From: an uncultured Sphingomonas sp.
GTDB lineage: Bacteria > Pseudomonadota > Alphaproteobacteria > Sphingomonadales > Sphingomonadaceae
Direction: 5' to 3'
Length of the DNA stretch: 64,000 nt
Assembly (NCBI GenBank): GCA_913775315.1
Contig: CAJYIX010000025.1
Coordinates: forward strand, 39,134 to 103,133
The translations under genes and the position numbers were made by a program. How positions within the stretch are numbered: position 1 is the first letter of the stretch; each line of letters opens with the position of its first letter. The notes below the pieces were generated by a model, which was given only the letters and a program-made list of their open reading frames with translations, made no database searches and was not told where the DNA came from. Below, piece after piece: positions 1 through 64,000 of this stretch.

Positions 1-1506
1 TCGCGCGTCGATGCCGCGGTCGCGCGCTCCGCCTATGCCACGGCACTCGACGGTTACGGCTTTCCCTTTGGCGCGGTCGATATCGGCGGCTGGCGCAACG
101 GGCCCTATGTCGTGGCGCAGAACATGGGCGCCTATATCGACGTGCCCAAATTCCTCGATTCGAGCCACACGGTCGAGGAAGCGGCGGATGCGGAAGCGTA
201 TCTCGCCCGCCTTGACGCCTTCGCCGACCAGCTCGACGGCGAGACCGGGCGGCTGAAGGATGCGCGCGCGCGCGGTATCGTCGCCAGCGACGTCTTGATG
301 GACAAGACGCTCGGCGCGATCCGCATGACGCGAAAGGGCGAGCCGGCGACGTGGGACGTCGTCACCTCGCTCACCAAGCGCACCGGCGCGATCCCCGGCA
401 ACTGGGGGCCGCACGCCGCCAAGATCGCCGAGAGCCGCATCGCCCCCGCACTCGACCGCCAGATCGCCGAGCTCGAAGCGCACCGCAAGGTCGCCACTGC
501 CGATGCCGGCGTTTGGAAGTTCCGCGACGGCGACGCCTATTACGCCTGGGCGCTGCGCGCCTCGACCACCACGCGCATGACCCCGGACGAGGTTCACGCG
601 ATGGGGCTGTCGGAACTCGCCAAGCTCCAAGCCGAGATGGACACGATCCTGAAAAAGCTCGGCTATACGAAGGGGAGCGTCGGTGCGCGGATGATCGCGC
701 TGGGCAAGGACCCGCGCTACACCTTCCCCGACGACGACAGCGGCCGCGCGCAGATCATGGCGCTGATCCAGAACCGCATCGCCGATATCCGCACCCGCCT
801 GCCGCGCGCGTTCGCCACGCTCGTCGACGGCCGGGTCGAGGTCCGCCGCATTGCGCCGGCCGAAGAACCGGGCGCGCCGGGTGCCTATGGCGGCGCGGGG
901 TCGATCGACGGCAAGGTACCGGGCCGCTTCTGGATCAACCTGCGCACCACCGACCTGCACACGAAGTTCAGCCTGCCGACGCTGACCTATCACGAATCGA
1001 TCCCCGGGCACGTCTGGCAGGGCGAATACACGCACAAGCTGCCGCTGATCCGCACGCAGATGGGCTTCAACGCCTTCTCCGAGGGCTGGGCGCTCTATGC
1101 CGAGCAGCTGGCGGGCGAGCTTGGCGTCTATGACGACGATCCCGTGGGCCGCCTCGGCTATCTCCAGTCGATCGCGTTCCGCGCCTGCCGCCTCGTTGTC
1201 GACACGGGGCTCCACGCCAAGCGCTGGACCCGCGAAAAGGCGATCCAGTGGTTCGCTGAAACCAACGGCTCCGGGCTGGACGAGGTGACGAGCGAGGTCG
1301 ACCGCTATTGCGCATGGCCGGGGCAGGCCTGCGGTTACAAGGTCGGGCACAGCGAGATCAACCGCCTGCGCACCCAATCGCAGGCGCGGCTTGGCGGGCG
1401 CTTCGATTTCCGCGGCTACAACGACGTGGTGGTCAAGGGCGGCGGCGTGCCGCTCAACGTCCTTGCCCAGAATGTCGAGCGGTGGGAGGCGTCACGCCGC
1501 GCCTGA
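1..1506 (+). CDS. DUF885 family hydrolase, 5' end missing
   Basis: The frame is open from the first base of the window, so the true start lies to the left; the ATG at 112 is internal. About 501 codons remain. The protein carries the DUF885 signature HESIPGH (first His near codon 331) followed by a GWALYAEQ segment, a zinc-peptidase-like pair of motifs seen throughout this family. Members are often exported in sphingomonads, but the signal region is outside the window. The exact substrate is unknown; peptidase activity is only an inference from the HExxxGH-like motif. The 3' end overlaps the convergent MscS gene by 15 bp. Confidence 0.85.
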   Translation, partial: SRVDAAVARSAYATALDGYGFPFGAVDIGGWRNGPYVVAQNMGAYIDVPKFLDSSHTVEEAADAEAYLARLDAFADQLDGETGRLKDARARGIVASDVLMDKTLGAIRMTRKGEPATWDVVTSLTKRTGAIPGNWGPHAAKIAESRIAPALDRQIAELEAHRKVATADAGVWKFRDGDAYYAWALRASTTTRMTPDEVHAMGLSELAKLQAEMDTILKKLGYTKGSVGARMIALGKDPRYTFPDDDSGRAQIMALIQNRIADIRTRLPRAFATLVDGRVEVRRIAPAEEPGAPGAYGGAGSIDGKVPGRFWINLRTTDLHTKFSLPTLTYHESIPGHVWQGEYTHKLPLIRTQMGFNAFSEGWALYAEQLAGELGVYDDDPVGRLGYLQSIAFRACRLVVDTGLHAKRWTREKAIQWFAETNGSGLDEVTSEVDRYCAWPGQACGYKVGHSEINRLRTQSQARLGGRFDFRGYNDVVVKGGGVPLNVLAQNVERWEASRRA

Positions 1507-2586
1507 GGTGGGCGCCGCGTCCATCGCAACCCGCCGCCGCGGCAGCGCCTCGGGCATCTCCGCGCGGATGTATGCGTAGAGCGCCTCGCGCACGTCGCAG
1601 CGCAGGTCGAACGCGGTCGCGGCGTCCCTGGCGGTCGCCAGCACGCGCACTTCGATCGCGTCGGCCTTCGAATCGGTGACCTGGAGCACGAACGCGCGCC
1701 CGTCCCAGCGCGGATTGTCCTTCACCACCCGCTCGGCATGGGCGCGCAGCCGGGCGATGTCGGCGGCCGGATCGAGCATCAGGAACACCGACCCCAGCAG
1801 CTGGCTGGTGTTGCGCGTCCAGTTCTGGAACGGCTTTTCGAGGAATTGCGACACCGGCACGACCAGCCGCCGCTCGTCCCAGATGCGCACGACGACATAG
1901 GTAAGGCGGATCTCTTCGATCCGTCCCCATTCCCCCTCGACGATCACCACGTCGTCGAGCCGGATCGGCTCGGTGAACGCCATCTGCACGCCGGCGATCA
2001 GGTTCTTGAGCAGCGGCTGCGCGGCGGCACCCACGGCAAGGCCCGCCAGCCCCGCCGAGGCCATCAGCGTGACGCCGACGCTCCGGATGCTCGGAATGCT
2101 CAGCAGCATGAGGCAGATGGTGAGGAATCCCACCCCGAACACCGCGATGCGGACCAGAATCGCCGACCGCGTCCGCCGCCGCCGCGCGCGCAGATTGTCA
2201 GCGACGGTGATATCGGCGTCGAGCTCGATCGCCTTGCCCGTCGCGCGGATCATCTGGATCGCAAGGCTGCCGACCAACAGCGGCACGACCAGCCCCGCCG
2301 CCTGCGTCCACACCGCATCGGCGAGCGGGGTGAGGTCGAGGAACCGCCGCAACGTGGCGAGTGCGATGCCGACGCCGATCCAGCGCAGCGGCTTTCGCGC
2401 ATGGTCGACGATGATGTCGTCGGTCGAGCCGGGCGTGCGCCGTGCGATCCGGTCGAGGACGCGCATCCCCGCCCAGTGGAGCGCCAGCGCGATCAGGACC
2501 GCCAGCGCCACGACCGCGATATCCCCGGCGAACACGGGCAGTCGCTGCCAGAAAAGCATGATCTGCTGCATGTGCGAACAACGCAT
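1492..2586 (-). CDS. MscS family mechanosensitive ion channel
   Basis: A 364-residue inner-membrane protein with several hydrophobic helices in the first 200 residues. It then has the MscS pore and beta-domain stretch: an Ala/Gly-rich helix (SAGLAGLAVGAAAQ), LLKNLIAG, and FTEPIRLDDVVIVEGEWGRIEEI. These identify a small-conductance mechanosensitive channel that opens on osmotic downshock. The N-terminus is uncertain: ATGs at 2586 and 2571 are both in frame and neither has a clear Shine-Dalgarno. It converges on the DUF885 gene with a 15-bp overlap. Confidence 0.88.
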   Translation of the reverse strand: MRCSHMQQIMLFWQRLPVFAGDIAVVALAVLIALALHWAGMRVLDRIARRTPGSTDDIIVDHARKPLRWIGVGIALATLRRFLDLTPLADAVWTQAAGLVVPLLVGSLAIQMIRATGKAIELDADITVADNLRARRRRTRSAILVRIAVFGVGFLTICLMLLSIPSIRSVGVTLMASAGLAGLAVGAAAQPLLKNLIAGVQMAFTEPIRLDDVVIVEGEWGRIEEIRLTYVVVRIWDERRLVVPVSQFLEKPFQNWTRNTSQLLGSVFLMLDPAADIARLRAHAERVVKDNPRWDGRAFVLQVTDSKADAIEVRVLATARDAATAFDLRCDVREALYAYIRAEMPEALPRRRVAMDAAPTSGAA

Positions 2587-2663
2587 GGCGCGCGACGAGT
2601 TCCCGGCAAAGATCGCGCTTGACGCACCCTCACCGCCCCGCTATCCGCGCCCCTCTCGCTGAC

Positions 2664-2738
2664 GGCCCCTTCGTCTAGCGGTTAGGACGTCGCCCTCTCA
2701 CGGCGAAAACACGAGTTCGATTCTCGTAGGGGTCACCA
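2664..2738 (+). tRNA. tRNA-Glu (anticodon CTC)
   Basis: A full cloverleaf can be drawn. The acceptor stem GGCCCCT pairs with AGGGGTC (one G-U). The 5-bp anticodon stem TCGCC/GGCGA encloses the loop CTCTCAC, giving anticodon CTC. The T arm reads ACGAGTTCGATTCTCGT. The 3' CCA is encoded (2736-2738). The gene stands alone between the channel gene and the LuxR regulator. Confidence 0.95.
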
Positions 2739-2802
2739 TCTTTGCCGAAGCCGGCGGATCAGCGGATCTCAAAGCGACATTCGAAACGAACGACCCGCCG
2801 GA

Positions 2803-3702
2803 TCAGGCAAGCGCAGCGATGCCCGTCCAGAACAGGCGGACGAGGTCCGGCTGCCCGCGAGTGCCGGTCGCAGCGAAGAGCCGCTTGGTGTAGTATCGCG
2901 CCGTCTGCTCGGTGATGCCGAGCGCGTTCGCGGCCTCCGCAATCGACGTGCCGGTCGCGATCGCCGCGCCGATCCGCGCTTCGGCGCGGGTCAGCCCGAA
3001 TGCGGCGGCGAACGCGGCGACGCGGTCGATCGCCTTCACCTCCGTCCTGAACAGCGCAAGCGCTGCGTCCGGACCGCCGTCCGGGAAGGGCAGCGCCACC
3101 ATCTGCCCCGCTGCCGCGATCGGCGCGCCCGCCGCGATGCCGTCGGCAAGCGCGGCGCGCTGCCGCGGCGAGGCCGGCGGCGACATTCCCGCCTGACGCT
3201 CGCCGTGCCGATCCAGCCGGGTCCAGCCCACCCCGGCACGGTCGAGCGCCAGTTGCGCCGCGGCCAGATCGCGCTGCATCGCTGCTAGCCGGGCGTGATT
3301 GTCGCTGGCGATTGCGACGTGCGGCGACAGCGCGACAAGCAGCGCGCCGTCCGCCGCTTCGAACGGCGTATCGCCGCGAACGCCGAGCCAGGCGTCGCCG
3401 AGTGTGCCCGTCGATCGGATCACCTTTCCCGCACCGCGCACCCCGATTTCCGCAAGATCATAGACGCGGCCGGCCCGCAGCGCCCGTGACGCATCCAGCG
3501 GCAATGCAGTCGCCAGCGATTGCCCCGCCCGCCCATGCCGCGATGAACGCCAGCCGTTGCGCTCGCTCCATTCGATCACGAACGCCTCGTCCGCGCGTGT
3601 TCGCCGCCGCAACCGCTCCAGAAACGCGGAGAAATGCGCCGTGTCGCCGATCGAGTACAGTGCGGTCAGCAGTTCAGCTTGGTCGACGCGAGATAAATCC
3701 AT
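2803..3702 (-). CDS. LuxR-family (HTH) transcriptional regulator
   Basis: A 299-residue protein. The C-terminal ~65 residues form a LuxR-type helix-turn-helix ([40 protein letters not shown]). The N-terminal ~200 residues resemble no sensor domain I can name with confidence; there is no receiver domain. The start at 3702 is preferred over the in-frame ATG at 3762 because GGGAGG lies at a good distance before it and because 3762 coincides with the divergent cysD start. The GGGAGG is the end of a 16-bp palindrome at 3712-3727, which may be an operator for this regulator. The effector and targets are unknown. Confidence 0.82.
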
Positions 3703-3711
3703 GCCTCGAAA

Positions 3712-3727
3712 CCTCCCATATGGGAGG
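3712..3727. promoter_or_regulatory. 16-bp perfect palindrome between the LuxR regulator and cysD
   Basis: CCTCCCATATGGGAGG is its own reverse complement. It lies in the 59-bp divergent gap between the regulator start (3702, minus) and cysD (3762, plus), and one arm serves as the regulator's ribosome binding site. The position would suit an operator controlling one or both genes, or a hairpin that masks the site. Function is inferred. Confidence 0.5.
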
Positions 3728-3761
3728 CTCTCCTGCAAGCGAGCAGGCAGAGAAGCGTCCA

Positions 3762-4664
3762 ATGACCCACCTCAACCACCTCCAGCGGCTCGAAGCCGAG
3801 AGCATCCACATCCTGCGCGAGGTCGTGGCCGAGTGCGAGAAGCCGGTGATGCTCTATTCGGTGGGCAAGGACTCGGCGGTCATGGTCCACCTCGCGCGCA
3901 AGGCCTTTTACCCCGCGCCGCCGCCCTTCCCGCTGCTCCATGTCGACACGACGTGGAAATTCCGCGCGATGTACGAACTTCGCGACCGGATCGCCCGCGA
4001 GACGGGGATGGAACTGCTCGTCCACCAAAACCCGGAGGCTAAGGCGCGCGGGATCAACCCGTTCGACCACGGCCCACTCCACACCGACATGTGGAAGACC
4101 GAGGGGCTGAAGCAGGCGCTCGACCTCCACGGCTTCGATGCGGCGTTCGGCGGCGCGCGCCGCGACGAGGAGAAGAGCCGGGCGAAGGAGCGCGTGTTCA
4201 GCTTCCGCTCGGCCAATCACCGCTGGGACCCCAAGAACCAGCGGCCCGAGCTCTGGAACCTCTACAACACGCGCAAGGCCAAGGGGGAATCGATCCGCGT
4301 CTTCCCCATCTCGAACTGGACCGAGCTCGATGTGTGGCAATATATCCAGCTCGAGGACATTCCGATCGTCCCGCTCTATTTCGCCGCGCCCCGCCCCACG
4401 GTCGAGCGCGGCGGCATGCTGCTGATGGTCGACGACGAGCGCTTCCGCCTCGAACCCGGCGAGGTGCCGGTGGAACGCTCGATCCGCTTTCGCACGCTCG
4501 GCTGCTATCCGCTGACCGGCGCGGTCGAGAGCGAGGCGGCGACGTTGAGCGAGGTAATCCAGGAAATGCTGCTGACCACGACCAGCGAGCGACAGGGGCG
4601 CGCGATCGACAAGGATGCGGGCTCGGCCAGCATGGAGAAAAAGAAGCAGGAGGGATATTTCTGA
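3762..4664 (+). CDS. cysD: Sulfate adenylyltransferase subunit 2 (ATP sulfurylase small subunit)
   Basis: A 300-residue PAPS-reductase-fold enzyme that makes adenosine 5'-phosphosulfate from sulfate and ATP together with CysN. The sequence follows CysD nearly end to end: [20 protein letters not shown], the PP-loop motif [44 protein letters not shown] and the tail KKKQEGYF. The frame is open far upstream, but the ATG at 3762 matches the family N-terminus and the extension does not resemble protein. The stop overlaps the cysN start (TGATG), so the two subunits are translationally coupled. Confidence 0.97.
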
Positions 4665-6577
4665 TGGCGACGATCCCCGCCGACGCCGCCTATCGCACCG
4701 ACGCGCTGATCGCCGAGGATATCGACGCGTATCTCGAGCTCCATCGCAACAAGAGCCTGCTACGCTTCATCACCTGCGGCTCGGTCGACGACGGCAAGTC
4801 GACGCTGATCGGGCGCCTCCTCTACGATTCGAAGATGATCTTCGAGGATCAGCTCGCCGCGCTGGAAAGCGACTCCAGGCGGGTGGGCACCCAAGGTGGC
4901 GAGATCGACTTCGCGCTGTTGGTCGATGGCCTCGCCGCCGAGCGCGAGCAGGGGATCACGATCGACGTCGCCTATCGCTTCTTCGCGACTGAGAAGCGCA
5001 AGTTCATCGTCGCCGATACGCCCGGGCACGAGCAATATACGCGCAACATGGTGACCGGCGCGTCGACCGCCGACCTTGCCGTCATCCTGATCGACGCGCG
5101 CAAGGGCGTGCTGACACAGACGCGGCGGCACAGCTATCTCGCGCACCTGGTCGGCATCCGCCACCTCGTGCTGGCAGTGAACAAGATGGATCTGGTCGGC
5201 TATGACCGGCAAGTTTTCGAGCGTATCGTCGCCGACTATCGGGCTTTCGCCGAGAGCATCGGTATCTCCGGCTTTACCGCGATGCCGATCTCGGGGTTCA
5301 AGGGCGACAACATCACTGCCCCCTCCCCCAACACGCCTTGGTACACCGGCCCGTCGCTGGTCGAGCATCTCGAAGCCGTCGAGATCGACGCCGAGCGGGA
5401 TCGCGCCCGGCCGTTTCGCCTGCCCGTCCAGTGGGTCAACCGCCCCGACCTCGACTTTCGCGGGTTTGCCGGGCTGATCGCCGGCGGCGAGGTGCGCCCG
5501 GGCGACAGGATCCGCGTGCTCCCCTCGGGCAAGACGAGCAGCGTCGCGCGGATCGTCAGCTTCGGCGGCGACCTCGACGTGGCGGTCGCGGGCCAGTCGG
5601 TGACGCTCACGCTCGCCGACGAGATCGACTGTTCGCGCGGCGACGTGATCGCCGCCGCCGACGCGCCCCCGCAGACCGCCGACCAGTTCGAGGCGACTTT
5701 CGTCTGGATGGCGGACGAGGCGATGCTGCCGGGCCGCAGTTACTGGCTGAAACTCGGCACCCAGAGCGTGAGCGCGACGGTACAGGCGCCTAAATATCAG
5801 ATCGCGGTCAACACGATGGAGCGGCTGGCGGCCAAGACGTTCGACCTCAACGCGATCGGCGTCGCCACGCTGTCGACCGACCGGCCGATCGTGTTCGAGC
5901 CCTATGCCGACAATCGCATGCTCGGCGGCTTCGTGCTGATCGACAAGCTGACCAACGCGACCGTCGCCGCGGGGATGCTGCACTTCAGCCTGCGCCGGTC
6001 GCAGAACGTCCATTGGCAGCCCGTCGACACCAGCCGCGAGCATCACGCCGCGCTCAAGAACCAGAAGGCCGCCGTCCTCTGGTTCACCGGGCTGTCGGGC
6101 GCGGGCAAGTCGACGATCGCCAATCTCGTCGAGAAGAAGCTCGCGCGGATGAACCGCCACACCTTCCTGCTCGACGGCGACAATGTCCGCCATGGCCTCA
6201 ACAAGGACCTGGGCTTCACTGATGCCGACCGCGTCGAGAATATCCGCCGGGTGGGCGAAGTCGCCAAGCTGATGACCGATGCCGGCCTGATCGTCATCAC
6301 CGCCTTCATCTCGCCGTTCCGTGCCGAGCGCGAGATGGTGCGCCGGATGATGGCGCCCGGCGAGTTCATCGAGGTGCATATCGACACGCCGCTGGCTGAT
6401 GCCGAGGCGCGCGACGTGAAAGGCCTCTATGCCAAGGCGCGCGCCGGCCAGCTCGCCAACTTCACCGGCATCGACAGCCCCTATGAGGCGCCCGACGATC
6501 CCGAAATCCGCATCGACACGACCGCCATGACCGCCGAGGAAGCCGCCGACGCGATCGTCGCGAGGCTGATCCCATGA
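4664..6577 (+). CDS. cysNC: Bifunctional sulfate adenylyltransferase subunit 1 / adenylylsulfate kinase
   Basis: A 637-residue fusion. Residues 1-~450 are the CysN GTPase, with P-loop GSVDDGKS (about 39-46), switch [12 protein letters not shown] and NKMD, which couples GTP hydrolysis to APS formation with CysD. From about residue 470 is CysC APS kinase, with P-loop GLSGAGKS starting near 476 and [15 protein letters not shown], which phosphorylates APS to PAPS. The fused arrangement is common in alphaproteobacteria. The start is the ATG that overlaps the cysD stop. The 3' end overlaps cysQ by 4 bp, so all three genes are one operon. Confidence 0.97.
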
Positions 6578-7320
6578 GCGCGATGGACGACGCCGACCTC
6601 GCCGCGCATCTGGCCGAGACCGCGGGCCGCATCCTGCGCGACGTGCGCGAAAGCGGCGTTTTCTCCCCCGCGGCGCTGGGCGCGGCGGGGGACCAGACTG
6701 CCAACGCCTTCCTCGTCCACGCGCTGCGCGCCGCGCGCCCCGACGACGGGTTGTTGTCGGAGGAAGCGAAGTGCGACGGCACGCGCCTGACCAAATCGCG
6801 CGTCTGGATCATCGACCCGGTCGACGGCACCCGCGAATATGGCGAGGCGCGCGCCGACTGGGCGGTTCATGTCGGGCTGACCATCGACGGTGAGCCGGTC
6901 CTCGGCGCGGTGGCACTGCCCGATGCGGGCGTGGTCCTGCGCTCCGACCGACCTGAGCCGCTGGCCGCGCCGTCCAGCCCGCCGCGGATGGTGGTCAGCC
7001 GGTCCCGCCCGGCCCCCGAAGCCGTCGCGGTCGCCGAGCGGCTGGGCGCCGAGCTCATCCCGATGGGATCGGCGGGGGCAAAGGCGATGGCAGTGGTGCG
7101 CGGCGAGGCCGACATCTATCTCCACACCGGCGGCCAGTACGAGTGGGACTCGATGGCGCCCGTCGCGGTCGCGCTTGCCCACGGGCTTCACTGCTCGCGG
7201 ATCGACGGCACGCCGCTGCGCTACAATCGCGAGGACGTCTACCTGCCCGACCTGCTGATCTGCCGCGCCGAACTCGCGCGCGACGTGCTGGCAATCGTGG
7301 GCGAATCCCTTACGGGTTGA
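6574..7320 (+). CDS. cysQ: 3'(2'),5'-bisphosphate nucleotidase
   Basis: A 248-residue member of the inositol monophosphatase superfamily that hydrolyses PAP, the by-product of PAPS reduction, to AMP. The two metal-binding motifs are visible: SEEA (Glu63) and DPVDGTREY (Asp81, Asp84). A third, [11 protein letters not shown], lies near the C-terminus. It overlaps cysNC (ATGA-type junction), consistent with its role in clearing PAP and controlling sulfur flux. Confidence 0.93.
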
Positions 7321-7323
7321 GCG

Positions 7324-8574
7324 ATGCAGACGACCGATATCGCTTATGACGTGGTCATCGTCGGCGCGGGCCATGGCGGCGCGCAATGCGCGATCGCACT
7401 TCGGCAGCAGGGCTTTGGCGGCTCGATCGCGATGATCGGGCGCGAGCCAGAACTGCCCTACGAACGCCCGCCGCTGTCAAAGGAATATTTCGCACGCGAG
7501 AAGAGCTTCGAGCGGCTCTATATCCGCCCTGCCGCCTTCTGGGCGGATAAGGCGGTAGAGATGCAGCTCGGCGTCGCCGTGACCGCGGTCGATCCCGCCG
7601 CGAAACGCCTGACGCTCTCGGACGGGCGAACGGTCGGTTACGGAAAGCTCGTCTGGGCGACCGGCGGCGAGCCGCGGCGGCTGACCTGTTCGGGCGCGGC
7701 GCTGGCGGGGGTTCATGCCATTCGCACCCGCGCCGATTGCGACCAGCTGATGGGCGAGATCGACGGCGGCGCGCGGGGCATCGTCGTGATCGGCGGCGGC
7801 TATATCGGGCTGGAGGCAGCCGCGGTGCTGACCAAGCTCGGCTGCCGGGTGACGCTGCTGGAGGCGCTGCCGCGCGTCCTCGCTCGCGTCGCCGGCCCGG
7901 AGCTCTCGGCATTCTACGAGGCGGAGCATCGCGCGCACGGCGTCGACCTGCGCACCGGGGTCGCCGTCGACTGCCTCGTCGGCACGGACCGCGTCGATGG
8001 CGTGAAGCTGGCCGACGGCAGCATCCTGCCCGCCGACGCGGTGATCGTCGGTATTGGCATCGTCCCCGCGGTCGAGCCGCTGCTGGCGGCGGGCGCGGCG
8101 GGCGGCAACGGCGTCGATGTGGACGAGCATTGCCGCACCTCCCTGCCCGGCATCTATGCGATCGGCGACTGCGCGGCGTTCGAGAGCGACCATGCCGGCG
8201 GCATCCGCATGCGCGTCGAGTCGGTACAGAACGCCAACGACCAGGCGACCTGCGTCGCGCGCGCGATCACCGGTGATGCGCAGCCATATGCCGCCTTCCC
8301 CTGGTTCTGGTCGAACCAGTACGACCTGAAGCTCCAGACCGCCGGGCTGTCGGTGGGCCACGACCGCACCGTCCTGCGCGGCGATCCGGCGACGCGATCC
8401 TTCGCCGTCGCATATCTGAAGGACGGGCGGATCATCGCGATCGACGCGGTCAACAGCGTCAAGGATTATGTCCAGGGCCGCAAGCTGATCGAGGCAGGCG
8501 CGCGGCCCGATCCCGCCGCGCTCGCCGACACGGCGATGCCGCTCAAGGAACTGTTCGCCGCCGCTCCGGCCTGA
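7324..8574 (+). CDS. FAD/NAD(P)-dependent ferredoxin-reductase-like oxidoreductase
   Basis: A 416-residue flavoprotein of the putidaredoxin/rhodocoxin reductase type. An N-terminal FAD-binding [10 protein letters not shown] follows VVIVG, a second Rossmann motif [17 protein letters not shown] binds NAD(P)H, and IYAIGDCA completes the FAD site. The last ~85 residues form a reductase C-terminal domain. It would pass electrons from NAD(P)H to a ferredoxin; no ferredoxin or P450 lies alongside. Only 3 bp separate it from cysQ, so it is probably the last gene of the sulfate operon, although a link to sulfur metabolism is not known. Confidence 0.85.
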
Positions 8575-8692
8575 GCGCAACCGGCGCCCGCGGCCCGAAC
8601 CGCACCATCGACGGTGCGCGAGCGCACGCTTTCGCCGATTGTGTATCCCCGCCGGGCTGTTATCGAACGATGTTTCGGTTCGTCGTTCGAAA

Positions 8693-9262
8693 GTGGTCCA
8701 GCGTTTGGAAACCCATCTACCCGAGGCGCTATCCAGCTATCTCCGGGACTCCCGCGTCGCATTGGCGATCGCGTCGGCCGATGCCGACAACCCGCTCCTT
8801 TTCGTCAACCAGGCCTTTTGCGCGCTGACGGGCTATGACGCGGACGACGTGCTCGGCCGCAATTGCCGGATGCTCCAGCGCCAGGCCGCCAATGAGGCGG
8901 CGCGCGCGCGGCTGCGCGACTTCCTGGCCCAGCCGCGACAGGCCAATGTCCGCACGCCGATCGTCAACTTTCGCAAGGACGGCACGCCCTTCGTCAACCT
9001 CCTCTACATGTCGCGGCTGCGCGGCACCGACGGGACGGTACGCTTCATGTTCGCGTCGCAGTTCGACGTCAGCCGGTCGCAGCCCAACCTGCTCGCCGAC
9101 TACGATGTGCAACTGGCGGCGACGCTCGGCCGGCTCGCGCCGATCGCGGGTGATGCCGGTATCGTGGTCGAGGGGACGCTGCTCGCCATCGCCAATACCG
9201 CCGCGACCGTCGCGCAGGCAAAGATCATGCTCGACGATCTCAACCGGGCCGATCATGCATAA
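8693..9262 (+). CDS. Stand-alone LOV-domain photoreceptor protein
   Basis: About 189 residues, mostly one PAS/LOV domain. The LOV signature GRNCRMLQ holds the cysteine (Cys58 from the GTG at 8693) that forms the flavin adduct in blue light. NFRKDGTPFVNLLYMS and the FASQFDVS beta strand with its conserved Gln complete the FMN pocket. There is no output domain, only ~65 further residues (LAATLGRLAPIAGDAGIVVEG...). Its stop overlaps the start of the multidomain kinase (ATGCATAA), so the two are made together and probably interact. The start is uncertain: a TTG at 8639, this GTG and a TTG at 8705 are in frame and none has a good Shine-Dalgarno. Confidence 0.82.
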   Translation: MVQRLETHLPEALSSYLRDSRVALAIASADADNPLLFVNQAFCALTGYDADDVLGRNCRMLQRQAANEAARARLRDFLAQPRQANVRTPIVNFRKDGTPFVNLLYMSRLRGTDGTVRFMFASQFDVSRSQPNLLADYDVQLAATLGRLAPIAGDAGIVVEGTLLAIANTAATVAQAKIMLDDLNRADHA

Positions 9263-12200
9263 CCGGGCGGAGGGCGACAGCGCCGCTACCGTTCCGATCG
9301 TCGGCATCGGCGCCTCCGCCGGCGGGCTGGAGGCATTGCGCGAGATGCTGGCGCCCGCGCGCCTGCCGACCGGCCTCGCCTTCGTCGTGGTCCAGCATCT
9401 CGATCCCAATCACGAATCGATGATGGCGCAGCTGCTCGATCGGAACACCGGCCTCGCCGTGCTGCAAAGCGCGGGCGGCGAGCGGATCGAGCCCGATACC
9501 GTGTACATCATCCCGCCAGGTCGCGGTCTCGCGATCGACAAGGGCGTCCTCGAACTCACCGATTTCCAGCAACCGCGCGGACTGCGGCGACCGATCGACG
9601 ACTTCTTCGTCTCGCTCGCCGCTGACCAGCAGGCGAACGCCGCCTGCGTCATCCTGTCGGGGACCGGCGCGGATGGAACCACGGGGCTGCGCGCAATCAA
9701 GGAGAATGGCGGCGTCTGCGTCGTCCAGCAGCCCGAGAGCGCGCGCTACGACGGGATGCCGCTGTCGGCGGTGGGAACCGGCCTCATCGACTTCGTGAAG
9801 CCCGCGGGCGAGATCCTCGCCTGCCTCCAGGGCTTCTTCGCTCGGCGCCGCAGCGATCCGATTGACGACGAGGCCGACGTCGTCGCCGACCATATCGACG
9901 AGTTGTGCAAGACGCTGCGCACCGCGGTCGGCCACGACTTTTCCGGCTACAAGCGGTCGACGCTGGTCCGCCGGGTCGAGCGGCGGATGCACGTCCTCGG
10001 CCTCGACAGCGGCCGGGCGTATCTCGCGCGGATCAAGACCGATGCCGAAGAGTGCGAGGCGCTGTTCCGCGACCTCCTCATCAACGTCACCCGCTTCTTC
10101 CGCGATGCCGATGCGTTCGAGGCGCTGCGCACGCGCGTCGTCGAGCCGCTGCTGGCCGGGCGGCCCGCTGACGAGGACCTGCGCATCTGGGTGCCCGGCT
10201 GCTCCAGCGGCGAGGAAGCCTATTCGATCGCGATGCTGTTCGCCGAGGCCGCGCGCCGGACGAACCAGCCGCTCGCGATCCAGATCTTCGCGACCGATAT
10301 CGACGAACAGATGCTGGCGATCGCGAGAGACGGCAACTACCCCGCCTCTGCGCTCGCCGACCTGCCGCTCGACCTTCGCGAGCGTTACACCATCCCCCAT
10401 GCCGAGCGGTTTCAGATCACCGCGCACATCCGCGACCTGATCCGCTTTTCGAGCCACAGCCTCGTCAAGGACCCGCCCTTCTCGCGCATCGACCTCGTGT
10501 CGTGCCGCAACCTGCTCATCTATTTCGACGACCGGCTGCAGCAGGCGGTGCTGCCGCTGTTTCATTATGCGCTGCGGCCGGGCGGTTTCCTGTTCCTCGG
10601 CCCGTCCGAAAGCGTCGGTCGGTTCGATCACCTCTTCCACGCGGTCGATCAGCAGGCGCGTATCTTCGAGCGCGGCCCCGGCGCGCCGAGCTATCCGATC
10701 GACTTGCCCGGCAACGGCCGCACCCCCGCCCTGCGGCGTGACCGCGACATCGGCAACAGCCCCGCGACGCTGGCGAACGAGGCGGTGGCCGTCCGCCGGG
10801 TGATGGAGCGCTATGCCCCGCCCAGCCTGATCGTCGACCAGGATGGCGGCATCGTCGCGGCATACGGCAAGCTGTCGCGCTATTTCGAATTTCCGGTCAC
10901 GCGCACCGGCGGCAGCAGCGCGGTCAACCTCGCCCGCGTGGGCCTGCGCACCGTCATCGGCCCTCTGCTGCGCCAGGCGCGCGACGAGCGCCGCCGCGTG
11001 GTCGCGCGCGACGTCGCGATCGAGGGCGACTACGGGATCCAGCCGACCGAGATCATCTGCGATCCCTTGGGCGACGGCACGCTCCTCTTCGTGTTCCGTG
11101 ACAGCGGCCCGTTCCGCCCCGCCGATCAGGGCGAACTCCACGACCTCGAGAACAGCGACGACCATATGGAGGCGCTGGAGGACGAACTGCGCCTGACGCG
11201 CCATCGCCTGCGCTCGGCGATCGAGGAGTTGGAGACCGCGAACGAGGAGCTGAAGAGCTCCAACGAAGAAATGATGTCGATGAACGAGGAGCTTCAGTCG
11301 ACCAACGAGGAGCTCTCGACCGTCAACGACGAGCTGAAGAGCAAGGTCGACCAGCTCACGGTCGCCAATTCGGACCTGCGCAACTTCTATGCCTCGACCG
11401 ACCTTGCCGTCGTCGTGCTCGACGCCGACCTCAACGTGCGGAACTATACCGAAGCGGCAACCGCGATCTTCCCGCTGAAGCCCGCCGATCGCGGCCGCCC
11501 GCTGACCGACGTGGCCAGCCGCCTGTTGGGCCACGAGCATCTGGACGACGCCAGCGCGGTCGCCGGCGGCGCACCCGCGACGCAGCGGCGCGTGACGACG
11601 CGCGACGGCAACCACGTCTTCTCGATGCGCGTCCTCCCCTATCGCACGCAGAACGGCGAGGTGGCGGGCGCCTCGCTCGTCCTCACCGACATCACCGACG
11701 CGCTGTCGCTCGAGCGGCAGCTTGCGGGCGAGCGCGAGCGGCTGGACCTTGCGATCAAGGCCGCGGGTATCGGCGTCTGGGAATATTGCCCGGAAACCGG
11801 CGAGACGGTGCTCGACGGGATCGAGCAGCGCCTGTTCGAGGTCGAGGCCGACGATGCCGGCCATATCGACCCGCTGATGGAGCAGATCGAGCCGGACGAC
11901 CGCGATGCCGTGCGCGCCGCGATCGCCCGCGCGGTCGATGCCCAGGCCGATTTCGAGGCGACCTTCCGCGTCCGGCAGGGCGACGGACAGGTCCGGTGGG
12001 TCAAGGGGTTCGGCCGGATCGTCGCGGGCAGCGTGCCGCCGCGGCTCATCGGTGTGTCGATCGACGTGACGCCGGAATATGCGCTCGCAGAGACACGCGA
12101 CCTGATGCTGCGCGAGATGAACCACCGGGTGAAGAACCTGTTCGCGGTCATCGCCGGCATGATCTCGGTGGCGGCGCGGGTCGAAACCGACGTCCGCCAT

Positions 12201-12683
12201 TTCGCCGACGACCTGCGCACGCGCATCGCCGCGCTCGGCCGCGCGCACTCGCTCGCCTCGCCGGCGGGCGAGCCGCAGGCGGTGAGCCTGGGCGAAATCG
12301 TCGAGGCGACGCTGGCCCCCTACCGCGATCATGCGACCGTCCGCATCGAGGGGCCGCCCGTGGCGCTCGACCGCAGCTGCCTGTCGCCGCTGGCGCTCAT
12401 CCTTCACGAATGGGCAACCAATGCAGTCAAGTACGGCGTCCTCGGCACCGAGCATGCCGGCTCGCTCACCATTGCATGGAAGCCACAGGCCGGCGGAATC
12501 ACGCTCCGGTGGAACGAGGAAGGCGCCAGTCGGTTTGATGCCGCAACGGCCCAGCGGGGGTTCGGATCGATCCTGGTGGAAACGAGCGTGCGGCAATTGC
12601 GTGGAAACATGACGACGGGCACCGATAACGGCGCCTTCTGGATCGAGGTCAGCCTGCCCGAAAGCGTGCTGGCGGGTGACTGA
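9255..12683 (+). CDS. CheB-CheR-PAS-PAS-HWE hybrid histidine kinase
   Basis: A 1142-residue cytoplasmic fusion. Residues ~12-195 are a CheB methylesterase domain with an intact triad (Ser21 in GIGASAGG, His48, Asp140) but no receiver. Residues ~215-470 are a CheR methyltransferase (PGCSSGEEAYSIAM). A long Glu/Asn-rich coiled coil (~640-705, repeated NEEL) joins two PAS domains. The HWE kinase core has the phosphoacceptor motif REMNHRVKNLF (His about 957), the HEWATNAVKYG N-box and the WNE motif. No transmembrane segment was seen. It overlaps the LOV gene upstream and the receiver gene downstream, so the LOV protein is the likely input and the receiver the output. The start ATG at 9255 is set by the overlap. 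Confidence 0.92.
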   Translation: MHNRAEGDSAATVPIVGIGASAGGLEALREMLAPARLPTGLAFVVVQHLDPNHESMMAQLLDRNTGLAVLQSAGGERIEPDTVYIIPPGRGLAIDKGVLELTDFQQPRGLRRPIDDFFVSLAADQQANAACVILSGTGADGTTGLRAIKENGGVCVVQQPESARYDGMPLSAVGTGLIDFVKPAGEILACLQGFFARRRSDPIDDEADVVADHIDELCKTLRTAVGHDFSGYKRSTLVRRVERRMHVLGLDSGRAYLARIKTDAEECEALFRDLLINVTRFFRDADAFEALRTRVVEPLLAGRPADEDLRIWVPGCSSGEEAYSIAMLFAEAARRTNQPLAIQIFATDIDEQMLAIARDGNYPASALADLPLDLRERYTIPHAERFQITAHIRDLIRFSSHSLVKDPPFSRIDLVSCRNLLIYFDDRLQQAVLPLFHYALRPGGFLFLGPSESVGRFDHLFHAVDQQARIFERGPGAPSYPIDLPGNGRTPALRRDRDIGNSPATLANEAVAVRRVMERYAPPSLIVDQDGGIVAAYGKLSRYFEFPVTRTGGSSAVNLARVGLRTVIGPLLRQARDERRRVVARDVAIEGDYGIQPTEIICDPLGDGTLLFVFRDSGPFRPADQGELHDLENSDDHMEALEDELRLTRHRLRSAIEELETANEELKSSNEEMMSMNEELQSTNEELSTVNDELKSKVDQLTVANSDLRNFYASTDLAVVVLDADLNVRNYTEAATAIFPLKPADRGRPLTDVASRLLGHEHLDDASAVAGGAPATQRRVTTRDGNHVFSMRVLPYRTQNGEVAGASLVLTDITDALSLERQLAGERERLDLAIKAAGIGVWEYCPETGETVLDGIEQRLFEVEADDAGHIDPLMEQIEPDDRDAVRAAIARAVDAQADFEATFRVRQGDGQVRWVKGFGRIVAGSVPPRLIGVSIDVTPEYALAETRDLMLREMNHRVKNLFAVIAGMISVAARVETDVRHFADDLRTRIAALGRAHSLASPAGEPQAVSLGEIVEATLAPYRDHATVRIEGPPVALDRSCLSPLALILHEWATNAVKYGVLGTEHAGSLTIAWKPQAGGITLRWNEEGASRFDAATAQRGFGSILVETSVRQLRGNMTTGTDNGAFWIEVSLPESVLAGD

Positions 12684-13062
12684 CACCGTCCTGCTCGTCG
12701 AAGACGAGCTGTTCATTGCCCTCGATCTTCAGGCGACGATCGAGGGCGAGGGCTTCCACGTCGATGGCCCCTACACCACACTGGCCGAGGCACAGGAGGC
12801 GATTGCGCGGCATCAGGCGAAGTTCGTCGCCGCGGTGCTCGACGTGCGCCTCGCCGACGCGACCGTCTTCCCCGCCGCTGACCAGCTCGATGCTGCGGGC
12901 GTGCCCATCATCTTCCATTCGGGTCATGCGGATGAAGGCGAGATGCGCCGCCGCTATCCGGCCGCGACCGTGTGTCCCAAGCCCAGTCCACCCGTCGAGC
13001 TCGCCGCCGCGCTGCGTCGTTCGGCGCGCCGCGTCGACGAGCGGATGCGCGCGGCGGGATAA
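12676..13062 (+). CDS. Single-domain response regulator
   Basis: A 128-residue CheY-like receiver without an output domain. The acidic pocket is Glu9/Asp10, the phosphorylation site Asp56 (VLDVRLAD), the switch residue Ser (FHSGH) and the conserved Lys lies in CPKP. The GTG start overlaps the kinase stop (GTGACTGA), so it is translationally coupled to the HWE kinase and almost surely its phosphoryl acceptor. Single-domain receivers next to HWE kinases usually act through protein contact or phosphotransfer; the target is not visible here. Confidence 0.9.
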   Translation: MTDTVLLVEDELFIALDLQATIEGEGFHVDGPYTTLAEAQEAIARHQAKFVAAVLDVRLADATVFPAADQLDAAGVPIIFHSGHADEGEMRRRYPAATVCPKPSPPVELAAALRRSARRVDERMRAAG

Positions 13063-13089
13063 TATCGGCGGGCGCTGCGTTCGGGCCAC

Positions 13090-13968
13090 ATGTCATCGCC
13101 CCACGGCCGCTACCTCTATCGCCCGATTACCGACCGCCCTGTCTATGACTGGCCCGGCGGCAAGCGCCTCGCCCTCTATTTCGGCGTCAATCACGAGGTG
13201 TTCCGCTTCGGCGACGGCCACGGCGCCGAACTCGCGCCCGCCAAGACGCAGCCTGACGTGATGAACTATGCCTGGCGCGATTACGGCAATCGCGTCGGCG
13301 TGTGGCGGTTGTTCGACCTGTTCGACCGGCTGGAGCTTCGCACCACCGCGCTCCTAAACGCCGATGTGCTCGACCAATGCCCGGGCCTGGCCGAGGCGTG
13401 CCGCGACCGCGGGGACGAAATCGCCGCCCACGGCGCCACCAATGCCGAAGCGCAGGGCGACCTCAGCCGCGCGGAGGAGGCGCGGCTGATCGCCGACGTG
13501 ACCGACCGGCTCGCGGCGCTCGGCGTGCGGCCCACCGGCTGGCTCGGCCCTTGGATTTCGGAAAGCGCCGACACCCCCGACCTGCTGGCCGAGGCCGGCT
13601 ATCGCTACGTTCTCGACTGGGCGCACGACGACCAGCCGGTTCGCCTATCGACCGCGCATGGCGACCTCCTCTCGGTCCCCTATTCGCAGGAGATCAACGA
13701 CATCCCCGCGATCATCGGCCGCAAGCAGGAGGCCGAGACCTTTGCCGCGATGATCGATGCCGCGGTCGAGCAATTGCTGTCCGAATGCGATCGCCGCCCC
13801 GTCGTGCTTGGCATCGCGCTCCACCCCTACATCATGGGCCAGGCGCACCGCGTCCCCGCGCTTGCCCGCGTGCTGACCCGGCTGCGCGAGGCGGACGACC
13901 CGCGCATCTGGTGGACCACCGCGGGCGAGATCGCCGCGCACGTCGCCGCGAACGACTGCGCCGCCTGA
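13090..13968 (+). CDS. Polysaccharide deacetylase family protein (PuuE-like)
   Basis: A 292-residue NodB-fold protein close to the PuuE/allantoinase-type subgroup. It starts with the typical RPVYDWPGGKRLALYFGVNHEVF, has the metal-binding region EIAAHGATN and the ending VLGIALHPYIMGQAHRVPAL with a conserved His. No signal peptide is visible, which fits a cytoplasmic amidohydrolase rather than a cell-wall deacetylase. The substrate cannot be stated. It begins 28 bp after the response regulator, possibly by read-through. Confidence 0.8.
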   Translation: MSSPHGRYLYRPITDRPVYDWPGGKRLALYFGVNHEVFRFGDGHGAELAPAKTQPDVMNYAWRDYGNRVGVWRLFDLFDRLELRTTALLNADVLDQCPGLAEACRDRGDEIAAHGATNAEAQGDLSRAEEARLIADVTDRLAALGVRPTGWLGPWISESADTPDLLAEAGYRYVLDWAHDDQPVRLSTAHGDLLSVPYSQEINDIPAIIGRKQEAETFAAMIDAAVEQLLSECDRRPVVLGIALHPYIMGQAHRVPALARVLTRLREADDPRIWWTTAGEIAAHVAANDCAA

Positions 13969-14043
13969 GCGACCGGCCTCGAAACCGCGCGGCGCGGTCC
14001 CATATGCGCGCATCTTTCAATCAACGACGGACAGGAGGCTTCG

Positions 14044-14835
14044 ATGAGCAAGGGCAAGGTGCTGGTGATCGGCTCGAACGCGACCACGCTCGAGGTGCAC
14101 GGCGGCGGCACGGTCGAGACCGGGCAGTATCTCAACGAAACCGTCGTGCCCGCGATGGCGATCGAGGCAGCGGGCTACGAGATCGTCCTCGCGACGCCGA
14201 CCGGCGCAAAGCCGACCATCGACCCCGTCTCCGACGCGGTCGAGCATTTCGGCGGCGATGAAAAGGCGCTTGAAGAAGCGCGCGACTACTACGCCAATTC
14301 GCCCGCGATGAACGCGCCGAAGAAGCTGTCGGAGGTGATCGATGCCGGCCTCGACGGCTTTGCCGGCGTGTTCGTGCCCGGCGGCCACGCGCCGATCACC
14401 GACCTGATGCCGGATGCCGACGTCGGCCGCGCGCTCGCGCATTTTCACGCGGAGGGCAAGCCGACCGCACTCCTCTGCCACGGCCCGATCGCGCTGGCCG
14501 GTGCCGCCGCCGATCCCAAGGGCTTCCGCGCCGCGATGGTCGCGGGCGACGATACCAGGGCGAGTGAGGCGGCGGGCGACTGGCCCTATCGCGGCTATCG
14601 CATGACGATCTTCTCGGCAAACGAAGAGGCGGTGGCCGAGGAGCATATCCTCAAGGCCAAGCTCTATTTCGACATGCCGCGCGCCCTCACCGCCGCGGGC
14701 GGCACCGTCGAGAACGGGGACGAGAACTTCGCCCCGTTCGTCGTCGCCGACCGCGAGCTCATCACCGGCCAGAACCCGGCTTCGGACAAGCCGCTGGCCA
14801 AGGCATTCGTCGAGGCGCTCGCCGCGCGCGGATAA
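14044..14835 (+). CDS. DJ-1/PfpI family (class I amidotransferase-like) protein
   Basis: A 263-residue cytoplasmic protein of the Hsp31/PfpI type. The nucleophilic-elbow cysteine is Cys145 in TALLCHGPIALAGA, preceded by GFAGVFVPGGHAP. Family members are glyoxalase III-like or deglycase-like stress proteins or chaperones; the exact activity cannot be read from sequence. A strong AGGAGG lies 5 bp before the ATG. It is followed closely by a small ABM protein. Confidence 0.85.
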   Translation: MSKGKVLVIGSNATTLEVHGGGTVETGQYLNETVVPAMAIEAAGYEIVLATPTGAKPTIDPVSDAVEHFGGDEKALEEARDYYANSPAMNAPKKLSEVIDAGLDGFAGVFVPGGHAPITDLMPDADVGRALAHFHAEGKPTALLCHGPIALAGAAADPKGFRAAMVAGDDTRASEAAGDWPYRGYRMTIFSANEEAVAEEHILKAKLYFDMPRALTAAGGTVENGDENFAPFVVADRELITGQNPASDKPLAKAFVEALAARG

Positions 14836-14888
14836 CGACGACCGGCGGGGCGCTCAGCACGCGTCCCGCCGACGACTGGAGCAACACC

Positions 14889-15185
14889 ATGCCTACCCCC
14901 GTCAAGATCGTCGCGATCCTCACTGCGCGGCCCGGAAAGGAAGCCGAGCTTCGCGCGCTGCTGGATACGATGCTCGCCCCCTCGCGCGCCGAACCCGGCA
15001 ATCGCCGCTACGACCTGTGGACGGACCCGGCGACGCCCGGCCGCCTCATTGTGGACGAGCTCTACGCCGACGCGGATGCGGTCGCCGCGCACCGCGCCAG
15101 CGCACACTACAAAGCATATCTTTCGCAGATCGAAGCGCTGGCCGAGCGACAGGCCTTCGTCCTCGATCCCGTCGCCGTCGCCTGA
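14889..15185 (+). CDS. ABM-fold monooxygenase (putative quinol monooxygenase, YgiN-like)
   Basis: A 98-residue protein with the antibiotic-biosynthesis-monooxygenase fold. VKIVAILTARPGKEAELRALLDTMLAPSRAEPGN, YDLWTDPATPGRLIVDELYAD and the closing H..S.HYKAYL block match small cofactor-free quinol oxygenases. A preceding GGAGC supports the ATG. It is 53 bp downstream of the PfpI-like gene and may share its transcript. Confidence 0.85.
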   Translation: MPTPVKIVAILTARPGKEAELRALLDTMLAPSRAEPGNRRYDLWTDPATPGRLIVDELYADADAVAAHRASAHYKAYLSQIEALAERQAFVLDPVAVA

Positions 15186-15306
15186 ATGGCGACACGGCCC
15201 TTGGGCCATGAATGTTACGTCTGATTGCGCCTTTTTTCGTATCATGCGTTATCCCCCCGAGTGCGCGTGCCGTCGGCGTAGCCCCACGATCAAAAAAGGG
15301 TCCAGA

Positions 15307-15954
15307 ATGTCTGCAAATGCTGCCCCCGCTTCCGGGGTCGAACTGTCCCGTCGGGGGGTCCTGATGGGCTCCGCCGCGACCGCCGCTGCTGCTGGCACCG
15401 CGCCGCTGGTGGCGCAGGGCACGACGCCCAGCCCCGCCCCGGCCAACCTGCCGTTGAAGATGAAGGTCAACGGCAAGCCCCGCGAGCTGAAGCTCGACCC
15501 GCGCACGACATTGCTCGACGCGCTGCGCGAGCATCTGCAGCTCACCGGCACCAAGAAGGGCTGCGACCACGGACAGTGCGGCGCCTGCACCGTCATCGTT
15601 AACGGCAAGCGGATCAATTCCTGCCTCAGCCTGGCGGTGATGCACGAAGGCGACGAGGTGACGACGATCGAGGGCCTCGGCACCCCTGACAAGCTGCATC
15701 CGATGCAGGCGGCGTTCATCAAGCATGATGGCTATCAGTGCGGCTATTGCACGCCCGGCCAGATCTGTTCGGCGGTCGCCGTACTCGACGAGATCAAGCG
15801 CGGCGTGCCCAGCCACGCGCAGGCCGACCTCACCGCCGCGCCCGGCGCGACGGGCGAGGAAATGCGCGAGCGGATGAGCGGCAACATCTGCCGCTGCGGC
15901 GCCTATTCGAACATTGCCGAGGCGATGGCCGAGGTTGCGGGAGCGAGCGCATGA
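15307..15954 (+). CDS. paoA: Aldehyde oxidoreductase [2Fe-2S] subunit, Tat-exported
   Basis: A 215-residue iron-sulfur subunit of a xanthine-dehydrogenase-family enzyme. A twin-arginine signal ([18 protein letters not shown]) sends the folded complex to the periplasm. The plant-type ferredoxin domain has [18 protein letters not shown], and the second cluster domain has [10 protein letters not shown] and NICRCGAY. The order and sequence follow E. coli PaoA (YagT). Its stop overlaps paoB (ATGA). The ATG at 15307 gives the complete Tat signal, although the ribosome site is weak. Confidence 0.93.
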
Positions 15955-16901
15955 AGGCCTTCACCTATGAGCGCGCCAAGGACCCCGTCGCCGCCGCGCG
16001 CGCGGTCGCCGGGCGGCCCGGCGCCAAGTTCATCGCGGGCGGCACCAACCTGCTCGACCTGATGAAGATCGAGGTGGAGACACCCACCCACCTCGTTGAC
16101 GTGCAGGATCTGGGCTTCGACAAGATCGAGGCGACGAAGGACGGCGGACTGCGCATCGGTGCGCTCGTCACCAACACCGACCTTGCCGCCGACGAGCGGG
16201 TGCGCCGCGACTATGCCGTGCTGACCCGTGCGATCGTTGCGGGTGCCTCGGGCCAGCTTCGCAACAAGGCGTCGACCGCTGGCAACCTGCTGCAGCGGAC
16301 GCGGTGTTCTTACTTTTACGACACCAACATGGCCTGCAACAAGCGCAAGCCCGGCTCAGGCTGCGCCGCGATCGGCGGCTATTCGCGCCAGCTCGGCATC
16401 ATCGGCGTCAGCGACCAGTGCATCGCCACCTTCCCCGGCGACATGGCCGTCGCGATGCGCGTGCTCGATGCGGTGGTCGAGACGATCGACGCCGAGGGGC
16501 AGCGCCGCTCGATCCCGATCGCCGAGTTCCACCGCCTGTGGGGCGACAAGCCTGAACAGGACACGGTGCTGAAACCCGGTGAGCTCATCACGGCCGTCAC
16601 CCTGCCCCGCCCGCTCGGCGGCAAGCATTTCTACGAAAAGGTCCGCGACCGTGCCTCCTACGCCTATGCGCTCGTCTCGGTGGCGGCAGTGATCCAGCCG
16701 GACGGCACCGGCCGCGTCGCCTTCGGCGGCGTCGCCCCCCGTCCGTGGCGGGTCGAGGAAGCCGAGGCGCTGCTCCCCAAGGGCGCCGCCGCCGTCACCG
16801 AACGCGCCTTCCAAGGCGCGACCCCCACGAAGGACAACGCCTTCAAGCTGCCGCTCGCCACGCGCGCGCTGGCCTCCGTCCTCGCCGAAGCAAAGGGCTG
16901 A
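15951..16901 (+). CDS. paoB: Aldehyde oxidoreductase FAD-binding subunit
   Basis: A 316-residue FAD subunit of the CO-dehydrogenase-flavoprotein type ([33 protein letters not shown]). A Cys-rich insert ([11 protein letters not shown]...GCAAIGG...DQCIA) corresponds to the extra [4Fe-4S] site found in PaoB. It carries electrons from the molybdenum subunit to the acceptor. It overlaps paoA and is 4 bp from paoC, so the three form one operon. No XdhC/PaoD-like cofactor chaperone is present in this window. Confidence 0.92.
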
Positions 16902-16905
16902 TCCG

Positions 16906-19119
16906 ATGAAGTTCGACACGCCGGCCGGCACCAACCCGATCGACAACGAGGCCGTCGTCGGCCGCCCCCACACCCGCATCGACGGCCCGCTCAAGGTGAC
17001 GGGCCTCGCCCCCTATGCCTATGAGCATCACAAGGAGGTCGAAAACCCCGCCTATGGCTATGTCGTGGGCTCCGCGATTGCCAAGGGGCGGATCACCAAT
17101 CTTGACGCCAGCGCCGCCAAGGCCGCGCCGGGCGTCATCGCGGTCGTCACCGCCGCCGATGCCGGAAAGCTCGGCAAGGGCAATTTCAACACCGTGAAGC
17201 TGCTCGGCGGGCCGGAGGTCGACCATTACCACCAGGCGATCGCGATCGTCGTTGCCGAAACCTTCGAACAGGCACGCGCCGCCGCCGGCCTTATCAAGGT
17301 CGATTATGCGCGCGCCAAGGGCCGCTTCGACCTGACCGAGGGGCTCAAGACCGCCAAGCTGGCCGGTGGCGGCGACAGCGGGAACGAGGCCAAGGAGGAT
17401 CGCGTCGGCGACTTCGAAAAGGTGTTCGGCGAAGCGCCGGTTAAGATCGACGTCGAATACACGACCCCCGATCACAGCCACGCGATGATGGAGCCCTTTG
17501 CCTCGATGGCGGTGTGGGAGGGCGACAGCGTCAAGGTCTGGACCTCGAACCAGATGATCGCCTGGGGCCACGGCGACCTCGCCAAGACGCTGGGGATGCC
17601 CAAGGAAAAGGTGCGGCTGATGTCGCCCTATGTCGGCGGCGGGTTCGGCGGCAAGCTGTTCCTGCGCACCGATGCGGTGATGGCGGCGCTTGGCGCGCGC
17701 GCGGCGAATCGGCCGGTCAAGGTCGCGCTCGCGCGGCCGATGATGGCGAACAATGCCACGCACCGTCCCGCGACGCACCAGCGCATCCGCATCGGCGCGA
17801 CCAAGGATGGCACGATCACCGCGATCGCGCACGAAAGCGGGTCGGGCGACCAGCCCGGCGGCTCGCCCGAGATCGCGGCGGCGCAGACCAAACTCCTCTA
17901 CGCCGGTGCCAACCGCCTCGTCGCGATGCGGCTTGCCGAGCTCGACCTGCCCGAAGGCAACGCGATGCGCGCGCCGGGCGAGGCACCGGGGATGATGGCG
18001 CTCGAGGCCGCGATGGACGAGATGGCCGAGAAGCTCGGCATGGACCCCGTCGCCTTCCGCATCAAGAACGACACGCAGGTCGATCCCGCCAAGCCCGACC
18101 GCAAGTTCTCGCAGCGCCAGCTCGTCCGCTGCCTCGAAACCGGCGCCGAGAAGTTCGGCTGGTCGAAGCGTCAGGCCAAGCCCGGCTCGGTCCGCGACGG
18201 CAAGTGGCTGGTCGGCATGGGCGTCGCCTCGGCCTTCCGCAACCACATGAACATGACCTCGGGCGCGCGCGTGCGGCTCGGCCCCGATGGCGTCGTGACG
18301 GTCGAGACCGACATGACCGATATCGGCACCGGCAGCTACACGATCATCGCGCAGACCGCGGGCGAGATGCTGGGCGTGCCGGCCGAGCAGGTGGTGGTGA
18401 AGCTGGGCGATTCGAGCTTCCCCGTGTCCGCCGGCTCGGGCGGCCAGTTCGGCGCGGCCAACGCGACCGCGGGTGTCTATGCCGCCTGCGTTAAGCTGCG
18501 CGAGGCAGTGGCGCAGCGGCTCGGCTACAACTCGGCAGACGTGACCTTTGCCGACGGCAAGGTCACGAGCGGCAATCGCTCGGCGAGCCTCAAGGACGCG
18601 GGCCGCGGCGGCGAGCTGGTGGGCGAGGACAAGATCGAGTTCGCCGGGCTGGACAAGACCTACCAGATCTCGACCTTCGGCGCGCATTTCGTCGAGGTGG
18701 GCGTCGACAGCTATACCGGCGTCGTTCGCGTCCGCCGGATGCTGGCGGTGTGCGCGGCGGGGCGGATCATCAACCCCGTCTCCGCGCGCAGCCAGGTGAT
18801 CGGCGCGATGACGATGGGCGTCGGCTCCACGCTGATGGAGGAGCTGGCCGTCGACAAGCGGTTCGGCATGTTCGTGAACCACGACCTCGCCAGCTACGAG
18901 GTACCGGTCCACGCCGACATCCCGCATCAGGACGTGATCTTCCTCGACGAGGCGGACGACAAGGCGAACCCGATGAAGGCCAAGGGCATCGGTGAGCTGG
19001 GCCTGTGCGGCGTCGGCGGCGCGGTCGCGAATGCGATCTACAACGCCACCGGCGTGCGCGTGCGCGACTATCCGATCACGCTTGAAAAGCACCTCGAAAA
19101 GCTGCCCGAGGTCGCCTGA
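16906..19119 (+). CDS. paoC: Aldehyde oxidoreductase molybdopterin-binding subunit
   Basis: A 737-residue molybdenum-cytosine-dinucleotide subunit. It begins MKFDTPAGTNPIDNEAVVGR as PaoC does, has GGGFGGK in the cofactor-binding region and ends with GIGELGLCGVGGAVANAIYNATG, which contains the catalytic Glu. It oxidises aldehydes, probably aromatic ones, in the periplasm. It has no signal of its own and should travel with PaoA through Tat. A strong hairpin terminator follows at 19128-19158. Confidence 0.94.
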   Translation: MKFDTPAGTNPIDNEAVVGRPHTRIDGPLKVTGLAPYAYEHHKEVENPAYGYVVGSAIAKGRITNLDASAAKAAPGVIAVVTAADAGKLGKGNFNTVKLLGGPEVDHYHQAIAIVVAETFEQARAAAGLIKVDYARAKGRFDLTEGLKTAKLAGGGDSGNEAKEDRVGDFEKVFGEAPVKIDVEYTTPDHSHAMMEPFASMAVWEGDSVKVWTSNQMIAWGHGDLAKTLGMPKEKVRLMSPYVGGGFGGKLFLRTDAVMAALGARAANRPVKVALARPMMANNATHRPATHQRIRIGATKDGTITAIAHESGSGDQPGGSPEIAAAQTKLLYAGANRLVAMRLAELDLPEGNAMRAPGEAPGMMALEAAMDEMAEKLGMDPVAFRIKNDTQVDPAKPDRKFSQRQLVRCLETGAEKFGWSKRQAKPGSVRDGKWLVGMGVASAFRNHMNMTSGARVRLGPDGVVTVETDMTDIGTGSYTIIAQTAGEMLGVPAEQVVVKLGDSSFPVSAGSGGQFGAANATAGVYAACVKLREAVAQRLGYNSADVTFADGKVTSGNRSASLKDAGRGGELVGEDKIEFAGLDKTYQISTFGAHFVEVGVDSYTGVVRVRRMLAVCAAGRIINPVSARSQVIGAMTMGVGSTLMEELAVDKRFGMFVNHDLASYEVPVHADIPHQDVIFLDEADDKANPMKAKGIGELGLCGVGGAVANAIYNATGVRVRDYPITLEKHLEKLPEVA

Positions 19120-19127
19120 CCCCCGCC

Positions 19128-19158
19128 CCGCGCGGCGCGCATCGGTTGCGCCGCGCGG
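19128..19158 (+). terminator. Hairpin terminator after paoC
   Basis: CCGCGCGGCGC (19128-19138) and GCGCCGCGCGG (19148-19158) form a perfect 11-bp stem with a 9-nt loop, 8 bp after the paoC stop. There is no long T tract, as is common in GC-rich genomes. Confidence 0.7.
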
Positions 19159-19178
19159 GTCCCCTTGCACCCGATGGG

Positions 19179-19207
19179 TTGAAACCCCGCGCCTGGCAGG
19201 GTCTTAA
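19179..19207 (+). promoter_or_regulatory. Possible promoter for the 785-residue exported protein
   Basis: TTGAAA (19179-19184) and TCTTAA (19202-19207) are 17 bp apart and lie between the paoC terminator and the ATG at 19216. Transcription would then begin within a few bases of the ATG, giving an almost leaderless message. The match to the -10 consensus is partial. Confidence 0.35.
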
Positions 19208-19215
19208 GGGGCCGC

Positions 19216-21573
19216 ATGTATCCGCTTTCCCGCCTGCATCGCCTCGCCCTCCCCGCGCTACTGGTCGCTGCCGCAGCACCGGCCGCGGTCCGCGCCGCCG
19301 ATCCCGCGCCGTTCGACCTTGCCGGCCCCGACCTTCGCATCCGCGTCACGCGCGGCACCGCGATGCTGCCGATCGCCGAGGTCCCGGAGCTGGCCGCGGG
19401 CGACACGGTCCGCATCGAGGCCGACCTGCCCGCCGACCAGCGCGCACGCTTCATCCTCGTCTCCGCCTTCCTGAGCGGTGCGACCAACCCGCCCCCGCGC
19501 GACTGGATCCGCTCGGCCGAGACGTGGAAAACGAAGGAGAAGGACCGCGTCCTCACGCTGACCGTGCCGGAGGGCGCCCGCCAGCTCGCCGTCTTCCTCG
19601 TCCCCGAGACCGGCAGTGCGGAGGGCACCATCGCCAGCGCCGTCCGCGGCAAGCCCGGCGAGTTCGTCCGCGCGACCCAGGCGATCAACCGCGCGTCGCT
19701 CGACCGCTCGCGCCTCAACGCCTTCGTCGCGGCGATTCGGGGCGAGGAGGACGACGATCCCGCGCACCTGAAGCGCGTCGCGCCGACGCTCGCCAAGAGC
19801 CTCGCGATCAAGCTCAATGCCGAATGCCTCGACAAGGTGGTCGACTATCAGGTCGCCTGCCTGCTCGAGAACCGCGAGTCGCTCGTCCTGACCGACGTGC
19901 ACAGCAGTTCGCTGGCCGAGACGATCGCCGGCGCGCCCACCAACCTGGCGCTGCAACTGAGCTACACGCGCGAGGCGGGCTTCGGTTACTACAGCCAGTA
20001 TATCGCCGTCGTCCGCGACATCGCGCGATTGTTCGGCGCGTTCAGCAATCCGCAATTCCGCTACCTCCCCGCGCTGGGCCTGCGCGGCGGGGATCGCATG
20101 TCGCTCCTGCTCGACACCGCGCCCTCCTTCGCCAAGCCGCGCTCGGTGATCGTCGCGCCGATGCCCGCGATCGGCGGCGACAGCCCGCCACGGCTGCGCG
20201 CCGCCAGCGACGCCCCGCTGTGCGGCGCCGACCCCGCGCTAACGCTTCCTGTCGAGGGCGCGCCGCTGATCTATTCGACGGATTTCGCGCGCGACATGGC
20301 ACTGGTCGCCGGCGGCCAGCGCGTAGCTTTGCGCGCTCGCGCCGACCGCGGCGGCTATGTCGTTACTGCGCCGCTCACCGGCATGGGCACGGTAGAGGGC
20401 CGGATCGAGGGGCGCTGGGGGTTCGAACCGCTGACCGGCCCCGCCTTCCGCCTGCAATTCCCCGACGGCAAGGGCTGGACTGCGGCGGAGGACGCAACGC
20501 TCGTCGTCGGCCGCGACAACATGCTCGACCTGCGCGGCGCGGCCCCCGCCTGCATCACCGGCGCGACGATGCGCATCGGTGACGGCCCGGCCCGCGACGT
20601 CGCGTTCAAGCCGCAGGACGACGGCCGTCTAGCGCTCACGCTCCCGCTGGCCGACGCGAAGGCGGGCCGCGTGTCGATCGAGCTGCGCGAAACCGGCGCG
20701 GCGAAACCGACGACCCTGACCCTGCGCGCCTATCGCGAAGCGAGCCGGATCGACGCCGTCACTGTCCATGCCGGGGACGCCGCTGCCGAACTCACCGGCC
20801 AGCGCCTCGACCTGGTCGAGCGCGTCGAGATCGGCGACCTGCGCGCAGTCCCGCAGGGTCTGACGCGCGAAGCCAAGACCGATCGCCTGGCACTGACCGG
20901 CGCCGGCACCGCGCCCGCCGCGGGCAATGCGACCGCGCGCGTCATCCTCAGCGATGGCCGCACGCTGACCATTCCCGTTACCGTCCGCCCGCCTCGCGTC
21001 GCCGCCGCGATCATCGAGGGCAGCGTCCGCGTCGAGGGCACCACCCCCTTCACTCCAGTCGAACCGGGAGAGCCGCTGCTTCCCGCCGACGCAACGCTCC
21101 GTTTCGCCGTCCGCGCCTCGACCGGCGACCTTGCCCCGAGCGACACCATCGAGATCGCCGGTCCGGCGGGGCAGACCGCCCGCCTCGTCGCCGGGCCGCG
21201 GCTTCAGCTTCAGGGCAAGGACGTGCTCGTCGCCGCGCTCGATCCCGCCGCGCTCGGCCCCTCGGCGTTCGGGCCGCTCCGCTTCCGCCTCGTCCGTGGG
21301 ATCGAGGCGAGCGACTGGCGACCGCTGGCCACACTCGTCCGCCTGCCCGCGCTCCAGCCGGTCAAATGCGATGCGAAGGCGCGCTGCACGCTGCGGGGCG
21401 AGGGCCTGTTCCTGATCGAGGCGGTCGCCCCGACCCGCGCCTTCGGCGATGCTGTTGCCGTTCCGGACGGCTTCACCGGCCCGGCGATCGAGGTGCCGCG
21501 CCCGGCCGATGGCATGCTCTACCTGAAACTGCGCGACGCCCCCGGCCGCATCGTCACGCTGCCCGCCAAGTGA
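19216..21573 (+). CDS. Large exported protein of unknown function
   Basis: 785 residues with a clear signal peptide (LHRLALPALLVAAAAPAAVRA, then AADPAP), so periplasmic or surface-located. I recognise no family. The first ~330 residues contain helical stretches (QAINRASLDRSRLNAFVAAIRG; KLNAECLDKVVDYQVACLLENRESLVLTD). The remainder (~340-785) looks like successive beta-rich, Ig-like segments with alternating hydrophobic strands. Cysteines are few and paired (KCDAKARC near the end), which suits disulfides. The GTG of the following LysR gene overlaps its stop (GTGA), so the two are co-translated. The neighbouring exporter operon makes it a candidate partner or cargo, but nothing in the sequence proves this. 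Confidence 0.8.
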   Translation: MYPLSRLHRLALPALLVAAAAPAAVRAADPAPFDLAGPDLRIRVTRGTAMLPIAEVPELAAGDTVRIEADLPADQRARFILVSAFLSGATNPPPRDWIRSAETWKTKEKDRVLTLTVPEGARQLAVFLVPETGSAEGTIASAVRGKPGEFVRATQAINRASLDRSRLNAFVAAIRGEEDDDPAHLKRVAPTLAKSLAIKLNAECLDKVVDYQVACLLENRESLVLTDVHSSSLAETIAGAPTNLALQLSYTREAGFGYYSQYIAVVRDIARLFGAFSNPQFRYLPALGLRGGDRMSLLLDTAPSFAKPRSVIVAPMPAIGGDSPPRLRAASDAPLCGADPALTLPVEGAPLIYSTDFARDMALVAGGQRVALRARADRGGYVVTAPLTGMGTVEGRIEGRWGFEPLTGPAFRLQFPDGKGWTAAEDATLVVGRDNMLDLRGAAPACITGATMRIGDGPARDVAFKPQDDGRLALTLPLADAKAGRVSIELRETGAAKPTTLTLRAYREASRIDAVTVHAGDAAAELTGQRLDLVERVEIGDLRAVPQGLTREAKTDRLALTGAGTAPAAGNATARVILSDGRTLTIPVTVRPPRVAAAIIEGSVRVEGTTPFTPVEPGEPLLPADATLRFAVRASTGDLAPSDTIEIAGPAGQTARLVAGPRLQLQGKDVLVAALDPAALGPSAFGPLRFRLVRGIEASDWRPLATLVRLPALQPVKCDAKARCTLRGEGLFLIEAVAPTRAFGDAVAVPDGFTGPAIEVPRPADGMLYLKLRDAPGRIVTLPAK

Positions 21574-22469
21574 CCACGCAGCCGACGCTCCGACAGCTTC
21601 GCTACCTGATCGCGCTCGCCGATCATGGCAGCTTCACCCGCGGTGCCGCGGCGGCGGGGGTGTCGCAGCCCAGCTTCTCGCAGCAGATCCAGTTTCTCGA
21701 GGCGCTGCTCGGCGGCCGGGTGGCCGAGCGCGGCGCGACGAAGACGATCCTGACTCCGCTGGGGCGAGAGGCCGTGGCGGGCGCGCGCCGCGTGCTGGCG
21801 GAGGTGGCGGCGTTCGAGGCGCTGGCCGACCGTCGCGGCGATGCGCTGTCGGGCACCATCCGCCTCGGCGTCTCGCCGACGCTCGGCCCCTATATCCTGC
21901 CCCAGTTGGTCGCGCAGTTGCACGCGGTCAGCCCCGACCTTCGGGTCCATGTGCGCGAAGGGCTGCCCAACCGGCTCGTCGAGCTGCTGGCGGACGGCAC
22001 GCACGACGTGATCCTCGTGCAGCTACCCATCGCCGACCGCGGCCTGCACGTCGAGCGGCTGTTCCGCGAGCCGCTGTTTCTCGGCATGGCCTCCGACGAT
22101 CCGCTGAAGAAGCACGAGGCGATCGCCGTCGGGGATCTGGCCGGGCGCGGGCTGCTCACGCTCCAGCCGCAATACCGGATGAGCGAGCAGGTCGCGGCTC
22201 TTGCCGAACAAGCGGGAGCGCACGTGCTGCGCGATTACGAGGGGACCAGCCTCGACGCGATCCGGCAAATGGCGGGCATGGGCATGGGTCTCGCGCTGCT
22301 GCCCCGCCTCTATATCCGCCAGGAAATTCGCGAGGGGGACGGCCTGATCGTCCGACCGTTCGCTGGCGGGCGCCAGTATCGCGAGATCGGTCTGGTGTGG
22401 CGATCGGGGGCCGGGCGAGCGCCCGCATTTCTCACGCTTGCGCAATTGCTACGCGATGTTGCGCAATAG
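21570..22469 (+). CDS. LysR-family regulator, OxyR-like but cysteine-free
   Basis: 299 residues. The N-terminal winged HTH (LRQLRYLIALADHGSFTRGAAAAGVSQPSFSQQIQFLEALLG) and effector domain resemble the OxyR branch of LysR proteins. No cysteine occurs anywhere, so the OxyR peroxide-sensing disulfide cannot form; it must sense something else or act constitutively. The GTG start overlaps the stop of the exported protein. A LysR-type box (T-N11-A) overlaps its own stop codon and sits in front of the exporter operon, which is its likely target. Confidence 0.88.
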   Translation: MTTQPTLRQLRYLIALADHGSFTRGAAAAGVSQPSFSQQIQFLEALLGGRVAERGATKTILTPLGREAVAGARRVLAEVAAFEALADRRGDALSGTIRLGVSPTLGPYILPQLVAQLHAVSPDLRVHVREGLPNRLVELLADGTHDVILVQLPIADRGLHVERLFREPLFLGMASDDPLKKHEAIAVGDLAGRGLLTLQPQYRMSEQVAALAEQAGAHVLRDYEGTSLDAIRQMAGMGMGLALLPRLYIRQEIREGDGLIVRPFAGGRQYREIGLVWRSGAGRAPAFLTLAQLLRDVAQ

Positions 22470-22492
22470 GATAACCCTATCGGGCATATAGT
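22466..22492 (+). promoter_or_regulatory. LysR box and promoter of the pseudo-ABC exporter operon
   Basis: ATAGG-ATAAC-CCTAT (22466-22480) is an inverted repeat of exactly the AT-N11-AT form typical of LysR binding sites. It overlaps the lysR stop codon. TATAGT at 22487-22492 makes a good -10 with no separate -35, the usual layout of a LysR-activated promoter. A small hairpin (GGGCA...TGCCC, 22495-22508) lies in the leader before the ATG at 22557. Confidence 0.55.
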
Positions 22493-22556
22493 CTGGGCAC
22501 CGTTGCCCCAATAGCCCTCCCCTTACAGATAGCGCGTCTGTCAGGGAGAAACGGCA

Positions 22557-24239
22557 ATGGCGGACCAGCGCCCGGGTATCCGGGCCTTTGTAGGGTGGAT
22601 CGGGCTGGTGCTGACCCCCGACGCGGCCTTCGTAAGGCTGGCGATCGTCTATGGGATCGCCATCTCGCTCCTGTCGCTGGCGACGCCGATTTCGGTTCAA
22701 TTGCTCATCAATTCGGTTGCCAACACCGCGCTGCCGACGCCGCTGTTCACGCTCGCTGGGCTGCTCTTCCTGCTGCTGATGATCGCGGGCGTGCTCGCCG
22801 CCTTCCGCGTCCATTTGCTCGCGCAGTTCGAGCGGCGGCTGTTCGCGCGGATCGTCGCGGAGATCACGATCCGCGCCGTCCATGCACAGAACCCGTTCTT
22901 CGCCGATGCGCGGCGCGGCGACCTGTTCAACCGCTATTTCGACCTGATGACGGTGCAAAAGGCGCTGCCGAGCCTGATCATCGGCGGCTTCACCATCTTC
23001 CTTCAGGGCGCGGTGGGCCTGGTCGTCACCAGCTTCTACCACCCTTTCTTTCTCGCCTTCAACGCGGTGCTGGCGCTGTCGCTGTTCCTCGTCTGGCAGT
23101 TCTGGGCCTCTGGCGCGATCCGCAGCGCGGTCGAGAAAAGCCATGCCAAGCACGCCGCCGCATATTGGCTGGACAGCGTCGGCGGGTCGAACGGCTTCTA
23201 TAAATCCAGCCGCCACCTCGACTTCGCGATGGACCGGTCGGAGGCGATGACCGCGGGCTATGTCGCCGCGCATCGCCGCCATTTCCGCTACACCTTTGCC
23301 CAGACGTGTGCGCTGCTGCTCATCTATGCGGTCGCCAGCGCCGCGCTGCTCGCGCTGGGCGGCTGGCTCATCATCCAGAACCAGCTCTCGATCGGCCAGC
23401 TCGTCGCCGCCGAGCTCATCCTGTCAGGCGTCTTTTACGGCATCGCCCAGTTCGGTCCGTATCTGGAGGCGCTGTACGACCTCGCCGCGGGCCTCGAGGA
23501 GCTGTCGCTCTTCTGGGACGTGCCGCAGGAAGCGGGCAAGGCCGATGGCGAAGGCCCGGCGGATGGCTCGATCCGCATGGCCCGCGTCGAACATGATGGC
23601 CGCCGCTTCGACTTCGAGGTCGCCGCTGGCGAGCAGTTGGCGGTCGTCGCCGCACCGGGGGTCGAGCGGTCGCTGGCGATGCTGTTCAAGCGGCATCAGA
23701 GCCCGGCCCGCGGCCTCACCGTCATCGGCGGGCGAGAGATCGGCGGGCTAGATACCTATCGGTTGCGGGCCGAAGTGATGGTGCTCGACCGGCCGAGCTT
23801 CGTCGAGATGTCGATCCGCGACTATCTGACGCTTGCCGCGTCGGGGGATGCCGCACGCATGGTCGAGGCGCTGGAAACGGTGGGCCTGGCCGAGCGGCTG
23901 GGCGGTCTGGCGGAGGGGCTGGACACCGTGATCTCCACTTCCGGTTGGCCGCTGTCGGTGGGCGAGCTGATGGCGCTAAAGCTCGCTGCCGCGCTCTTGG
24001 CGAAACCCAAGCTCCTCGTCCTCTCGCCGCTCTACGACCTGCTCCCGCCCGAACGCGTCGATGCGGTGCTTGCGCGGCTGCGCGGCGATACCACCGTCCT
24101 TCAGTTCACGCGGCGACCGCAGGGCCTCTCGCGCGACGGCGCGCTCTGGATCGGCACCGACGAACAGCGCCGCTGCGCCACCGAGGCCGAGCTGATCGCA
24201 CTCGCCAGCGAAGGAGGCAGCGATGCCCTTCCAGCCTGA
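22557..24239 (+). CDS. ABC exporter-like membrane protein with a dead nucleotide-binding domain
   Basis: 560 residues laid out as a type I secretion/HlyB-like half transporter. About six membrane segments fill residues 1-300 and a nucleotide-binding-domain fold fills ~335-545, with no N-terminal C39 peptidase. The second domain aligns by eye along its length with ABC ATPases, but each motif is lost. Walker A is AAPGVERSL (365-373, Lys to Arg371, Gly to Glu370). The Q-loop region reads VMVLDRPSF. The signature is LSVGE (466-470). Walker B is LLVLSP (Asp to Ser490, Glu to Pro491). The switch His is Arg519. ATP hydrolysis is therefore unlikely. SD GGGAGA precedes the ATG. It overlaps the HlyD gene by 17 bp. 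Confidence 0.85.
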   Translation: MADQRPGIRAFVGWIGLVLTPDAAFVRLAIVYGIAISLLSLATPISVQLLINSVANTALPTPLFTLAGLLFLLLMIAGVLAAFRVHLLAQFERRLFARIVAEITIRAVHAQNPFFADARRGDLFNRYFDLMTVQKALPSLIIGGFTIFLQGAVGLVVTSFYHPFFLAFNAVLALSLFLVWQFWASGAIRSAVEKSHAKHAAAYWLDSVGGSNGFYKSSRHLDFAMDRSEAMTAGYVAAHRRHFRYTFAQTCALLLIYAVASAALLALGGWLIIQNQLSIGQLVAAELILSGVFYGIAQFGPYLEALYDLAAGLEELSLFWDVPQEAGKADGEGPADGSIRMARVEHDGRRFDFEVAAGEQLAVVAAPGVERSLAMLFKRHQSPARGLTVIGGREIGGLDTYRLRAEVMVLDRPSFVEMSIRDYLTLAASGDAARMVEALETVGLAERLGGLAEGLDTVISTSGWPLSVGELMALKLAAALLAKPKLLVLSPLYDLLPPERVDAVLARLRGDTTVLQFTRRPQGLSRDGALWIGTDEQRRCATEAELIALASEGGSDALPA

Positions 24240-25281
24240 CCATATCGTCCATTTCCCGACGCTGGCGAGCATCCGGCCGCCGCGAGTGACGCGAGTCGTC
24301 GCGTGGCTGGTCGTCTTCGCCATTGCGGCGGTAGTCGCGATCCTGATCCTCGTCCCCTGGGTCCAGACCTCGGCCGGCGCGGGCCAGATCGCCGCGCTCG
24401 ATCCCGAGGATCGCGTGCAGGACGTGACCGCGCTCGTCCCCGGCCGAGTGGAGCGCTGGTACGTTCGCGACGGCGACCTAGTGAAGCGCGGCGACCCGAT
24501 CGCGAAGATAACCGACAACGACCCCGATCTCCTCGCCCGCCTCGCCGCCGAACGCGCGCAAGTGCTCGCCGAGATCGCCGCCGCGCAGCAGGCGATGGCC
24601 GTGTCGCAGATCGACGTCGGCCGCTCCGCGCAATTGCTGGCCGAGGGGCTGGCCGCGCGCCGCGACTATGAAGCCACGCAGATCAAGGTCGCCGACCAGC
24701 GCGCCAAGCTCGCCGAAGCACGCGCCAAGCTGACCCGCGTCGACGTGACGCTCAACCGCCAGTCGGCACAGCTTGTCCGCGCGCCGCGCGACGGGCGTAT
24801 CCAGTCGATCAACGCCGCCGCCGGCGCGACGCTCGTCTCGGCGGGCGACCTGCTCGCGACGCTCGCGCCCGAAACGCCGGTGCGAGTGGTCGAGCTGATG
24901 GTCGACGGCCGCGACATTGCGATCATCCGTCCCGGCCGCCCGGTGCGGCTGGCGTTCGAGGGGTGGCCCGCGATCCAGTTCAGCGGCTGGCCCTCGGTCG
25001 CGCAGGGGATGTTCGACGGCCGCGTCCGCTCGATCGACCCCTCGGCCCAGACCACCGGCCTGTTCCGCGTGCTGGTCGAACCGATGCCGGGGAAGCCCGG
25101 CTGGCCAGGCACCGGCTTCGTCCGGCTGGGCGGTAAGGTGCGTGGCTGGATTCAGGGTGAGACGGTGAGCATCGGCTACGAACTCTGGCGCCAGCTCAAC
25201 GACTTCCCGCTCGAGTTCCGCCGGCCCGCGGACGAGCCGAAGGGCCCCGGTCCCGATCCGGTCGTGAAGGTAAAGAAATGA
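24223..25281 (+). CDS. HlyD-family periplasmic adaptor (membrane fusion protein)
   Basis: 352 residues. One membrane helix (VVAWLVVFAIAAVVAILILVPW) lies near residues 25-47. Then come a split biotinyl-lipoyl domain (LVPGRVERWYVRDGDLVKRGDPIAKI ... RAPRDGRIQSINAAAGATLVSAGDLLATL), a short coiled-coil hairpin and a beta-barrel region. It joins the inner-membrane exporter to a TolC channel. SD GGAGG precedes the ATG. It overlaps both its neighbours, so the three genes are translated as a unit. Confidence 0.9.
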   Translation: MPFQPDHIVHFPTLASIRPPRVTRVVAWLVVFAIAAVVAILILVPWVQTSAGAGQIAALDPEDRVQDVTALVPGRVERWYVRDGDLVKRGDPIAKITDNDPDLLARLAAERAQVLAEIAAAQQAMAVSQIDVGRSAQLLAEGLAARRDYEATQIKVADQRAKLAEARAKLTRVDVTLNRQSAQLVRAPRDGRIQSINAAAGATLVSAGDLLATLAPETPVRVVELMVDGRDIAIIRPGRPVRLAFEGWPAIQFSGWPSVAQGMFDGRVRSIDPSAQTTGLFRVLVEPMPGKPGWPGTGFVRLGGKVRGWIQGETVSIGYELWRQLNDFPLEFRRPADEPKGPGPDPVVKVKK

Positions 25282-26669
25282 TCCGCCCGATCGCCATCGC
25301 CGCGGCGGTCTTCGTCGCCGCCCCCGCCGCCGCCCAGCAACTGCCGCTGGACGAGGTGCTGCGCTCCTCCGCCACCCACGCCCCCGCGATCCTCGAGGCG
25401 ATCACGCGCGAGCGACAGGCGAACGGTCGCCGCCTGTCGGCCGAGGGCGCGTTCGACCTGTTGTTCGAGGGGGACGCCCAGTCGCGGGTGGCGGGATACT
25501 ATGACGGTACCGTTGTCGAGGGGAAGGCGACCCGCCCGCTCGCCAACAACGGCGGCTATCTCTTCGGGGGCTACCGCGTCTCGCGTGGCGATTTCCCGAT
25601 CTACGAGGACAAGGCGTTCACCAATCGCTTAGGCGAGGTGAAGGTCGGCGCAGTGTTCTCGCTCATGCGCGACCGGCTGATCGACGAGCGGCGCGGACGG
25701 TTGGGGCTGGCGGGCGGCGACATCGCCCTCGCGCGACTCGACCGCGAGATGGTGGCAATCGGCGTACAGCGGCGCGCGATCGACGCCTATCAGGCATGGG
25801 TCGTCGCCGGCATGCGCGTGCGCGTCTATCGCGACCTTCTCGGCCTCGCGACCGAGCGGCAGGCGTCGATTGAGCGGCTGATCGCCCTCGGCGCGCGCCC
25901 GCAGATTCTGGGGACGGAGAACCGCCAGAACATCGTCCGCCGCCAGACGCTGCTCGTCCGCGCCGAACAGGACCTCGCCGCCGCCGCCAACGCCCTCTCC
26001 TTCTACCTCCGCAACGAGAATGGCGAGCGGCTGGTCCCCGCCGCCGAGCGCCTGCCCGACCGCTTCCCGGAACTGCGCCTCCCCGCCCTCGGGCCCGACC
26101 TAGCGCAGCGGATCGAACGGCCGGACCTCGAAGCGATCCTCGTCCGGCTGGATCAGGTCGAAGTGAAGCGCCTGCTTGCCGAGAACGACCTGCTCCCGCG
26201 GCTGGATATCCGGGCGGAGGCAGCCAAGGACGTGGGGCCGGTCGGGCTTGGCGGGTCGTCGCGGACGCCGGCGGAGGGGATCGTCGGCCTGCGCTTCTCG
26301 CTCCCCCTCGAACGCCGTGCCGCCCGCGGCAAGATCGCCGAGGCGGCCGCCGAGGCCGACGGGCTGCGCCTTCGCCGCAAGCTGATCGAGGATCAGATCC
26401 TCGTCGAGGTGAACGGCCTCGCCATCCAGGCGACGACGGCCGACCGGCTGCTAGCGCTGGCCGTCGACGAAACCGCGCTCGCAAACCGCATGGCGGAGGC
26501 AGAGCGCCGCCGCTTCCAGCTCGGCGCCAGCGATTTCATCGTCGTCAACCTGCGAGAGGAGAGTGCCGCCGACGCCCGCCTGCGCCAGCTCGATGCCGAA
26601 TATCGCCGCTCGGCCGCCCGCGCCGAACTGGTGGCGGCGACCGTGGATCGGGTGCAGTTGGGCCTGTAA
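25278..26669 (+). CDS. TolC-family outer-membrane efflux protein
   Basis: 463 residues with a signal peptide (MIRPIAIAAAVFVAAPAAAQQ). Two related helical halves follow, with the long coiled coils typical of TolC trimers (LAENDLLPRLDIRAEA; RKLIEDQILVEVNGLAIQ; RRRFQLGASDFIVVNLREES). It forms the outer-membrane tunnel for the exporter and HlyD adaptor encoded directly upstream (4-bp overlap, ATGA). A single-copy TolC fixed to one adaptor suggests a dedicated pathway. Confidence 0.88.
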   Translation: MIRPIAIAAAVFVAAPAAAQQLPLDEVLRSSATHAPAILEAITRERQANGRRLSAEGAFDLLFEGDAQSRVAGYYDGTVVEGKATRPLANNGGYLFGGYRVSRGDFPIYEDKAFTNRLGEVKVGAVFSLMRDRLIDERRGRLGLAGGDIALARLDREMVAIGVQRRAIDAYQAWVVAGMRVRVYRDLLGLATERQASIERLIALGARPQILGTENRQNIVRRQTLLVRAEQDLAAAANALSFYLRNENGERLVPAAERLPDRFPELRLPALGPDLAQRIERPDLEAILVRLDQVEVKRLLAENDLLPRLDIRAEAAKDVGPVGLGGSSRTPAEGIVGLRFSLPLERRAARGKIAEAAAEADGLRLRRKLIEDQILVEVNGLAIQATTADRLLALAVDETALANRMAEAERRRFQLGASDFIVVNLREESAADARLRQLDAEYRRSAARAELVAATVDRVQLGL

Positions 26670-26720
26670 CCGCTTACAGACTTGCGTTGCAGCACACAAA
26701 GGCGCATGGGAGCCCCGTTC

Positions 26721-28445
26721 ATGACAATCGAAACCCTCCCCCCGCTTCTATCGGAAGCGCTCGCCGCGCGTGGTTACGACACGCTGACCGCCGTCCAGTC
26801 CGCCGTGCTGGAGCAGCCCGATCATAATCGCGACCTCATCGTCTCGGCCCAGACGGGCTCGGGCAAGACCGTCGCCTTCGGCCTCGGCATCGCGTCGCAA
26901 TTGTTCGAGGACGGCGCGCTCGCGCGGAGCGATACGCCGCTGGCGCTGGTCATCGCGCCGACCCGCGAACTCGCGATCCAGGTCAGCCGCGAGCTGATGT
27001 GGCTGTATGAAAAGGCGGGTGCCCGCATCGCCACCTGCGTCGGCGGGATGGACGCGGCCAAGGAGCGCCGCAACCTACAGCGCGGGGTCCAGATCGTCGT
27101 CGGCACTCCCGGCCGCCTGCGCGACCACCTTGAGCGCGGAGCGCTCGACCTCTCGGCCCTGCGCGCCGTCGTCCTCGACGAGGCGGACGAGATGCTCGAC
27201 ATGGGGTTCCGCGAGGACCTCGAGCAGATCCTCGACCTGACGCCGGAGGGGCGCCGCACGCTCCTGTTCTCGGCGACGATGCCCAAGTCGATCGTCGCGC
27301 TCGCCCGTCGCTATCAGCGCGATGCCGAGCGGATCTCAACCGTGGGCGAGGATCGCGGGCACGGCGATATTGAATATCAGGCGATCGCCGTTTCGCCCGC
27401 CGATATCGAGCATGCCGCGATCAACCTGCTCCGCCTGCACGAGGCGGAGACGGCAATGCTCTTCTGCGCCACGCGCGACAATGTCCGTCACCTGCACGCC
27501 AGCCTGACCGAGCGCGGGTTCGCCGCGGTCGCACTGTCGGGCGAGCACAGCCAGAACGAGCGCAACGCCGCGCTTCAGGCGCTGCGTGATGGCCGTGCCC
27601 GCGTCTGCGTCGCGACCGACGTGGCGGCGCGCGGCATCGACCTGCCCAGCCTCAGCCTGGTCGTCCATGTCGAGCTGCCGCGCGATGCCGAGACGCTTCA
27701 GCACCGCTCGGGCCGCACCGGCCGTGCAGGGCGCAAGGGCACCGCGGTGCTGATCGTTCCCTACCCCCGCCGCCGCCGCGTCGACATGATGCTGCGTTCC
27801 GCACGCATCGCCGCCGAGTGGATGGACGCGCCGACGCCCGACGACATTCGCGCCAAGGACCGCGAGCGGATGCTGGCGACGTTGCTCGCCCCCGTAGAGG
27901 CGGATGAGGACGATCGCGCGCTCGCCGCGCAGCTCCTCGAAAAGATGAGCGCCGAGGATATCGCCGCCGCCTTCGTCCAGAGCGTCCGTGCCAAGCTGCC
28001 CGCGCCCGAGGAAATGATCGAGGCGGCCCCGCGCGATCCAGCGACCGCGCATCACCGCCCCGGCTTCGACGACGTGCAGTGGTTCCGCATGGACATCGGC
28101 CGCCGCCACAATGCCGATCCGCGCTGGATCCTGCCGCTGCTCTGCCGCCGCGGCCACATCACCAAGAACGAGATCGGCGCGATCCGCATCCTGCCGACCG
28201 AAACCTGGTTCCAGGTGCCGAGCGGCATCGCCGCCAAGTTCGCCAGCGCCGTCCAGCGCAGCGGCGATCCGCAGGCCGATGACGAGAGCGGCGTCCGCAT
28301 CGAGCGGGCCGATGGCCAGCCCCCCTCGCCCGGCCATCGCGGCGAGCGCAGCGGTCCGCCGCAGGGTCGCCCCCCCGGCCGCCCGCCCTACCGCGCCAAG
28401 CCCGCCGGCGGCCGCCCCCCGCATAAGCCGCGTCGTCCGGGCTGA
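26721..28445 (+). CDS. DEAD-box RNA helicase with DbpA-type RNA-binding domain
   Basis: 574 residues. RecA-like core motifs are intact: QTGSGKT, PTRELA, GTPGR, DEAD (LDEADEMLDMGF), SATMP, ATDVAARGID and HRSGRTGRAGRKG. A DbpA/CsdA-type RNA-binding domain (~465-525, ITKNEIGAIRILPTETWFQVP) and a basic Arg/Pro/Gly-rich tail follow. Such helicases help ribosome assembly or mRNA turnover, especially in the cold. The ATG at 26721 is chosen because GGGAG stands 9 bp upstream; ATG 26706 and a TTG further upstream are also in frame. Confidence 0.93.
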   Translation: MTIETLPPLLSEALAARGYDTLTAVQSAVLEQPDHNRDLIVSAQTGSGKTVAFGLGIASQLFEDGALARSDTPLALVIAPTRELAIQVSRELMWLYEKAGARIATCVGGMDAAKERRNLQRGVQIVVGTPGRLRDHLERGALDLSALRAVVLDEADEMLDMGFREDLEQILDLTPEGRRTLLFSATMPKSIVALARRYQRDAERISTVGEDRGHGDIEYQAIAVSPADIEHAAINLLRLHEAETAMLFCATRDNVRHLHASLTERGFAAVALSGEHSQNERNAALQALRDGRARVCVATDVAARGIDLPSLSLVVHVELPRDAETLQHRSGRTGRAGRKGTAVLIVPYPRRRRVDMMLRSARIAAEWMDAPTPDDIRAKDRERMLATLLAPVEADEDDRALAAQLLEKMSAEDIAAAFVQSVRAKLPAPEEMIEAAPRDPATAHHRPGFDDVQWFRMDIGRRHNADPRWILPLLCRRGHITKNEIGAIRILPTETWFQVPSGIAAKFASAVQRSGDPQADDESGVRIERADGQPPSPGHRGERSGPPQGRPPGRPPYRAKPAGGRPPHKPRRPG

Positions 28446-28449
28446 TCGC

Positions 28450-28899
28450 TTGCGCATCCTCGTCGATGCCGATGCCTGCCCGGTGAAGGACGAGGTATAC
28501 CGCGTGGCCCTGCGCCACGCGGTACCCGTCACGATCGTCAGCAACAGCCCGATCCGGGTGCCGCCGCATGAGTTGATCGGGCGCGAGGTCGTCTCCGACG
28601 GGTTCGACGCCGCCGACGACTGGATCGCCGAGCGGGTGGATGCGGCAACCGTCGTGATTACCGCCGACATCCTGCTCGCTGATCGCTGCATCAAGGCGGG
28701 CGGCACGGTGATCGCGCCCAACGGCAAGCCCTTCACCGCCGCCTCGATCGGATCGGCGGTTGCGGTGCGAGCGATCATGGCCGACCTGCGCGCCGGCGGC
28801 GACCAGCTCGGCGGCCCCGCTCCCTTTTCCAAGACCGACCGCTCACGCTTCCTCCAGTCGCTCGACGAGGCGCTGGTGCGGCTCAAGCGCAAGGCGTAA
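28450..28899 (+). CDS. DUF188 (YaiI/YqxD) family protein
   Basis: 149 residues. The N-terminus RILVDADACPVKDEVYRVA and DDWIAERVDAATVVITADILLADRCIKAGG are diagnostic for DUF188, a PIN-like fold with conserved acidic residues and a suspected nuclease role. Translation must begin at the TTG at 28450 because the family N-terminus starts there and no ATG or GTG fits. It lies 4 bp after the helicase stop, so co-expression is likely. Confidence 0.87.
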   Translation: MRILVDADACPVKDEVYRVALRHAVPVTIVSNSPIRVPPHELIGREVVSDGFDAADDWIAERVDAATVVITADILLADRCIKAGGTVIAPNGKPFTAASIGSAVAVRAIMADLRAGGDQLGGPAPFSKTDRSRFLQSLDEALVRLKRKA

Positions 28900-28908
28900 G
28901 AACCGAAC

Positions 28909-29088
28909 ATGGCCGAACGCTTCGAACGACACCGCCAGCCCTGGACCGCCGACGAGATCCAGAAGCTCCACACCCTCGCGAAAAAGGGCATGGCGCTGAA
29001 GGCGATCGCCAAGGCGCTGACCCGCAGCGAGGAATCGACCAAGGAACGCGCCAAGGCCGACGGACTGTCGATCGCCAAGCTGCGCTGA
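28909..29088 (+). CDS. 59-residue SANT/Myb-like small protein
   Basis: Reads MAERFERHRQPWTADEIQKL and ends GLSIAKLR, with the pattern W-T-x-x-E-I-x-x-L-x-x-L-x-x-x-G...IAKAL.RS, a short tri-helical SANT/GcrA-like DNA-binding unit. It sits 9 bp after the DUF188 gene, and its stop is 1 bp before the next start, so it is well embedded in an operon. The high lysine content and good codon use support a real gene. Its target is unknown. Confidence 0.75.
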   Translation: MAERFERHRQPWTADEIQKLHTLAKKGMALKAIAKALTRSEESTKERAKADGLSIAKLR

Positions 29089-29089
29089 G

Positions 29090-30271
29090 ATGGCCGATTA
29101 CGACGCGATCGTGCTGGGGGCGGGCGCCGCCGGCCTGATGTGCGCGGGCGTCGCGGGCCAGCGCGGGAAACGCGTGCTCGTCATCGACCATGCCGACCGG
29201 CCGGGGAAGAAGATCCTGATTTCGGGCGGCGGCCGCTGCAACTTCACCAACACCGGCACCGTTCCCGATCGCTTCATTTCCGCCAACCCGCATTTCGCGC
29301 GGTCGGCGCTGGCCCGCTACACCCCCGCCGACTTCATCCAGCTGGTCGACGCCTATGGCATCGCCTGGCACGAAAAGACGCTCGGCCAGCTCTTCTGCGA
29401 CGGCTCCGCGCGCCAGATCGTCGACCTCTTGATGGAAGAGGGCGCAAAGGGCGGCGTCGAGGTTGCGCTCGGCCAGCCGATCGCCGCGGTCGATCATGCC
29501 GATGGTCGCTATCGCGTGACGTTCGGCGACCGCACCGCCAGCGCCCCCGCGCTCGTCATCGCGACGGGCGGGCCGTCGATCCCGAAGATGGGCGCGACCG
29601 GCTTCGCCTACGACCTCGCCCGCCGCTTCGGCCTCAAGGTGGTCGAGCCGCGCCCGGCGCTCGTCCCGCTGACGCTCGGCGGCGACGAGGTGCTGTTCCG
29701 CGAACTTTCCGGCGTCGCGACCGAGGTGGTGGCGAGCGCCGGCAAGGCCGCGTTCCGCGAAGCGGCCTTGTTCACGCATCACGGCCTGTCCGGCCCCGCG
29801 ATCCTTCAGGTGTCGAGCTATTGGCGCCACGGCCAGCCGATCGCGATCGACTTCCTCCCCGGCCGAACGCCGGGCTGGCTCAAGCAACTGAAGCGCGAGG
29901 CGCCGCGCACGACCGTCGCCCGCACGCTGACCGCCGCGCTGCCCGAGCGGCTGGCTGCGGTCCTCGGCGAGCGACTGGCGCTGTCCGGCACGCTCGCCGA
30001 CCTCACCGACGCGAAGCTCGCCGCCGCCGAACAGCGGCTCGGCAACTGGGCGTTCCATCCGAACGGGACGCAGGGCTATGCCAAGGCCGAGGTGACCGTG
30101 GGCGGTATCAGCACCGCGGAGCTGTCGTCCAAGATGATGGAGGCGCGTCGCACCCCCGGCCTCTACGCGATCGGCGAGGCGGTGGACGTGACCGGCTGGC
30201 TGGGCGGGTACAACTTCCAATGGGCCTGGGCGAGCGGGTTCGCGACGGGCGAAGCGATTGCTTTACACTGA
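29090..30271 (+). CDS. HI0933/YhiN family FAD-dependent oxidoreductase
   Basis: 393 residues. The FAD motif GAGAAGLMCAGVAGQRG follows AIVL, then KILISGGGRCNFTN, a diagnostic YhiN block, the LFTHHGLSGPAILQVSSYW region and the terminal TGWLGGYNFQWAWASGF. The family binds FAD; BaiN of gut clostridia is a relative, but the biochemical role in proteobacteria is unsettled. It is the last gene of the helicase-DUF188-SANT run. Confidence 0.88.
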   Translation: MADYDAIVLGAGAAGLMCAGVAGQRGKRVLVIDHADRPGKKILISGGGRCNFTNTGTVPDRFISANPHFARSALARYTPADFIQLVDAYGIAWHEKTLGQLFCDGSARQIVDLLMEEGAKGGVEVALGQPIAAVDHADGRYRVTFGDRTASAPALVIATGGPSIPKMGATGFAYDLARRFGLKVVEPRPALVPLTLGGDEVLFRELSGVATEVVASAGKAAFREAALFTHHGLSGPAILQVSSYWRHGQPIAIDFLPGRTPGWLKQLKREAPRTTVARTLTAALPERLAAVLGERLALSGTLADLTDAKLAAAEQRLGNWAFHPNGTQGYAKAEVTVGGISTAELSSKMMEARRTPGLYAIGEAVDVTGWLGGYNFQWAWASGFATGEAIALH

Positions 30272-30317
30272 GCATTGCCGCGCGGCAGAATGCCCCGACA
30301 AATCGGGGAGGATAGGC

Positions 30318-31238
30318 ATGGCCGGATCGATTCATTGGCTGGCAGGATTGCTGGTGCTGGCGCTCATCCCGTCGGCCGCACCCGCGCGCCAGAGCGGCGA
30401 GGCACCCGGCGAGCCGATGCTGGGCATGGAGACCATCCGCCTCTACCCCGGCCGCGCGCCCGGCGCGAAGGGCGACGGCCCCGACGAGACGCCGACGCTG
30501 ACGATCATGCGCCCGCACCGGGGGCACGAAAACGGCACCGCGATCGTCGTTGCACCCGGCGGCGGTTACATGGGGCTGGCCGACAATTTGGAGGGGCGAC
30601 AGGTGGCCGACTGGTTCGCCTCGCGCGGGGTGACCGCCTTCGTCCTCAAATATCGCGTCGGGGCCAAGGCGCGGCTGCCCATCCCGTTCGCCGACGGTCA
30701 CCGCGCGATCCGCTTCGTGCGCGCCAACGCGGCGAAATACGGCATCGACCCCAAGCGGATCGGCATGATCGGCTTTTCCGCCGGCGGGCACCTCAGCGCC
30801 ACCATCGCCGCGACCGGCGCGCCGGGCACCGGCGATGCAGTCGACCAAACCGATAGCCGCCCCGACTTCCTCGTTCTCGGCTATCCGTGGCTCGAGGGGA
30901 TGCAGATCGGCGCGAACGGCCGGTCGCAATATTGCGACTTCACCGGCGTGAAATGCGATCCCAAGCAATACACCCGGTATTTGCCGCTCAACTCGGTCAC
31001 CGCCCGGATGCCGCCGACCTTCCTCTACCACACCACCGGCGACAAGCTCGTCCCCGCGATGGGCAGCCTGCGCTTCTACGAAGCGCTTCAGGCCAAGGGG
31101 GTCGAGGCTGAGCTCCACGTTTTTGCGCGCGGCGATCACGGGACCGGTCTCGGCGGCTACGACCCCGCGCTCGCCCGCTGGCCCGAGCTGATGGAAGCGT
31201 GGCTGCGCGGTCTCGGCATGCTCACGCCCCCGCCCTGA
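30318..31238 (+). CDS. Exported alpha/beta hydrolase (BD-FAE/esterase type)
   Basis: 306 residues with a signal peptide (SIHWLAGLLVLALIPSAAPARQ). The oxyanion region VVAPGGGYMGLA, nucleophile GFSAGGHLSATIAA, an acid in HTTGDKLVP and the His in RGDHGTGLGGY make a complete Ser-Asp-His triad. The family includes secreted carbohydrate esterases and feruloyl-type esterases. GGGGAGG stands just before the ATG at 30318. Confidence 0.87.
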   Translation: MAGSIHWLAGLLVLALIPSAAPARQSGEAPGEPMLGMETIRLYPGRAPGAKGDGPDETPTLTIMRPHRGHENGTAIVVAPGGGYMGLADNLEGRQVADWFASRGVTAFVLKYRVGAKARLPIPFADGHRAIRFVRANAAKYGIDPKRIGMIGFSAGGHLSATIAATGAPGTGDAVDQTDSRPDFLVLGYPWLEGMQIGANGRSQYCDFTGVKCDPKQYTRYLPLNSVTARMPPTFLYHTTGDKLVPAMGSLRFYEALQAKGVEAELHVFARGDHGTGLGGYDPALARWPELMEAWLRGLGMLTPPP

Positions 31239-31376
31239 GCATCGCCTTGCTGACCGGCCGCCCGTCTTCTGTCGCAACGCAAAAGGAGAGCGAAGCGGTT
31301 CGATCGCGCGCCGGCCCGCTTCCACATGCGGGGGCGCGCCGGTACGCTGGGGCATGATCCGCCAGACTCGCCCGGC

Positions 31377-31751
31377 ATGAAACTCGGCCCGCTCCGCCTG
31401 AAGCTCCAGGTCGCGTGCGGCGATGCCGTCGCCTTTGGTCCGGGCAAGGCCGATCTCCTTGATGCCATCGCCGCAGAGGGGTCGATCGCGCGCGCCGCGG
31501 CGGCGATGGGGATGAGCTATCGCCGCGCCTGGCTGCTAGTCGACGAGATGAACCGCTGCTTCGACCCGCCGCTGGTAGAGACGCTGCGCGGCGGCGGGAC
31601 CGAGCGCGGGGCGCGCGTGACCGACACCGGCGCCGCCGTCCTTGCCGCCTATCGGGAGATGGAGCGCGACGCCGCGGCGCTCGCCGAACGCCCCGCCTAT
31701 GCGCGCCTGCGCACCCATCTTCGCGAGACGCCGCTCGCGCCGTCGAAATAG
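31377..31751 (+). CDS. ModE-like winged-helix regulator, DNA-binding domain only
   Basis: 124 residues, matching the N-terminal LysR-like winged HTH of ModE (KADLLDAIAAEGSIARAAAAMGMSYRRAWLLVDEMNRCFDPPLVETLRGGG). The C-terminal molybdate-binding (MOP) domains are absent, so it cannot sense molybdate in the E. coli way. It stands 87 bp upstream of a TonB receptor, in front of which lie short ATAC-containing direct repeats, so local control is plausible. Confidence 0.85.
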   Translation: MKLGPLRLKLQVACGDAVAFGPGKADLLDAIAAEGSIARAAAAMGMSYRRAWLLVDEMNRCFDPPLVETLRGGGTERGARVTDTGAAVLAAYREMERDAAALAERPAYARLRTHLRETPLAPSK

Positions 31752-31761
31752 CGCGACCTCT

Positions 31762-31793
31762 ATATACGGCCAGATACAGCCTCGATATACGCC
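31762..31793 (+). promoter_or_regulatory. Short direct repeats upstream of the TonB receptor
   Basis: ATATACGGC (31762-31770), AGATACAGC (31772-31780) and ATATACGCC (31785-31793) lie in the 87-bp gap between the ModE-like gene and the receptor. This AT-rich block stands out in GC-rich surroundings and probably covers the promoter. A role as operator is a guess. Confidence 0.35.
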
Positions 31794-31838
31794 GGAACAT
31801 AGAGCGGGGACCACCCCTGCCGAAAAGGGGTTCCGGTC

Positions 31839-34187
31839 ATGCTTGCATTCGTCGCCATGTCCCTACTGGCATCCCCGATGCAGACCGGCCCGGCCGCAGC
31901 GCAGGCCGACGACGACCGCCTTCCTGCCATCACCGTCACCGCCCGCCGGCGGGAGGAGGATCCGCAGGACGTGCCTGCCGCGATCTCGGTCGTGGGCGGC
32001 GACCTGCTCGACCGCAGCTACAGCTTGAATACGCAGGCGCTGACGACGCTGATCCCCAGCCTGAACTACAGCTCGGCCAATCCGCGCAACACCGCCTTCA
32101 CGATCCGCGGACTGGGGTCGAGCGTGGTGGCGGTCAGCCAGGCGAATGACGGCCTTGAACCCGGCGTCGGCTTCTATGTCGATCAGGTCTATCACGCCCG
32201 CCCCGCGACCGCCGCCTTCGACTTCGCGGATATCGAGCGGGTCGAGGAACTGCGCGGGCCGCAGGGGACGCTGTTCGGCAAGAACACCACCGCCGGCGCG
32301 CTCAACATCACCAGTCGCGCACCCAGCTTCACGCCCGAGGGGTTTGCCGAGATTTCGCTGGGCGAGCGCAACTTCGTCCAGGCGCGCGGCTGGGCATCGG
32401 GGCCGATCGGCGACACCCTCGCCTATCGCCTGTCGGGCGTCTCGACCCGCCGCGACGGCGTGATCGAGAATGTCCGCACCGGCCGCGACACCAACACGCT
32501 CGGCACGCAGGCGGTTCGCGGGCAGCTTCTGTTCCAGCCGCGCGAGGGGTTCCAGACCCGCCTGATCGCCGACTTCTCCAACTTCCAGGCCTATTGCTGC
32601 GGGCAGGTTTACCTGCGCACCGGCACCAGCCTTCGCGCCCCCGCCCGCCAGTTCGGCGGGCCGCAGGGGCTCGCGTCTCAGTTCGGCTATGCCCCGCCGA
32701 GCACGAACCCCTATGATCGCCTGACCGATATCGACGGCCCGCTCGGCGTCGACACGAACGAGGGCGGGGTGAGCGCGATCACCGACTGGAATCTCGGCCC
32801 CGTGACGCTGACCTCGGTCAGTGCATGGCGATTCTGGAACTGGGATGCGGAGAACGACCGCGACTATACCGGCCTGCCGGTGCAATTGTCGCAGCACATC
32901 CCCTCGCGGCAGGATCAGGCGAGCCAGGAGTTACGCCTCGCCTCGAACGGCACGGGCCCGCTCACCTATGTCGTCGGCCTTTACGGCTTCTGGCAGAAGA
33001 TCATCGGGCGGCCGATCAGCATCTACGGCCCCGCCGCCGCCCGCTATCTGATCGGCACGACGACCGGCGCGAACAACACCCCCGTCCCCGCCGACCTGCT
33101 CGACGGCTACGGCCAGGACGGGCGCACGGTCTTTCGTACGTCGAGCTATGCCGCGTTCGGTGAGGTCAACTGGCGCATCGTCCCCGACGTGACGCTGACC
33201 GGCGGCCTTCGCTACACCTATGAGGAAAAGGACGGCTCGTATCGCACGACCGTGTCGGGCGGGCCGGCGACGACCAACGCTGCGCTTATCAATGCGCGGC
33301 TCGGCGTCCTCAGACCGCAAAGCTATGCCGCGAGCGACCGAGACGGCAGCCTGTCGGGCCGCGGCAACATCGCCTGGGCAGTGAGCGACCGAACCCTCGC
33401 CTATGCAAGCTATGCGCGCGGGTTCAAGTCGGGGGGCATCAACATGTCGGGCCTGCCGCTCGACAATGCCAATCAGCCCGTCCTCGCCACCGCCGTCGTC
33501 CGGCCCGAGCGCAACGAGACGGTCGAGATCGGCCTCAAGAACACGCTCCTCGACCGGCGCCTGATCTTCAACATCGACGCCTATCGCACCCGCGTCCGCG
33601 ATTTCCAGGCGACGATCGTCGAGAATTCGACAACGCAGACGGTGCAGCTTCGCGGCTATCTGTCGAACATCCCCGCCGTGCGCGTGCAGGGGATCGAGGC
33701 GGACTTGATGGCGATCGTCGTCCACGGTCTGTCGATCCGCGGCAGCGTCGCCTATGCCGACGGCGTCTACACCGACTATCCCGCCGGTCCCTGCCCGCTG
33801 GAGGTTCAGACCGCGGCGACCGCGCGGTGCAGCCTGACCGGCCGCCGCCTCGCCTCCCTCCCCCGGCTCGCGGTGACGGGCGGGCTCGACTATGTCCGTC
33901 CGGTCGGGCGCGGCAAGCTCATCGTCCATGTCGACAGCGCCTCGCGCGGCGGGTTCAACGGCGACCCCAGCCTGTCGCGCTTCACCCGCATCCGCGGCTA
34001 CAATCTCACCAACGCCAATATCGGCTATCGCTTCGCGGACGGGACGGAGGTGATCGTCTGGGCGCGCAACCTGCTCGATGCCGACTATATCCAGAACCTG
34101 ACGATCCAGGCGGGCAATTCGGGCCTGATCCTCGGCAGCCCCAGCGATCCGCGCACGATCGGCGGGACGGTGCGCTTCGTGATCTAG
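31839..34187 (+). CDS. TonB-dependent outer-membrane receptor
   Basis: 782 residues: a short signal (FVAMSLLASPMQTGPAAAQA), a TonB-box-like ITVTARRREEDPQDVPAAISVV, the plug domain with GFYVDQVYHARP and VEELRGPQGTLFGKNTTAGALNI, and a 22-strand-type barrel ending in GGTVRFVI. This is the sphingomonad iron/oligosaccharide-type receptor class; the ligand cannot be told. Its 3' end overlaps the convergent cupin gene by 4 bp. Confidence 0.93.
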   Translation: MLAFVAMSLLASPMQTGPAAAQADDDRLPAITVTARRREEDPQDVPAAISVVGGDLLDRSYSLNTQALTTLIPSLNYSSANPRNTAFTIRGLGSSVVAVSQANDGLEPGVGFYVDQVYHARPATAAFDFADIERVEELRGPQGTLFGKNTTAGALNITSRAPSFTPEGFAEISLGERNFVQARGWASGPIGDTLAYRLSGVSTRRDGVIENVRTGRDTNTLGTQAVRGQLLFQPREGFQTRLIADFSNFQAYCCGQVYLRTGTSLRAPARQFGGPQGLASQFGYAPPSTNPYDRLTDIDGPLGVDTNEGGVSAITDWNLGPVTLTSVSAWRFWNWDAENDRDYTGLPVQLSQHIPSRQDQASQELRLASNGTGPLTYVVGLYGFWQKIIGRPISIYGPAAARYLIGTTTGANNTPVPADLLDGYGQDGRTVFRTSSYAAFGEVNWRIVPDVTLTGGLRYTYEEKDGSYRTTVSGGPATTNAALINARLGVLRPQSYAASDRDGSLSGRGNIAWAVSDRTLAYASYARGFKSGGINMSGLPLDNANQPVLATAVVRPERNETVEIGLKNTLLDRRLIFNIDAYRTRVRDFQATIVENSTTQTVQLRGYLSNIPAVRVQGIEADLMAIVVHGLSIRGSVAYADGVYTDYPAGPCPLEVQTAATARCSLTGRRLASLPRLAVTGGLDYVRPVGRGKLIVHVDSASRGGFNGDPSLSRFTRIRGYNLTNANIGYRFADGTEVIVWARNLLDADYIQNLTIQAGNSGLILGSPSDPRTIGGTVRFVI

Positions 34188-34495
34188 GCGAAATGCACCG
34201 CCAGCCAGACGGTCGGCTTGTCGGGATCGGTGAAAGTGACCCTGTGCGCGGCCCCGGCCGGGATCAGCAGGGGATCGCCCGGCGACAGCGCGGTCGCGGC
34301 CCCCTCCACCTCGACAACCGCGCGGCCCGCCAGCACCAGCACCCACTCGTCATGGGCCTGGACATAGGGGCGGTCGCTCGGCGTCACCTGTCCCAGCGAC
34401 ACGATCCGCTCGACCCGGCAGCCGGGGCGGGTCAGCAGGTCCTCGAAAACCTCGCCCCCGGACGCATCGGGTAGTGGGTGGAGCAGGTTGGTCAT
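34184..34495 (-). CDS. Small single-domain cupin
   Basis: 103 residues forming one cupin barrel (SDRPYVQAHDEWVLVLAGRAVVEVEGAATALSPGDPLLIPAGAAHRVTF). The usual first-motif HxH is reduced to AHDEW, with the Glu and the second-motif His kept, so metal binding is possible but incomplete. Stand-alone cupins of this size occur widely with no fixed role. Divergent from the oligopeptidase gene; the intergenic gap is 66 bp. Confidence 0.83.
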   Translation of the reverse strand: MTNLLHPLPDASGGEVFEDLLTRPGCRVERIVSLGQVTPSDRPYVQAHDEWVLVLAGRAVVEVEGAATALSPGDPLLIPAGAAHRVTFTDPDKPTVWLAVHFA

Positions 34496-34561
34496 GCGGC
34501 ACCTCGACACGTGGCACCGGCGTGTTAGCCCTCTCTCACCACAAGGCACAGGGGTTCGGGC

Positions 34562-36664
34562 ATGATTCGATGGGTAGCGGCGGCAAGTCTGGCAGCGATC
34601 GCGGTGGCGGCCACCGCACAGGAAGCGCCGCGCGCCGCGAAGCGCCCGCATCCCGTCGTCTCGCCAAACGGGACCCGCAACGACGACTACTACTGGCTGC
34701 GCGACGACACGCGCAAGAGTCCCGAAATACTCGCCTATCTGAAGGCCGAGAACGCCTATGCCGACGCGCGCATGGCCCCGTTCAAGCCGCTGGCGGACAA
34801 GCTCTATGCCGAGACCGTCTCGCACATCCAGCAGGACGACACGACCGTCCCGTACCGCGAGAATGGCTGGTGGTATCAGACGCGGTTCGTGAAGGGCGCC
34901 GACTATCCGCTGATCGAGCGTCGCCGCACCCCCGAGGCCCCAGCCGAACTGCTGTTCGACCAGAACGCCATGGCCAAGGGCCACGGCTTCTTCTCGCTCT
35001 CCGCCTTCGCCGTCAGCCCGGACAACAAGACGATCGCCTGGGCCGAGGACACCGTCGGCCGCCGCCAATATGTGCTGAAGGTCAAGGACATCGCCACCGG
35101 CCGCATCCTCGATCAGGGCCTTACCAACCTCGAGCCGGAGATCGTCTGGACCGGCGACGGCAAGTCGCTGCTCTATGTGGCGAAGGACCCGGTGACGCTG
35201 CGCGGCTACCGCGTGATGCTCCACGCGCTCGGCACGCCCGCCAGCGCCGACAGGCTGGTCTATGAGGAAAAGGACGACACCTATCAGATGGGCATCGGCC
35301 GGACCGCCGACGACAAGTTCATCTGCATCACCGTTTCCAGCACCGTCAGCGACGAGCAACGCTGCGCCCCGGTCGACCAGCCGACGCGCTTCACCGTCCT
35401 CGCGCCCCGCGCGCGCGAGTTCCGCTATTCGGCCGACCATGCCGGCGGCCGCTGGGTGATCCGCACCAACAAGGGGGCGAAGAACTACAAGCTCGTCACC
35501 ATCGCCGATGCCGCGCTCGGCCGCGGCCCCGCCGGGTGGACCGACCTGACGCGCGCCGACGACAAGGTGTTCATCGAGGGGTTCCAGCCCTTCGACAGCT
35601 TCGTCGCGATCGACCAGCGGCAGGGCGGCAACCGCATGATCCGCCTGCTCGGCAATGACGGCCGCTCGACACCCGTCGCCGCGGACGAGCCCGCCTATCG
35701 CATGGCGCTTTCGACCAACCGGGAGGCGAACGCCACAACCGTCCGCTATACCTATGGCTCATTGAAGACCCCGACGACGACGTACGAGGTCGATGCGCGG
35801 ACCGGCGAGCGCCGCGTGCTCAAGGTCGCGCCGGTCCCCGGCTACGATCCCGCCAACTACGTCACCGAACGCCTCTGGGCACCCGCGCGCGACGGCACGC
35901 GCATCCCCGTCTCGATCGTCTATCGCAAGGGCGTGAAGCGCGACGGCACCGCGCCGCTGTTCCAGTACGCCTATGGCAGCTACGGCTATTCGACCGATCC
36001 GGCGGTCGACCCCAGCCGCATCGCAATGCTCGACCGCGGCGTCGTCTATGCGATCGCGCATATCCGCGGCGGCCAGGAAATGGGCCGCGGCTGGTACGAC
36101 GACGGGCATCTGCTCAACAAGAAAAACAGCTTTACCGATTTCATCGACGTGACCCGCTTCCTCGTCGCGCAAAAGGTCGCGGCGAAGGATCGCGTCGCGG
36201 CGATGGGCGGCAGCGCCGGCGGGCTCCTCATGGGCGCGGTCGCCAACATAGCGCCCACCGACTACCGCGTGATGGTCGCGCAGGTGCCGTTCGTCGATGT
36301 CGTCACGACGATGCTCGACGCCAGCATTCCGCTCACCACCTTCGAATATGACGAATGGGGCAATCCCGCGCAGAAGGGTTACTATGATTACATGCTGAGC
36401 TATTCGCCCTACGACAATGTCGAGGCGAAGGCGTATCCGGCGTTGTTCGTCGGCACCGGCCTCTGGGACAGCCAGGTGCAATATTACGAGCCGGCCAAAT
36501 GGGTCGCAAAACTTCGCGCGACCAAGACGGGCACCGCGCCGCTTCTTTTCCGTACCAACATGGAGGCGGGGCACGGCGGCAAGTCGGGCCGGTTCGAACG
36601 GTATCGCGACGCATCCGAATGGCAGGCCTTTGTCCTCGACCAGCTCGGCGTCGCGAAGAACTGA
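34562..36664 (+). CDS. S9 family peptidase, oligopeptidase B-like, exported
   Basis: 700 residues. After a signal peptide (MIRWVAAASLAAIAVAATAQE) comes KRPHPVVSPNGTRNDDYYWLRDDTR, typical of oligopeptidase B, then a beta-propeller and a C-terminal alpha/beta-hydrolase domain. That domain has Ser551 in GGSAGGLLM, an Asp in GTGLWDSQVQ and a His in AGHGGKSGR. The enzyme cuts short peptides after basic residues. E. coli PtrB is cytoplasmic, so the leader here points to a periplasmic form. A long hairpin follows. Confidence 0.9.
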   Translation: MIRWVAAASLAAIAVAATAQEAPRAAKRPHPVVSPNGTRNDDYYWLRDDTRKSPEILAYLKAENAYADARMAPFKPLADKLYAETVSHIQQDDTTVPYRENGWWYQTRFVKGADYPLIERRRTPEAPAELLFDQNAMAKGHGFFSLSAFAVSPDNKTIAWAEDTVGRRQYVLKVKDIATGRILDQGLTNLEPEIVWTGDGKSLLYVAKDPVTLRGYRVMLHALGTPASADRLVYEEKDDTYQMGIGRTADDKFICITVSSTVSDEQRCAPVDQPTRFTVLAPRAREFRYSADHAGGRWVIRTNKGAKNYKLVTIADAALGRGPAGWTDLTRADDKVFIEGFQPFDSFVAIDQRQGGNRMIRLLGNDGRSTPVAADEPAYRMALSTNREANATTVRYTYGSLKTPTTTYEVDARTGERRVLKVAPVPGYDPANYVTERLWAPARDGTRIPVSIVYRKGVKRDGTAPLFQYAYGSYGYSTDPAVDPSRIAMLDRGVVYAIAHIRGGQEMGRGWYDDGHLLNKKNSFTDFIDVTRFLVAQKVAAKDRVAAMGGSAGGLLMGAVANIAPTDYRVMVAQVPFVDVVTTMLDASIPLTTFEYDEWGNPAQKGYYDYMLSYSPYDNVEAKAYPALFVGTGLWDSQVQYYEPAKWVAKLRATKTGTAPLLFRTNMEAGHGGKSGRFERYRDASEWQAFVLDQLGVAKN

Positions 36665-36673
36665 TTGATTTCA

Positions 36674-36707
36674 CTGGGGCCGTGACATTCCAACGTCGCG
36701 GCCCCAG
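36674..36707 (+). terminator. Terminator hairpin after the S9 peptidase gene
   Basis: CTGGGGCCGTGAC (36674-36686) pairs with GTCGCGGCCCCAG (36695-36707), giving 13 bp with one G-U and an 8-nt loop, starting 10 bp after the stop codon. No clear T tract follows. Confidence 0.75.
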
Positions 36708-36755
36708 TTGCGATCGGTGCTTCGATCCAATGTCCTTAATAATCTGCAACGACCA

Positions 36756-36778
36756 GCATCGGATCGAAAGATCGATGC
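36756..36778 (+). promoter_or_regulatory. GAAA-capped hairpin in the leader of the MucR/Ros gene
   Basis: GCATCG-G-ATC, the loop GAAA, then GATCGATGC form a 9-bp stem with one bulged G and a tetraloop. It is 126 bp before the MucR start, in the 196-bp gap after the terminator. The rest of that gap is relatively AT-rich (for example CCTTAATAATCTGC) and should hold the promoter. It could be an RNA structure or a DNA site for the autoregulating Ros/MucR protein. Confidence 0.4.
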
Positions 36779-36903
36779 CGGTCCTTCATTGATGCCAAAG
36801 AAGCAAGACCGGACGCATCGACTTTACTGTTCGGACGTTGCATAGGCGAACCGCGAGCACTGCGCTCGTCCGCAAATGGTCGCAGCCAGAACAGGAACGT
36901 CTC

Positions 36904-37425
36904 ATGTCCGAAGAAGCCACGTTGAATGCCGTCGAACTCGCCACCGAACTGACGATCGCCTGGCTCGGCAACCAGAACAATCGCGTATCGGCCGAAGATG
37001 TGCCGGCGTTCCTTCGCACGATGCACTCGACCATCAACGAACTTTCGGGCGGTACGGGCCAGACCGTCGAACACGCCGAAACGCCGACCGTCGACGGCGA
37101 TTTCACGCCCGCCGTTTCGGTGCGCAAGTCATTGGCGTCGAAGGATCACATCCTGTCGATGATCGACGGCAAGCCCTATCGGACGCTGCGCCGCCACCTG
37201 TCGACCAACGGCCTTACGCCCGACGAGTATCGCGCGCGGTACAACCTCAAGGCCGACTACCCGATGGTCGCGCCGAGCTATTCGGAGGCGCGCCGCGCGA
37301 TGGCCAAGCAGATCGGCCTGGGCTCCAAGGGTCGTCAGGCCCGCGCCGGTGCGACGAAGGAGGCGGCCGCGCCCGCCGCCGCCCCGACGCGGCGCCGCAA
37401 GAAGAGCGACACCGCCGCCGACTGA
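36904..37425 (+). CDS. MucR/Ros family transcriptional regulator with degraded zinc site
   Basis: 173 residues. The core KDHILSMIDGKPYRTLRRHLSTNGLTPDEYRARYNLKADYPMVAPSYSEARRAMAKQIGLG is Ros/MucR. The usual first Cys of ICLEDGK is Ser here and the second His is Asn, while Asp and the first His remain, so the zinc finger is probably metal-free. Zinc-less homologues are known in rhizobia. The tail is Ala/Lys/Arg-rich. MucR proteins are oligomeric, H-NS-like silencers of surface and virulence genes and repress themselves. Confidence 0.9.
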   Translation: MSEEATLNAVELATELTIAWLGNQNNRVSAEDVPAFLRTMHSTINELSGGTGQTVEHAETPTVDGDFTPAVSVRKSLASKDHILSMIDGKPYRTLRRHLSTNGLTPDEYRARYNLKADYPMVAPSYSEARRAMAKQIGLGSKGRQARAGATKEAAAPAAAPTRRRKKSDTAAD

Positions 37426-37444
37426 CCGATCGCCGCGGCGGGGA

Positions 37445-38587
37445 TCAGCGAGCCACCTCGCGCCCGCCGCGGCACACCGGCCCCGCTTTGGCGCCGGCAC
37501 CGCCCAGCGCCCAGCCGATCGCGTTCTCGAGCAGCGTCACGTTCTTCGCGTCGGCGTAATTTTCCGGCCGATGCCCGATCGCCGAGTAGAAGGAGCGGCC
37601 GTTGCCGACGCAGCGGCTCCAGGCGATCGGGTGGTCGCCCATCGCCAGCCGGCCCGGCTTGTAGCTCGCCTCGTCGAGCGCCAGCAGCACGTGGACGCCC
37701 TTGTCCCGCGGATTGGCGGTGAACGAATACCATTCCTCGTTCAGTGCCCAGCCGGTGCCGAGCCCCCGCATCAGCGGGCTTTTCGGATCCTCCACCCGGA
37801 TCGTCGCGGTCTGGAACTGCGGATCCATCGGATGACCGGCGAAGCGAGCACTGACCAGCACGTCGGAATACCAGTCCCAGATGTTGCGCGGATCGCCCGC
37901 GGCGCCGTGAAAGCCGACGAAACCGCCGCCCTTCTCAACGAAATCGCGCAGCGCCTGTCGCTGGCGAACGGTCAGCACATCACCGCTCACGTTGTTCCAG
38001 ACGACCGCGCCGAATTGCTTCAGATAGGCGGGCGTGATCGCCCCCGGATTGTCGGTGAACACCGCCTGCCACCCCTTGCGCGCCGCCATCGCCCGCAGCG
38101 CCGCGGTGGCGGCGTTGACCGATGGGGTGTCCTTAAACCCGATGATCCGGTCGAAGACGAGGATCGCGGGCTTGCCCGGCTTCACCCGTTCGGCCGGGGG
38201 CGGGCCGTCGACATAGCGGGCACAGCGCCGCGCCGTCGCCGCGGCATCGATCGGGATCGCCGCCAGCTTCGCCCGCAGGTCCGCCTGCGCCGCCGCCGGC
38301 ATCGCCTTGTAGTCGCCGAGCCCGTCGAGCGACACGATCGCCGAGAAGGTGGGCAGCGTCGTGCCCGACAGGAACGGCGGTATCTTCGCGAGCAGCCCCG
38401 CCTGATCGAGCACTTGCCGCGCGCGAGGATCGATCAGCAGGTCGATCAGCGGCCCGTCGACCGAATAGGGTGTCGTCGCCAGCGGACAGTCGGGCACCGC
38501 GGCGTGCGCCGCCGCGGGCATGGCGGCGGTCGCCAGCCCGATACAGACCGAAAGATCGCGAAGGCGGCGGGGCGTTGCTCGGCTCAT
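37445..38587 (-). CDS. Exported ThuA-domain protein
   Basis: 380 residues with a signal peptide (RLRDLSVCIGLATAAMPAAAHAA) and a two-part mature region. The first ~110 residues have no recognised family (TPYSVDGPLIDLLIDPRARQVLDQAG). The rest is a ThuA/trehalose-utilization-like domain (GKPAILVFDRIIGFKDTPS, FGAVVWNNVSGDVLT, FVEKGGGFVGFHGAAG, HPIAWSRCVGNGRSFYSAIGH). Exported ThuA proteins occur with sugar catabolism, sometimes as hydrolase-like enzymes. GGGAGAGG precedes the ATG at 38587. It converges on the MucR gene with a 19-bp gap. Confidence 0.85.
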   Translation of the reverse strand: MSRATPRRLRDLSVCIGLATAAMPAAAHAAVPDCPLATTPYSVDGPLIDLLIDPRARQVLDQAGLLAKIPPFLSGTTLPTFSAIVSLDGLGDYKAMPAAAQADLRAKLAAIPIDAAATARRCARYVDGPPPAERVKPGKPAILVFDRIIGFKDTPSVNAATAALRAMAARKGWQAVFTDNPGAITPAYLKQFGAVVWNNVSGDVLTVRQRQALRDFVEKGGGFVGFHGAAGDPRNIWDWYSDVLVSARFAGHPMDPQFQTATIRVEDPKSPLMRGLGTGWALNEEWYSFTANPRDKGVHVLLALDEASYKPGRLAMGDHPIAWSRCVGNGRSFYSAIGHRPENYADAKNVTLLENAIGWALGGAGAKAGPVCRGGREVAR

Positions 38588-38766
38588 GTCATCCTCTCCC
38601 TTGCCCGGCGCGCGGGCTTTAGTCGGAGCATAGCCCAGGGTCCGTTCGACGCAACGCCCCTCATTTCGTCGCACACGATCGTCGCTTGCATCGTGACTTG
38701 GCGCATTAAGACAGGCTAAAGCCGCTGCCGCGCCCGGTTTCGCCGGGTCCATTCGACGGAGCGACG

Positions 38767-39453
38767 ATGACCGACCTCGACCCCAGCCTGGATCTTCCGC
38801 GGTGGAAGCGCGTGTGGCTTGGGCTCGACAGCCGCGCGCGGCTCGGCGCACGGCGCGGGCGGATCGACCGCGGCAAGCAGGCGCGGCGCGGCGGCAACGA
38901 CAGCGCGCGCTTCTTTCGCGAGTGGCTCCGCAATCCCGTCGCCACCGCCGCGGTAGCGCCGTCAGGCGAGGCACTGGTCGCGCTCATCACGCGCGAGATC
39001 GGCGACTGGACCGGCCCCGTGCTCGAACTGGGGCCCGGCACCGGCGTCTTCACCCGCGCCCTCGTCGCGCGCGGCGTCGACGAGCGGGACCTGACGCTGG
39101 TCGAGCGCAATCCCGCCTTTGCGCAGCTGCTGCGCGATCGGCATCCGCACGCCTCGATCCTCGTCGCCGATGCGGGCGAGCTCGGCACCGCGATCGCCGC
39201 CGACACGCCGCGCTTCGGCGCGATCGTCTGCGGCCTCGGCCTGCGCAACATGAAGCCCGAGCTGATCGAAGCGATCCTGACCGGGGCGTTCGCGCACATG
39301 GCGCCGGGCGCAGCCTTCTACCTGTTCACCTACGGGCGCCGCTGCTCCGTGCCGGCAGATATCCTGGCGAAACTGGGCCTGACTTCGCGGCGAATCGGCA
39401 TCGCGTATCGCAACCTGCCGCCGGCGTCGGTGTTTCGCCTGACCCGCGGCTGA
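38767..39453 (+). CDS. Class I SAM methyltransferase, PmtA-like (phospholipid N-methyltransferase)
   Basis: 228 residues. RFFREWLRNPVATAAVAPSGEAL and the SAM motif VLELGPGTGVFTRAL, then LVERNPAFA and YLFTYGRRCSVP, resemble alphaproteobacterial PmtA, which methylates phosphatidylethanolamine towards phosphatidylcholine. The basic N-terminal ~45 residues could contact the membrane. SD GGAGCG precedes the ATG. An rRNA-adenine-methyltransferase-like function is less likely given the PmtA-type pattern. Confidence 0.78.
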   Translation: MTDLDPSLDLPRWKRVWLGLDSRARLGARRGRIDRGKQARRGGNDSARFFREWLRNPVATAAVAPSGEALVALITREIGDWTGPVLELGPGTGVFTRALVARGVDERDLTLVERNPAFAQLLRDRHPHASILVADAGELGTAIAADTPRFGAIVCGLGLRNMKPELIEAILTGAFAHMAPGAAFYLFTYGRRCSVPADILAKLGLTSRRIGIAYRNLPPASVFRLTRG

Positions 39454-39498
39454 ACGGTCCGCTCTCCCTTGTCAAATCGCCTTTCGCGCGAGCTGCCG

Positions 39499-39510
39499 GT
39501 CCTATAGGAT
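39499..39510. promoter_or_regulatory. GntR operator 1, directly before the GntR gene
   Basis: GTCCTATAGGAT contains the perfect 10-bp palindrome TCCTATAGGA and differs by one base from the site at 40303. It ends 6 bp before the GntR ATG, so the regulator very probably represses itself. Confidence 0.6.
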
Positions 39511-39516
39511 ACGGCG

Positions 39517-40257
39517 ATGACGATGGGCGAAACGACGATGCGGCACCTTTTGAACGATAACGCCACCCTGGCGGAGGGCGCGGCCCCGCGTTCGCGCACC
39601 AGCCGCCCCGCCGCTGCGCCGACGATGGTGCAGCAGGCCTATGATCATCTGCTCACCGCGCTGATGACGCTTCAGATCGCGCCGGGCGAGCGGATCGCGA
39701 TCGATCAGGTCGCGCGCCGCCTCAACATCTCGCAGACGCCGATCCGCGAGGCGCTGAGCCAGCTCGAGGCCGAGAAGCTCGTCCACAAGATGCCGAACGT
39801 CGGTTACCGGGCGAGCGCGCAGATGACGCGCGAGGAAGTCCGCGACCTCTATACCCTTCGCCAGCTCATCGAACCCTATGCCGCCGCCCGCGCGGCAGAG
39901 GCGATGACCGAGGATGCGGTCGAGGAACTTGAAGCCATCGACCAGGCGATGTCCGGGGTCGAGGACGGCGCGGCGGGCGGCTATTCGCGCTTTGCCGAGG
40001 CCGACGACCAATTGCACCGGCTGATCGCGGCGCTGAGCGGTAATCGCCTGATCGCCGACACCGTCGAGCGGTTGCACGCGCACCTTCACATCTTCCGCGC
40101 TCTCTACAGCACCAATGCCCCGACCGAGGCGGCGGCCGAGCACCGCGCGATCATCGACGCGCTGATCGCCCGCGACGGCGCGGCGGCGAGCGAGGCGGTG
40201 CGCACCCACCTCGAACGGTCGCAACAGCGCATGGACCGCGTCCTCGCCAGCGGATGA
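39517..40257 (+). CDS. GntR-family (FCD) transcriptional regulator of the catabolic island
   Basis: 246 residues. The N-terminal winged HTH (ALMTLQIAPGERIAIDQVARRLNISQTPIREALSQLEAEKLVHKMPNVGYRA) is followed by an FCD effector domain (LYTLRQLIEPYAAARAAE ... HRLIAALSGNRLI ... EHRAIIDALIARDG) whose His residues normally hold a metal and an organic acid. It is probably a repressor released by a hydroxy or dicarboxylic acid. The ATG at 39517 has no Shine-Dalgarno because the operator lies there; a leaderless message or a start at 39538 is possible. Confidence 0.92.
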   Translation: MTMGETTMRHLLNDNATLAEGAAPRSRTSRPAAAPTMVQQAYDHLLTALMTLQIAPGERIAIDQVARRLNISQTPIREALSQLEAEKLVHKMPNVGYRASAQMTREEVRDLYTLRQLIEPYAAARAAEAMTEDAVEELEAIDQAMSGVEDGAAGGYSRFAEADDQLHRLIAALSGNRLIADTVERLHAHLHIFRALYSTNAPTEAAAEHRAIIDALIARDGAAASEAVRTHLERSQQRMDRVLASG

Positions 40258-40272
40258 CGCCGATTTGATCGC

Positions 40273-40314
40273 TTGACACCCGGCGGCTCGCTGCGTACCC
40301 AAATCCTATAGGAT
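40273..40314 (+). promoter_or_regulatory. Promoter with GntR operator 2 before the amidohydrolase operon
   Basis: TTGACA (40273-40278) and TACCCA (40296-40301) are 17 bp apart. Right after, ATCCTATAGGAT (40303-40314) is a perfect 12-bp palindrome covering the expected transcription start, a classic repressor position. The GntR gene lies immediately upstream with a matching site of its own. Confidence 0.65.
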
Positions 40315-40332
40315 AGGAAATTGGAGAGGCGG

Positions 40333-41742
40333 ATGCGGCAGCGACTGCAACGCGGCCCGACAGGGCGACGGATCGGGCGGATCGGTGCCGGTATCGCTAT
40401 CATCGCGCTTCTCGCCTCGGGTGCAAGCGCAGAAACGCTGGTGCTCGAGCATTTCACGCTGATCGACGGCACTGGCCGTGCGGCGCAGCGCGACCAGTCG
40501 CTGATCCTCGTCGACGGCCGCGTGACCGAGGTAGGGCCCGCCGCCCGGATCAAGGCGCCCAAGGGTGCGACGCGCGAGGACCTGACGGGCAAGTTCCTGA
40601 TGCCCGGCATCATCGACAGCCACGTCCACCTCGGCCTCGTCGACGGGATCGAGCAGAGCTTCCCCAAATATTACGACCGCGTCAACGTCGAGCAGCAGTT
40701 GAAGCTTTACGCCGCCTACGGCGTCACCTCGGTCTACACGCTCGGCACCGACGGGGACGAGATCCACACGATCATCGCCGACCAGCGCCGCGTCGGCCGC
40801 ATCAACGGCGCCCGCGCGTTCACCGCGGGGCGCGGCGTCGTCTACAAGGGCAGCTATGGCGGCGTACCCGGCCTCGACCAGCAGGTGTCGACCCCGGCCG
40901 AGACGACGGCGATGGTCCGGCGCGAAGTCGCCAAGGGCGACGATTTCGTCAAATTGTGGATGGACGACGAGTTCGGCGACGTCGCCGAACGCATGCCCTA
41001 TCCGATCAGCAAGGCGGCGATCGACACCGCCCACGCGCTTGGCAAGAAGGCGGTCGGGCACATCTTCTACGACGAAAATGCCGCCGGCCTCGTCGCACAG
41101 GGCGTCGACGGCTTCATGCATCAGGTGCGCGACAAGGCGATCGGGCCGAAGCTGATCGCCGACATGAAGGCCAAGCGGACGTGGCAGCTCGCCTCGACGC
41201 TCAGCCGCGAGGCGTCGTTCACCTACAAGCTCCTCCCCTTCGTCGACGATCCCTTCTTCGCCCGCGGCGTCGCGCCCGCGACGATCGCCGCGCTAAAGAG
41301 CCCCGAACGGCAGGCGCGCCTCGCCGCCGGCAAGCATTTCGGCCAGTATCCGGCGGTGCTCGACATGGCGCTGAAGAACTTCGGTACCATGGCGAAGGCA
41401 GGCATCCCCTATGGCATGGGCACCGACAGCGGGCCGACCGCTCGCTTCCCCGGTTATTTCGCGCACTGGGAATTGGAGCTGATGGTCAAGTCGGGTGTCA
41501 CGCCGCTTCAGGCGCTGACCGCCGCCACCGGCACCAATGCGAAGTTCCTGAACGCCCGCGACATCGGCACGGTGGAGCGCGGCAAATGGGGCGACCTTTT
41601 GGTCCTCGACCGCGATCCCACCACCGACATCCGCAACACGCGCAGCATCCGCGCGGTCTATGTCGCCGGCATCAAGCAGCCGACGATCTGGCAGACCTGC
41701 ACCGGCCGCGCCGCCGACGCCTGCGGCCCGGCGCCGCGATGA
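40333..41742 (+). CDS. Exported amidohydrolase-family enzyme
   Basis: 469 residues. A signal peptide (RIGRIGAGIAIIALLASGASAE) precedes a TIM-barrel amidohydrolase (LMPGIIDSHVHLG with the HxH metal motif, GHIFYDENAAG, GTDSGPTARFPG, then the closing GTVERGKWGDLLVLDRDP beta-sandwich). Such periplasmic enzymes open lactams, lactones or amides; the substrate is not evident. GGAGAGG precedes the ATG at 40333. It is the first gene of the operon controlled by operator 2 and overlaps the MFS gene (ATGA). Confidence 0.87.
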   Translation: MRQRLQRGPTGRRIGRIGAGIAIIALLASGASAETLVLEHFTLIDGTGRAAQRDQSLILVDGRVTEVGPAARIKAPKGATREDLTGKFLMPGIIDSHVHLGLVDGIEQSFPKYYDRVNVEQQLKLYAAYGVTSVYTLGTDGDEIHTIIADQRRVGRINGARAFTAGRGVVYKGSYGGVPGLDQQVSTPAETTAMVRREVAKGDDFVKLWMDDEFGDVAERMPYPISKAAIDTAHALGKKAVGHIFYDENAAGLVAQGVDGFMHQVRDKAIGPKLIADMKAKRTWQLASTLSREASFTYKLLPFVDDPFFARGVAPATIAALKSPERQARLAAGKHFGQYPAVLDMALKNFGTMAKAGIPYGMGTDSGPTARFPGYFAHWELELMVKSGVTPLQALTAATGTNAKFLNARDIGTVERGKWGDLLVLDRDPTTDIRNTRSIRAVYVAGIKQPTIWQTCTGRAADACGPAPR

Positions 41743-43046
41743 CCGATCGCGTGCTGGCACCCCAAGCAACAGCGATCACGCGGGCGCGGCCGACGCGCGC
41801 GCGCCATGTCGTGCTGTGGCTGACGGTGCTGGCCTATCTCATCACCTATATGGACCGCGTCGTCATCGCGACCGCGGCGCCGTCGATCCAGCGCGAGTTC
41901 GGCTTTTCAGACCAGACGCTGGGCTGGGTTTTCGCCTCCTTTTCGATCGCCTATGCGCTGTTCCAGATCCCCGGCGGGTGGCTGGGTGACCGGTTCGGGC
42001 CACGGCGCGCGCTGACCGGTGTCGTCGTCTGGTGGTCGACCTTCACCGCGCTCACCGCCACGACCTTTTCGGCGGGGTCGATGATGGTCACCCGCTTCCT
42101 CTTCGGGATGGGCGAGGCGGGCGCGTTCCCGATCGCCACGCGCAGCCTGTCGCGCTGGATGCTGCCGGCCGAGCGCGGCTGGGCGCAGGGCGTGACGCAT
42201 GCCGGCGCGCGGCTGGGCGGCGCGGTGACGCCGTTCTTCGTCGCCGGCCTGATCGTGGCCTTCGGCTGGCGGATGCCGTTCTTCCTGTTCGCGCTGATCG
42301 GCCTTGCCTGGGCGGCGCTCTGGTTCTGGTATTATCGCGACACCCCGCGTGAGCATCGCTCGGTCAATCCCGGCGAACTCGCGCTGATCGAGGGGGCGCT
42401 GGGCGAGGGCAAGGCGCGAGTCAGCGTGCCGTGGCGCAAGCTGCTTGCCCGGCCGCAGCTCTGGACGCTGTCGGCGATGTATTTCTGCTACGCCTACAGC
42501 ATCAACATCTTCCTCACCTGGTTTCCCAAATATCTCGCCGACGCGCGCGGGTTCGATATCGTCGCCATGGGCATCTTCGCCAGTGCGCCGCTTGCGTCCG
42601 GCGTGGTGGGCGACATGGCCGGCGGCTGGTTCAGCGACCGGCTGGTCGAGCGGGGCGCGGGGCTCAAGATGGGGCGCCGCATCGTCGCTATCGCGGGCTT
42701 CACGATTGCCGCGGTGATGATTCCGCTCGCCGCCGCATCGGAAGAACACGTTGCCAGCATCCTCTTCTTCTGCGTCGCGTTGTTCGGTCTTGAGCTGACG
42801 GTCGGCGTCAGCTGGGCCGTCACACTCGACATCGGCGGCGAATACGCAGGCTCCGTATCGGCGGTGATGAACACGCTCGGCAACAGCGGCGCGGCGATCG
42901 CAGCGGCGGTGACGGGCTATATCGTCGCGGCCAGCGGCTGGTTCGCGGCATTCGCGGTGCTGGCGGTGTTGTGCGTGATCGCCGCGCTCCTCTTCACGCG
43001 CATCGACGCCTCGCGTCCGCTCTACGTCCCGGAGGGTCAGGCATGA
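41739..43046 (+). CDS. MFS transporter, anion:cation symporter type
   Basis: 435 residues with about 12 membrane segments. TYMDRVVIATAAPSIQREFGFSDQTLGWVFASFSIAYALFQIPGGWLGDRFGPRRAL is typical of the ACS family, which takes up organic acids such as hexuronates, phthalates or hydroxy acids with protons. It overlaps the amidohydrolase and subunit-3 genes by 4 bp each, so it is the importer of this pathway's substrate or product. Confidence 0.92.
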   Translation: MTDRVLAPQATAITRARPTRARHVVLWLTVLAYLITYMDRVVIATAAPSIQREFGFSDQTLGWVFASFSIAYALFQIPGGWLGDRFGPRRALTGVVVWWSTFTALTATTFSAGSMMVTRFLFGMGEAGAFPIATRSLSRWMLPAERGWAQGVTHAGARLGGAVTPFFVAGLIVAFGWRMPFFLFALIGLAWAALWFWYYRDTPREHRSVNPGELALIEGALGEGKARVSVPWRKLLARPQLWTLSAMYFCYAYSINIFLTWFPKYLADARGFDIVAMGIFASAPLASGVVGDMAGGWFSDRLVERGAGLKMGRRIVAIAGFTIAAVMIPLAAASEEHVASILFFCVALFGLELTVGVSWAVTLDIGGEYAGSVSAVMNTLGNSGAAIAAAVTGYIVAASGWFAAFAVLAVLCVIAALLFTRIDASRPLYVPEGQA

Positions 43047-43837
43047 CCGACGACGACCGTCCGCGCGCCGACCGGCGCACGATCCTGAAGTTCGCCGGGC
43101 TCGGCATGGGCGCCGCGGCCATGCCGCTCGCCGCGCAGCAGACCGATGCGATCCCGCAACCGGGCGCCGCCCCCGTCCCCGCCCCGCCGTCGCCGCCCAA
43201 GGCGCACGACATGGCCGCCCACATGGCCGCGCCGAAGCCGGCAGGCGACGTGCCCCGCCTCGGCTATGTCTTCCTCGACAGTGAGGAAGCCGCTTTCGTC
43301 GAGGCGTTCGTCGACACGATCATCCCCGCCGACGAATACAGCGCCAAGGGTACCGACCTCGGCGTCGCGACCTTCGTCGATCGCCAGCTCTATTCGGCCT
43401 GGGGCCAGGGGCGGCACATGTATCTTCAAGGCCCCTTTCAGGACGGCACGCCCGAACAGGGATACCAGATGGCGCTCGCCCCCGCGGATATCGTCCGCCA
43501 CGGCATCGCCGACCTCAACGGCTGGGTGCGCAGGACCTATACCGACAACAGTTTCGACACCGTGACCGACGCCCAGCGCATCGAAATCGTCACCGCGCTG
43601 GAAGCGAACAAGGTCGAACTGGCGGCGGTACCGACGCCGGTCTTCTTCAACATGCTTTATCAGCTCGTCACCGACGGCTTCTTCGCCGACCCGCTGCATG
43701 GAGGCAATCGCGGCAAGGCGTCGTGGAAAATGGTCGGCTATCCCGGCGTCGGCGAGATGTACGCCGACAAGATCGCCGAATGGCGTGGGCGCCCGTTCCG
43801 CGTCGACGACCCCCAATCGATCCTGGACCTCAGTTGA
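43043..43837 (+). CDS. Gluconate 2-dehydrogenase subunit 3-like protein, Tat-exported
   Basis: 264 residues. A twin-arginine leader (RADRRTILKFAGLGMGAAAM) and the subunit-3 domain (FLDSEEAAFVEAFVDTIIPADEYSAKGTDLGVATFVDRQL) identify the small gamma subunit of membrane FAD dehydrogenases (gluconate, sorbitol, fructose, alcohol types). It carries the flavoprotein partner through Tat. A His- and Pro-rich linker (~35-70) follows the leader. It overlaps the flavoprotein gene by 1 bp (TGATG). Confidence 0.88.
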   Translation: MTDDDRPRADRRTILKFAGLGMGAAAMPLAAQQTDAIPQPGAAPVPAPPSPPKAHDMAAHMAAPKPAGDVPRLGYVFLDSEEAAFVEAFVDTIIPADEYSAKGTDLGVATFVDRQLYSAWGQGRHMYLQGPFQDGTPEQGYQMALAPADIVRHGIADLNGWVRRTYTDNSFDTVTDAQRIEIVTALEANKVELAAVPTPVFFNMLYQLVTDGFFADPLHGGNRGKASWKMVGYPGVGEMYADKIAEWRGRPFRVDDPQSILDLS

Positions 43838-45615
43838 TGGCGACCAAGCTTCCCCCCGTCGACGTGATCATCGTCGGCTCCGGCTGGACCGGCGGTATCA
43901 TCGCCAAGGAACTGGCGTCGACCGGCCTCAAGATCCTGATGCTCGAGCGTGGCAAATTTCAGGATACCAATCCCGACTTCCTCGCGCCGCAATCGCACGA
44001 CGCGCTGAAATATTCGCGCCGCCTCGACCTGGCGCAGGACCTGTCGAAAGAAACGATCACGTTCCGCAACGACCGCGGCCAGACCGCGCTGCCGATGCGG
44101 CAATATGGATTCTTCATTCCGGGATCGGGCGTCGGCGGGTCGGGCGCGCACTGGTCGGGCCTCACCTGGCGCTGGGCCGAGTGGGAGCACCGGATGCGCT
44201 CCGGCACCGTCGAGAAATACGGACGCCGCCTCATCCCCGAGGACATGACGATCCAGGACTGGCCGATCAGCTACAAGGAGATCGAGCCCTATTACGACCG
44301 CTTCGAAAAGGTCTGCGGCGTGTCGGGCAAGGCGGGCAACCTTCGCGGGAAGATCCAGCCCGGCGGCAACCCGTTCGAGGCGCGGCGACAGAACGAATAT
44401 CCGCTGCCGCCGATGACGCCCAGCCAGAGCATGACGATGTTCGAGGCGGCGACGAAACGACTGGGCCACCACCCCTTCCCGATCCCCGCGTCCAACTGCT
44501 CGGCCGACTACACCAATCCCGACGGCGTCGCGCTCGGCGCGTGCCATTATTGCGGGCACTGCACCAATTACGGGTGCGAGGCGAACGCCAAGGCGAGCCC
44601 GCATTTCGCGATGATCCCGCTGGCGCGCGCCAACAAGGATTTCGAGCTGCGCACCAACGCGATGGTGCTCAAGATCAACCTCGATTCGACGGGCAGGAAG
44701 GCGACCGGCGTCACCTATGCCGACGCGCGCGGGCGCGAGTATGAACAGCCCGCCGACCTCGTCGTCGTCGGCGCGTTCGTGATGAACAACGTCCAGCTGA
44801 TGCTCCTCTCGGGCATCGGCAAGCCCTATGACCCGCAGACGGGCGAGGGCGTGGTCGGCCGCAACTATGCCTATCAGAGCCTTGGCGGCGCGCGCGTCGA
44901 GGTGCCGAAGGACGTGGCGATCAACCCGTTCATGGGATCGGGCGCGCTCGGCACGTGGATCGACGATTTCGCCGCGGACAATTTCGACTTCGCCGAGGCC
45001 GGCTATATCGGCGGCGCTGGCATCAGCGCGGGGCAGAACAGCGGTGATCCCCTCACCTACCGCCCCACCACCCCCGGCGCGCCGCGCTGGGGCGCGGGGT
45101 GGAAGAAGGGGCTGGTCGAGGCGTACCAGCATACGATGAGCGTCGGGTTCCAGGGCGCGGTCATGTCGTACCGTCAGAATTATCTCGACCTCGACCCCAC
45201 CTATCGCGACGCCTGGGGCCGCCCGCTCCTTCGCCTGACCTTCGACTGGCAGGCGAACGAGCAGAAGATCATGGCTGCGACCTTCGCCCATTGCCAGCGC
45301 ATCGCCGGCGAGATCAGCGGCAAGGCGCCCGCCACCGCCACCCCCGGCCGCGCGATGGCGGGGCGGCGGTTCAGCTCGGTCCCATACCAGACCTCGCACA
45401 ATACCGGCGGCGCGGTGTTCGGCGACGATCCGCGGACCAGCGCGGTTAACAAGTACATGCAGTCGTGGGACGTGCCCAACGTGTTCGTGCTGGGCGCGAG
45501 TGCGCTGCCCCAGAATGCCGCGCGCAATCCCACCGGGCCGGTCGGCGCGCTCGCCTTCTGGGCGGCCGATGCGATCCGCGAGAAATATCTGAAGCGCCCC
45601 GGGCGCCTCGTCTGA
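43837..45615 (+). CDS. GMC-family FAD dehydrogenase, large subunit
   Basis: 592 residues. FAD-binding GSGWTGGIIAKELASTG follows VIIV, then FIPGSGVGGSGAHWSG and the C-terminal GMC active-site region (SHNTGGAVFGDDPRTSAVNKYMQ; ALPQNAARNPTGPVGALAFWAAD). CHYCGHCTNYGC (~244) is the Cys cluster seen in the fructose and gluconate dehydrogenase class, where an iron-sulfur centre passes electrons on. With subunit 3 and the next cytochrome it forms a periplasm-facing alcohol, sugar or sugar-acid dehydrogenase feeding the respiratory chain. Confidence 0.9.
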   Translation: MATKLPPVDVIIVGSGWTGGIIAKELASTGLKILMLERGKFQDTNPDFLAPQSHDALKYSRRLDLAQDLSKETITFRNDRGQTALPMRQYGFFIPGSGVGGSGAHWSGLTWRWAEWEHRMRSGTVEKYGRRLIPEDMTIQDWPISYKEIEPYYDRFEKVCGVSGKAGNLRGKIQPGGNPFEARRQNEYPLPPMTPSQSMTMFEAATKRLGHHPFPIPASNCSADYTNPDGVALGACHYCGHCTNYGCEANAKASPHFAMIPLARANKDFELRTNAMVLKINLDSTGRKATGVTYADARGREYEQPADLVVVGAFVMNNVQLMLLSGIGKPYDPQTGEGVVGRNYAYQSLGGARVEVPKDVAINPFMGSGALGTWIDDFAADNFDFAEAGYIGGAGISAGQNSGDPLTYRPTTPGAPRWGAGWKKGLVEAYQHTMSVGFQGAVMSYRQNYLDLDPTYRDAWGRPLLRLTFDWQANEQKIMAATFAHCQRIAGEISGKAPATATPGRAMAGRRFSSVPYQTSHNTGGAVFGDDPRTSAVNKYMQSWDVPNVFVLGASALPQNAARNPTGPVGALAFWAADAIREKYLKRPGRLV

Positions 45616-45631
45616 CCCCTTGGAGATCCTG

Positions 45632-46021
45632 ATGCTTCGCACTTCCATCCTCGCGTTCGGGCTGGCCGGCCTCGGTGCCGCCGCCGCCGCGCTGCCACCC
45701 GCTGCACCGCCGGGCGATGCCGCCAAGGGCAAGACGGTCTTCGCACGCTGCGCCGCCTGTCACGCGGTCGTACCCGGCAAGAACGGTGTCGGCCCCAGCC
45801 TGGCCGGCGTGGTCGGCCGCAAGTCGGGCGCGGTCGCCGGCTATCGCTATTCGCCCGCGATGCAGAAGGCGGGGCTGACCTGGGACGAGGCGACGATTGG
45901 CCGCTTCATCGCCGGCCCGTCGAAGCTGGTCCCCGGCACCAAGATGATGGCCCCGCCGGTCACCAACCCACAGGATCAGGCGAACCTCGTCGCTTACCTC
46001 AAGACGGTTTCGGGCAAGTGA
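45632..46021 (+). CDS. Class I cytochrome c
   Basis: 129 residues: a signal peptide (MLRTSILAFGLAGLGAAAAA), one haem site CAACH and a distal Met in GTKMMAPP, as in mitochondrial-type cytochrome c. It probably takes electrons from the GMC dehydrogenase, in place of the larger triple-haem subunit of other GADH-type enzymes. The ATG at 45632 follows GGAG by 7 bp; an in-frame ATG at 45620 lacks one. Its stop overlaps the GTG of the next gene. Confidence 0.9.
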   Translation: MLRTSILAFGLAGLGAAAAALPPAAPPGDAAKGKTVFARCAACHAVVPGKNGVGPSLAGVVGRKSGAVAGYRYSPAMQKAGLTWDEATIGRFIAGPSKLVPGTKMMAPPVTNPQDQANLVAYLKTVSGK

Positions 46022-47238
46022 CCGGCCTGCCCCCCGTCTTCGGCGCCGCCCGGCTGCCGCGCGCGATCCTGTTCGGGCGCGGCCAGCGCGCGGCGATCGG
46101 CGCGGCGTCCGCCCGGATCGGTCGCCGCGCCCTCGTCGTCACCGACGAGCGGCAGGCCGCGCAGCCCGAGTTCGCCGCGATCCTCGCCGATCTGGAGGCC
46201 AACCACGTCGAGGTGCAGGTCTTCGCGGGCGTCATCCCCGACCTGCCCGTCTCGGCGATCGACGCCTGTGTCGCCCCGGCGCGTGAGTTCATGCCGAACG
46301 TCATCATCGGCATCGGCGGCGGCAGTGCGATCGACCATGCCAAGGTCGCCGCGGTCCTGCTGACGCATGGCGGCGACGTCGCGGACTATTATGGCGAGTT
46401 CGCGGTCCCCGGCCCGATCCTGCCGCTGATCGCCGTACCGACGACCGCGGGCACCGGCTCCGAAGCCACCCCCGTCGCGGTCGTGCATGACGAGGCACGC
46501 GGGACCAAGATCGGCATCGCCAGCCCCTATCTGATCCCGGAGGTCGCGGTCTGCGACCCCGACCTCACCGCGACCTGCCCACCCTTCCTGACCGCGCTGT
46601 CGGGTGCCGACGCGATGACCCATGCGGTCGAGGCGTTCTCGAACGCCGCGCGCCCGATCGACCCGCGCCTGACCGAGGATCACGTCTTCGTCGGCAAGAA
46701 CGCGATCTCCGACCAGTTCGCGAAAGTGGCGGTTGCCAACCTCTTCAAGTTCCTCGCCCGCGCAGTGAAGGACGGGAGCGACATGGAAGCGCGCGAGGGC
46801 GTGATGCTCGCCTCTCTGATGGCCGGCTGCGCGTTCGGCACCGCGGGCACGGCGGCGGCGCATGCGCTGCAATATCCGATCGGCAACCTGACCCACACCG
46901 CGCACGGCGCGGGTGTCGCGGCGCTGCTGCCGTATGTCATGCAATTCAACCGCCCCGCCGCCGAGACCACCTTTGCCGAGCTGGCCGCGCTGGTGGGGGT
47001 CGAGGGCGGCGCGCAGGGGTTCATCGACGCCATCGCCGCGCTGTTCGCCGAGATCGGCATCCCCCGCACGCTCGCGGATCTCGGCCTCGCCACCGATCAG
47101 CAGGCCTACGTCGCCGAAGCATCGCTGGGTGCACAGCGGCTGGTCAAGAACAATCCCCGCCCGCTCGACCTCGCGGCGATGACCGCGATCACCGAAGCGG
47201 CCTTTGCCGGCGAGCGCCAGCGCCTCGCCGCAATCTGA
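46018..47238 (+). CDS. Iron-containing alcohol dehydrogenase (4-hydroxybutyrate-dehydrogenase-like)
   Basis: 406 residues of the group III NAD-dependent alcohol dehydrogenase family. IIGIGGGSAIDHAK binds the dinucleotide, PTTAGTGSEAT follows, and the metal ligands lie in GADAMTHAVEAF and HALQYPIGNLTHTAHGAG. The family includes 4-hydroxybutyrate dehydrogenase, 1,3-propanediol dehydrogenase and maleylacetate reductase. The succinate-semialdehyde-type dehydrogenase next door favours 4-hydroxybutyrate, as in the Agrobacterium blc operon, but this is inference. GTG start overlapping the cytochrome stop. Confidence 0.87.
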   Translation: MTGLPPVFGAARLPRAILFGRGQRAAIGAASARIGRRALVVTDERQAAQPEFAAILADLEANHVEVQVFAGVIPDLPVSAIDACVAPAREFMPNVIIGIGGGSAIDHAKVAAVLLTHGGDVADYYGEFAVPGPILPLIAVPTTAGTGSEATPVAVVHDEARGTKIGIASPYLIPEVAVCDPDLTATCPPFLTALSGADAMTHAVEAFSNAARPIDPRLTEDHVFVGKNAISDQFAKVAVANLFKFLARAVKDGSDMEAREGVMLASLMAGCAFGTAGTAAAHALQYPIGNLTHTAHGAGVAALLPYVMQFNRPAAETTFAELAALVGVEGGAQGFIDAIAALFAEIGIPRTLADLGLATDQQAYVAEASLGAQRLVKNNPRPLDLAAMTAITEAAFAGERQRLAAI

Positions 47239-47254
47239 CAGGACCGATCCGATC

Positions 47255-48730
47255 ATGACCGTCAAAAGCTACACGCCCGCCGGGCGGCCGGCCCCGTTCG
47301 CCATCCCCACCGACAATCTCATCGGCGACGCCTGGGTCCCCTCGGCCAGCGGCAACCGGATCGACATCGCCGATCCCGCGACCGGTGCGGTGCTGACCAG
47401 CGTCGCCGATGCCAGCGTCGACGAGGCGATGGGCGCAGTCGACGCGGCAGATGCTGCTGCCGCCGCCTGGGCCGCCACCGCCCCGCGCAAGCGCGCCGAT
47501 ATCCTCCTCGCCTGCTTCCACGCGATGATGGCCGAGCAGGAATGGCTGGCGCACCTCATCTCGCTGGAGAACGGTAAGGCGCTGACCGATGCGCGCGGCG
47601 AAGTGGCTTACGCCGCCGAATTCTTCCGCTGGTATGCCGAGGAAGCGGTGCGCGTGAACGGCGAGCTGTCGGTCTCGCCCTCGGGCGGCAACCGCATCCT
47701 CGTGCAGTATCAGCCGATCGGCATCGCGCTGCTCATCACCCCCTGGAACTTCCCCGCAGCAATGGCGACGCGCAAGATCGCCCCGGCGCTGGCGGCGGGC
47801 TGCACCGTGATCCTGAAGCCTGCTGAGGAAACGCCGCTCACCGCGCTCGCGGTGGCGGAGATCATGCGCCGCGCGGGCGTACCGGCGGGCGTCGTCAACG
47901 TCGTCAACACCAGCGACCCCGGCCCGGTGTGCAGCGCGATCCTCCACGACCCGCGCGTGCGCAAACTGAGCTTCACCGGTTCGACCGAGGTCGGGCGTAT
48001 CCTCCTGCGCGAGGCGGCGGATCAGGTTATCAGCTCGTCGATGGAGCTCGGCGGCAACGCGCCCTTCCTCGTCTTCGACGATGCCGATCTCGACGTGGCG
48101 ATCGAGGGGGCGATGGTCGCGAAGATGCGCAATGCGGGCGAGGCGTGCACCGCCGCCAACCGCTTCTACGTCCAGCGCGGCATCCACGACGCCTTTGTCG
48201 AGCGGCTGTCGGCGGCGATGGGCGCACTGACCGTCGGGCCGGGCACCGAGCCGGGAACGCAATGCGGCGCGATGATTAACCGCGCCTCGATCGACAAGAT
48301 CGAGCGGCTGGTTGCCGACGCGATGTCGCGCGGGGCCGAGGTGAAGCTGGGCGGGCAGACGCTCGACCGGCCGGGCTATTTCTACCCGCCGTCGGTGATC
48401 GCCAATGTCCAGCCGGGCTCGGAAATCCTCTCGACCGAAGTGTTCGGGCCGGTCGCCGCCGTAATCCCGTTCGACGAGGCGGACGAAGCCGTCGCGCTCG
48501 CCAACGCCACCGAATACGGCCTCGCCGCCTATGTCTATTCCGGCGACCTCGCCCACGCGCTTCGGATCGCCGAGCGGATCGAATGCGGCATGGTCGCGGT
48601 CAACCGGGGGCTGGTCTCGGACGCCGCCGCGCCGTTCGGCGGGGTCAAGCAAAGCGGGCTCGGCCGCGAAGGCTCGCACCACGGCCTGATCGAATATTGC
48701 GAGGCCAAGTATATTGCCGTGAGCTGGTAG
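47255..48730 (+). CDS. NAD(P)-dependent aldehyde dehydrogenase, succinate-semialdehyde type
   Basis: 491 residues. PWNFPAAMATRKIAPALAAGCTVILKPAEETPLTAL, the Glu of MELGGNAPFLVFDDADLD, the catalytic Cys in NAGEACTAANRFYVQ and the ending GREGSHHGLIEYCEAKYIAV match the GabD/SSADH branch. It would oxidise the semialdehyde made by the adjacent iron alcohol dehydrogenase to a dicarboxylate such as succinate. The ATG at 47255 has AGGA upstream. A terminator follows. Confidence 0.9.
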   Translation: MTVKSYTPAGRPAPFAIPTDNLIGDAWVPSASGNRIDIADPATGAVLTSVADASVDEAMGAVDAADAAAAAWAATAPRKRADILLACFHAMMAEQEWLAHLISLENGKALTDARGEVAYAAEFFRWYAEEAVRVNGELSVSPSGGNRILVQYQPIGIALLITPWNFPAAMATRKIAPALAAGCTVILKPAEETPLTALAVAEIMRRAGVPAGVVNVVNTSDPGPVCSAILHDPRVRKLSFTGSTEVGRILLREAADQVISSSMELGGNAPFLVFDDADLDVAIEGAMVAKMRNAGEACTAANRFYVQRGIHDAFVERLSAAMGALTVGPGTEPGTQCGAMINRASIDKIERLVADAMSRGAEVKLGGQTLDRPGYFYPPSVIANVQPGSEILSTEVFGPVAAVIPFDEADEAVALANATEYGLAAYVYSGDLAHALRIAERIECGMVAVNRGLVSDAAAPFGGVKQSGLGREGSHHGLIEYCEAKYIAVSW

Positions 48731-48740
48731 AACACCGTGC

Positions 48741-48767
48741 GTCACCCCGGAACCGATCCGGGGTGAC
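48741..48767. terminator. Bidirectional terminator between two operons
   Basis: GTCACCCCGGA (48741-48751) and TCCGGGGTGAC (48757-48767) form a perfect 11-bp stem with a 5-nt loop. It sits between the convergent aldehyde dehydrogenase and enoyl-CoA hydratase genes and would serve both. Confidence 0.8.
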
Positions 48768-48776
48768 GAAGAAGCG

Positions 48777-49556
48777 TCAGCGCCCCTCCCACTCGGGCAC
48801 GCGTTTCGTCTTCGCGAGGAAGTCCGCCACGCCGCGCCGGAAGTCCGCGCTCCCGTAAACCTCCTCGATCAGCGCTTCGATCGCGGGCAGGTCGCCGAAC
48901 GTCATCGCACGGATCGTGGCCTTCGTCGTGCGCGTCGTCAGCGGCGCATTCTCCGCCGCCCGCGGGACCAGTGCCGCGATTTCGGCATCAAGGGCGTCCC
49001 GTTCGACGATCTTCAGCAGGAAGCCGCTCGCCAGCAACTGCTCGGCGGTCAGCATCTCGCCCAGCAGCACCATCCGCTTGGCGAACTGTACCCCCACCGC
49101 GCCGCCGATCCGCGCGACGCTGGCTGCGGACAGGCAGTTGCCGATCGTCCGCCCGATCGGCGAGCCGAACTTCGCATCCGGCGTGGCGATGCGGAAGTCG
49201 CACGCCGAGGCGATATTGATCCCGCCGCCCACAGCCCATCCCTCGACCACTGCGATCGTCGTGCAGGGGATCGCATCGACCGCGGCCATGCAGTCGTCGA
49301 TGCCGCGCTCGTACTCGACGCCCTGCTCGCCCGTCGCGAAGTCGGCGAACTTCGAGATGTCGGTGCCCGAGATGAACGCCTTGCCGCCCGTCCCGCGGAA
49401 GGTGACGACACGGATCGAAGGGTCCTGCGCAAACCCCAGCGCGGCATCGCGCAGCGCCAGCCACATCTCGCCCGTCAGCGCGTTGTGCGCCGCGGGGTTG
49501 TCGAACCGGACATGCGCGGCCGGCCCGTCGCGCGTGACGACGACCCGGCCGCTCAT
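48777..49556 (-). CDS. Enoyl-CoA hydratase/isomerase family protein
   Basis: 259 residues with the crotonase fold: FDNPAAHNALTGEMW, the oxyanion segment GKAFISGTDISKFA and WAVGGGINIASACDFRIATPDAKFGSPI. Of the usual catalytic pair, the second Glu region reads RTIGNC, so the reaction may differ from plain hydration. It is translated with the CoA transferase upstream (ATGA overlap), as in the CaiB-CaiD pair, suggesting an acyl-CoA intermediate made and then hydrated or cleaved. Confidence 0.88.
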   Translation of the reverse strand: MSGRVVVTRDGPAAHVRFDNPAAHNALTGEMWLALRDAALGFAQDPSIRVVTFRGTGGKAFISGTDISKFADFATGEQGVEYERGIDDCMAAVDAIPCTTIAVVEGWAVGGGINIASACDFRIATPDAKFGSPIGRTIGNCLSAASVARIGGAVGVQFAKRMVLLGEMLTAEQLLASGFLLKIVERDALDAEIAALVPRAAENAPLTTRTTKATIRAMTFGDLPAIEALIEEVYGSADFRRGVADFLAKTKRVPEWEGR

Positions 49557-50737
49557 TCCGCGGCCTCGCGCGCCGGCAGCAGCCCCGCCGCCGCCAGTTC
49601 GGCGCGGATCGCATCGCCATGCTCGTTCAGCAGCGGCGGCGGCATCCGGACCTGTTGCGGGGTGCCGCGCATCTTCACCGGGAAGCCCAGCGCCTTGAAT
49701 TCGCCCTCAACCGGGTGCGGCACCATCTGCACCATGTCGCGCGCGACCGCCTGCTCGCTTTCCACCGCCTCGCCATAATCGAGGATCGGCGCGGCGGGCA
49801 CGCCGGCGGCGAGCAGCGCGTCGATCCACTCCTGCTTCATCCGCGCGGCGAAGGTGGGCGCGAGGTCGTCGATCAGCACCTGACGGTTCTGCACCCGTGC
49901 GGCGTTGGTCGAGTAACGGTCGTCGTCCTGCAACTCGGGCCGGCCGATCACCTTGAGGAACGTCAGCCATAGCCCCTGATTGGCGGCACCGATGACGAAC
50001 CAGCCGTCCGACGCCTCGACCGCCTGATAGGGCGCCGACATGCGGTTGGCCGATCCGATCGGCGTCGGCGCCCTGCCGGTGCCCCACAACTCCGTCGTCT
50101 CCCAGATCGACAGGCCCATCGCTGCTTCCAGCAGCGAGGCGTCGATATACTGGCCCTTGCCCGAAGCCTGCCGGCCGATAACGGCCGACAGGATCGCATA
50201 GACGCTGAACAGCCCCGCCCCCAGATCGGCGACCGCGATCGAGTTCTTGGCCGGCTCCATGCCCGGAAAGCCGTTCGACGACAGGATCCCCGACATGGCC
50301 TGTGCGATCAGGTCGAAGCCCGGGCGCTGCGCCCACGGCCCCGTCTGCCCGAAGCCCGAGATCGAGGCATAGACGAGCCGCGGGTTGATTGCGGCAAGCG
50401 TATCGTAGTCGATGCCCAGCCGCGCCGCGACGCCCGGCCTGGCATTCTCGACGAGGATATCGGCGGTCTTCACGAGCGCGTAGAGGACCTCGCGATCGCC
50501 CTTGTCCTTCAGGTCGAGCGTGATGCTGCGCTTGTTCCGGTTGAGCGCGAGGAAGCCGGGGCTGTCCTCTCCTTTCAGCCTGAACCCCATCGAATGGCGC
50601 GTCGAATCGCCCGCCCTCGGCGGTTCGATCTTGATGACGTCGGCACCCATGTCGCCCAGCAGCATGCAGGCGAACGGCCCCGCCATCACCTGTGAGATAT
50701 CGAGTACGCGGAGCCCCGCGAGCGGCAGATCGGCCAT
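49553..50737 (-). CDS. CaiB/BaiF (class III) CoA transferase
   Basis: 394 residues. LPLAGLRVLDISQVMAGPFACMLLGDMGADVIKIEPP is the family N-terminus. The catalytic Asp expected near residue 170 fits AVADLGAGLFSVYAILSAVIGRQASGKGQYID. It moves CoA from an acyl-CoA such as succinyl-CoA to a carboxylic acid. GAGAGGG precedes the ATG at 50737; the longer in-frame start at 50767 runs into the regulatory palindrome. Divergent from the PQQ dehydrogenase gene. Confidence 0.92.
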   Translation of the reverse strand: MADLPLAGLRVLDISQVMAGPFACMLLGDMGADVIKIEPPRAGDSTRHSMGFRLKGEDSPGFLALNRNKRSITLDLKDKGDREVLYALVKTADILVENARPGVAARLGIDYDTLAAINPRLVYASISGFGQTGPWAQRPGFDLIAQAMSGILSSNGFPGMEPAKNSIAVADLGAGLFSVYAILSAVIGRQASGKGQYIDASLLEAAMGLSIWETTELWGTGRAPTPIGSANRMSAPYQAVEASDGWFVIGAANQGLWLTFLKVIGRPELQDDDRYSTNAARVQNRQVLIDDLAPTFAARMKQEWIDALLAAGVPAAPILDYGEAVESEQAVARDMVQMVPHPVEGEFKALGFPVKMRGTPQQVRMPPPLLNEHGDAIRAELAAAGLLPAREAAE

Positions 50738-50775
50738 TGCCGTCCCTCTCCTCAAAAACGCGGACAAATCCGCTC

Positions 50776-50796
50776 AGATCATATTGTATATGATCT
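50776..50796. promoter_or_regulatory. Palindromic operator between the CoA transferase and PQQ dehydrogenase genes
   Basis: AGATCATAT (50776-50784) and ATATGATCT (50788-50796) are perfect inverted arms around TGT. The site is AT-rich in a GC-rich gap, lies 39 bp from the minus-strand start and ~80 bp from the plus-strand start, and contains TATGAT, a possible -10. The half-site ATCATAT also occurs in the operator at 55992, so the same GntR regulator may bind, although the spacing differs. Confidence 0.6.
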
Positions 50797-50875
50797 ATAG
50801 TCGGTCTAATCTGCGGTGCAACGCGATTTGCCGCCGGGGTTAGTTCCGTCAGGGCAGACGACGAGGAGAGCTGGC

Positions 50876-52783
50876 TTGACAATCCGCACCGCGCGACCCT
50901 TCCCCCTTTTGCTGTCCGGCGCGATCGCCGCCTGCACTCTGCCCGCAACGCCCCTTGCCGCGCAAGGCCAGGGGGACTGGGCCAGCTATGGCCGCGACGA
51001 GAGCCATGCGCGCCACTCGCCGCTTCGCCAGATCACCCCTGCCAACGTCGCCAGTCTGAAGCGTTTATGGTCCTACCATATGCGCCCCGCCGACGCCGCG
51101 GCCGATCAGGCGCCGCTGCCCGATGGCGTCCCGCAGAAGTTCCGCACCGGTTTCTCCGCGTCGGAGGCGACACCGCTCGTCATCGGCGGCACCATGTACC
51201 TCTCCACCCCCTATCGCCGCGTCGTCGCGCTGGACGCGGCGACGGGGCGCGAGAAATGGGTGTTTTCCTTTCCCGGCAACGACCAGGCCTCGACCCGCGG
51301 CGTCGCCTATTGGCCGGGCGAGGGGAAGACGCCCGCGCGCATCGTCTTCGGCACGCGGACGGGCAAGCTCTACGCGCTAGACGCAGCGACGGGGAAACCG
51401 GCGAGCGGCTTCGGCACCGACGGCATCGTCGACATGAAGACGCCGGAGGTGATGAACGGCACCCGCGCGCCGCTCGGCATGAGCAGCCCGCCGGCGATCT
51501 ACCGGAACCTCATCATCACCGGCAGCCGCGTACAGGAAATGCCGGTCAAGGGCGCCTCGGGCGACGTGCGCGCATGGGACGCGCGGACGGGCAAGCTCGT
51601 CTGGACCTTCCACACCATCCCGCGCCCGGGCGAGCCCAATTTCGGGACGTGGGAGGGGGAGAGCTGGAAGGAGCGGTCTGGCGCCAACATATGGACGTTC
51701 GTCGTCGTCGACGACAAGCGCGGCATCGCCTACCTACCCATCGGCACGCCGACGTTCGACCGCTGGGGCGGCGACCGCAAGGGCCAGAACCTCTACGGCA
51801 ACTCGATCGTCGCGGTGGAGGCGGCGACGGGCAAGTATCTCTGGCACTTCCAGACCGTGCATCACGACATCTGGGACGTCGATTTGCCTGCCGCGACGCT
51901 GATCGACGTGAAGCGCGGGGGGAAGACGATTCCCGCCATCGCGGTCATGAACAAGATGGCGATCATGTTCATCCTCGACCGCGTGACGGGCAAGCCGCTC
52001 TACGACGTGCGCGAGGTGTCGGTGCCGACCGACAACGACACGGGCGAGCACCCTTGGCCGACGCAGCCGATGCCCGCCAAGCCCGCGCCATTGAGCCGCC
52101 TGTCGTTCCGCATGGACGAGATGGTCGCCGGCCCGCCGGCGCTTCGCGCCACCTGCGACAAGATCGTCGCGGACATGAAGGTGGCGCCCTCGAAGATGTT
52201 TCAGCCGCTGCGTGCGGACAGCGCCGTCGCCTTCTTCCCCGGCAGTTTCGGCGGGATCGACTGGGGCAGCGGCGCCTTCGACCCGGCGAGCGGGCTCTAC
52301 GTCGTCAACATCAACAACCTCGCCAGCCCGCAGCAGATGGCGAAACAGGAGGACGGCACCTGGGGCCTCAAAGCGGGCTATGCCTATTTCCTTGACCCGG
52401 AGACGGGCAATCCGTGCAGCAAGCCGCCCTGGGGCGAGCTGGTCGCGGTGAACGTCAACACCGGCGATGTCGCGTGGCGCAGCGTCCTCGGCGATAACGA
52501 GGACCCCGCGCTCAAGGACGCGGGCGGGATCAGCGCGGGCGGGCCGATCACCACGGCGAGCGGCCTCACCTTCATCGGCGCGACCCGCGATTCGATGATC
52601 CGCGCGTTCGAGACCAGGACCGGCAAGCTCCTGTGGAAGGATCGCCTGCCCGCTTCGAACTACGGTACGCCGATGACCTTTGCCCTGCCCGGTGGGCGAC
52701 AGGCGCTCGGCGTCGTCGCCACCGGCGGCTTCGCCTTCCAGCCCGCGACCGCCGACGAGGTCGTCGTCTACGCGCTTCCCTGA
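50876..52783 (+). CDS. PQQ-dependent dehydrogenase (quinoprotein beta-propeller)
   Basis: 635 residues. A signal peptide (FPLLLSGAIAACTLPATPLAAQ) precedes an eight-bladed propeller with repeated tryptophan-docking motifs (WASYGRDESHARHSPLRQITPANVASLKRLW; ALDAATGREKWVF; WHFQTVHHDIWDVDLPA; GTPMTFALPGGRQALGVVA). It oxidises alcohols or sugars in the periplasm with PQQ and passes electrons to the cytochrome c encoded next. Translation most likely begins at the TTG at 50876, since GAGGAGAG stands 6 bp before it; the upstream GTG at 50816 has none. No pqq synthesis genes are in the window. Confidence 0.88.
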   Translation: MTIRTARPFPLLLSGAIAACTLPATPLAAQGQGDWASYGRDESHARHSPLRQITPANVASLKRLWSYHMRPADAAADQAPLPDGVPQKFRTGFSASEATPLVIGGTMYLSTPYRRVVALDAATGREKWVFSFPGNDQASTRGVAYWPGEGKTPARIVFGTRTGKLYALDAATGKPASGFGTDGIVDMKTPEVMNGTRAPLGMSSPPAIYRNLIITGSRVQEMPVKGASGDVRAWDARTGKLVWTFHTIPRPGEPNFGTWEGESWKERSGANIWTFVVVDDKRGIAYLPIGTPTFDRWGGDRKGQNLYGNSIVAVEAATGKYLWHFQTVHHDIWDVDLPAATLIDVKRGGKTIPAIAVMNKMAIMFILDRVTGKPLYDVREVSVPTDNDTGEHPWPTQPMPAKPAPLSRLSFRMDEMVAGPPALRATCDKIVADMKVAPSKMFQPLRADSAVAFFPGSFGGIDWGSGAFDPASGLYVVNINNLASPQQMAKQEDGTWGLKAGYAYFLDPETGNPCSKPPWGELVAVNVNTGDVAWRSVLGDNEDPALKDAGGISAGGPITTASGLTFIGATRDSMIRAFETRTGKLLWKDRLPASNYGTPMTFALPGGRQALGVVATGGFAFQPATADEVVVYALP

Positions 52784-52795
52784 ACGAGGTGTTCC

Positions 52796-53101
52796 ATGCG
52801 TAATCTAGCCGCCGCTTTTCTGATCGCCGCTGCCGGCATCGGCACCGCCGTGGCGGGGCAACAGGCCGCCCCGCCGCCCGGCCCCGGCCTCGACCTCATC
52901 AAGGGGCGTTGCGGCTTCTGCCATTCGACGGCACAGGTGACGGGCGTTCGAAAGACCCCCGCCGCCTGGGCCGCGACGGTGCAGTCGATGATCGACCGCG
53001 GCGCGGAACTGGAGCCCGAGGAGCAGAAGGTGCTGACCGACTATCTCGCCGCCAACCTCGCCGGGCCGGACGGCTCGGCCCCCGCGCCCGCACAGAACTG
53101 A
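52796..53101 (+). CDS. Small cytochrome c partner of the PQQ dehydrogenase
   Basis: 101 residues with a signal peptide (RNLAAAFLIAAAGIGTAVAG) and one haem site CGFCH (GRCGFCHSTAQVTG). A methionine in VQSMIDRG may be the sixth ligand. The domain is short, like those fused to or encoded beside quinohaemoprotein dehydrogenases. It is 12 bp after the PQQ gene and overlaps the next start by 1 bp. Confidence 0.87.
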   Translation: MRNLAAAFLIAAAGIGTAVAGQQAAPPPGPGLDLIKGRCGFCHSTAQVTGVRKTPAAWAATVQSMIDRGAELEPEEQKVLTDYLAANLAGPDGSAPAPAQN

Positions 53102-53625
53102 TGCCGCGCTACGCGATCGACGGCCATTCGCCGCAGGTGCCCGACGACAGCTGGGTCGCCCCTTCCGCCGACCTGATCGGCGATGTTCAGCTAGGGCACG
53201 AAGTCGGCATCTGGTTCGGCGCCGTCATCCGCGCCGACAACACGCCCATCGTGATCAGCGACCGCACCAATGTGCAGGAGGGGGCGATGCTGCATTCCGA
53301 CCCCGGCGTACCGCTGACGGTCGGCGCGGACTGCACGATCGGCCACCATGCGATTCTGCACGGGTGCACGGTCGGCGACCGCGTGCTGATCGGCATGGGC
53401 GCGACGGTGCTCAACAATGCGGTGATCGGCGACGACTGTCTGGTCGGCGCGGGCGCGCTGGTGACGGAGGGCAAGACCTTTCCGCCCGGCAGCCTGATCG
53501 TCGGCTCCCCCGCCCGCGTCGTGCGCGAACTGCCGCCCGAGGCGCTGGCCGCGCTCAAGGCCTCGGCCGCCGGCTATGCCGCGCGCCAGGCGTACTTCAA
53601 GGCGAACCTGACGCGCGTGGATTGA
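53101..53625 (+). CDS. Gamma-carbonic-anhydrase-like hexapeptide-repeat protein
   Basis: 174 residues forming a left-handed beta helix: PSADLIGDVQLGHEVGIWFGAVIRADNTPIVISDRTNVQEGAMLHSD, then IGHHAILHGCTVGDRVLIGMGATVLNNAVIG. Histidines at the turn positions (LHSD, GHHAILHGC) are the family's metal ligands. Relatives include carbonic anhydrases and CaiE/PaaY, the latter an acyl-CoA thioesterase in phenylacetate catabolism, which would suit the CoA transferase nearby. It is tightly coupled to the cytochrome gene. Confidence 0.88.
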   Translation: MPRYAIDGHSPQVPDDSWVAPSADLIGDVQLGHEVGIWFGAVIRADNTPIVISDRTNVQEGAMLHSDPGVPLTVGADCTIGHHAILHGCTVGDRVLIGMGATVLNNAVIGDDCLVGAGALVTEGKTFPPGSLIVGSPARVVRELPPEALAALKASAAGYAARQAYFKANLTRVD

Positions 53626-53628
53626 ACG

Positions 53629-54612
53629 TTATCTCGTGAACCGTGGCATCATCCCCACGCCCTTAATCGGCACCCGGTAAACACTCGTCGACGCGGTGAT
53701 CCACGCCGCGTTCCCGCCTTCCCCGAACGCGATGTTCGCCGCCACTTCGGGCAGGCGGATGCGGCCGATCTGCTTGCCTGCGGGCGTCATGATCCAGATC
53801 CCCCCCGGCCCCGTCGCCCAGATGTTGCCCCGCTTGTCGACCTTCAGCCCGTCCGCCCCGCCGCCCGGCTCCTTGGGAAAGGTGAACACCGTCCGCCGCG
53901 TGCCCAGTTTGCCGCCGCGCGCGATTGGATAGGCGAAGATCGTCGCCTGCCCGAAATCGCCGACATAGAGCGTGTCACCCCTGGGCGACAGGCCGATGCC
54001 GTTGGGCAGGACCAGATCGGTGATCGGCGCGGTCAGCTTGCCGTTCGCATAGCGAAGCACCGGGTTGAACGGCAGTTCCTTGGCCGGGTCCTTGTCCATC
54101 CCGTTGAACAGGCCGAACGGCGGATCGGTGATCCATAGCGACCCGTCGGCGGCATAGACCATGTCGTTCGGGCTGTTCAGACGCTTGCCGTCCAGCCGGT
54201 CGAGGAACGGCTCGACCTTGCCCGCGGCGTCGACCTTCACGATCCGCCGCGCGCCCATCTGCGCCATCAGCACGCGTCCGTCGGCGGCGGGGACGAGGCC
54301 ATTCGAGCCGATGCTCTTGCCCGCGGGCGGATTGGGCAGCCCGCCCGAATTGGCGAGCACCTCCACCACCTTGCCGTCGCGCGTCACCGTCCGCAGCTTG
54401 TCGCCGTTGACGTCGGAGAACCAGAGCTTACCCTGGTGCCACAACGGTCCCTCGACGAAGGTGAAGCCGGTGGCGACCCGCTCGACCTTCGCATCGGGCG
54501 CGATCAGCGCGTCGAGCGCGGCGTCGGTCCGCTCGATCCGCGGGGCGGGCGCCTCCTGGGCAAGCGTCGGGGCGGCGCAAAGTAGCGCGGCGATCGGAAT
54601 GGCGAAACGCAT
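53629..54612 (-). CDS. Exported SMP-30/gluconolactonase-family lactonase
   Basis: 327 residues. A signal peptide (MRFAIPIAALLCAAPTLAQE) precedes a six-bladed propeller with metal-site motifs FVEGPLWHQGKLWFSDVNG, NSPNDMVYAADGSLWITDPPFG and NGIGLSPRGDTLYVGD. It hydrolyses sugar lactones or related lactones in the periplasm. GGAGCC precedes the ATG at 54612. Only 3 bp separate its stop from the convergent gamma-CA-like gene. Confidence 0.9.
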   Translation of the reverse strand: MRFAIPIAALLCAAPTLAQEAPAPRIERTDAALDALIAPDAKVERVATGFTFVEGPLWHQGKLWFSDVNGDKLRTVTRDGKVVEVLANSGGLPNPPAGKSIGSNGLVPAADGRVLMAQMGARRIVKVDAAGKVEPFLDRLDGKRLNSPNDMVYAADGSLWITDPPFGLFNGMDKDPAKELPFNPVLRYANGKLTAPITDLVLPNGIGLSPRGDTLYVGDFGQATIFAYPIARGGKLGTRRTVFTFPKEPGGGADGLKVDKRGNIWATGPGGIWIMTPAGKQIGRIRLPEVAANIAFGEGGNAAWITASTSVYRVPIKGVGMMPRFTR

Positions 54613-54623
54613 CGGCAGGCTCC

Positions 54624-55040
54624 TCAAACCGCGTCGGTCAGCAGGACGAGATAGTCCTTGTTCGTCACGGTGTTCTCGATCAGCGGCCAGACCCGCTGGT
54701 GAAGGTCGGACTTCACCCACACCTGCCGCTGCTCCTCGCTCTCATAGGTCAACTGGAAGCGATAGTTGATGCCGTTCGCGGGCGCCGGCTGTCCCTGGAT
54801 CACCGAGCGGATCTTCAGCATCTTGAGGTCAAGGAAGCCGCGCCCGCGAAAGCTTTCCGCCGCGGGGCGAAACCGCTTGTGGAAATGGTCGAGCATCTCG
54901 GCCTCGCGCGCCGGATCGATGGCGAGGTCGCAATAGAGGACGATCGGCTTGCGTCCGCGCGCCTGCGGCATGGCGACGGCGGACGCGGTACCCGCGACAC
55001 CGGCCAGGCCCAGCAATTGCAGCAATGTACGTCGCTTCAT
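54624..55040 (-). CDS. Exported ABM-like small protein
   Basis: 138 residues. A leader with KRRTLLQLLGLAGVAGTASA looks Tat-like. The mature part (PIVLYCDLAIDPAREAEMLDHFHKRFRPAAESFRGRGFLDLKMLKI...YRFQLTYESEEQRQVWVKSDLHQRVWPLIENTV) resembles the antibiotic-biosynthesis-monooxygenase (ferredoxin-like) fold. The reaction is unknown. It lies 11 bp upstream of the lactonase on the same strand and 18 bp downstream of the cupin, forming one operon. Confidence 0.75.
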   Translation of the reverse strand: MKRRTLLQLLGLAGVAGTASAVAMPQARGRKPIVLYCDLAIDPAREAEMLDHFHKRFRPAAESFRGRGFLDLKMLKIRSVIQGQPAPANGINYRFQLTYESEEQRQVWVKSDLHQRVWPLIENTVTNKDYLVLLTDAV

Positions 55041-55058
55041 TTTCAGTCTCCCTGAGGT

Positions 55059-55925
55059 TCAGCGCGCCGGGCGGGCGGCGGCTAAGGCAGCCTTGGCGGC
55101 CTGATCCCTGGCCACGCCAACGATCATGAGTTCGAGTGGCACCGCACCCGTCTGACGGATCGCGCGCGCGCGTCCCACCTCGACAGGGATCGCATCACCC
55201 GCCCGGATCGCTGCACGCTCGCCCGCGACCTCGACCTCACCCGCACCGCCGATGACGTAGAGCATCTCGCTCATGCCGGGGGTCGCAGCCGACGGCACGG
55301 TGCCGCCCGGTGCGAGCAGCAGGTGATCGACATAGCTCCACGTCGTCGCGAAGATTTCCGGCCCGAGCGTACGGCGCCACGACGCCCCGGTGCTGCCCGG
55401 CAGCGGCTTCAGCAGCGCGCGGTCGAACCGCATCGAGATGAATTGCGGCACCCGGTCGAGCGCCGCCCCCTCACGCGTGTCGCCAAGATCGAAATTGTCA
55501 TAGGCCTTGGTCATGCCGACATTGATGTTCAGCCATTGCAAGGGCTTGTCGGTCGGATTGTAGATCGCGTGCGAATGACCCATCCGATCCGGCACCGCCG
55601 CCGGTCCCTTAATCGTCGAGGTACGCCCGTCGACCGTGAATTGCGCCTCGCCATCGAGGATGACGAACATCTCCTCGCACTGGCTGTGAAAATGCTGACC
55701 GATGCTGCTCTTCGGCGCGATCACGCCGCGGTGGACGAAGATCAGGTTGGTCGACAGCGCATCGGGCCCCAGCAGCCCGGCAAAGCGCATCGTCCCCGCC
55801 CCGCCATGCACGGCGCTGAGGTCCCGCAGCTTGTCCGGATCATGGTGCCCGATTCGCGCGCCGAGCGTCTGCGCCGACGCGGGCAGCGCGAGCATCATCA
55901 TCGTCGCCAATGCCGTTCGCATCAT
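55059..55925 (-). CDS. Exported bicupin protein 1
   Basis: 288 residues with a signal peptide (RTALATMMMLALPASAQ) and two cupin barrels. The first has the metal motif HFHSQCEEMFVILDGEAQFTVDG and a second-motif His in GHSHAIYNP. The second (MSEMLYVIGGAGEVEVAGERAAIRAGDAIPV) lacks the His pair and is probably structural. The enzyme may be a dioxygenase, isomerase or decarboxylase. Divergent from the second MFS gene, sharing a 106-bp control region with operator 3. The start could be 55925 or 55922. Confidence 0.85.
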   Translation of the reverse strand: MMRTALATMMMLALPASAQTLGARIGHHDPDKLRDLSAVHGGAGTMRFAGLLGPDALSTNLIFVHRGVIAPKSSIGQHFHSQCEEMFVILDGEAQFTVDGRTSTIKGPAAVPDRMGHSHAIYNPTDKPLQWLNINVGMTKAYDNFDLGDTREGAALDRVPQFISMRFDRALLKPLPGSTGASWRRTLGPEIFATTWSYVDHLLLAPGGTVPSAATPGMSEMLYVIGGAGEVEVAGERAAIRAGDAIPVEVGRARAIRQTGAVPLELMIVGVARDQAAKAALAAARPAR

Positions 55926-55991
55926 CGCCCTCGCCTCCCCTCGATCGGCCCTTCCGGCCTTTACGCAAAGATATAACCGCTCTACACAAGA

Positions 55992-56003
55992 ATCATATAG
56001 GAT
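55992..56003. promoter_or_regulatory. GntR operator 3 before the second MFS gene
   Basis: ATCATATAGGAT matches the perfect palindrome at 40303 in 11 of 12 bases. It lies 28 bp before the MFS start and 66 bp before the divergent cupin start, so it could control both directions. Confidence 0.55.
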
Positions 56004-56031
56004 ATTTCGCGATCAGCGAAGGGAGAGGGTG

Positions 56032-57351
56032 ATGGCGGCAGAGCAGCGGACGCGCGTGCGGGTGGGGCTCGTCTTCCTGCTGTTCGTCATCAGCGCAATC
56101 GCGTTCCTCGACCGGACGAACATCTCGGTCGCAGGCGTCCAGATGCGACAGGAATACGGCATCGACCAGATTCAGCTCGGCTGGGTCTTCAGCGCGTTCC
56201 TGATCGGCTATGCCGCGTTTCAGGTGCCGGCGGGCTGGCTCGCCGCGCGCTACGGCCCGCGCCTGCTGCTGACCTGGGCGCTGGTCTGGTGGGGGCTGTT
56301 CAGCATCGCCACCGCCCTGGTCCCGCCGGACGGCGCGCATGCGATCCTGATGCTTGCGATCGTCCGCTTCGCGCTGGGGATCGGTGAGGCGGCGGTCTAT
56401 CCGTCCGCCAACCAGTTCGTCTCGCGATGGGTCCCCGCGAGCGAGCGCGGCAAGGCCAACGGGCTGATCTTCGCGGGCGTCGGCGCGGGGTCGGGCCTCA
56501 CCCCGCCGCTCATCACCGCAATCATCGTCATGGGCGGCTGGCGCGCGTCCTTCTACGTCTGCGCGGCGATCGGCATCGTCGTCGCGATCATCTGGTATGC
56601 AGTCGCTCGCGACCGGCCGCAGGACCATGCGCGCGTCTCGCCTGCAGAGCTCGCCCATATCGAAGGGGGCCTGCCCCCCGCCCCGCCCGCCGAGCAGGTC
56701 TCGATCCCGTGGCGCGCGATCCTGTCCAGCCGCAACGTCTGGGGCTTGTTCCTCAGCTATTTCGCGTTCGGCTATGTCATCTGGATCTTCTTTTCCTGGT
56801 TCTTCATCTATCTGGCGGAGGCGCGCGGCCTCGATCTGAAGGCAAGCGCGCTCTACGGCATGGCCCCGTTCCTCGCGATGACGGTCGGGTGCCTCGGCGG
56901 CGGCGTGCTCAACGACGCGATCTCGAAGCGGCGCGGGCTCTATGCCGGGCGATCGGGCCTCGCGATGGTCGCGTTCGTGCTGACGGGCATCTTCCTGTTG
57001 ATCGGCAGCCGGGTGGACAGTGCGCCGCTGGCGGTCGCGGTCCTCGCGCTCGGCGGCGGCGCGATCTATGTCTCGCAGAGCAGCTTCTGGTCGGTGACCG
57101 CGGACATTGCCGGGCGGCATACGGGCGTCGTCTCGGGCCTGATGAACGTCGGGTGCCAAGTCGGCGGAGCGATCACCTCTTCGCTGACGCCGTGGATCGC
57201 CGCACAATATGGCTGGGTCGCCGCGTTCGGGACGGGGGCGGTGATCGTGCTCGCCGGAACGCTTGCCTGGGCGATGGTCGATCCGAACCGGCTGATCGAG
57301 CCCGCGCCGAACGACGATTTCGGCACCGAACCCGCGCCGGTCGCGGTCTGA
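56032..57351 (+). CDS. MFS transporter, anion:cation symporter type (second copy)
   Basis: 439 residues with 12 predicted membrane segments. FLDRTNISVAGVQMRQEYGIDQIQLGWVFSAFLIGYAAFQVPAGWLAARYGPRLLL shows the ACS family pattern of the first carrier, but the sequences are clearly different paralogues. GGGAGAGG precedes the ATG at 56032. Operator 3 stands in front. It is co-transcribed with the second bicupin. Confidence 0.92.
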   Translation: MAAEQRTRVRVGLVFLLFVISAIAFLDRTNISVAGVQMRQEYGIDQIQLGWVFSAFLIGYAAFQVPAGWLAARYGPRLLLTWALVWWGLFSIATALVPPDGAHAILMLAIVRFALGIGEAAVYPSANQFVSRWVPASERGKANGLIFAGVGAGSGLTPPLITAIIVMGGWRASFYVCAAIGIVVAIIWYAVARDRPQDHARVSPAELAHIEGGLPPAPPAEQVSIPWRAILSSRNVWGLFLSYFAFGYVIWIFFSWFFIYLAEARGLDLKASALYGMAPFLAMTVGCLGGGVLNDAISKRRGLYAGRSGLAMVAFVLTGIFLLIGSRVDSAPLAVAVLALGGGAIYVSQSSFWSVTADIAGRHTGVVSGLMNVGCQVGGAITSSLTPWIAAQYGWVAAFGTGAVIVLAGTLAWAMVDPNRLIEPAPNDDFGTEPAPVAV

Positions 57352-57365
57352 ACAGGGGAATGACC

Positions 57366-58298
57366 ATGAAGTTCGCAGCCGCCGCCGCCCTGACGGCGAT
57401 CGCCGTCGCCGCTCCCGCGCAGCAGCGCCCCGCCCCGCCCCCGCCGCTCGCCGCCTGGACGCCGAAGAAGACGCCCGCGACCCCGTGGCGCGCGCCCAAC
57501 CGCCCGTGGTGGCAGCTGGCCGACGTCAAGGCGCTCCACCGCGGCAAGGCGAACTGGACGCAAGCGGTGATCCGCAACAAGGACCTGGTCGCCGACTGGC
57601 ACCAGCTCGCCCCCGGCGGGCGAACGACGACGCTGGCCTATTCCGACAACCGCACCGCGATCATCGTGTGGGAGGGCGAGCTTCGCGTGACGATGGCGGG
57701 GCAGGAACCCTTTGTCGCGCGCAAGGGGTTCGAGGTGAATGTGCCCTTCCGCGTCCCCTTCACGCTCGAAAGCGTCGGCAATGCGCCGGCGCTCTACTTC
57801 CAGCTCAACGCCGCCAGCGACATGCCGCTCTATCCCGCCGACGGCCTCGCCCCGGCAAAAGTCGCGGGCTGGGCGTATGAGAAGCGGATCGTTACCGGCG
57901 GCCCCGGCGGGTTCGACGACCGCCACCGCCCCTTCCTCGACTATTATGGCGAGATCGTCGGCAAGGGCGCGCGGCCGGGCGCGTTCATCGCCGACCAGCA
58001 CATGTTCGTGAACAACATCCGCGGCCGTGCGACACCGACGCCGCCCGCCTCGAACCTCGGTCATTTCCATGTCGGCTATGACGAGTTCTGGTTCGTGATG
58101 GAGGGCAACGTAACGCTTCAGGTTGAGGGGCAGCCGGTCTTCACAGCCGCTGCCGGCGACGTCATCTCCGCGCCGCAGGGCCATTGGCATCGTGCCAGCT
58201 TCGGCGGGGCGGAGGGGCAATGGGGTACGCGCGTCGCGATCAATCCCTATCCGGCGGGCGGGCACGCCTACACCGAGGAATCGCAAGGGAAGCAATAA
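57366..58298 (+). CDS. Exported bicupin protein 2
   Basis: 310 residues with a signal peptide (MKFAAAAALTAIAVAAPAQQ). The N-terminal barrel (VADWHQLAPGGRTTTLAYSDNRTAIIVWEGELRVTMAGQ) lacks most metal residues. The C-terminal barrel is complete: LGHFHVGYDEFWFVMEGNVTLQVEGQP and the His of PQGHWHRASF. It is thus the mirror image of bicupin 1, where the first barrel carries the metal. The ATG at 57366 follows GGGGA by a suitable distance; an ATG at 57360 is also in frame. Confidence 0.84.
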   Translation: MKFAAAAALTAIAVAAPAQQRPAPPPPLAAWTPKKTPATPWRAPNRPWWQLADVKALHRGKANWTQAVIRNKDLVADWHQLAPGGRTTTLAYSDNRTAIIVWEGELRVTMAGQEPFVARKGFEVNVPFRVPFTLESVGNAPALYFQLNAASDMPLYPADGLAPAKVAGWAYEKRIVTGGPGGFDDRHRPFLDYYGEIVGKGARPGAFIADQHMFVNNIRGRATPTPPASNLGHFHVGYDEFWFVMEGNVTLQVEGQPVFTAAAGDVISAPQGHWHRASFGGAEGQWGTRVAINPYPAGGHAYTEESQGKQ

Positions 58299-58307
58299 GG
58301 GGGAGCG

Positions 58308-58398
58308 GTGGGAGCCGGAACGACCCGCAACGAGGTCGTTACGGCTGCTTCCTTCCGGACCTGACCGAGTTGGCGACAGTTACGTCCGCCCGACTCCC
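58308..58398 (-). ncRNA. ffs: 4.5S signal recognition particle RNA (small bacterial type)
   Basis: On the minus strand the hallmark GGTCAGGTCCGGAAGGAAGC tetraloop and Ffh-binding region is intact. The 5' GGGAG (from 58398) pairs with the 3' CTCCC (to 58310), and internal helices such as GTAACGACC with GGTCGTT can be drawn. It binds Ffh for co-translational targeting. The ends are estimated from the terminal pairing and could shift by a few bases. It is convergent with the cupin gene, 9 bp after its stop. Confidence 0.93.
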
Positions 58399-58437
58399 GC
58401 GCCGCATATGGCCGCGCGGGACCGGGTTGGCAAGCGG

Positions 58438-59523
58438 TCAGGCAACTTCGGCGAGCGTCGCGGGTTCGTGCAGCGGGCACCCGTTTGCCCGCCGCCGCGT
58501 ATCGGCGGAGAAGCGATAGGTCTCGTTGCGCGCCCGGTTGATATTGCCGAGCGGGCGATGCGCCGCCAGCCCATGCCACGGACGGAAGGACAGCGCCTCG
58601 TCCAGAGCCTCGTGCGCCTCGCCCCAGCCAGGCTGCGGATCGATCTCCAGCCGGGCAACGGTGCGATAGGGGCTGGCTTCCTCGTCCCAGGCGACGGTCG
58701 CATCCTCGATCGGCATCGCCTCAGCGTCGGTGCAAAGCTGGACGCGCAGTTCCCAGACGCCGCCATGGCGCGCCAGCGCCGCGCCGGTATCCTCACGGAT
58801 TGCATCGCGGCGGCCCTTGACGTCGATCCGCTCGCCGACCAGCGCGAGCAGGTCGGGCGACACCGGGCGAAGCTGGAACTTGGCGACATGATCGCCGAAG
58901 CGGTACGGCGTCTGGCTGAAATAGGTAGCACCGAGCGGATGCACCTGTGGCGCGCCGCCAAGCGTCTTGAGCAGCCCGCTCTCCGTGCCGAGCTTCTCCA
59001 GCCCTGCCTCGATCCCCTGAAGCGCGGCGGAGAACAACTTCTTGGCCCCCTCCGCCTTGTCGGTGGTCTTCGCCAAGAGCTTGAGGTTGCCGAGAAACGC
59101 CTTGGCGTCCTTGGCGGCAAAGGCGGGGGCGTTGGCCATGACGAAATCCTGCGTCACCTCCCCTTCGCTGCCGGGCAGCCGCTCGCCATCGACGCCCAGC
59201 ACCTTGAGCGCCATTCCGCGCGGAACCGAGATCGCGTCGTCGAGGATGTCGCCTGGATTGGTCGAGATGCGGAAGACGGCTTCATACTCGCCGGGTTTGG
59301 CGAACAGCCCCTGCGCAAGTTCGGCCGGCAAGCCTTCGGTGACGACGAACCGACCGCGCGCGATCGCGTGGCCCTTCGCATGAACCGACCGTACGCCGCG
59401 GCCATAGTCGGCCAGCGTGGTGTCGAGGATGTGGCCGAACTGCTCCTTCAGCCCCTCGACCGTCTCGCGCTCGTCCTCGCCAATCGTCTCGAGGGCGGGG
59501 GAATAGGCGACATAACCGGGCAT
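58438..59523 (-). CDS. Catalase-family protein (small, SrpA-like)
   Basis: 361 residues, shorter than monofunctional catalases (~480 or more). The haem-side pattern survives: SVHAKGHAIARGRFVV includes the distal His (VHAKG), the Asn region appears as FRISTNPGDILDD, and a C-terminal NRARNETYRFS may hold the proximal Tyr. Members of this short branch may act as peroxidases or haem-lipid enzymes rather than true catalases. No signal peptide. GGAGG precedes the ATG region at 59523. Confidence 0.85.
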   Translation of the reverse strand: MPGYVAYSPALETIGEDERETVEGLKEQFGHILDTTLADYGRGVRSVHAKGHAIARGRFVVTEGLPAELAQGLFAKPGEYEAVFRISTNPGDILDDAISVPRGMALKVLGVDGERLPGSEGEVTQDFVMANAPAFAAKDAKAFLGNLKLLAKTTDKAEGAKKLFSAALQGIEAGLEKLGTESGLLKTLGGAPQVHPLGATYFSQTPYRFGDHVAKFQLRPVSPDLLALVGERIDVKGRRDAIREDTGAALARHGGVWELRVQLCTDAEAMPIEDATVAWDEEASPYRTVARLEIDPQPGWGEAHEALDEALSFRPWHGLAAHRPLGNINRARNETYRFSADTRRRANGCPLHEPATLAEVA

Positions 59524-59587
59524 GGGAGCCTCCAGAGGCAGGAAGGAAGAGCCTTCCTAATCCCTGTCAGGAGCCGCGGTTCCGTGT

Positions 59588-59926
59588 TCAGCCGCGCCCG
59601 CGCATGTCGCGGCGTTCGGGCGGGATACGGACGGTCAGCGCTTCCCACCCGTCCTCGATCCAGATCTGGCAGGCGAGCCGGCTGGTCCGCGTTGCCCCGG
59701 CGGCGAGGTCGAGCATGTCCTCCTCCTCCTCACTGGCGGGTTTCAAAAGGTCGAAATCCTCCGCCGCGACGATGACGTGGCAGGTCGAGCAGGACATCTG
59801 CCCCTCGCACGTCCCTTCGAGCGGCTGGCCGTCATTCTGGGCAAGGTCGAGCAGCCGGTCGCCCGGCGCCCCCGTCACCTCGCGCACGGTCTCGCCATCG
59901 GCGGCGACGAAGCGGATGCGCGTCAT
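59588..59926 (-). CDS. [2Fe-2S] ferredoxin, Isc/adrenodoxin type
   Basis: 112 residues. The cluster cysteines are Cys40, Cys46 and Cys49 in GTCEGQMSCSTCHVIV plus one in RLACQIWI, as in adrenodoxin/Fdx ferredoxins. It supplies electrons, probably for iron-sulfur assembly given the two cysteine desulfurases directly upstream. Its ATG overlaps the stop of the second desulfurase (ATGA). Confidence 0.92.
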   Translation of the reverse strand: MTRIRFVAADGETVREVTGAPGDRLLDLAQNDGQPLEGTCEGQMSCSTCHVIVAAEDFDLLKPASEEEEDMLDLAAGATRTSRLACQIWIEDGWEALTVRIPPERRDMRGRG

Positions 59927-61005
59927 GCGGCGATCCGCTGCGACCGGGCGGCGGCGTCGATGCGGGTGAGGGCGTCGGTCAGGTCTTCCTCCGTGGTGTC
60001 GCGGCCAAGGCCGATGCGGATGCTCGACCGCGCCTCGGCCTCGGCCAAGCCGATCGCGCGCAGGACGTGGCTGGACCGCCCCGACCCACTGGCACAGGCG
60101 GAGCCCGCGGAAAAGGCAATGTCGCGGCATTCGGACATGAGGCGCGCCACGTCCAGCCCGTCCCGGCGCACATTGAGATTGCCGCGCCAACGCTCGATCG
60201 CCGATCCGTTGAGCGTCCAGCCGTCGCCCAGCACCGCCAGCGCCCGGTCGAACAAACGCCCGACGTGCGCCGCATCCGCGTCGATGCGCGCTCTCGCCAG
60301 CCGCGCCGCCGCGCCGAAGCCGGCGCAGAGCGCGGGGCTGAGCGTGCCCGACCGCCCCGGCGCTTCCTGCCCGCCGCCGTGCATCAGCGGCGCGAGATCG
60401 ATCCCGTCCCGCACCCACAGCGCGCCGATCCCCTTCGGTCCGTAGATCTTGTGCGCCGACACCGCGATCAGGTCGCATCCGTGCGGGATGGCGATCCGGC
60501 CATAGCCCTGCACCGCATCGCACAGCATGAGCGCGCCCGCCGCACGGGCAAGCGCCGCGAGTTCGGCGATCGGCTGGACCACCCCGATCTCGTTGTTGAC
60601 CAGCATCGCCGCCAGCAGCCCGGTGCCCGGCACGAGCGCCGCGCGCGCGGCGTGCAGGTCGACGACGCCGTCCCGACCGACCGGCAGCACCGTGACCGGC
60701 CGCCCCGTCGCCGCGGCGGTGTCGAGCACGGCGGCATGTTCGGTCGCGATCGTCACGATCGGGCCGACGGTGCCCTTGATCGCCCAGTTCAGCGCCTCGG
60801 TCGCGCCGCTCGTAAAGGCGACGCGGCCGCCCGGCGGCAGCAGCGCGGCGACGGCATCGCGCGCCACCTCCACTGCCGCCCGCGCGGCGCGGCCGGGGGC
60901 GTGGGGGCTGTGGGGATTGGCATGCTGCGCCTCCAGCCAGGGCAGCATCGCCGCCAGCGCTTGCTGAGCGAGCGGCGTCGTCGCCTGATGGTCGAGATAG
61001 ATCAT
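59923..61005 (-). CDS. Cysteine desulfurase (NifS/IscS family) B
   Basis: 360 residues. A PLP enzyme that takes sulfur from cysteine. The Lys of VSAHKIYGPKGIGALWV binds PLP, and the catalytic Cys is in SAGSACASGSGRSSHVLRAIG. The HATTPLAQQAL N-terminus (YLDHQATTPL) is typical. It is overlapped on both sides (desulfurase A upstream, ferredoxin downstream). The short active-site loop sequence resembles NifS/IscS group I. Confidence 0.93.
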   Translation of the reverse strand: MIYLDHQATTPLAQQALAAMLPWLEAQHANPHSPHAPGRAARAAVEVARDAVAALLPPGGRVAFTSGATEALNWAIKGTVGPIVTIATEHAAVLDTAAATGRPVTVLPVGRDGVVDLHAARAALVPGTGLLAAMLVNNEIGVVQPIAELAALARAAGALMLCDAVQGYGRIAIPHGCDLIAVSAHKIYGPKGIGALWVRDGIDLAPLMHGGGQEAPGRSGTLSPALCAGFGAAARLARARIDADAAHVGRLFDRALAVLGDGWTLNGSAIERWRGNLNVRRDGLDVARLMSECRDIAFSAGSACASGSGRSSHVLRAIGLAEAEARSSIRIGLGRDTTEEDLTDALTRIDAAARSQRIAA

Positions 61006-62108
61006 ATAAGGAGGTCGCCCTCCGCCACCGCGCCGCCCGCCTCGCGCCGGATCGTCGTCCAGGCATCGACGAAGCGGTCCACGTCCTCCGCCGTCGTCGT
61101 CCGGCCGAAGCTGACGCGGATCACCTCGCCCGCCGCTTCCGGCGCGACGCCCATCTGCGCGAGCACATGGCTCGGCCGCATCGTCCCCGACGAGCAGGCC
61201 GCGCCCGCCGAAACCGAAATGCCCATCAGGTCGAAGCGGATGAGCTGCGTCGCCGCCGCCACGCCCGGCATCCGATAGGCCGCGATCGTCGGCGTCCGCC
61301 GTTCCGCGTCGGCCCCCATCCGCTCCGCCCCCGCCATCAACAGTGCGTGGTCGAGCCGCTCGCGAAGCTCGGCTAGGTCGATCAGGTCCTCAGGCACGTC
61401 TACCGCCGCGACGAAGCCGAGCACGCCCGGCACATTCTCGGTCCCGCCGCGATAGCCGCGCTCCTGCCCACCCGAGGGGCGCAGGGCGGCGAAGTCGCGG
61501 ATCAGCAGCGCGCCGATTCCCGGCGGCCCGCCGCGCTTGTGTCCCGACAGCGCGATGAAATCGGCATGATGCTGGGGCAAATCCTCGTCGTCCCAGCCGA
61601 CCGGCATCTGCGCGGCATCGGCGAGCACCAGCCCGCCCGCGGCGTGCACGATCCGCGCGATCTCGCCCAGCGGCTGAAGAATGCCCGTCTCGTTGTTGCC
61701 CCACTGAACGGCGACCAGCGCCGGCGATGGGCCCTCCGCCAGCGCCGCCTGCAACGCCGCAAGGTCGAGCGTCCCGTCCTCCAGCACCGGCAGTCGCGCC
61801 GCATCGGGCGCAGCACGCAGTACCGCCTCATGCTCGGTCACGCCGACCAGCACCCGCGACACTTCCGCGCGGGTCAGGGCCATGCCCAGCGCCTCGGTCG
61901 CGCCGCCCGTGAAGATGACCTCGCCCGTCCAGCCATAGGCGGCGGCGAGCCGTGTCCGCGCCGCCTCCAGCACCGCGCGCCCTGCCCGCCCCTCGGCATG
62001 CGGGCTCGACGGATTGGCCCAGTCGGTCATCGCCGCTGCGACCGCGGCCATCGCGGGCTCGACCATCGGCGTGGCGGCGGCGTGATCCAGATAGAGGCGA
62101 CTGCCCAA
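61002..62108 (-). CDS. Cysteine desulfurase (NifS/IscS family) A
   Basis: 368 residues and clearly a paralogue of the next gene: YLDHAAATPMVEPAM, PLP Lys in ALSGHKRGGPPGIGALLI, and catalytic Cys in SAGAACSSGTMRPSHVLAQMG. It is the first gene of the desulfurase A-desulfurase B-ferredoxin operon. No IscU, IscR or Suf scaffold is visible here; such genes may lie elsewhere. Two successive desulfurases presumably deliver sulfur to different acceptors or form a heterodimer. Confidence 0.93.
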   Translation of the reverse strand: MGSRLYLDHAAATPMVEPAMAAVAAAMTDWANPSSPHAEGRAGRAVLEAARTRLAAAYGWTGEVIFTGGATEALGMALTRAEVSRVLVGVTEHEAVLRAAPDAARLPVLEDGTLDLAALQAALAEGPSPALVAVQWGNNETGILQPLGEIARIVHAAGGLVLADAAQMPVGWDDEDLPQHHADFIALSGHKRGGPPGIGALLIRDFAALRPSGGQERGYRGGTENVPGVLGFVAAVDVPEDLIDLAELRERLDHALLMAGAERMGADAERRTPTIAAYRMPGVAAATQLIRFDLMGISVSAGAACSSGTMRPSHVLAQMGVAPEAAGEVIRVSFGRTTTAEDVDRFVDAWTTIRREAGGAVAEGDLLI

Positions 62109-62213
62109 GCGCTTCGTCTCCCAGCGGCGTTGCTTGTGAGGCCGCCCGGCTTATATAGCCGTCGCATTGGTGGGCGCCAGCTTTCGCGGCGCCGGCAGTC
62201 GTACAGGAAACCG

Positions 62214-62870
62214 ATGCCCGAAGTGATCTTTCCCGGCCCCGAAGGCCGTCTCGAGGGGCGCTTCGCCCCCGCTCCCCGCCCGCGCGCGCCCGTCGCGATG
62301 ATCCTGCATCCGCACCCGCAGTCGGGCGGCACGATGAACAACCGCATCGTGCAGGAGCTCTACAAGACGTTCCAGCGCCGCGGGTTCGCGACGCTGCGCT
62401 TCAACTTCCGCGGCGTGGGCAAGAGCCAGGGGACGTTCGACAACGGCATCGGCGAGCTGTCGGATGCGGCGAGCGCGCTCGACTGGGTGCAGAGCTTCCA
62501 CCCAGAGGCGCAGACGACGTGGATCGCAGGCGTCAGCTTCGGTGCGTGGATCGGCATGCAGCTCTTGATGCGCCGCCCGGAAATCCGCGGCTTCATCTCG
62601 ATCGCGCCGCCGGCGAACCTCTACGACTTCTCGTTCCTGGCGCCGTGCCCGTCGTCGGGCATCATCATCCAGGGCGCCGAGGATGAGGTCGCGACCCCGC
62701 TCGCCTCGCAGAAGCTGGTCGACAAGCTGCGCACGCAGAAGCACATCACGATCCATCACGACGTGATCCCGCGCGCGAACCACTTCTTCGAGCATGAGAT
62801 GCCCGACCTGATGAAGTCGGTCGACAATTACCTCGACATGCGGCTGGATCCGAACTCGCCCATCAAGTGA
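62214..62870 (+). CDS. Alpha/beta hydrolase (dienelactone-hydrolase-like, short)
   Basis: 218 residues. VAMILHPHPQSGGTMNNRIVQELYKTFQRRGFATLRFNFRGVGKSQG is the characteristic start of this conserved family. The nucleophile is in AGVSFGAWIGMQLL, the acid in GAEDEVATP and the His in RANHFFEHE. No signal peptide. The substrate is unknown. It is divergent from the desulfurase operon and followed by a hairpin. Confidence 0.87.
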   Translation: MPEVIFPGPEGRLEGRFAPAPRPRAPVAMILHPHPQSGGTMNNRIVQELYKTFQRRGFATLRFNFRGVGKSQGTFDNGIGELSDAASALDWVQSFHPEAQTTWIAGVSFGAWIGMQLLMRRPEIRGFISIAPPANLYDFSFLAPCPSSGIIIQGAEDEVATPLASQKLVDKLRTQKHITIHHDVIPRANHFFEHEMPDLMKSVDNYLDMRLDPNSPIK

Positions 62871-62881
62871 GCCGCGCGGAT

Positions 62882-62901
62882 GCGCAGGCGAACGCCTGCG
62901 C
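62882..62901 (+). terminator. Hairpin after the alpha/beta hydrolase
   Basis: GCGCAGGCG and CGCCTGCGC are perfect 9-bp arms around AA, 11 bp after the stop codon. The 2-nt loop would open to 4 nt in RNA. No T tract follows. Confidence 0.55.
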
Positions 62902-62950
62902 CCGCTTTCGGCGGCTCACCGGCCGGCGGCGCAAAGCGCCGACCGATCTG

Positions 62951-62994
62951 GCCTGTCCTGAGCGCCCGCCAAGGCGGGCTGTCGAAGGACGGGC
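62951..62994. repeat. REP-like composite palindrome
   Basis: An outer stem GCCTGTCCT with AGGACGGGC and an inner stem GCCCGCC-AA-GGCGGGC frame the words CCTGAGC and GTCGAAGG. The pattern recalls dispersed intergenic palindromes of sphingomonads (CCTGAGC...GTCGAAGGAC). Only one copy was noticed in this window. Confidence 0.5.
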
Positions 62995-63042
62995 TTGGCC
63001 CGCGTCCGCTCCAGCGCTATATGGTAGCCGGAGGTACACGCC

Positions 63043-63288
63043 ATGCCTTCGCGTCCGTCAAAGCCGTGGTTCGCCCCGAAACGTTACCGATACGGCGCAG
63101 GCTTGCCGGTCGCGTGGCAGGGCTGGACGCTCCTTGCGCTCTTCTTCGCGATCCTGACGTTCGCCAACATATTGCTGGATCATAAAGCCCGGTTGGCGAC
63201 GATCCTGATAAGCGCGCTCCTTCTTGCCGCCATCGCCGCCTTCAAGACCGACGGCGGATGGCGCTGGCGGTGGGGTAGCCGACGATAG
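63043..63288 (+). CDS. Small membrane protein, 81 residues
   Basis: Two hydrophobic helices (TLLALFFAILTFANILL and ATILISALLLAAIAAF) lie between a basic N-terminus (PSRPSKPWFAPKRYRYGAG) and a Trp/Arg-rich C-terminus (GGWRWRWGSRR). A good GGAGG is 8 bp before the ATG. I recognise no family; positively charged ends suggest both face the cytoplasm. It converges on the small membrane gene at 63468. Confidence 0.7.
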   Translation: MPSRPSKPWFAPKRYRYGAGLPVAWQGWTLLALFFAILTFANILLDHKARLATILISALLLAAIAAFKTDGGWRWRWGSRR

Positions 63289-63361
63289 CACGATCGCGCT
63301 GACGACGGCTGTCCTACACGATCATCGGCATGATAGGTCCGATGACAATGATCCCGACCGT

Positions 63362-63451
63362 CCGCCCTCACCCCCGCTATCGTCTCAACATTCGCAACAT
63401 TCACGCCCGCGCGACACCCCGCCGGCGTCTCAACATTCACAACATTCGCGC
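63362..63451. repeat. Two-copy 45-bp tandem repeat with AACATTC units
   Basis: On the plus strand CGTCTCAACATTCGCAACAT (from 63381) recurs from 63426 with two changes over 26 bases, so the period is 45 bp. Each copy holds two AACATTC(G/A)C words 9 bp apart. The outer 19 bases of the two 45-bp units are only partly alike. It lies in the 179-bp convergent gap between two small membrane-protein genes. Confidence 0.65.
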
Positions 63452-63467
63452 TCGGTTCACCGCGTTC

Positions 63468-63647
63468 TCACATCGTCCAGATCAGCACGTTCCCGACCAA
63501 CACCGCCGCCATCACCAGCATCAGCACGCCCTTCAGCCGCTCGCGCCGTTTCACCAGCAGATAGCCGCCACCGATCGCGCACGCGAACGCCGCCAGCATC
63601 GCGACCGCGGGAGCCATCGCCGCCACGCCGTTCAGCGGTCCGTTCAC
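63468..63647 (-). CDS. Small membrane protein, 59 residues
   Basis: Starts at a GTG that overlaps the stop of the dehydratase gene (GTGA), with GGAGG 8 bp upstream. Two helices, APAVAMLAAFACAIGGGYLLV and GVLMLVMAAVLVGNVLIW, are joined by the basic loop KRRERLK. No family recognised. Tight coupling to the dehydratase supports a real gene. Confidence 0.68.
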   Translation of the reverse strand: MNGPLNGVAAMAPAVAMLAAFACAIGGGYLLVKRRERLKGVLMLVMAAVLVGNVLIWTM

Positions 63648-64000
63648 GCCACCACCTCCGCCAGGACGCGGCCATACGCCGCCAGATCGACGTTCCCGCC
63701 GGACAGCAGCACCAGCATTCCCGGCTCGACCGTCACTCGGCCGCCGAGCAATGCCGCCAGTGCCACGGCGCCGCCGGGCTCCACCACCAGCCGCAGCCGC
63801 ACGGCGGCCCAACGTTGCGCCGCCCGTATCTCCGCCTCGCTCACCGCCACGCCCGTCGCATCGCGCCGCGACAGCACGTCGAAGGTCAGCGGCGATACCA
63901 GCGTGGTCTGCAACGCATCGCACGCGGTCGGCGGCGGGTTCGCGCCGACGGGTTCGATCCAGCTCGCCTCCAGGCTGCGGCGCATATCGTCCCAGCCCTC
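63644..64000 (-). CDS. Threonine/serine dehydratase-type PLP enzyme, N-terminal part missing
   Basis: The C-terminal ~118 residues of a fold-type II PLP enzyme. Open to the window edge (EGWDDMRRSLEASWIEPVGANPPPTACDALQTTLVSPLTFDVL). RLRLVVEPGGAVALAALLGG and VLLSGGNVDL are the late motifs of threonine ammonia-lyase/serine racemase. The PLP lysine would lie beyond the edge. No ACT domain follows, so it is the short catabolic type. Confidence 0.85.
   Translation of the reverse strand, partial: EGWDDMRRSLEASWIEPVGANPPPTACDALQTTLVSPLTFDVLSRRDATGVAVSEAEIRAAQRWAAVRLRLVVEPGGAVALAALLGGRVTVEPGMLVLLSGGNVDLAAYGRVLAEVVA

Follow-up and report, generated by a model that had tools for sequence, protein, structure and literature searches.

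The window examined here, the whole stretch of 64,000 nucleotides from an uncultured Sphingomonas sp., carries a gene for an ABC exporter homologue followed by genes for a periplasmic adaptor and an outer-membrane channel. The question raised by this locus is what energises a tripartite exporter whose ABC protein has lost its catalytic motifs. The debate over ABC membrane domains running on ion gradients in the absence of ATP has drawn chiefly on LmrA and MsbA, both of which are true ATPases. A clade that keeps the exporter and nucleotide-binding domain (NBD) fold but no working ATPase is apparently a natural experiment, and a single member could help to decide if an ABC exporter can act as a secondary transporter. 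A literature search, conducted mostly outside subscription journals and without bioRxiv, returned no tripartite system built on a fully ATPase-dead ABC exporter among its best matches.

An ABC-HlyD-TolC operon with a degenerate NBD

The initial annotation had described the order exporter-HlyD-TolC with overlapping genes. Three ORFs were found in this order, the ABC and HlyD genes overlapping by 17 bases and the HlyD and TolC genes by 4 bases (Table 1). The ABC protein scored 30.8 bits against Pfam PF00664 (ABC_membrane), which is over the cut-off, and 23.7 bits against PF00005 (ABC_tran), which is below the cut-off of 25 bits. The adaptor scored under the type_I_hlyD cut-off and is of the short RND/HlyD_D23 kind, and the N-terminus of the TolC-like channel resembled a signal peptide as judged by eye.

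Table 1 Features of the operon and its regulator, in positions of the window
Feature	Position	Strand	Basis and remarks
LysR-type regulator, OxyR-like in sequence	21570..22469	+	ORF, domain matches; GTG at 21570 is the likely start; a larger ORF begins at 21366
ABC exporter homologue with degenerate NBD, 560 aa	22557..24239	+	ORF, Pfam ABC_membrane, HlyB/P-gp alignments, orthologue alignment
Domains of the ABC protein			Transmembrane domain, residues ~14-330; NBD-like domain, residues ~335-540
Glu286 codon, transmembrane helix 6 (TM6)	23412..23414	+	Family alignment; aligned to mouse P-gp F331
Degenerate Walker A AAPGVERSL, residues 365-373	23649..23675	+	Orthologue alignment
Replaced Q-loop LDRP, residues 410-413	23784..23795	+	Orthologue alignment
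Degenerate signature LSVGE, residues 466-470	23952..23966	+	Orthologue alignment
Degenerate Walker B LLVLSP, residues 486-491; Asp and Glu lost	24012..24029	+	Orthologue alignment
Arg519 at the switch-His position	24111..24113	+	Orthologue alignment
HlyD/RND-type periplasmic adaptor, 352 aa	24223..25281	+	HlyD_3, HlyD_D23, Biotin_lipoyl_2; RND_mfp over cut-off
TolC-like outer-membrane channel, 463 aa	25278..26669	+	PF02321 OEP

The best solved relative of the ABC protein was HlyB (E 3.7e-20), and the alignment spanned residues 23-499. The NBD fold had been claimed to be kept along its whole length; the alignment with HlyB covers most of the domain but not all of it, and the claim holds to that extent. 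An AlphaFold2 model built from 11 sequences was poor (mean pLDDT 56.6, pTM 0.38), and its geometry was left unread; Foldseek matches alone were taken from it, and with this low-confidence model these were near-full-chain matches to TM287/288, HlyB, and TmrAB. PF00664, the HlyB alignment, and Foldseek thus agree on the ABC exporter fold, with a type I transmembrane domain (TMD) and an NBD in one chain. The residues of a functional ABC exporter (Walker A Lys, Walker B Asp/Glu, signature, and switch His) are not in place, and the alignment confirmed the earlier reading that Walker A, the signature, Walker B, and the switch His are without their key residues. The Gln of the Q-loop, which was absent from the earlier list of motifs, is also replaced. 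Several family proteins are annotated as 'ABC transporter ATP-binding protein', and the consequence of these findings for annotation concerns this label.

Motif loss and retained partners in a single clade

Walker A Lys and Walker B Asp were absent in all 47 aligned Sphingomonadales loci (two identical pairs among them), and the loss is therefore not due to chance. Across all fetched loci, 137 had a family member scoring >165 bits (lowest family score, 192.7; best non-family score, 161.2), and 84 distinct sequences were left after dropping 53 repeats, a repeat being a sequence with identical last 300 residues. Three of the 84 (L050, L051, and L088) are fragments and gapped at the Walker A column. 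Orthologues with intact motifs, this genome alone being degenerate, had been named in advance as the finding that would speak against the initial annotation; the search was run, and Lys, Asp, catalytic Glu, and His occurred together in 0/84 distinct sequences. Lys was seen at the Walker A column in 14/84, 13 of them from a more distant family, f224, in which the residue belongs to a P-loop or something close to one. The remaining one is a gammaproteobacterial row, L106, which represents the gene also listed as L118 and has this Lys outside any P-loop. Walker B Asp was kept in 15/84 sequences, L033 and L035 had Glu at the catalytic column but without Walker B Asp, and His occupied the switch position, a stretch of drifting alignment, in six of the 84 rows. 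The signature was degraded across the family (LSVGE, LSLVE, LQPLE, and similar), with its Ser kept in 56/84 sequences. A chance P-loop pattern was observed near residue 528 in L006, L008, and L009.

The gammaproteobacterial group had the same operon and the same motif losses, Walker B Asp being lost in 8/8 loci (L110-L113 and L115-L118), while in f224 Walker A was mostly kept and the catalytic Glu and switch His were lost. In FastTree trees, for which the support values are SH-like only, the family formed a single clade (1.0, 1.0, and 0.998 on the TMD, full-length, and NBD trees, respectively) that is spread over three bacterial groups. As read from the alignment, the catalytic set is incomplete in every member of the clade, and the subclade containing the window protein is also without Walker A Lys and Walker B Asp. 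L149 was considered as an intact sister family and rejected; it was nearest on the full-length tree with a weak support of 0.566 but lost this place on the trees of the TMD and the NBD, and no sister family is claimed for the ATPase-dead clade.

The orthologues with motif losses were also found to retain their HlyD-TolC neighbours, a point that the initial annotation had singled out for checking. Of 51 loci within the order, 49 had both partners, and contig ends truncate the remaining two (L051 and L089); this count is of loci, and near-identical loci from two sources were counted twice. Outside the order, adaptor and channel were present in 12/12 loci examined, the f224 neighbourhoods read being those of L114 and L120; the remaining f224 loci had been retrieved with little flanking sequence. 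Gene content and order indicate that the conserved unit is the ABC-HlyD-TolC operon. The copy in N. aromaticivorans is SARO_RS19820-19810. Within 6 kb, only the operon and the LysR regulator recurred widely (individual neighbours were mostly unannotated), and a conserved fourth operon gene was accordingly rejected.

The dN/dS values were 0.047-0.223 for the NBD (four pairs) and 0.053-0.192 for the TMD; by this measure, the dead NBD is still under purifying selection. A decaying gene or a sequencing artefact is scarcely credible. In one genome (G006, = L050/L090), the frame is split into two overlapping ORFs, but uninterrupted close relatives (≥54% identity) were found in 31/101 genomes of the genus including this one, the split copy being additional, and both decay and artefact are contradicted by the low dN/dS and the retained partner genes. 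The statement that the locus does not represent simple decay was upheld, since no orthologue in the clade has an intact set of motifs, the partners are kept, and the NBD dN/dS is well below 1. Decay was ruled out on the basis of the one-piece relatives together with these observations, and an oddity of a single genome was likewise ruled out.

The adjoining LysR-type regulator

A LysR homologue adjoins the operon in 23/51 family loci. The one in the window scored 179.9 against the OxyR model, under the cut-off of 329. Cys at the OxyR sensing column, which we take to be the peroxide-sensing Cys199 in E. coli numbering and motif, was absent in 23/23 operon-linked LysR proteins, and OxyR-type peroxide regulation was rejected because this residue is missing.

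A conserved glutamate in TM6

The invariant columns of the family lie mostly in the membrane domain, where a family-wide set of polar residues was seen with Glu286 foremost. Glu286 was present in 84/84 distinct family sequences versus 0/22 intact exporters. A secondary-active transporter is expected to have a titratable residue conserved within a membrane helix, and Glu286 is a candidate for this role. The TM6 block GQLVAAEL is conserved as a whole, not Glu286 alone. Besides, Glu286 does not track full NBD loss because it is also found in relatives keeping Walker A. In the alignment with P-gp, which has a gap two residues past Glu286, its counterpart is mouse F331, equivalent to human F335, which is described as a drug-binding residue (PMC6168518). 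Exposure of Glu286 to the cavity is predicted from sequence alignment alone because the predicted structure was poor. Glu286 may be a proton site, and binding of a cationic substrate or of the adaptor could also account for its conservation. LmrA has a glutamate in the same helix, E314, which presumably sits closer to the cytosol along TM6 and may therefore differ in position from Glu286. NBD-less LmrA is described as a proton-coupled secondary transporter whose pH-gradient dependence is abolished by E314A (PMC2704374; PMC6155054), while potential-driven transport is unaffected by this substitution (PMC2704374). The precedent is limited, since ATP hydrolysis is reported in the 2018 paper to be compulsory for ethidium transport by full-length LmrA (PMC6155054).

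Proposed mechanism and alternative explanations

These observations are consistent with a tripartite efflux pump encoded by three genes, in which an ABC exporter fold that no longer hydrolyses ATP forms the inner-membrane part. The ABC protein would homodimerise in the usual exporter fold, with HlyD and TolC forming the cap. Its NBDs would clamp the dimer together and provide a scaffold on the cytosolic side instead of a motor, and protonation of Glu286 within the central cavity would couple efflux to an ion gradient, comparable to the NBD-less membrane domain of LmrA. The adjoining LysR regulator would probably induce the operon upon small-molecule sensing. The ABC protein is very probably not driven by its own ATP hydrolysis. 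That an ion gradient drives it falls a little short of an even chance, and we put the whole proposal (a tripartite efflux pump, hydrolysis abandoned, ion-gradient coupling via Glu286, and the NBD as clamp or scaffold) at roughly 45%. That the family is off ATP entirely, with an ion-driven inner-membrane engine, a TM6 carboxylate as coupling site, and a dead NBD dimer as clamp, is suggested more tentatively.

With regard to the energy source, the data lean by inference towards an ion gradient over a partner ATPase. If the partner were encoded elsewhere, the window protein would either pair with it in a heterodimeric exporter, as the inactive half, or make up the smaller share of the subunits in a mixed complex of the HlyB type. 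Exporters of the former type with one degenerate site are described as common (PMC7756269), four other ABC_membrane proteins are encoded in the window's genome, including L125, a type I secretion protein of the LssB type scoring over the cut-off, and L086 has further ABC exporter genes at a distance of 4-10 kb. However, L086 is the exception: a second ABC exporter gene, or an intact partner subunit nearby, was missing in 63/64 family loci >8 kb, although a partner gene may lie farther away. In the 1.7-Mb genome G1065, surveyed for exporter-type proteins, MsbA was the only other ABC exporter-type protein. Since the signature is also degraded, albeit with its Ser often kept, a normal composite site with an intact partner is hardly possible, and a partner ATPase appears unlikely.

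The loss of the energising motifs and the adjoining LysR gene would also suit a passive protein, that is, a gated channel or a scaffold holding HlyD and TolC with the substrate leaving down its gradient, or a substrate sensor for LysR. Yet the invariant columns in the membrane domain would be needless for a mere scaffold, and a passive route through both membranes would presumably be costly; we consider this explanation rather unlikely as well. Gating by ATP binding without hydrolysis, a switch and not a motor, would be expected to leave the pattern seen in 13/14 f224 copies, in which the Lys of Walker A and the Asp of Walker B are kept, with Gly or Asp in place of the catalytic Glu and Arg in place of the His. 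In contrast, the Walker B Asp and the P-loop are gone in the window subclade (28 tips, support 0.96-0.999), and Walker A Lys is lost also in L139 and L121; ATP binding thus appears dispensable, and a switch of this kind is improbable. If the preferred reading, an ion-driven ABC-type pump, is true, it would constitute a third kind of secondary-active tripartite pump alongside the RND and MFS kinds, and the ATPase-dead family could show roles of NBDs besides hydrolysis.

Comparison with known systems

The operon has the components of a type I secretion system (an ABC protein, a HlyD-type adaptor, and a TolC-type channel), and it shares with HlyB-HlyD-TolC the order of ABC, adaptor, and outer-membrane channel genes and the type I exporter fold. 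Unlike in that system, the catalytic NBD motifs are degenerate, the adaptor is of the short kind, and no substrate gene was recognised beside the operon. HlyB has 707 aa versus 560 aa for the window protein, its extra N-terminal part being a C39-like domain, and the window protein scored under the cut-offs of the NCBIfam type I ABC models (TIGR01846, 101.6 versus 725.55 bits; TIGR03375, 82.4 versus 693.1 bits). In Blastomonas fulva T2, the HlyBD2-OMP2 system consists of hlyB (1659 bp), hlyD2, and omp2, with 48-58% to the N. aromaticivorans genes, and is classed under ATP-driven ABC pumps, motif loss being unmentioned in the part of the paper that describes it (PMC9505733). Judging from the size and similarity figures in this description, the system probably belongs to the ATPase-dead family.

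The heterodimeric exporters TM287/288, TmrAB, and BmrCD, which were among the top Foldseek matches, resemble the window protein in the type I exporter fold and in non-canonical Walker B and switch residues, whereas they keep one canonical site per dimer and the window system has one ABC gene. EmrAB-TolC combines a short HlyD-family adaptor with an outer-membrane channel and performs small-molecule efflux on the proton gradient; unlike in MFS pumps of this type, the inner-membrane part in the window is an ABC exporter fold. The truncated laboratory construct LmrA-MD has a TM6 Glu that may occupy another place along the helix than Glu286. It is alike in that an ABC membrane domain is described as an ion-coupled secondary transporter using this Glu for pH-gradient coupling (PMC2704374). 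LmrA itself is an ATPase, whereas the dead NBD of the window family is natural and conserved.

Operon and degenerate motifs

The sequences make a solid case for a conserved ABC exporter, predicted to be dead as an ATPase, within a tripartite efflux operon. The initial annotation had read an exporter, an HlyD-type adaptor and a TolC-type channel in overlapping genes, and all three were confirmed at their positions, with ORF overlaps of 17 and 4 bases. The first gene encodes an ABC exporter homologue, with a Pfam ABC_membrane match above the cut-off and an ABC_tran match slightly below it (23.7 vs 25 bits). The second encodes an RND/HlyD-type adaptor (RND_mfp, 97.8 vs 94.9 bits) below the type_I_hlyD cut-off (70 vs 208.65), and the third an OEP-family channel. 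HlyB was the nearest solved protein by sequence, and along its alignment, which spans residues 23-499, Walker A, Q-loop, signature, Walker B and switch His were all substituted; the earlier motif readings were correct, and the replaced Q-loop is an addition to them. A weak AlphaFold2 model (from 11 sequences) matched the type I exporters TM287/288, HlyB, TmrAB and CydDC across nearly its whole length in Foldseek (TM-scores about 0.35-0.5), which supports a predicted exporter fold, not its details.

Features of the operon and its surroundings in the window
Feature	Position	Strand	Remark
Putative PaoB ORF	15738-16901		ahead of the PaoC-type gene; assigned by position
PaoC-type periplasmic aldehyde oxidoreductase gene	within 15738-19119		upstream of the operon; PaoC model 1336.8 vs 1180 bits
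785-aa protein	19216-21573		signal-peptide-like start
LysR gene	21570-22469	+	next to the operon
ABC exporter	22557-24239	+	560 aa
HlyD-type adaptor	24223-25281	+
TolC-type channel	25278-26669	+

Distribution and history of motif loss

A close relative of the exporter (at least 54% identity in one piece, or split as in G006) was found in 32 of 101 genomes of the genus, the window's own included. In G006 (L050/L090), a frameshift or an assembly error has split the ABC frame, leaving overlapping ORFs of 395 and 364 aa. At E <= 1e-30, 28 of 196 genomes of the order Sphingomonadales matched, and at 1e-26, 4 of 240 of the class, where the sole match outside the order (G351) was an intact HlyB-type protein. 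Profile searches matched 11 of 398 phylum genomes at 1e-50 and, in the class, 3 of 289, each from within the order; these genome sets overlap, each counting the window's genome. The operon is carried on sphingomonad plasmids and secondary replicons (L156, L157, L158), such as pNL2 of N. aromaticivorans DSM 12444. Because of its patchy spread and the 15 sphingomonad plasmid records with a match in PLSDB, the operon appears to be an accessory trait.

Beyond the order, the same operon with motifs lost occurred in 8/79 genomes of a putatively gammaproteobacterial family (f179); more distant members were found in a different order, in 4/120 of its genomes and in 14/60 of those of its family f224. 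Thirteen of the 14 f224 copies keep a Walker A Lys and the Walker B Asp, but the catalytic Glu is replaced by Gly or Asp and the switch His by Arg. Unlike these, the copy at L139, in a 1.3-Mb genome (G1148), has lost Walker A as well, an apparently independent event. Outside f224, Walker A is degenerate in L121 and all motifs are lost in L119; adaptor and outer-membrane channel genes accompany both, as they do L114 and L120.

The initial annotation had asked whether orthologues share the motif losses, and they do: all 47 aligned loci of the order lack the Walker A Lys and the Walker B Asp, and Glu stands at the catalytic column in two (L072 and L074). Across the 84 distinct family sequences, Lys is found at the Walker A column in 14, the Walker B Asp in 15, a Glu at the catalytic column in 2 and a His at the switch column in 6; none has all four, and the catalytic Glu was never found alongside the Walker B Asp. 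Membrane-domain, full-length and NBD trees, in which a chosen set of 22 nearby intact exporters served as the outgroup, placed the 43 sampled members in a single clade (support 1.0, 1.0 and 0.998), within which the 28 members lacking the Walker B Asp were nested as a clade (0.978, 0.999 and 0.961). The simplest history would be that hydrolysis was lost at the family base and ATP binding later in the window's subclade, with further apparent losses of binding in L139 and L121.

In four chosen orthologue pairs, the NBD gave dN/dS values (NG86) of 0.047, 0.123, 0.218 and 0.223, and the membrane domain gave 0.053, 0.111, 0.192 and 0.132. By these values the dead NBD is being maintained. Asp494 is present in 41/43 family tips, where 20/22 intact exporters have Ser, and Arg412 of the former Q-loop is invariant in a 27-row family alignment; both are family-specific residues in place of lost ones.

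Regulators and neighbouring genes

Among the 51 family loci of the order, 23 have a LysR gene next to the operon, on either strand relative to it. The window's LysR protein is OxyR-like, yet below the OxyR model cut-off. At what we take to be the alignment position of the OxyR peroxide Cys, this residue was absent from all 23 operon-linked LysR proteins, one of which, plasmid-borne, is named 'hydrogen peroxide-inducible genes activator' by NCBI. Upstream of the operon in 4 of the 8 gamma loci lies a different LysR-like gene, codirectional in L115 and divergent in L110, L112 and L113. Two of its products were tested against the NhaR model (cut-off 219): that of L115 scored above it (226.8) and that of L110 below (176.5). 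NhaR of E. coli responds to sodium, and the match is a hint, no more, of ion stress. Among the loci compared, L040 and L042 alone have the PaoC-type gene and the putative PaoB ORF beside the operon, and they alone hold the 785-aa protein, which had no family match above any cut-off.

Energy source of the pump

It had been suggested that another ATPase may drive the exporter and that a partner be sought. Besides the dead exporter, the window's genome encodes four ABC_membrane proteins: an MsbA-related one slightly below its model's cut-off, an LssB-type protein of type I secretion that scores above its own, and two unplaced. In 14 chosen family-bearing genomes, several of them picked for small size, there were 2 to 8 ABC_membrane matches, the dead protein counted. 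In one of them, G1065 (1.7 Mb, 99% complete, 60 contigs), MsbA (733.6 vs 602 bits) was the sole other match. Of the 64 family loci that exceed 8 kb, 63 lacked a second ABC exporter gene; in the exception, L086, additional ones lie 4 to 10 kb away. One of these (L086 16975-18777), about 10 kb away, is an intact exporter with the switch motif HKP, and two further exporter ORFs lie on the other side; L087 also holds an intact exporter with HKP (7346-9079). The signature motif is degraded, yet its Ser is kept in 56/84 sequences; this degradation counts against a heterodimer partner because such a partner would need the signature. Since G1065 has MsbA alone, 63/64 loci lack a second exporter and the signature is degraded, a dedicated exporter-type partner seems unlikely, at least in G1065.

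An ion gradient is our best single guess for the energy source, at a probability of about 0.45. Most invariant columns of the 27-row alignment fall in the membrane domain, where Gln150, Gln249, Tyr257, Gln281, Glu286 and Tyr307 characterise the family, each being present in 40 to 43 of the 43 tips. Glu286 occurs in 43/43 tips and all 84 distinct sequences, and in 0/22 intact exporters, where the residue is Asn, Val, Ser, Met or Thr. It pairs with mouse P-gp F331 in an alignment with a gap two residues further on; F331 corresponds to human F335, which lies in TM6 and belongs to the drug-binding cavity (PMC6168518). A carboxylate at this position would face the substrate path. In LmrA, proton-coupled transport requires a TM6 glutamate, E314; E314A abolishes pH-gradient dependence and keeps potential dependence, and the membrane domain without NBD works as a secondary transporter (PMC2704374). 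That Glu286 and E314 of LmrA are one position is an assumption that we doubt. The precedent is limited by a later finding that full-length LmrA requires ATP hydrolysis for ethidium transport (PMC6155054).

Comparison with known systems

The accessible parts of reviews on degenerate sites (PMC7756269) and tripartite systems (PMC8277102) deal with dimers that have one degenerate site, not with wholly dead ones. In databases the family goes under the labels 'ABC transporter ATP-binding protein' and 'ABC transporter transmembrane domain-containing protein', and HlyBD2-OMP2, entered as an ordinary ABC pump in a genome paper (PMC9505733), is probably a member.
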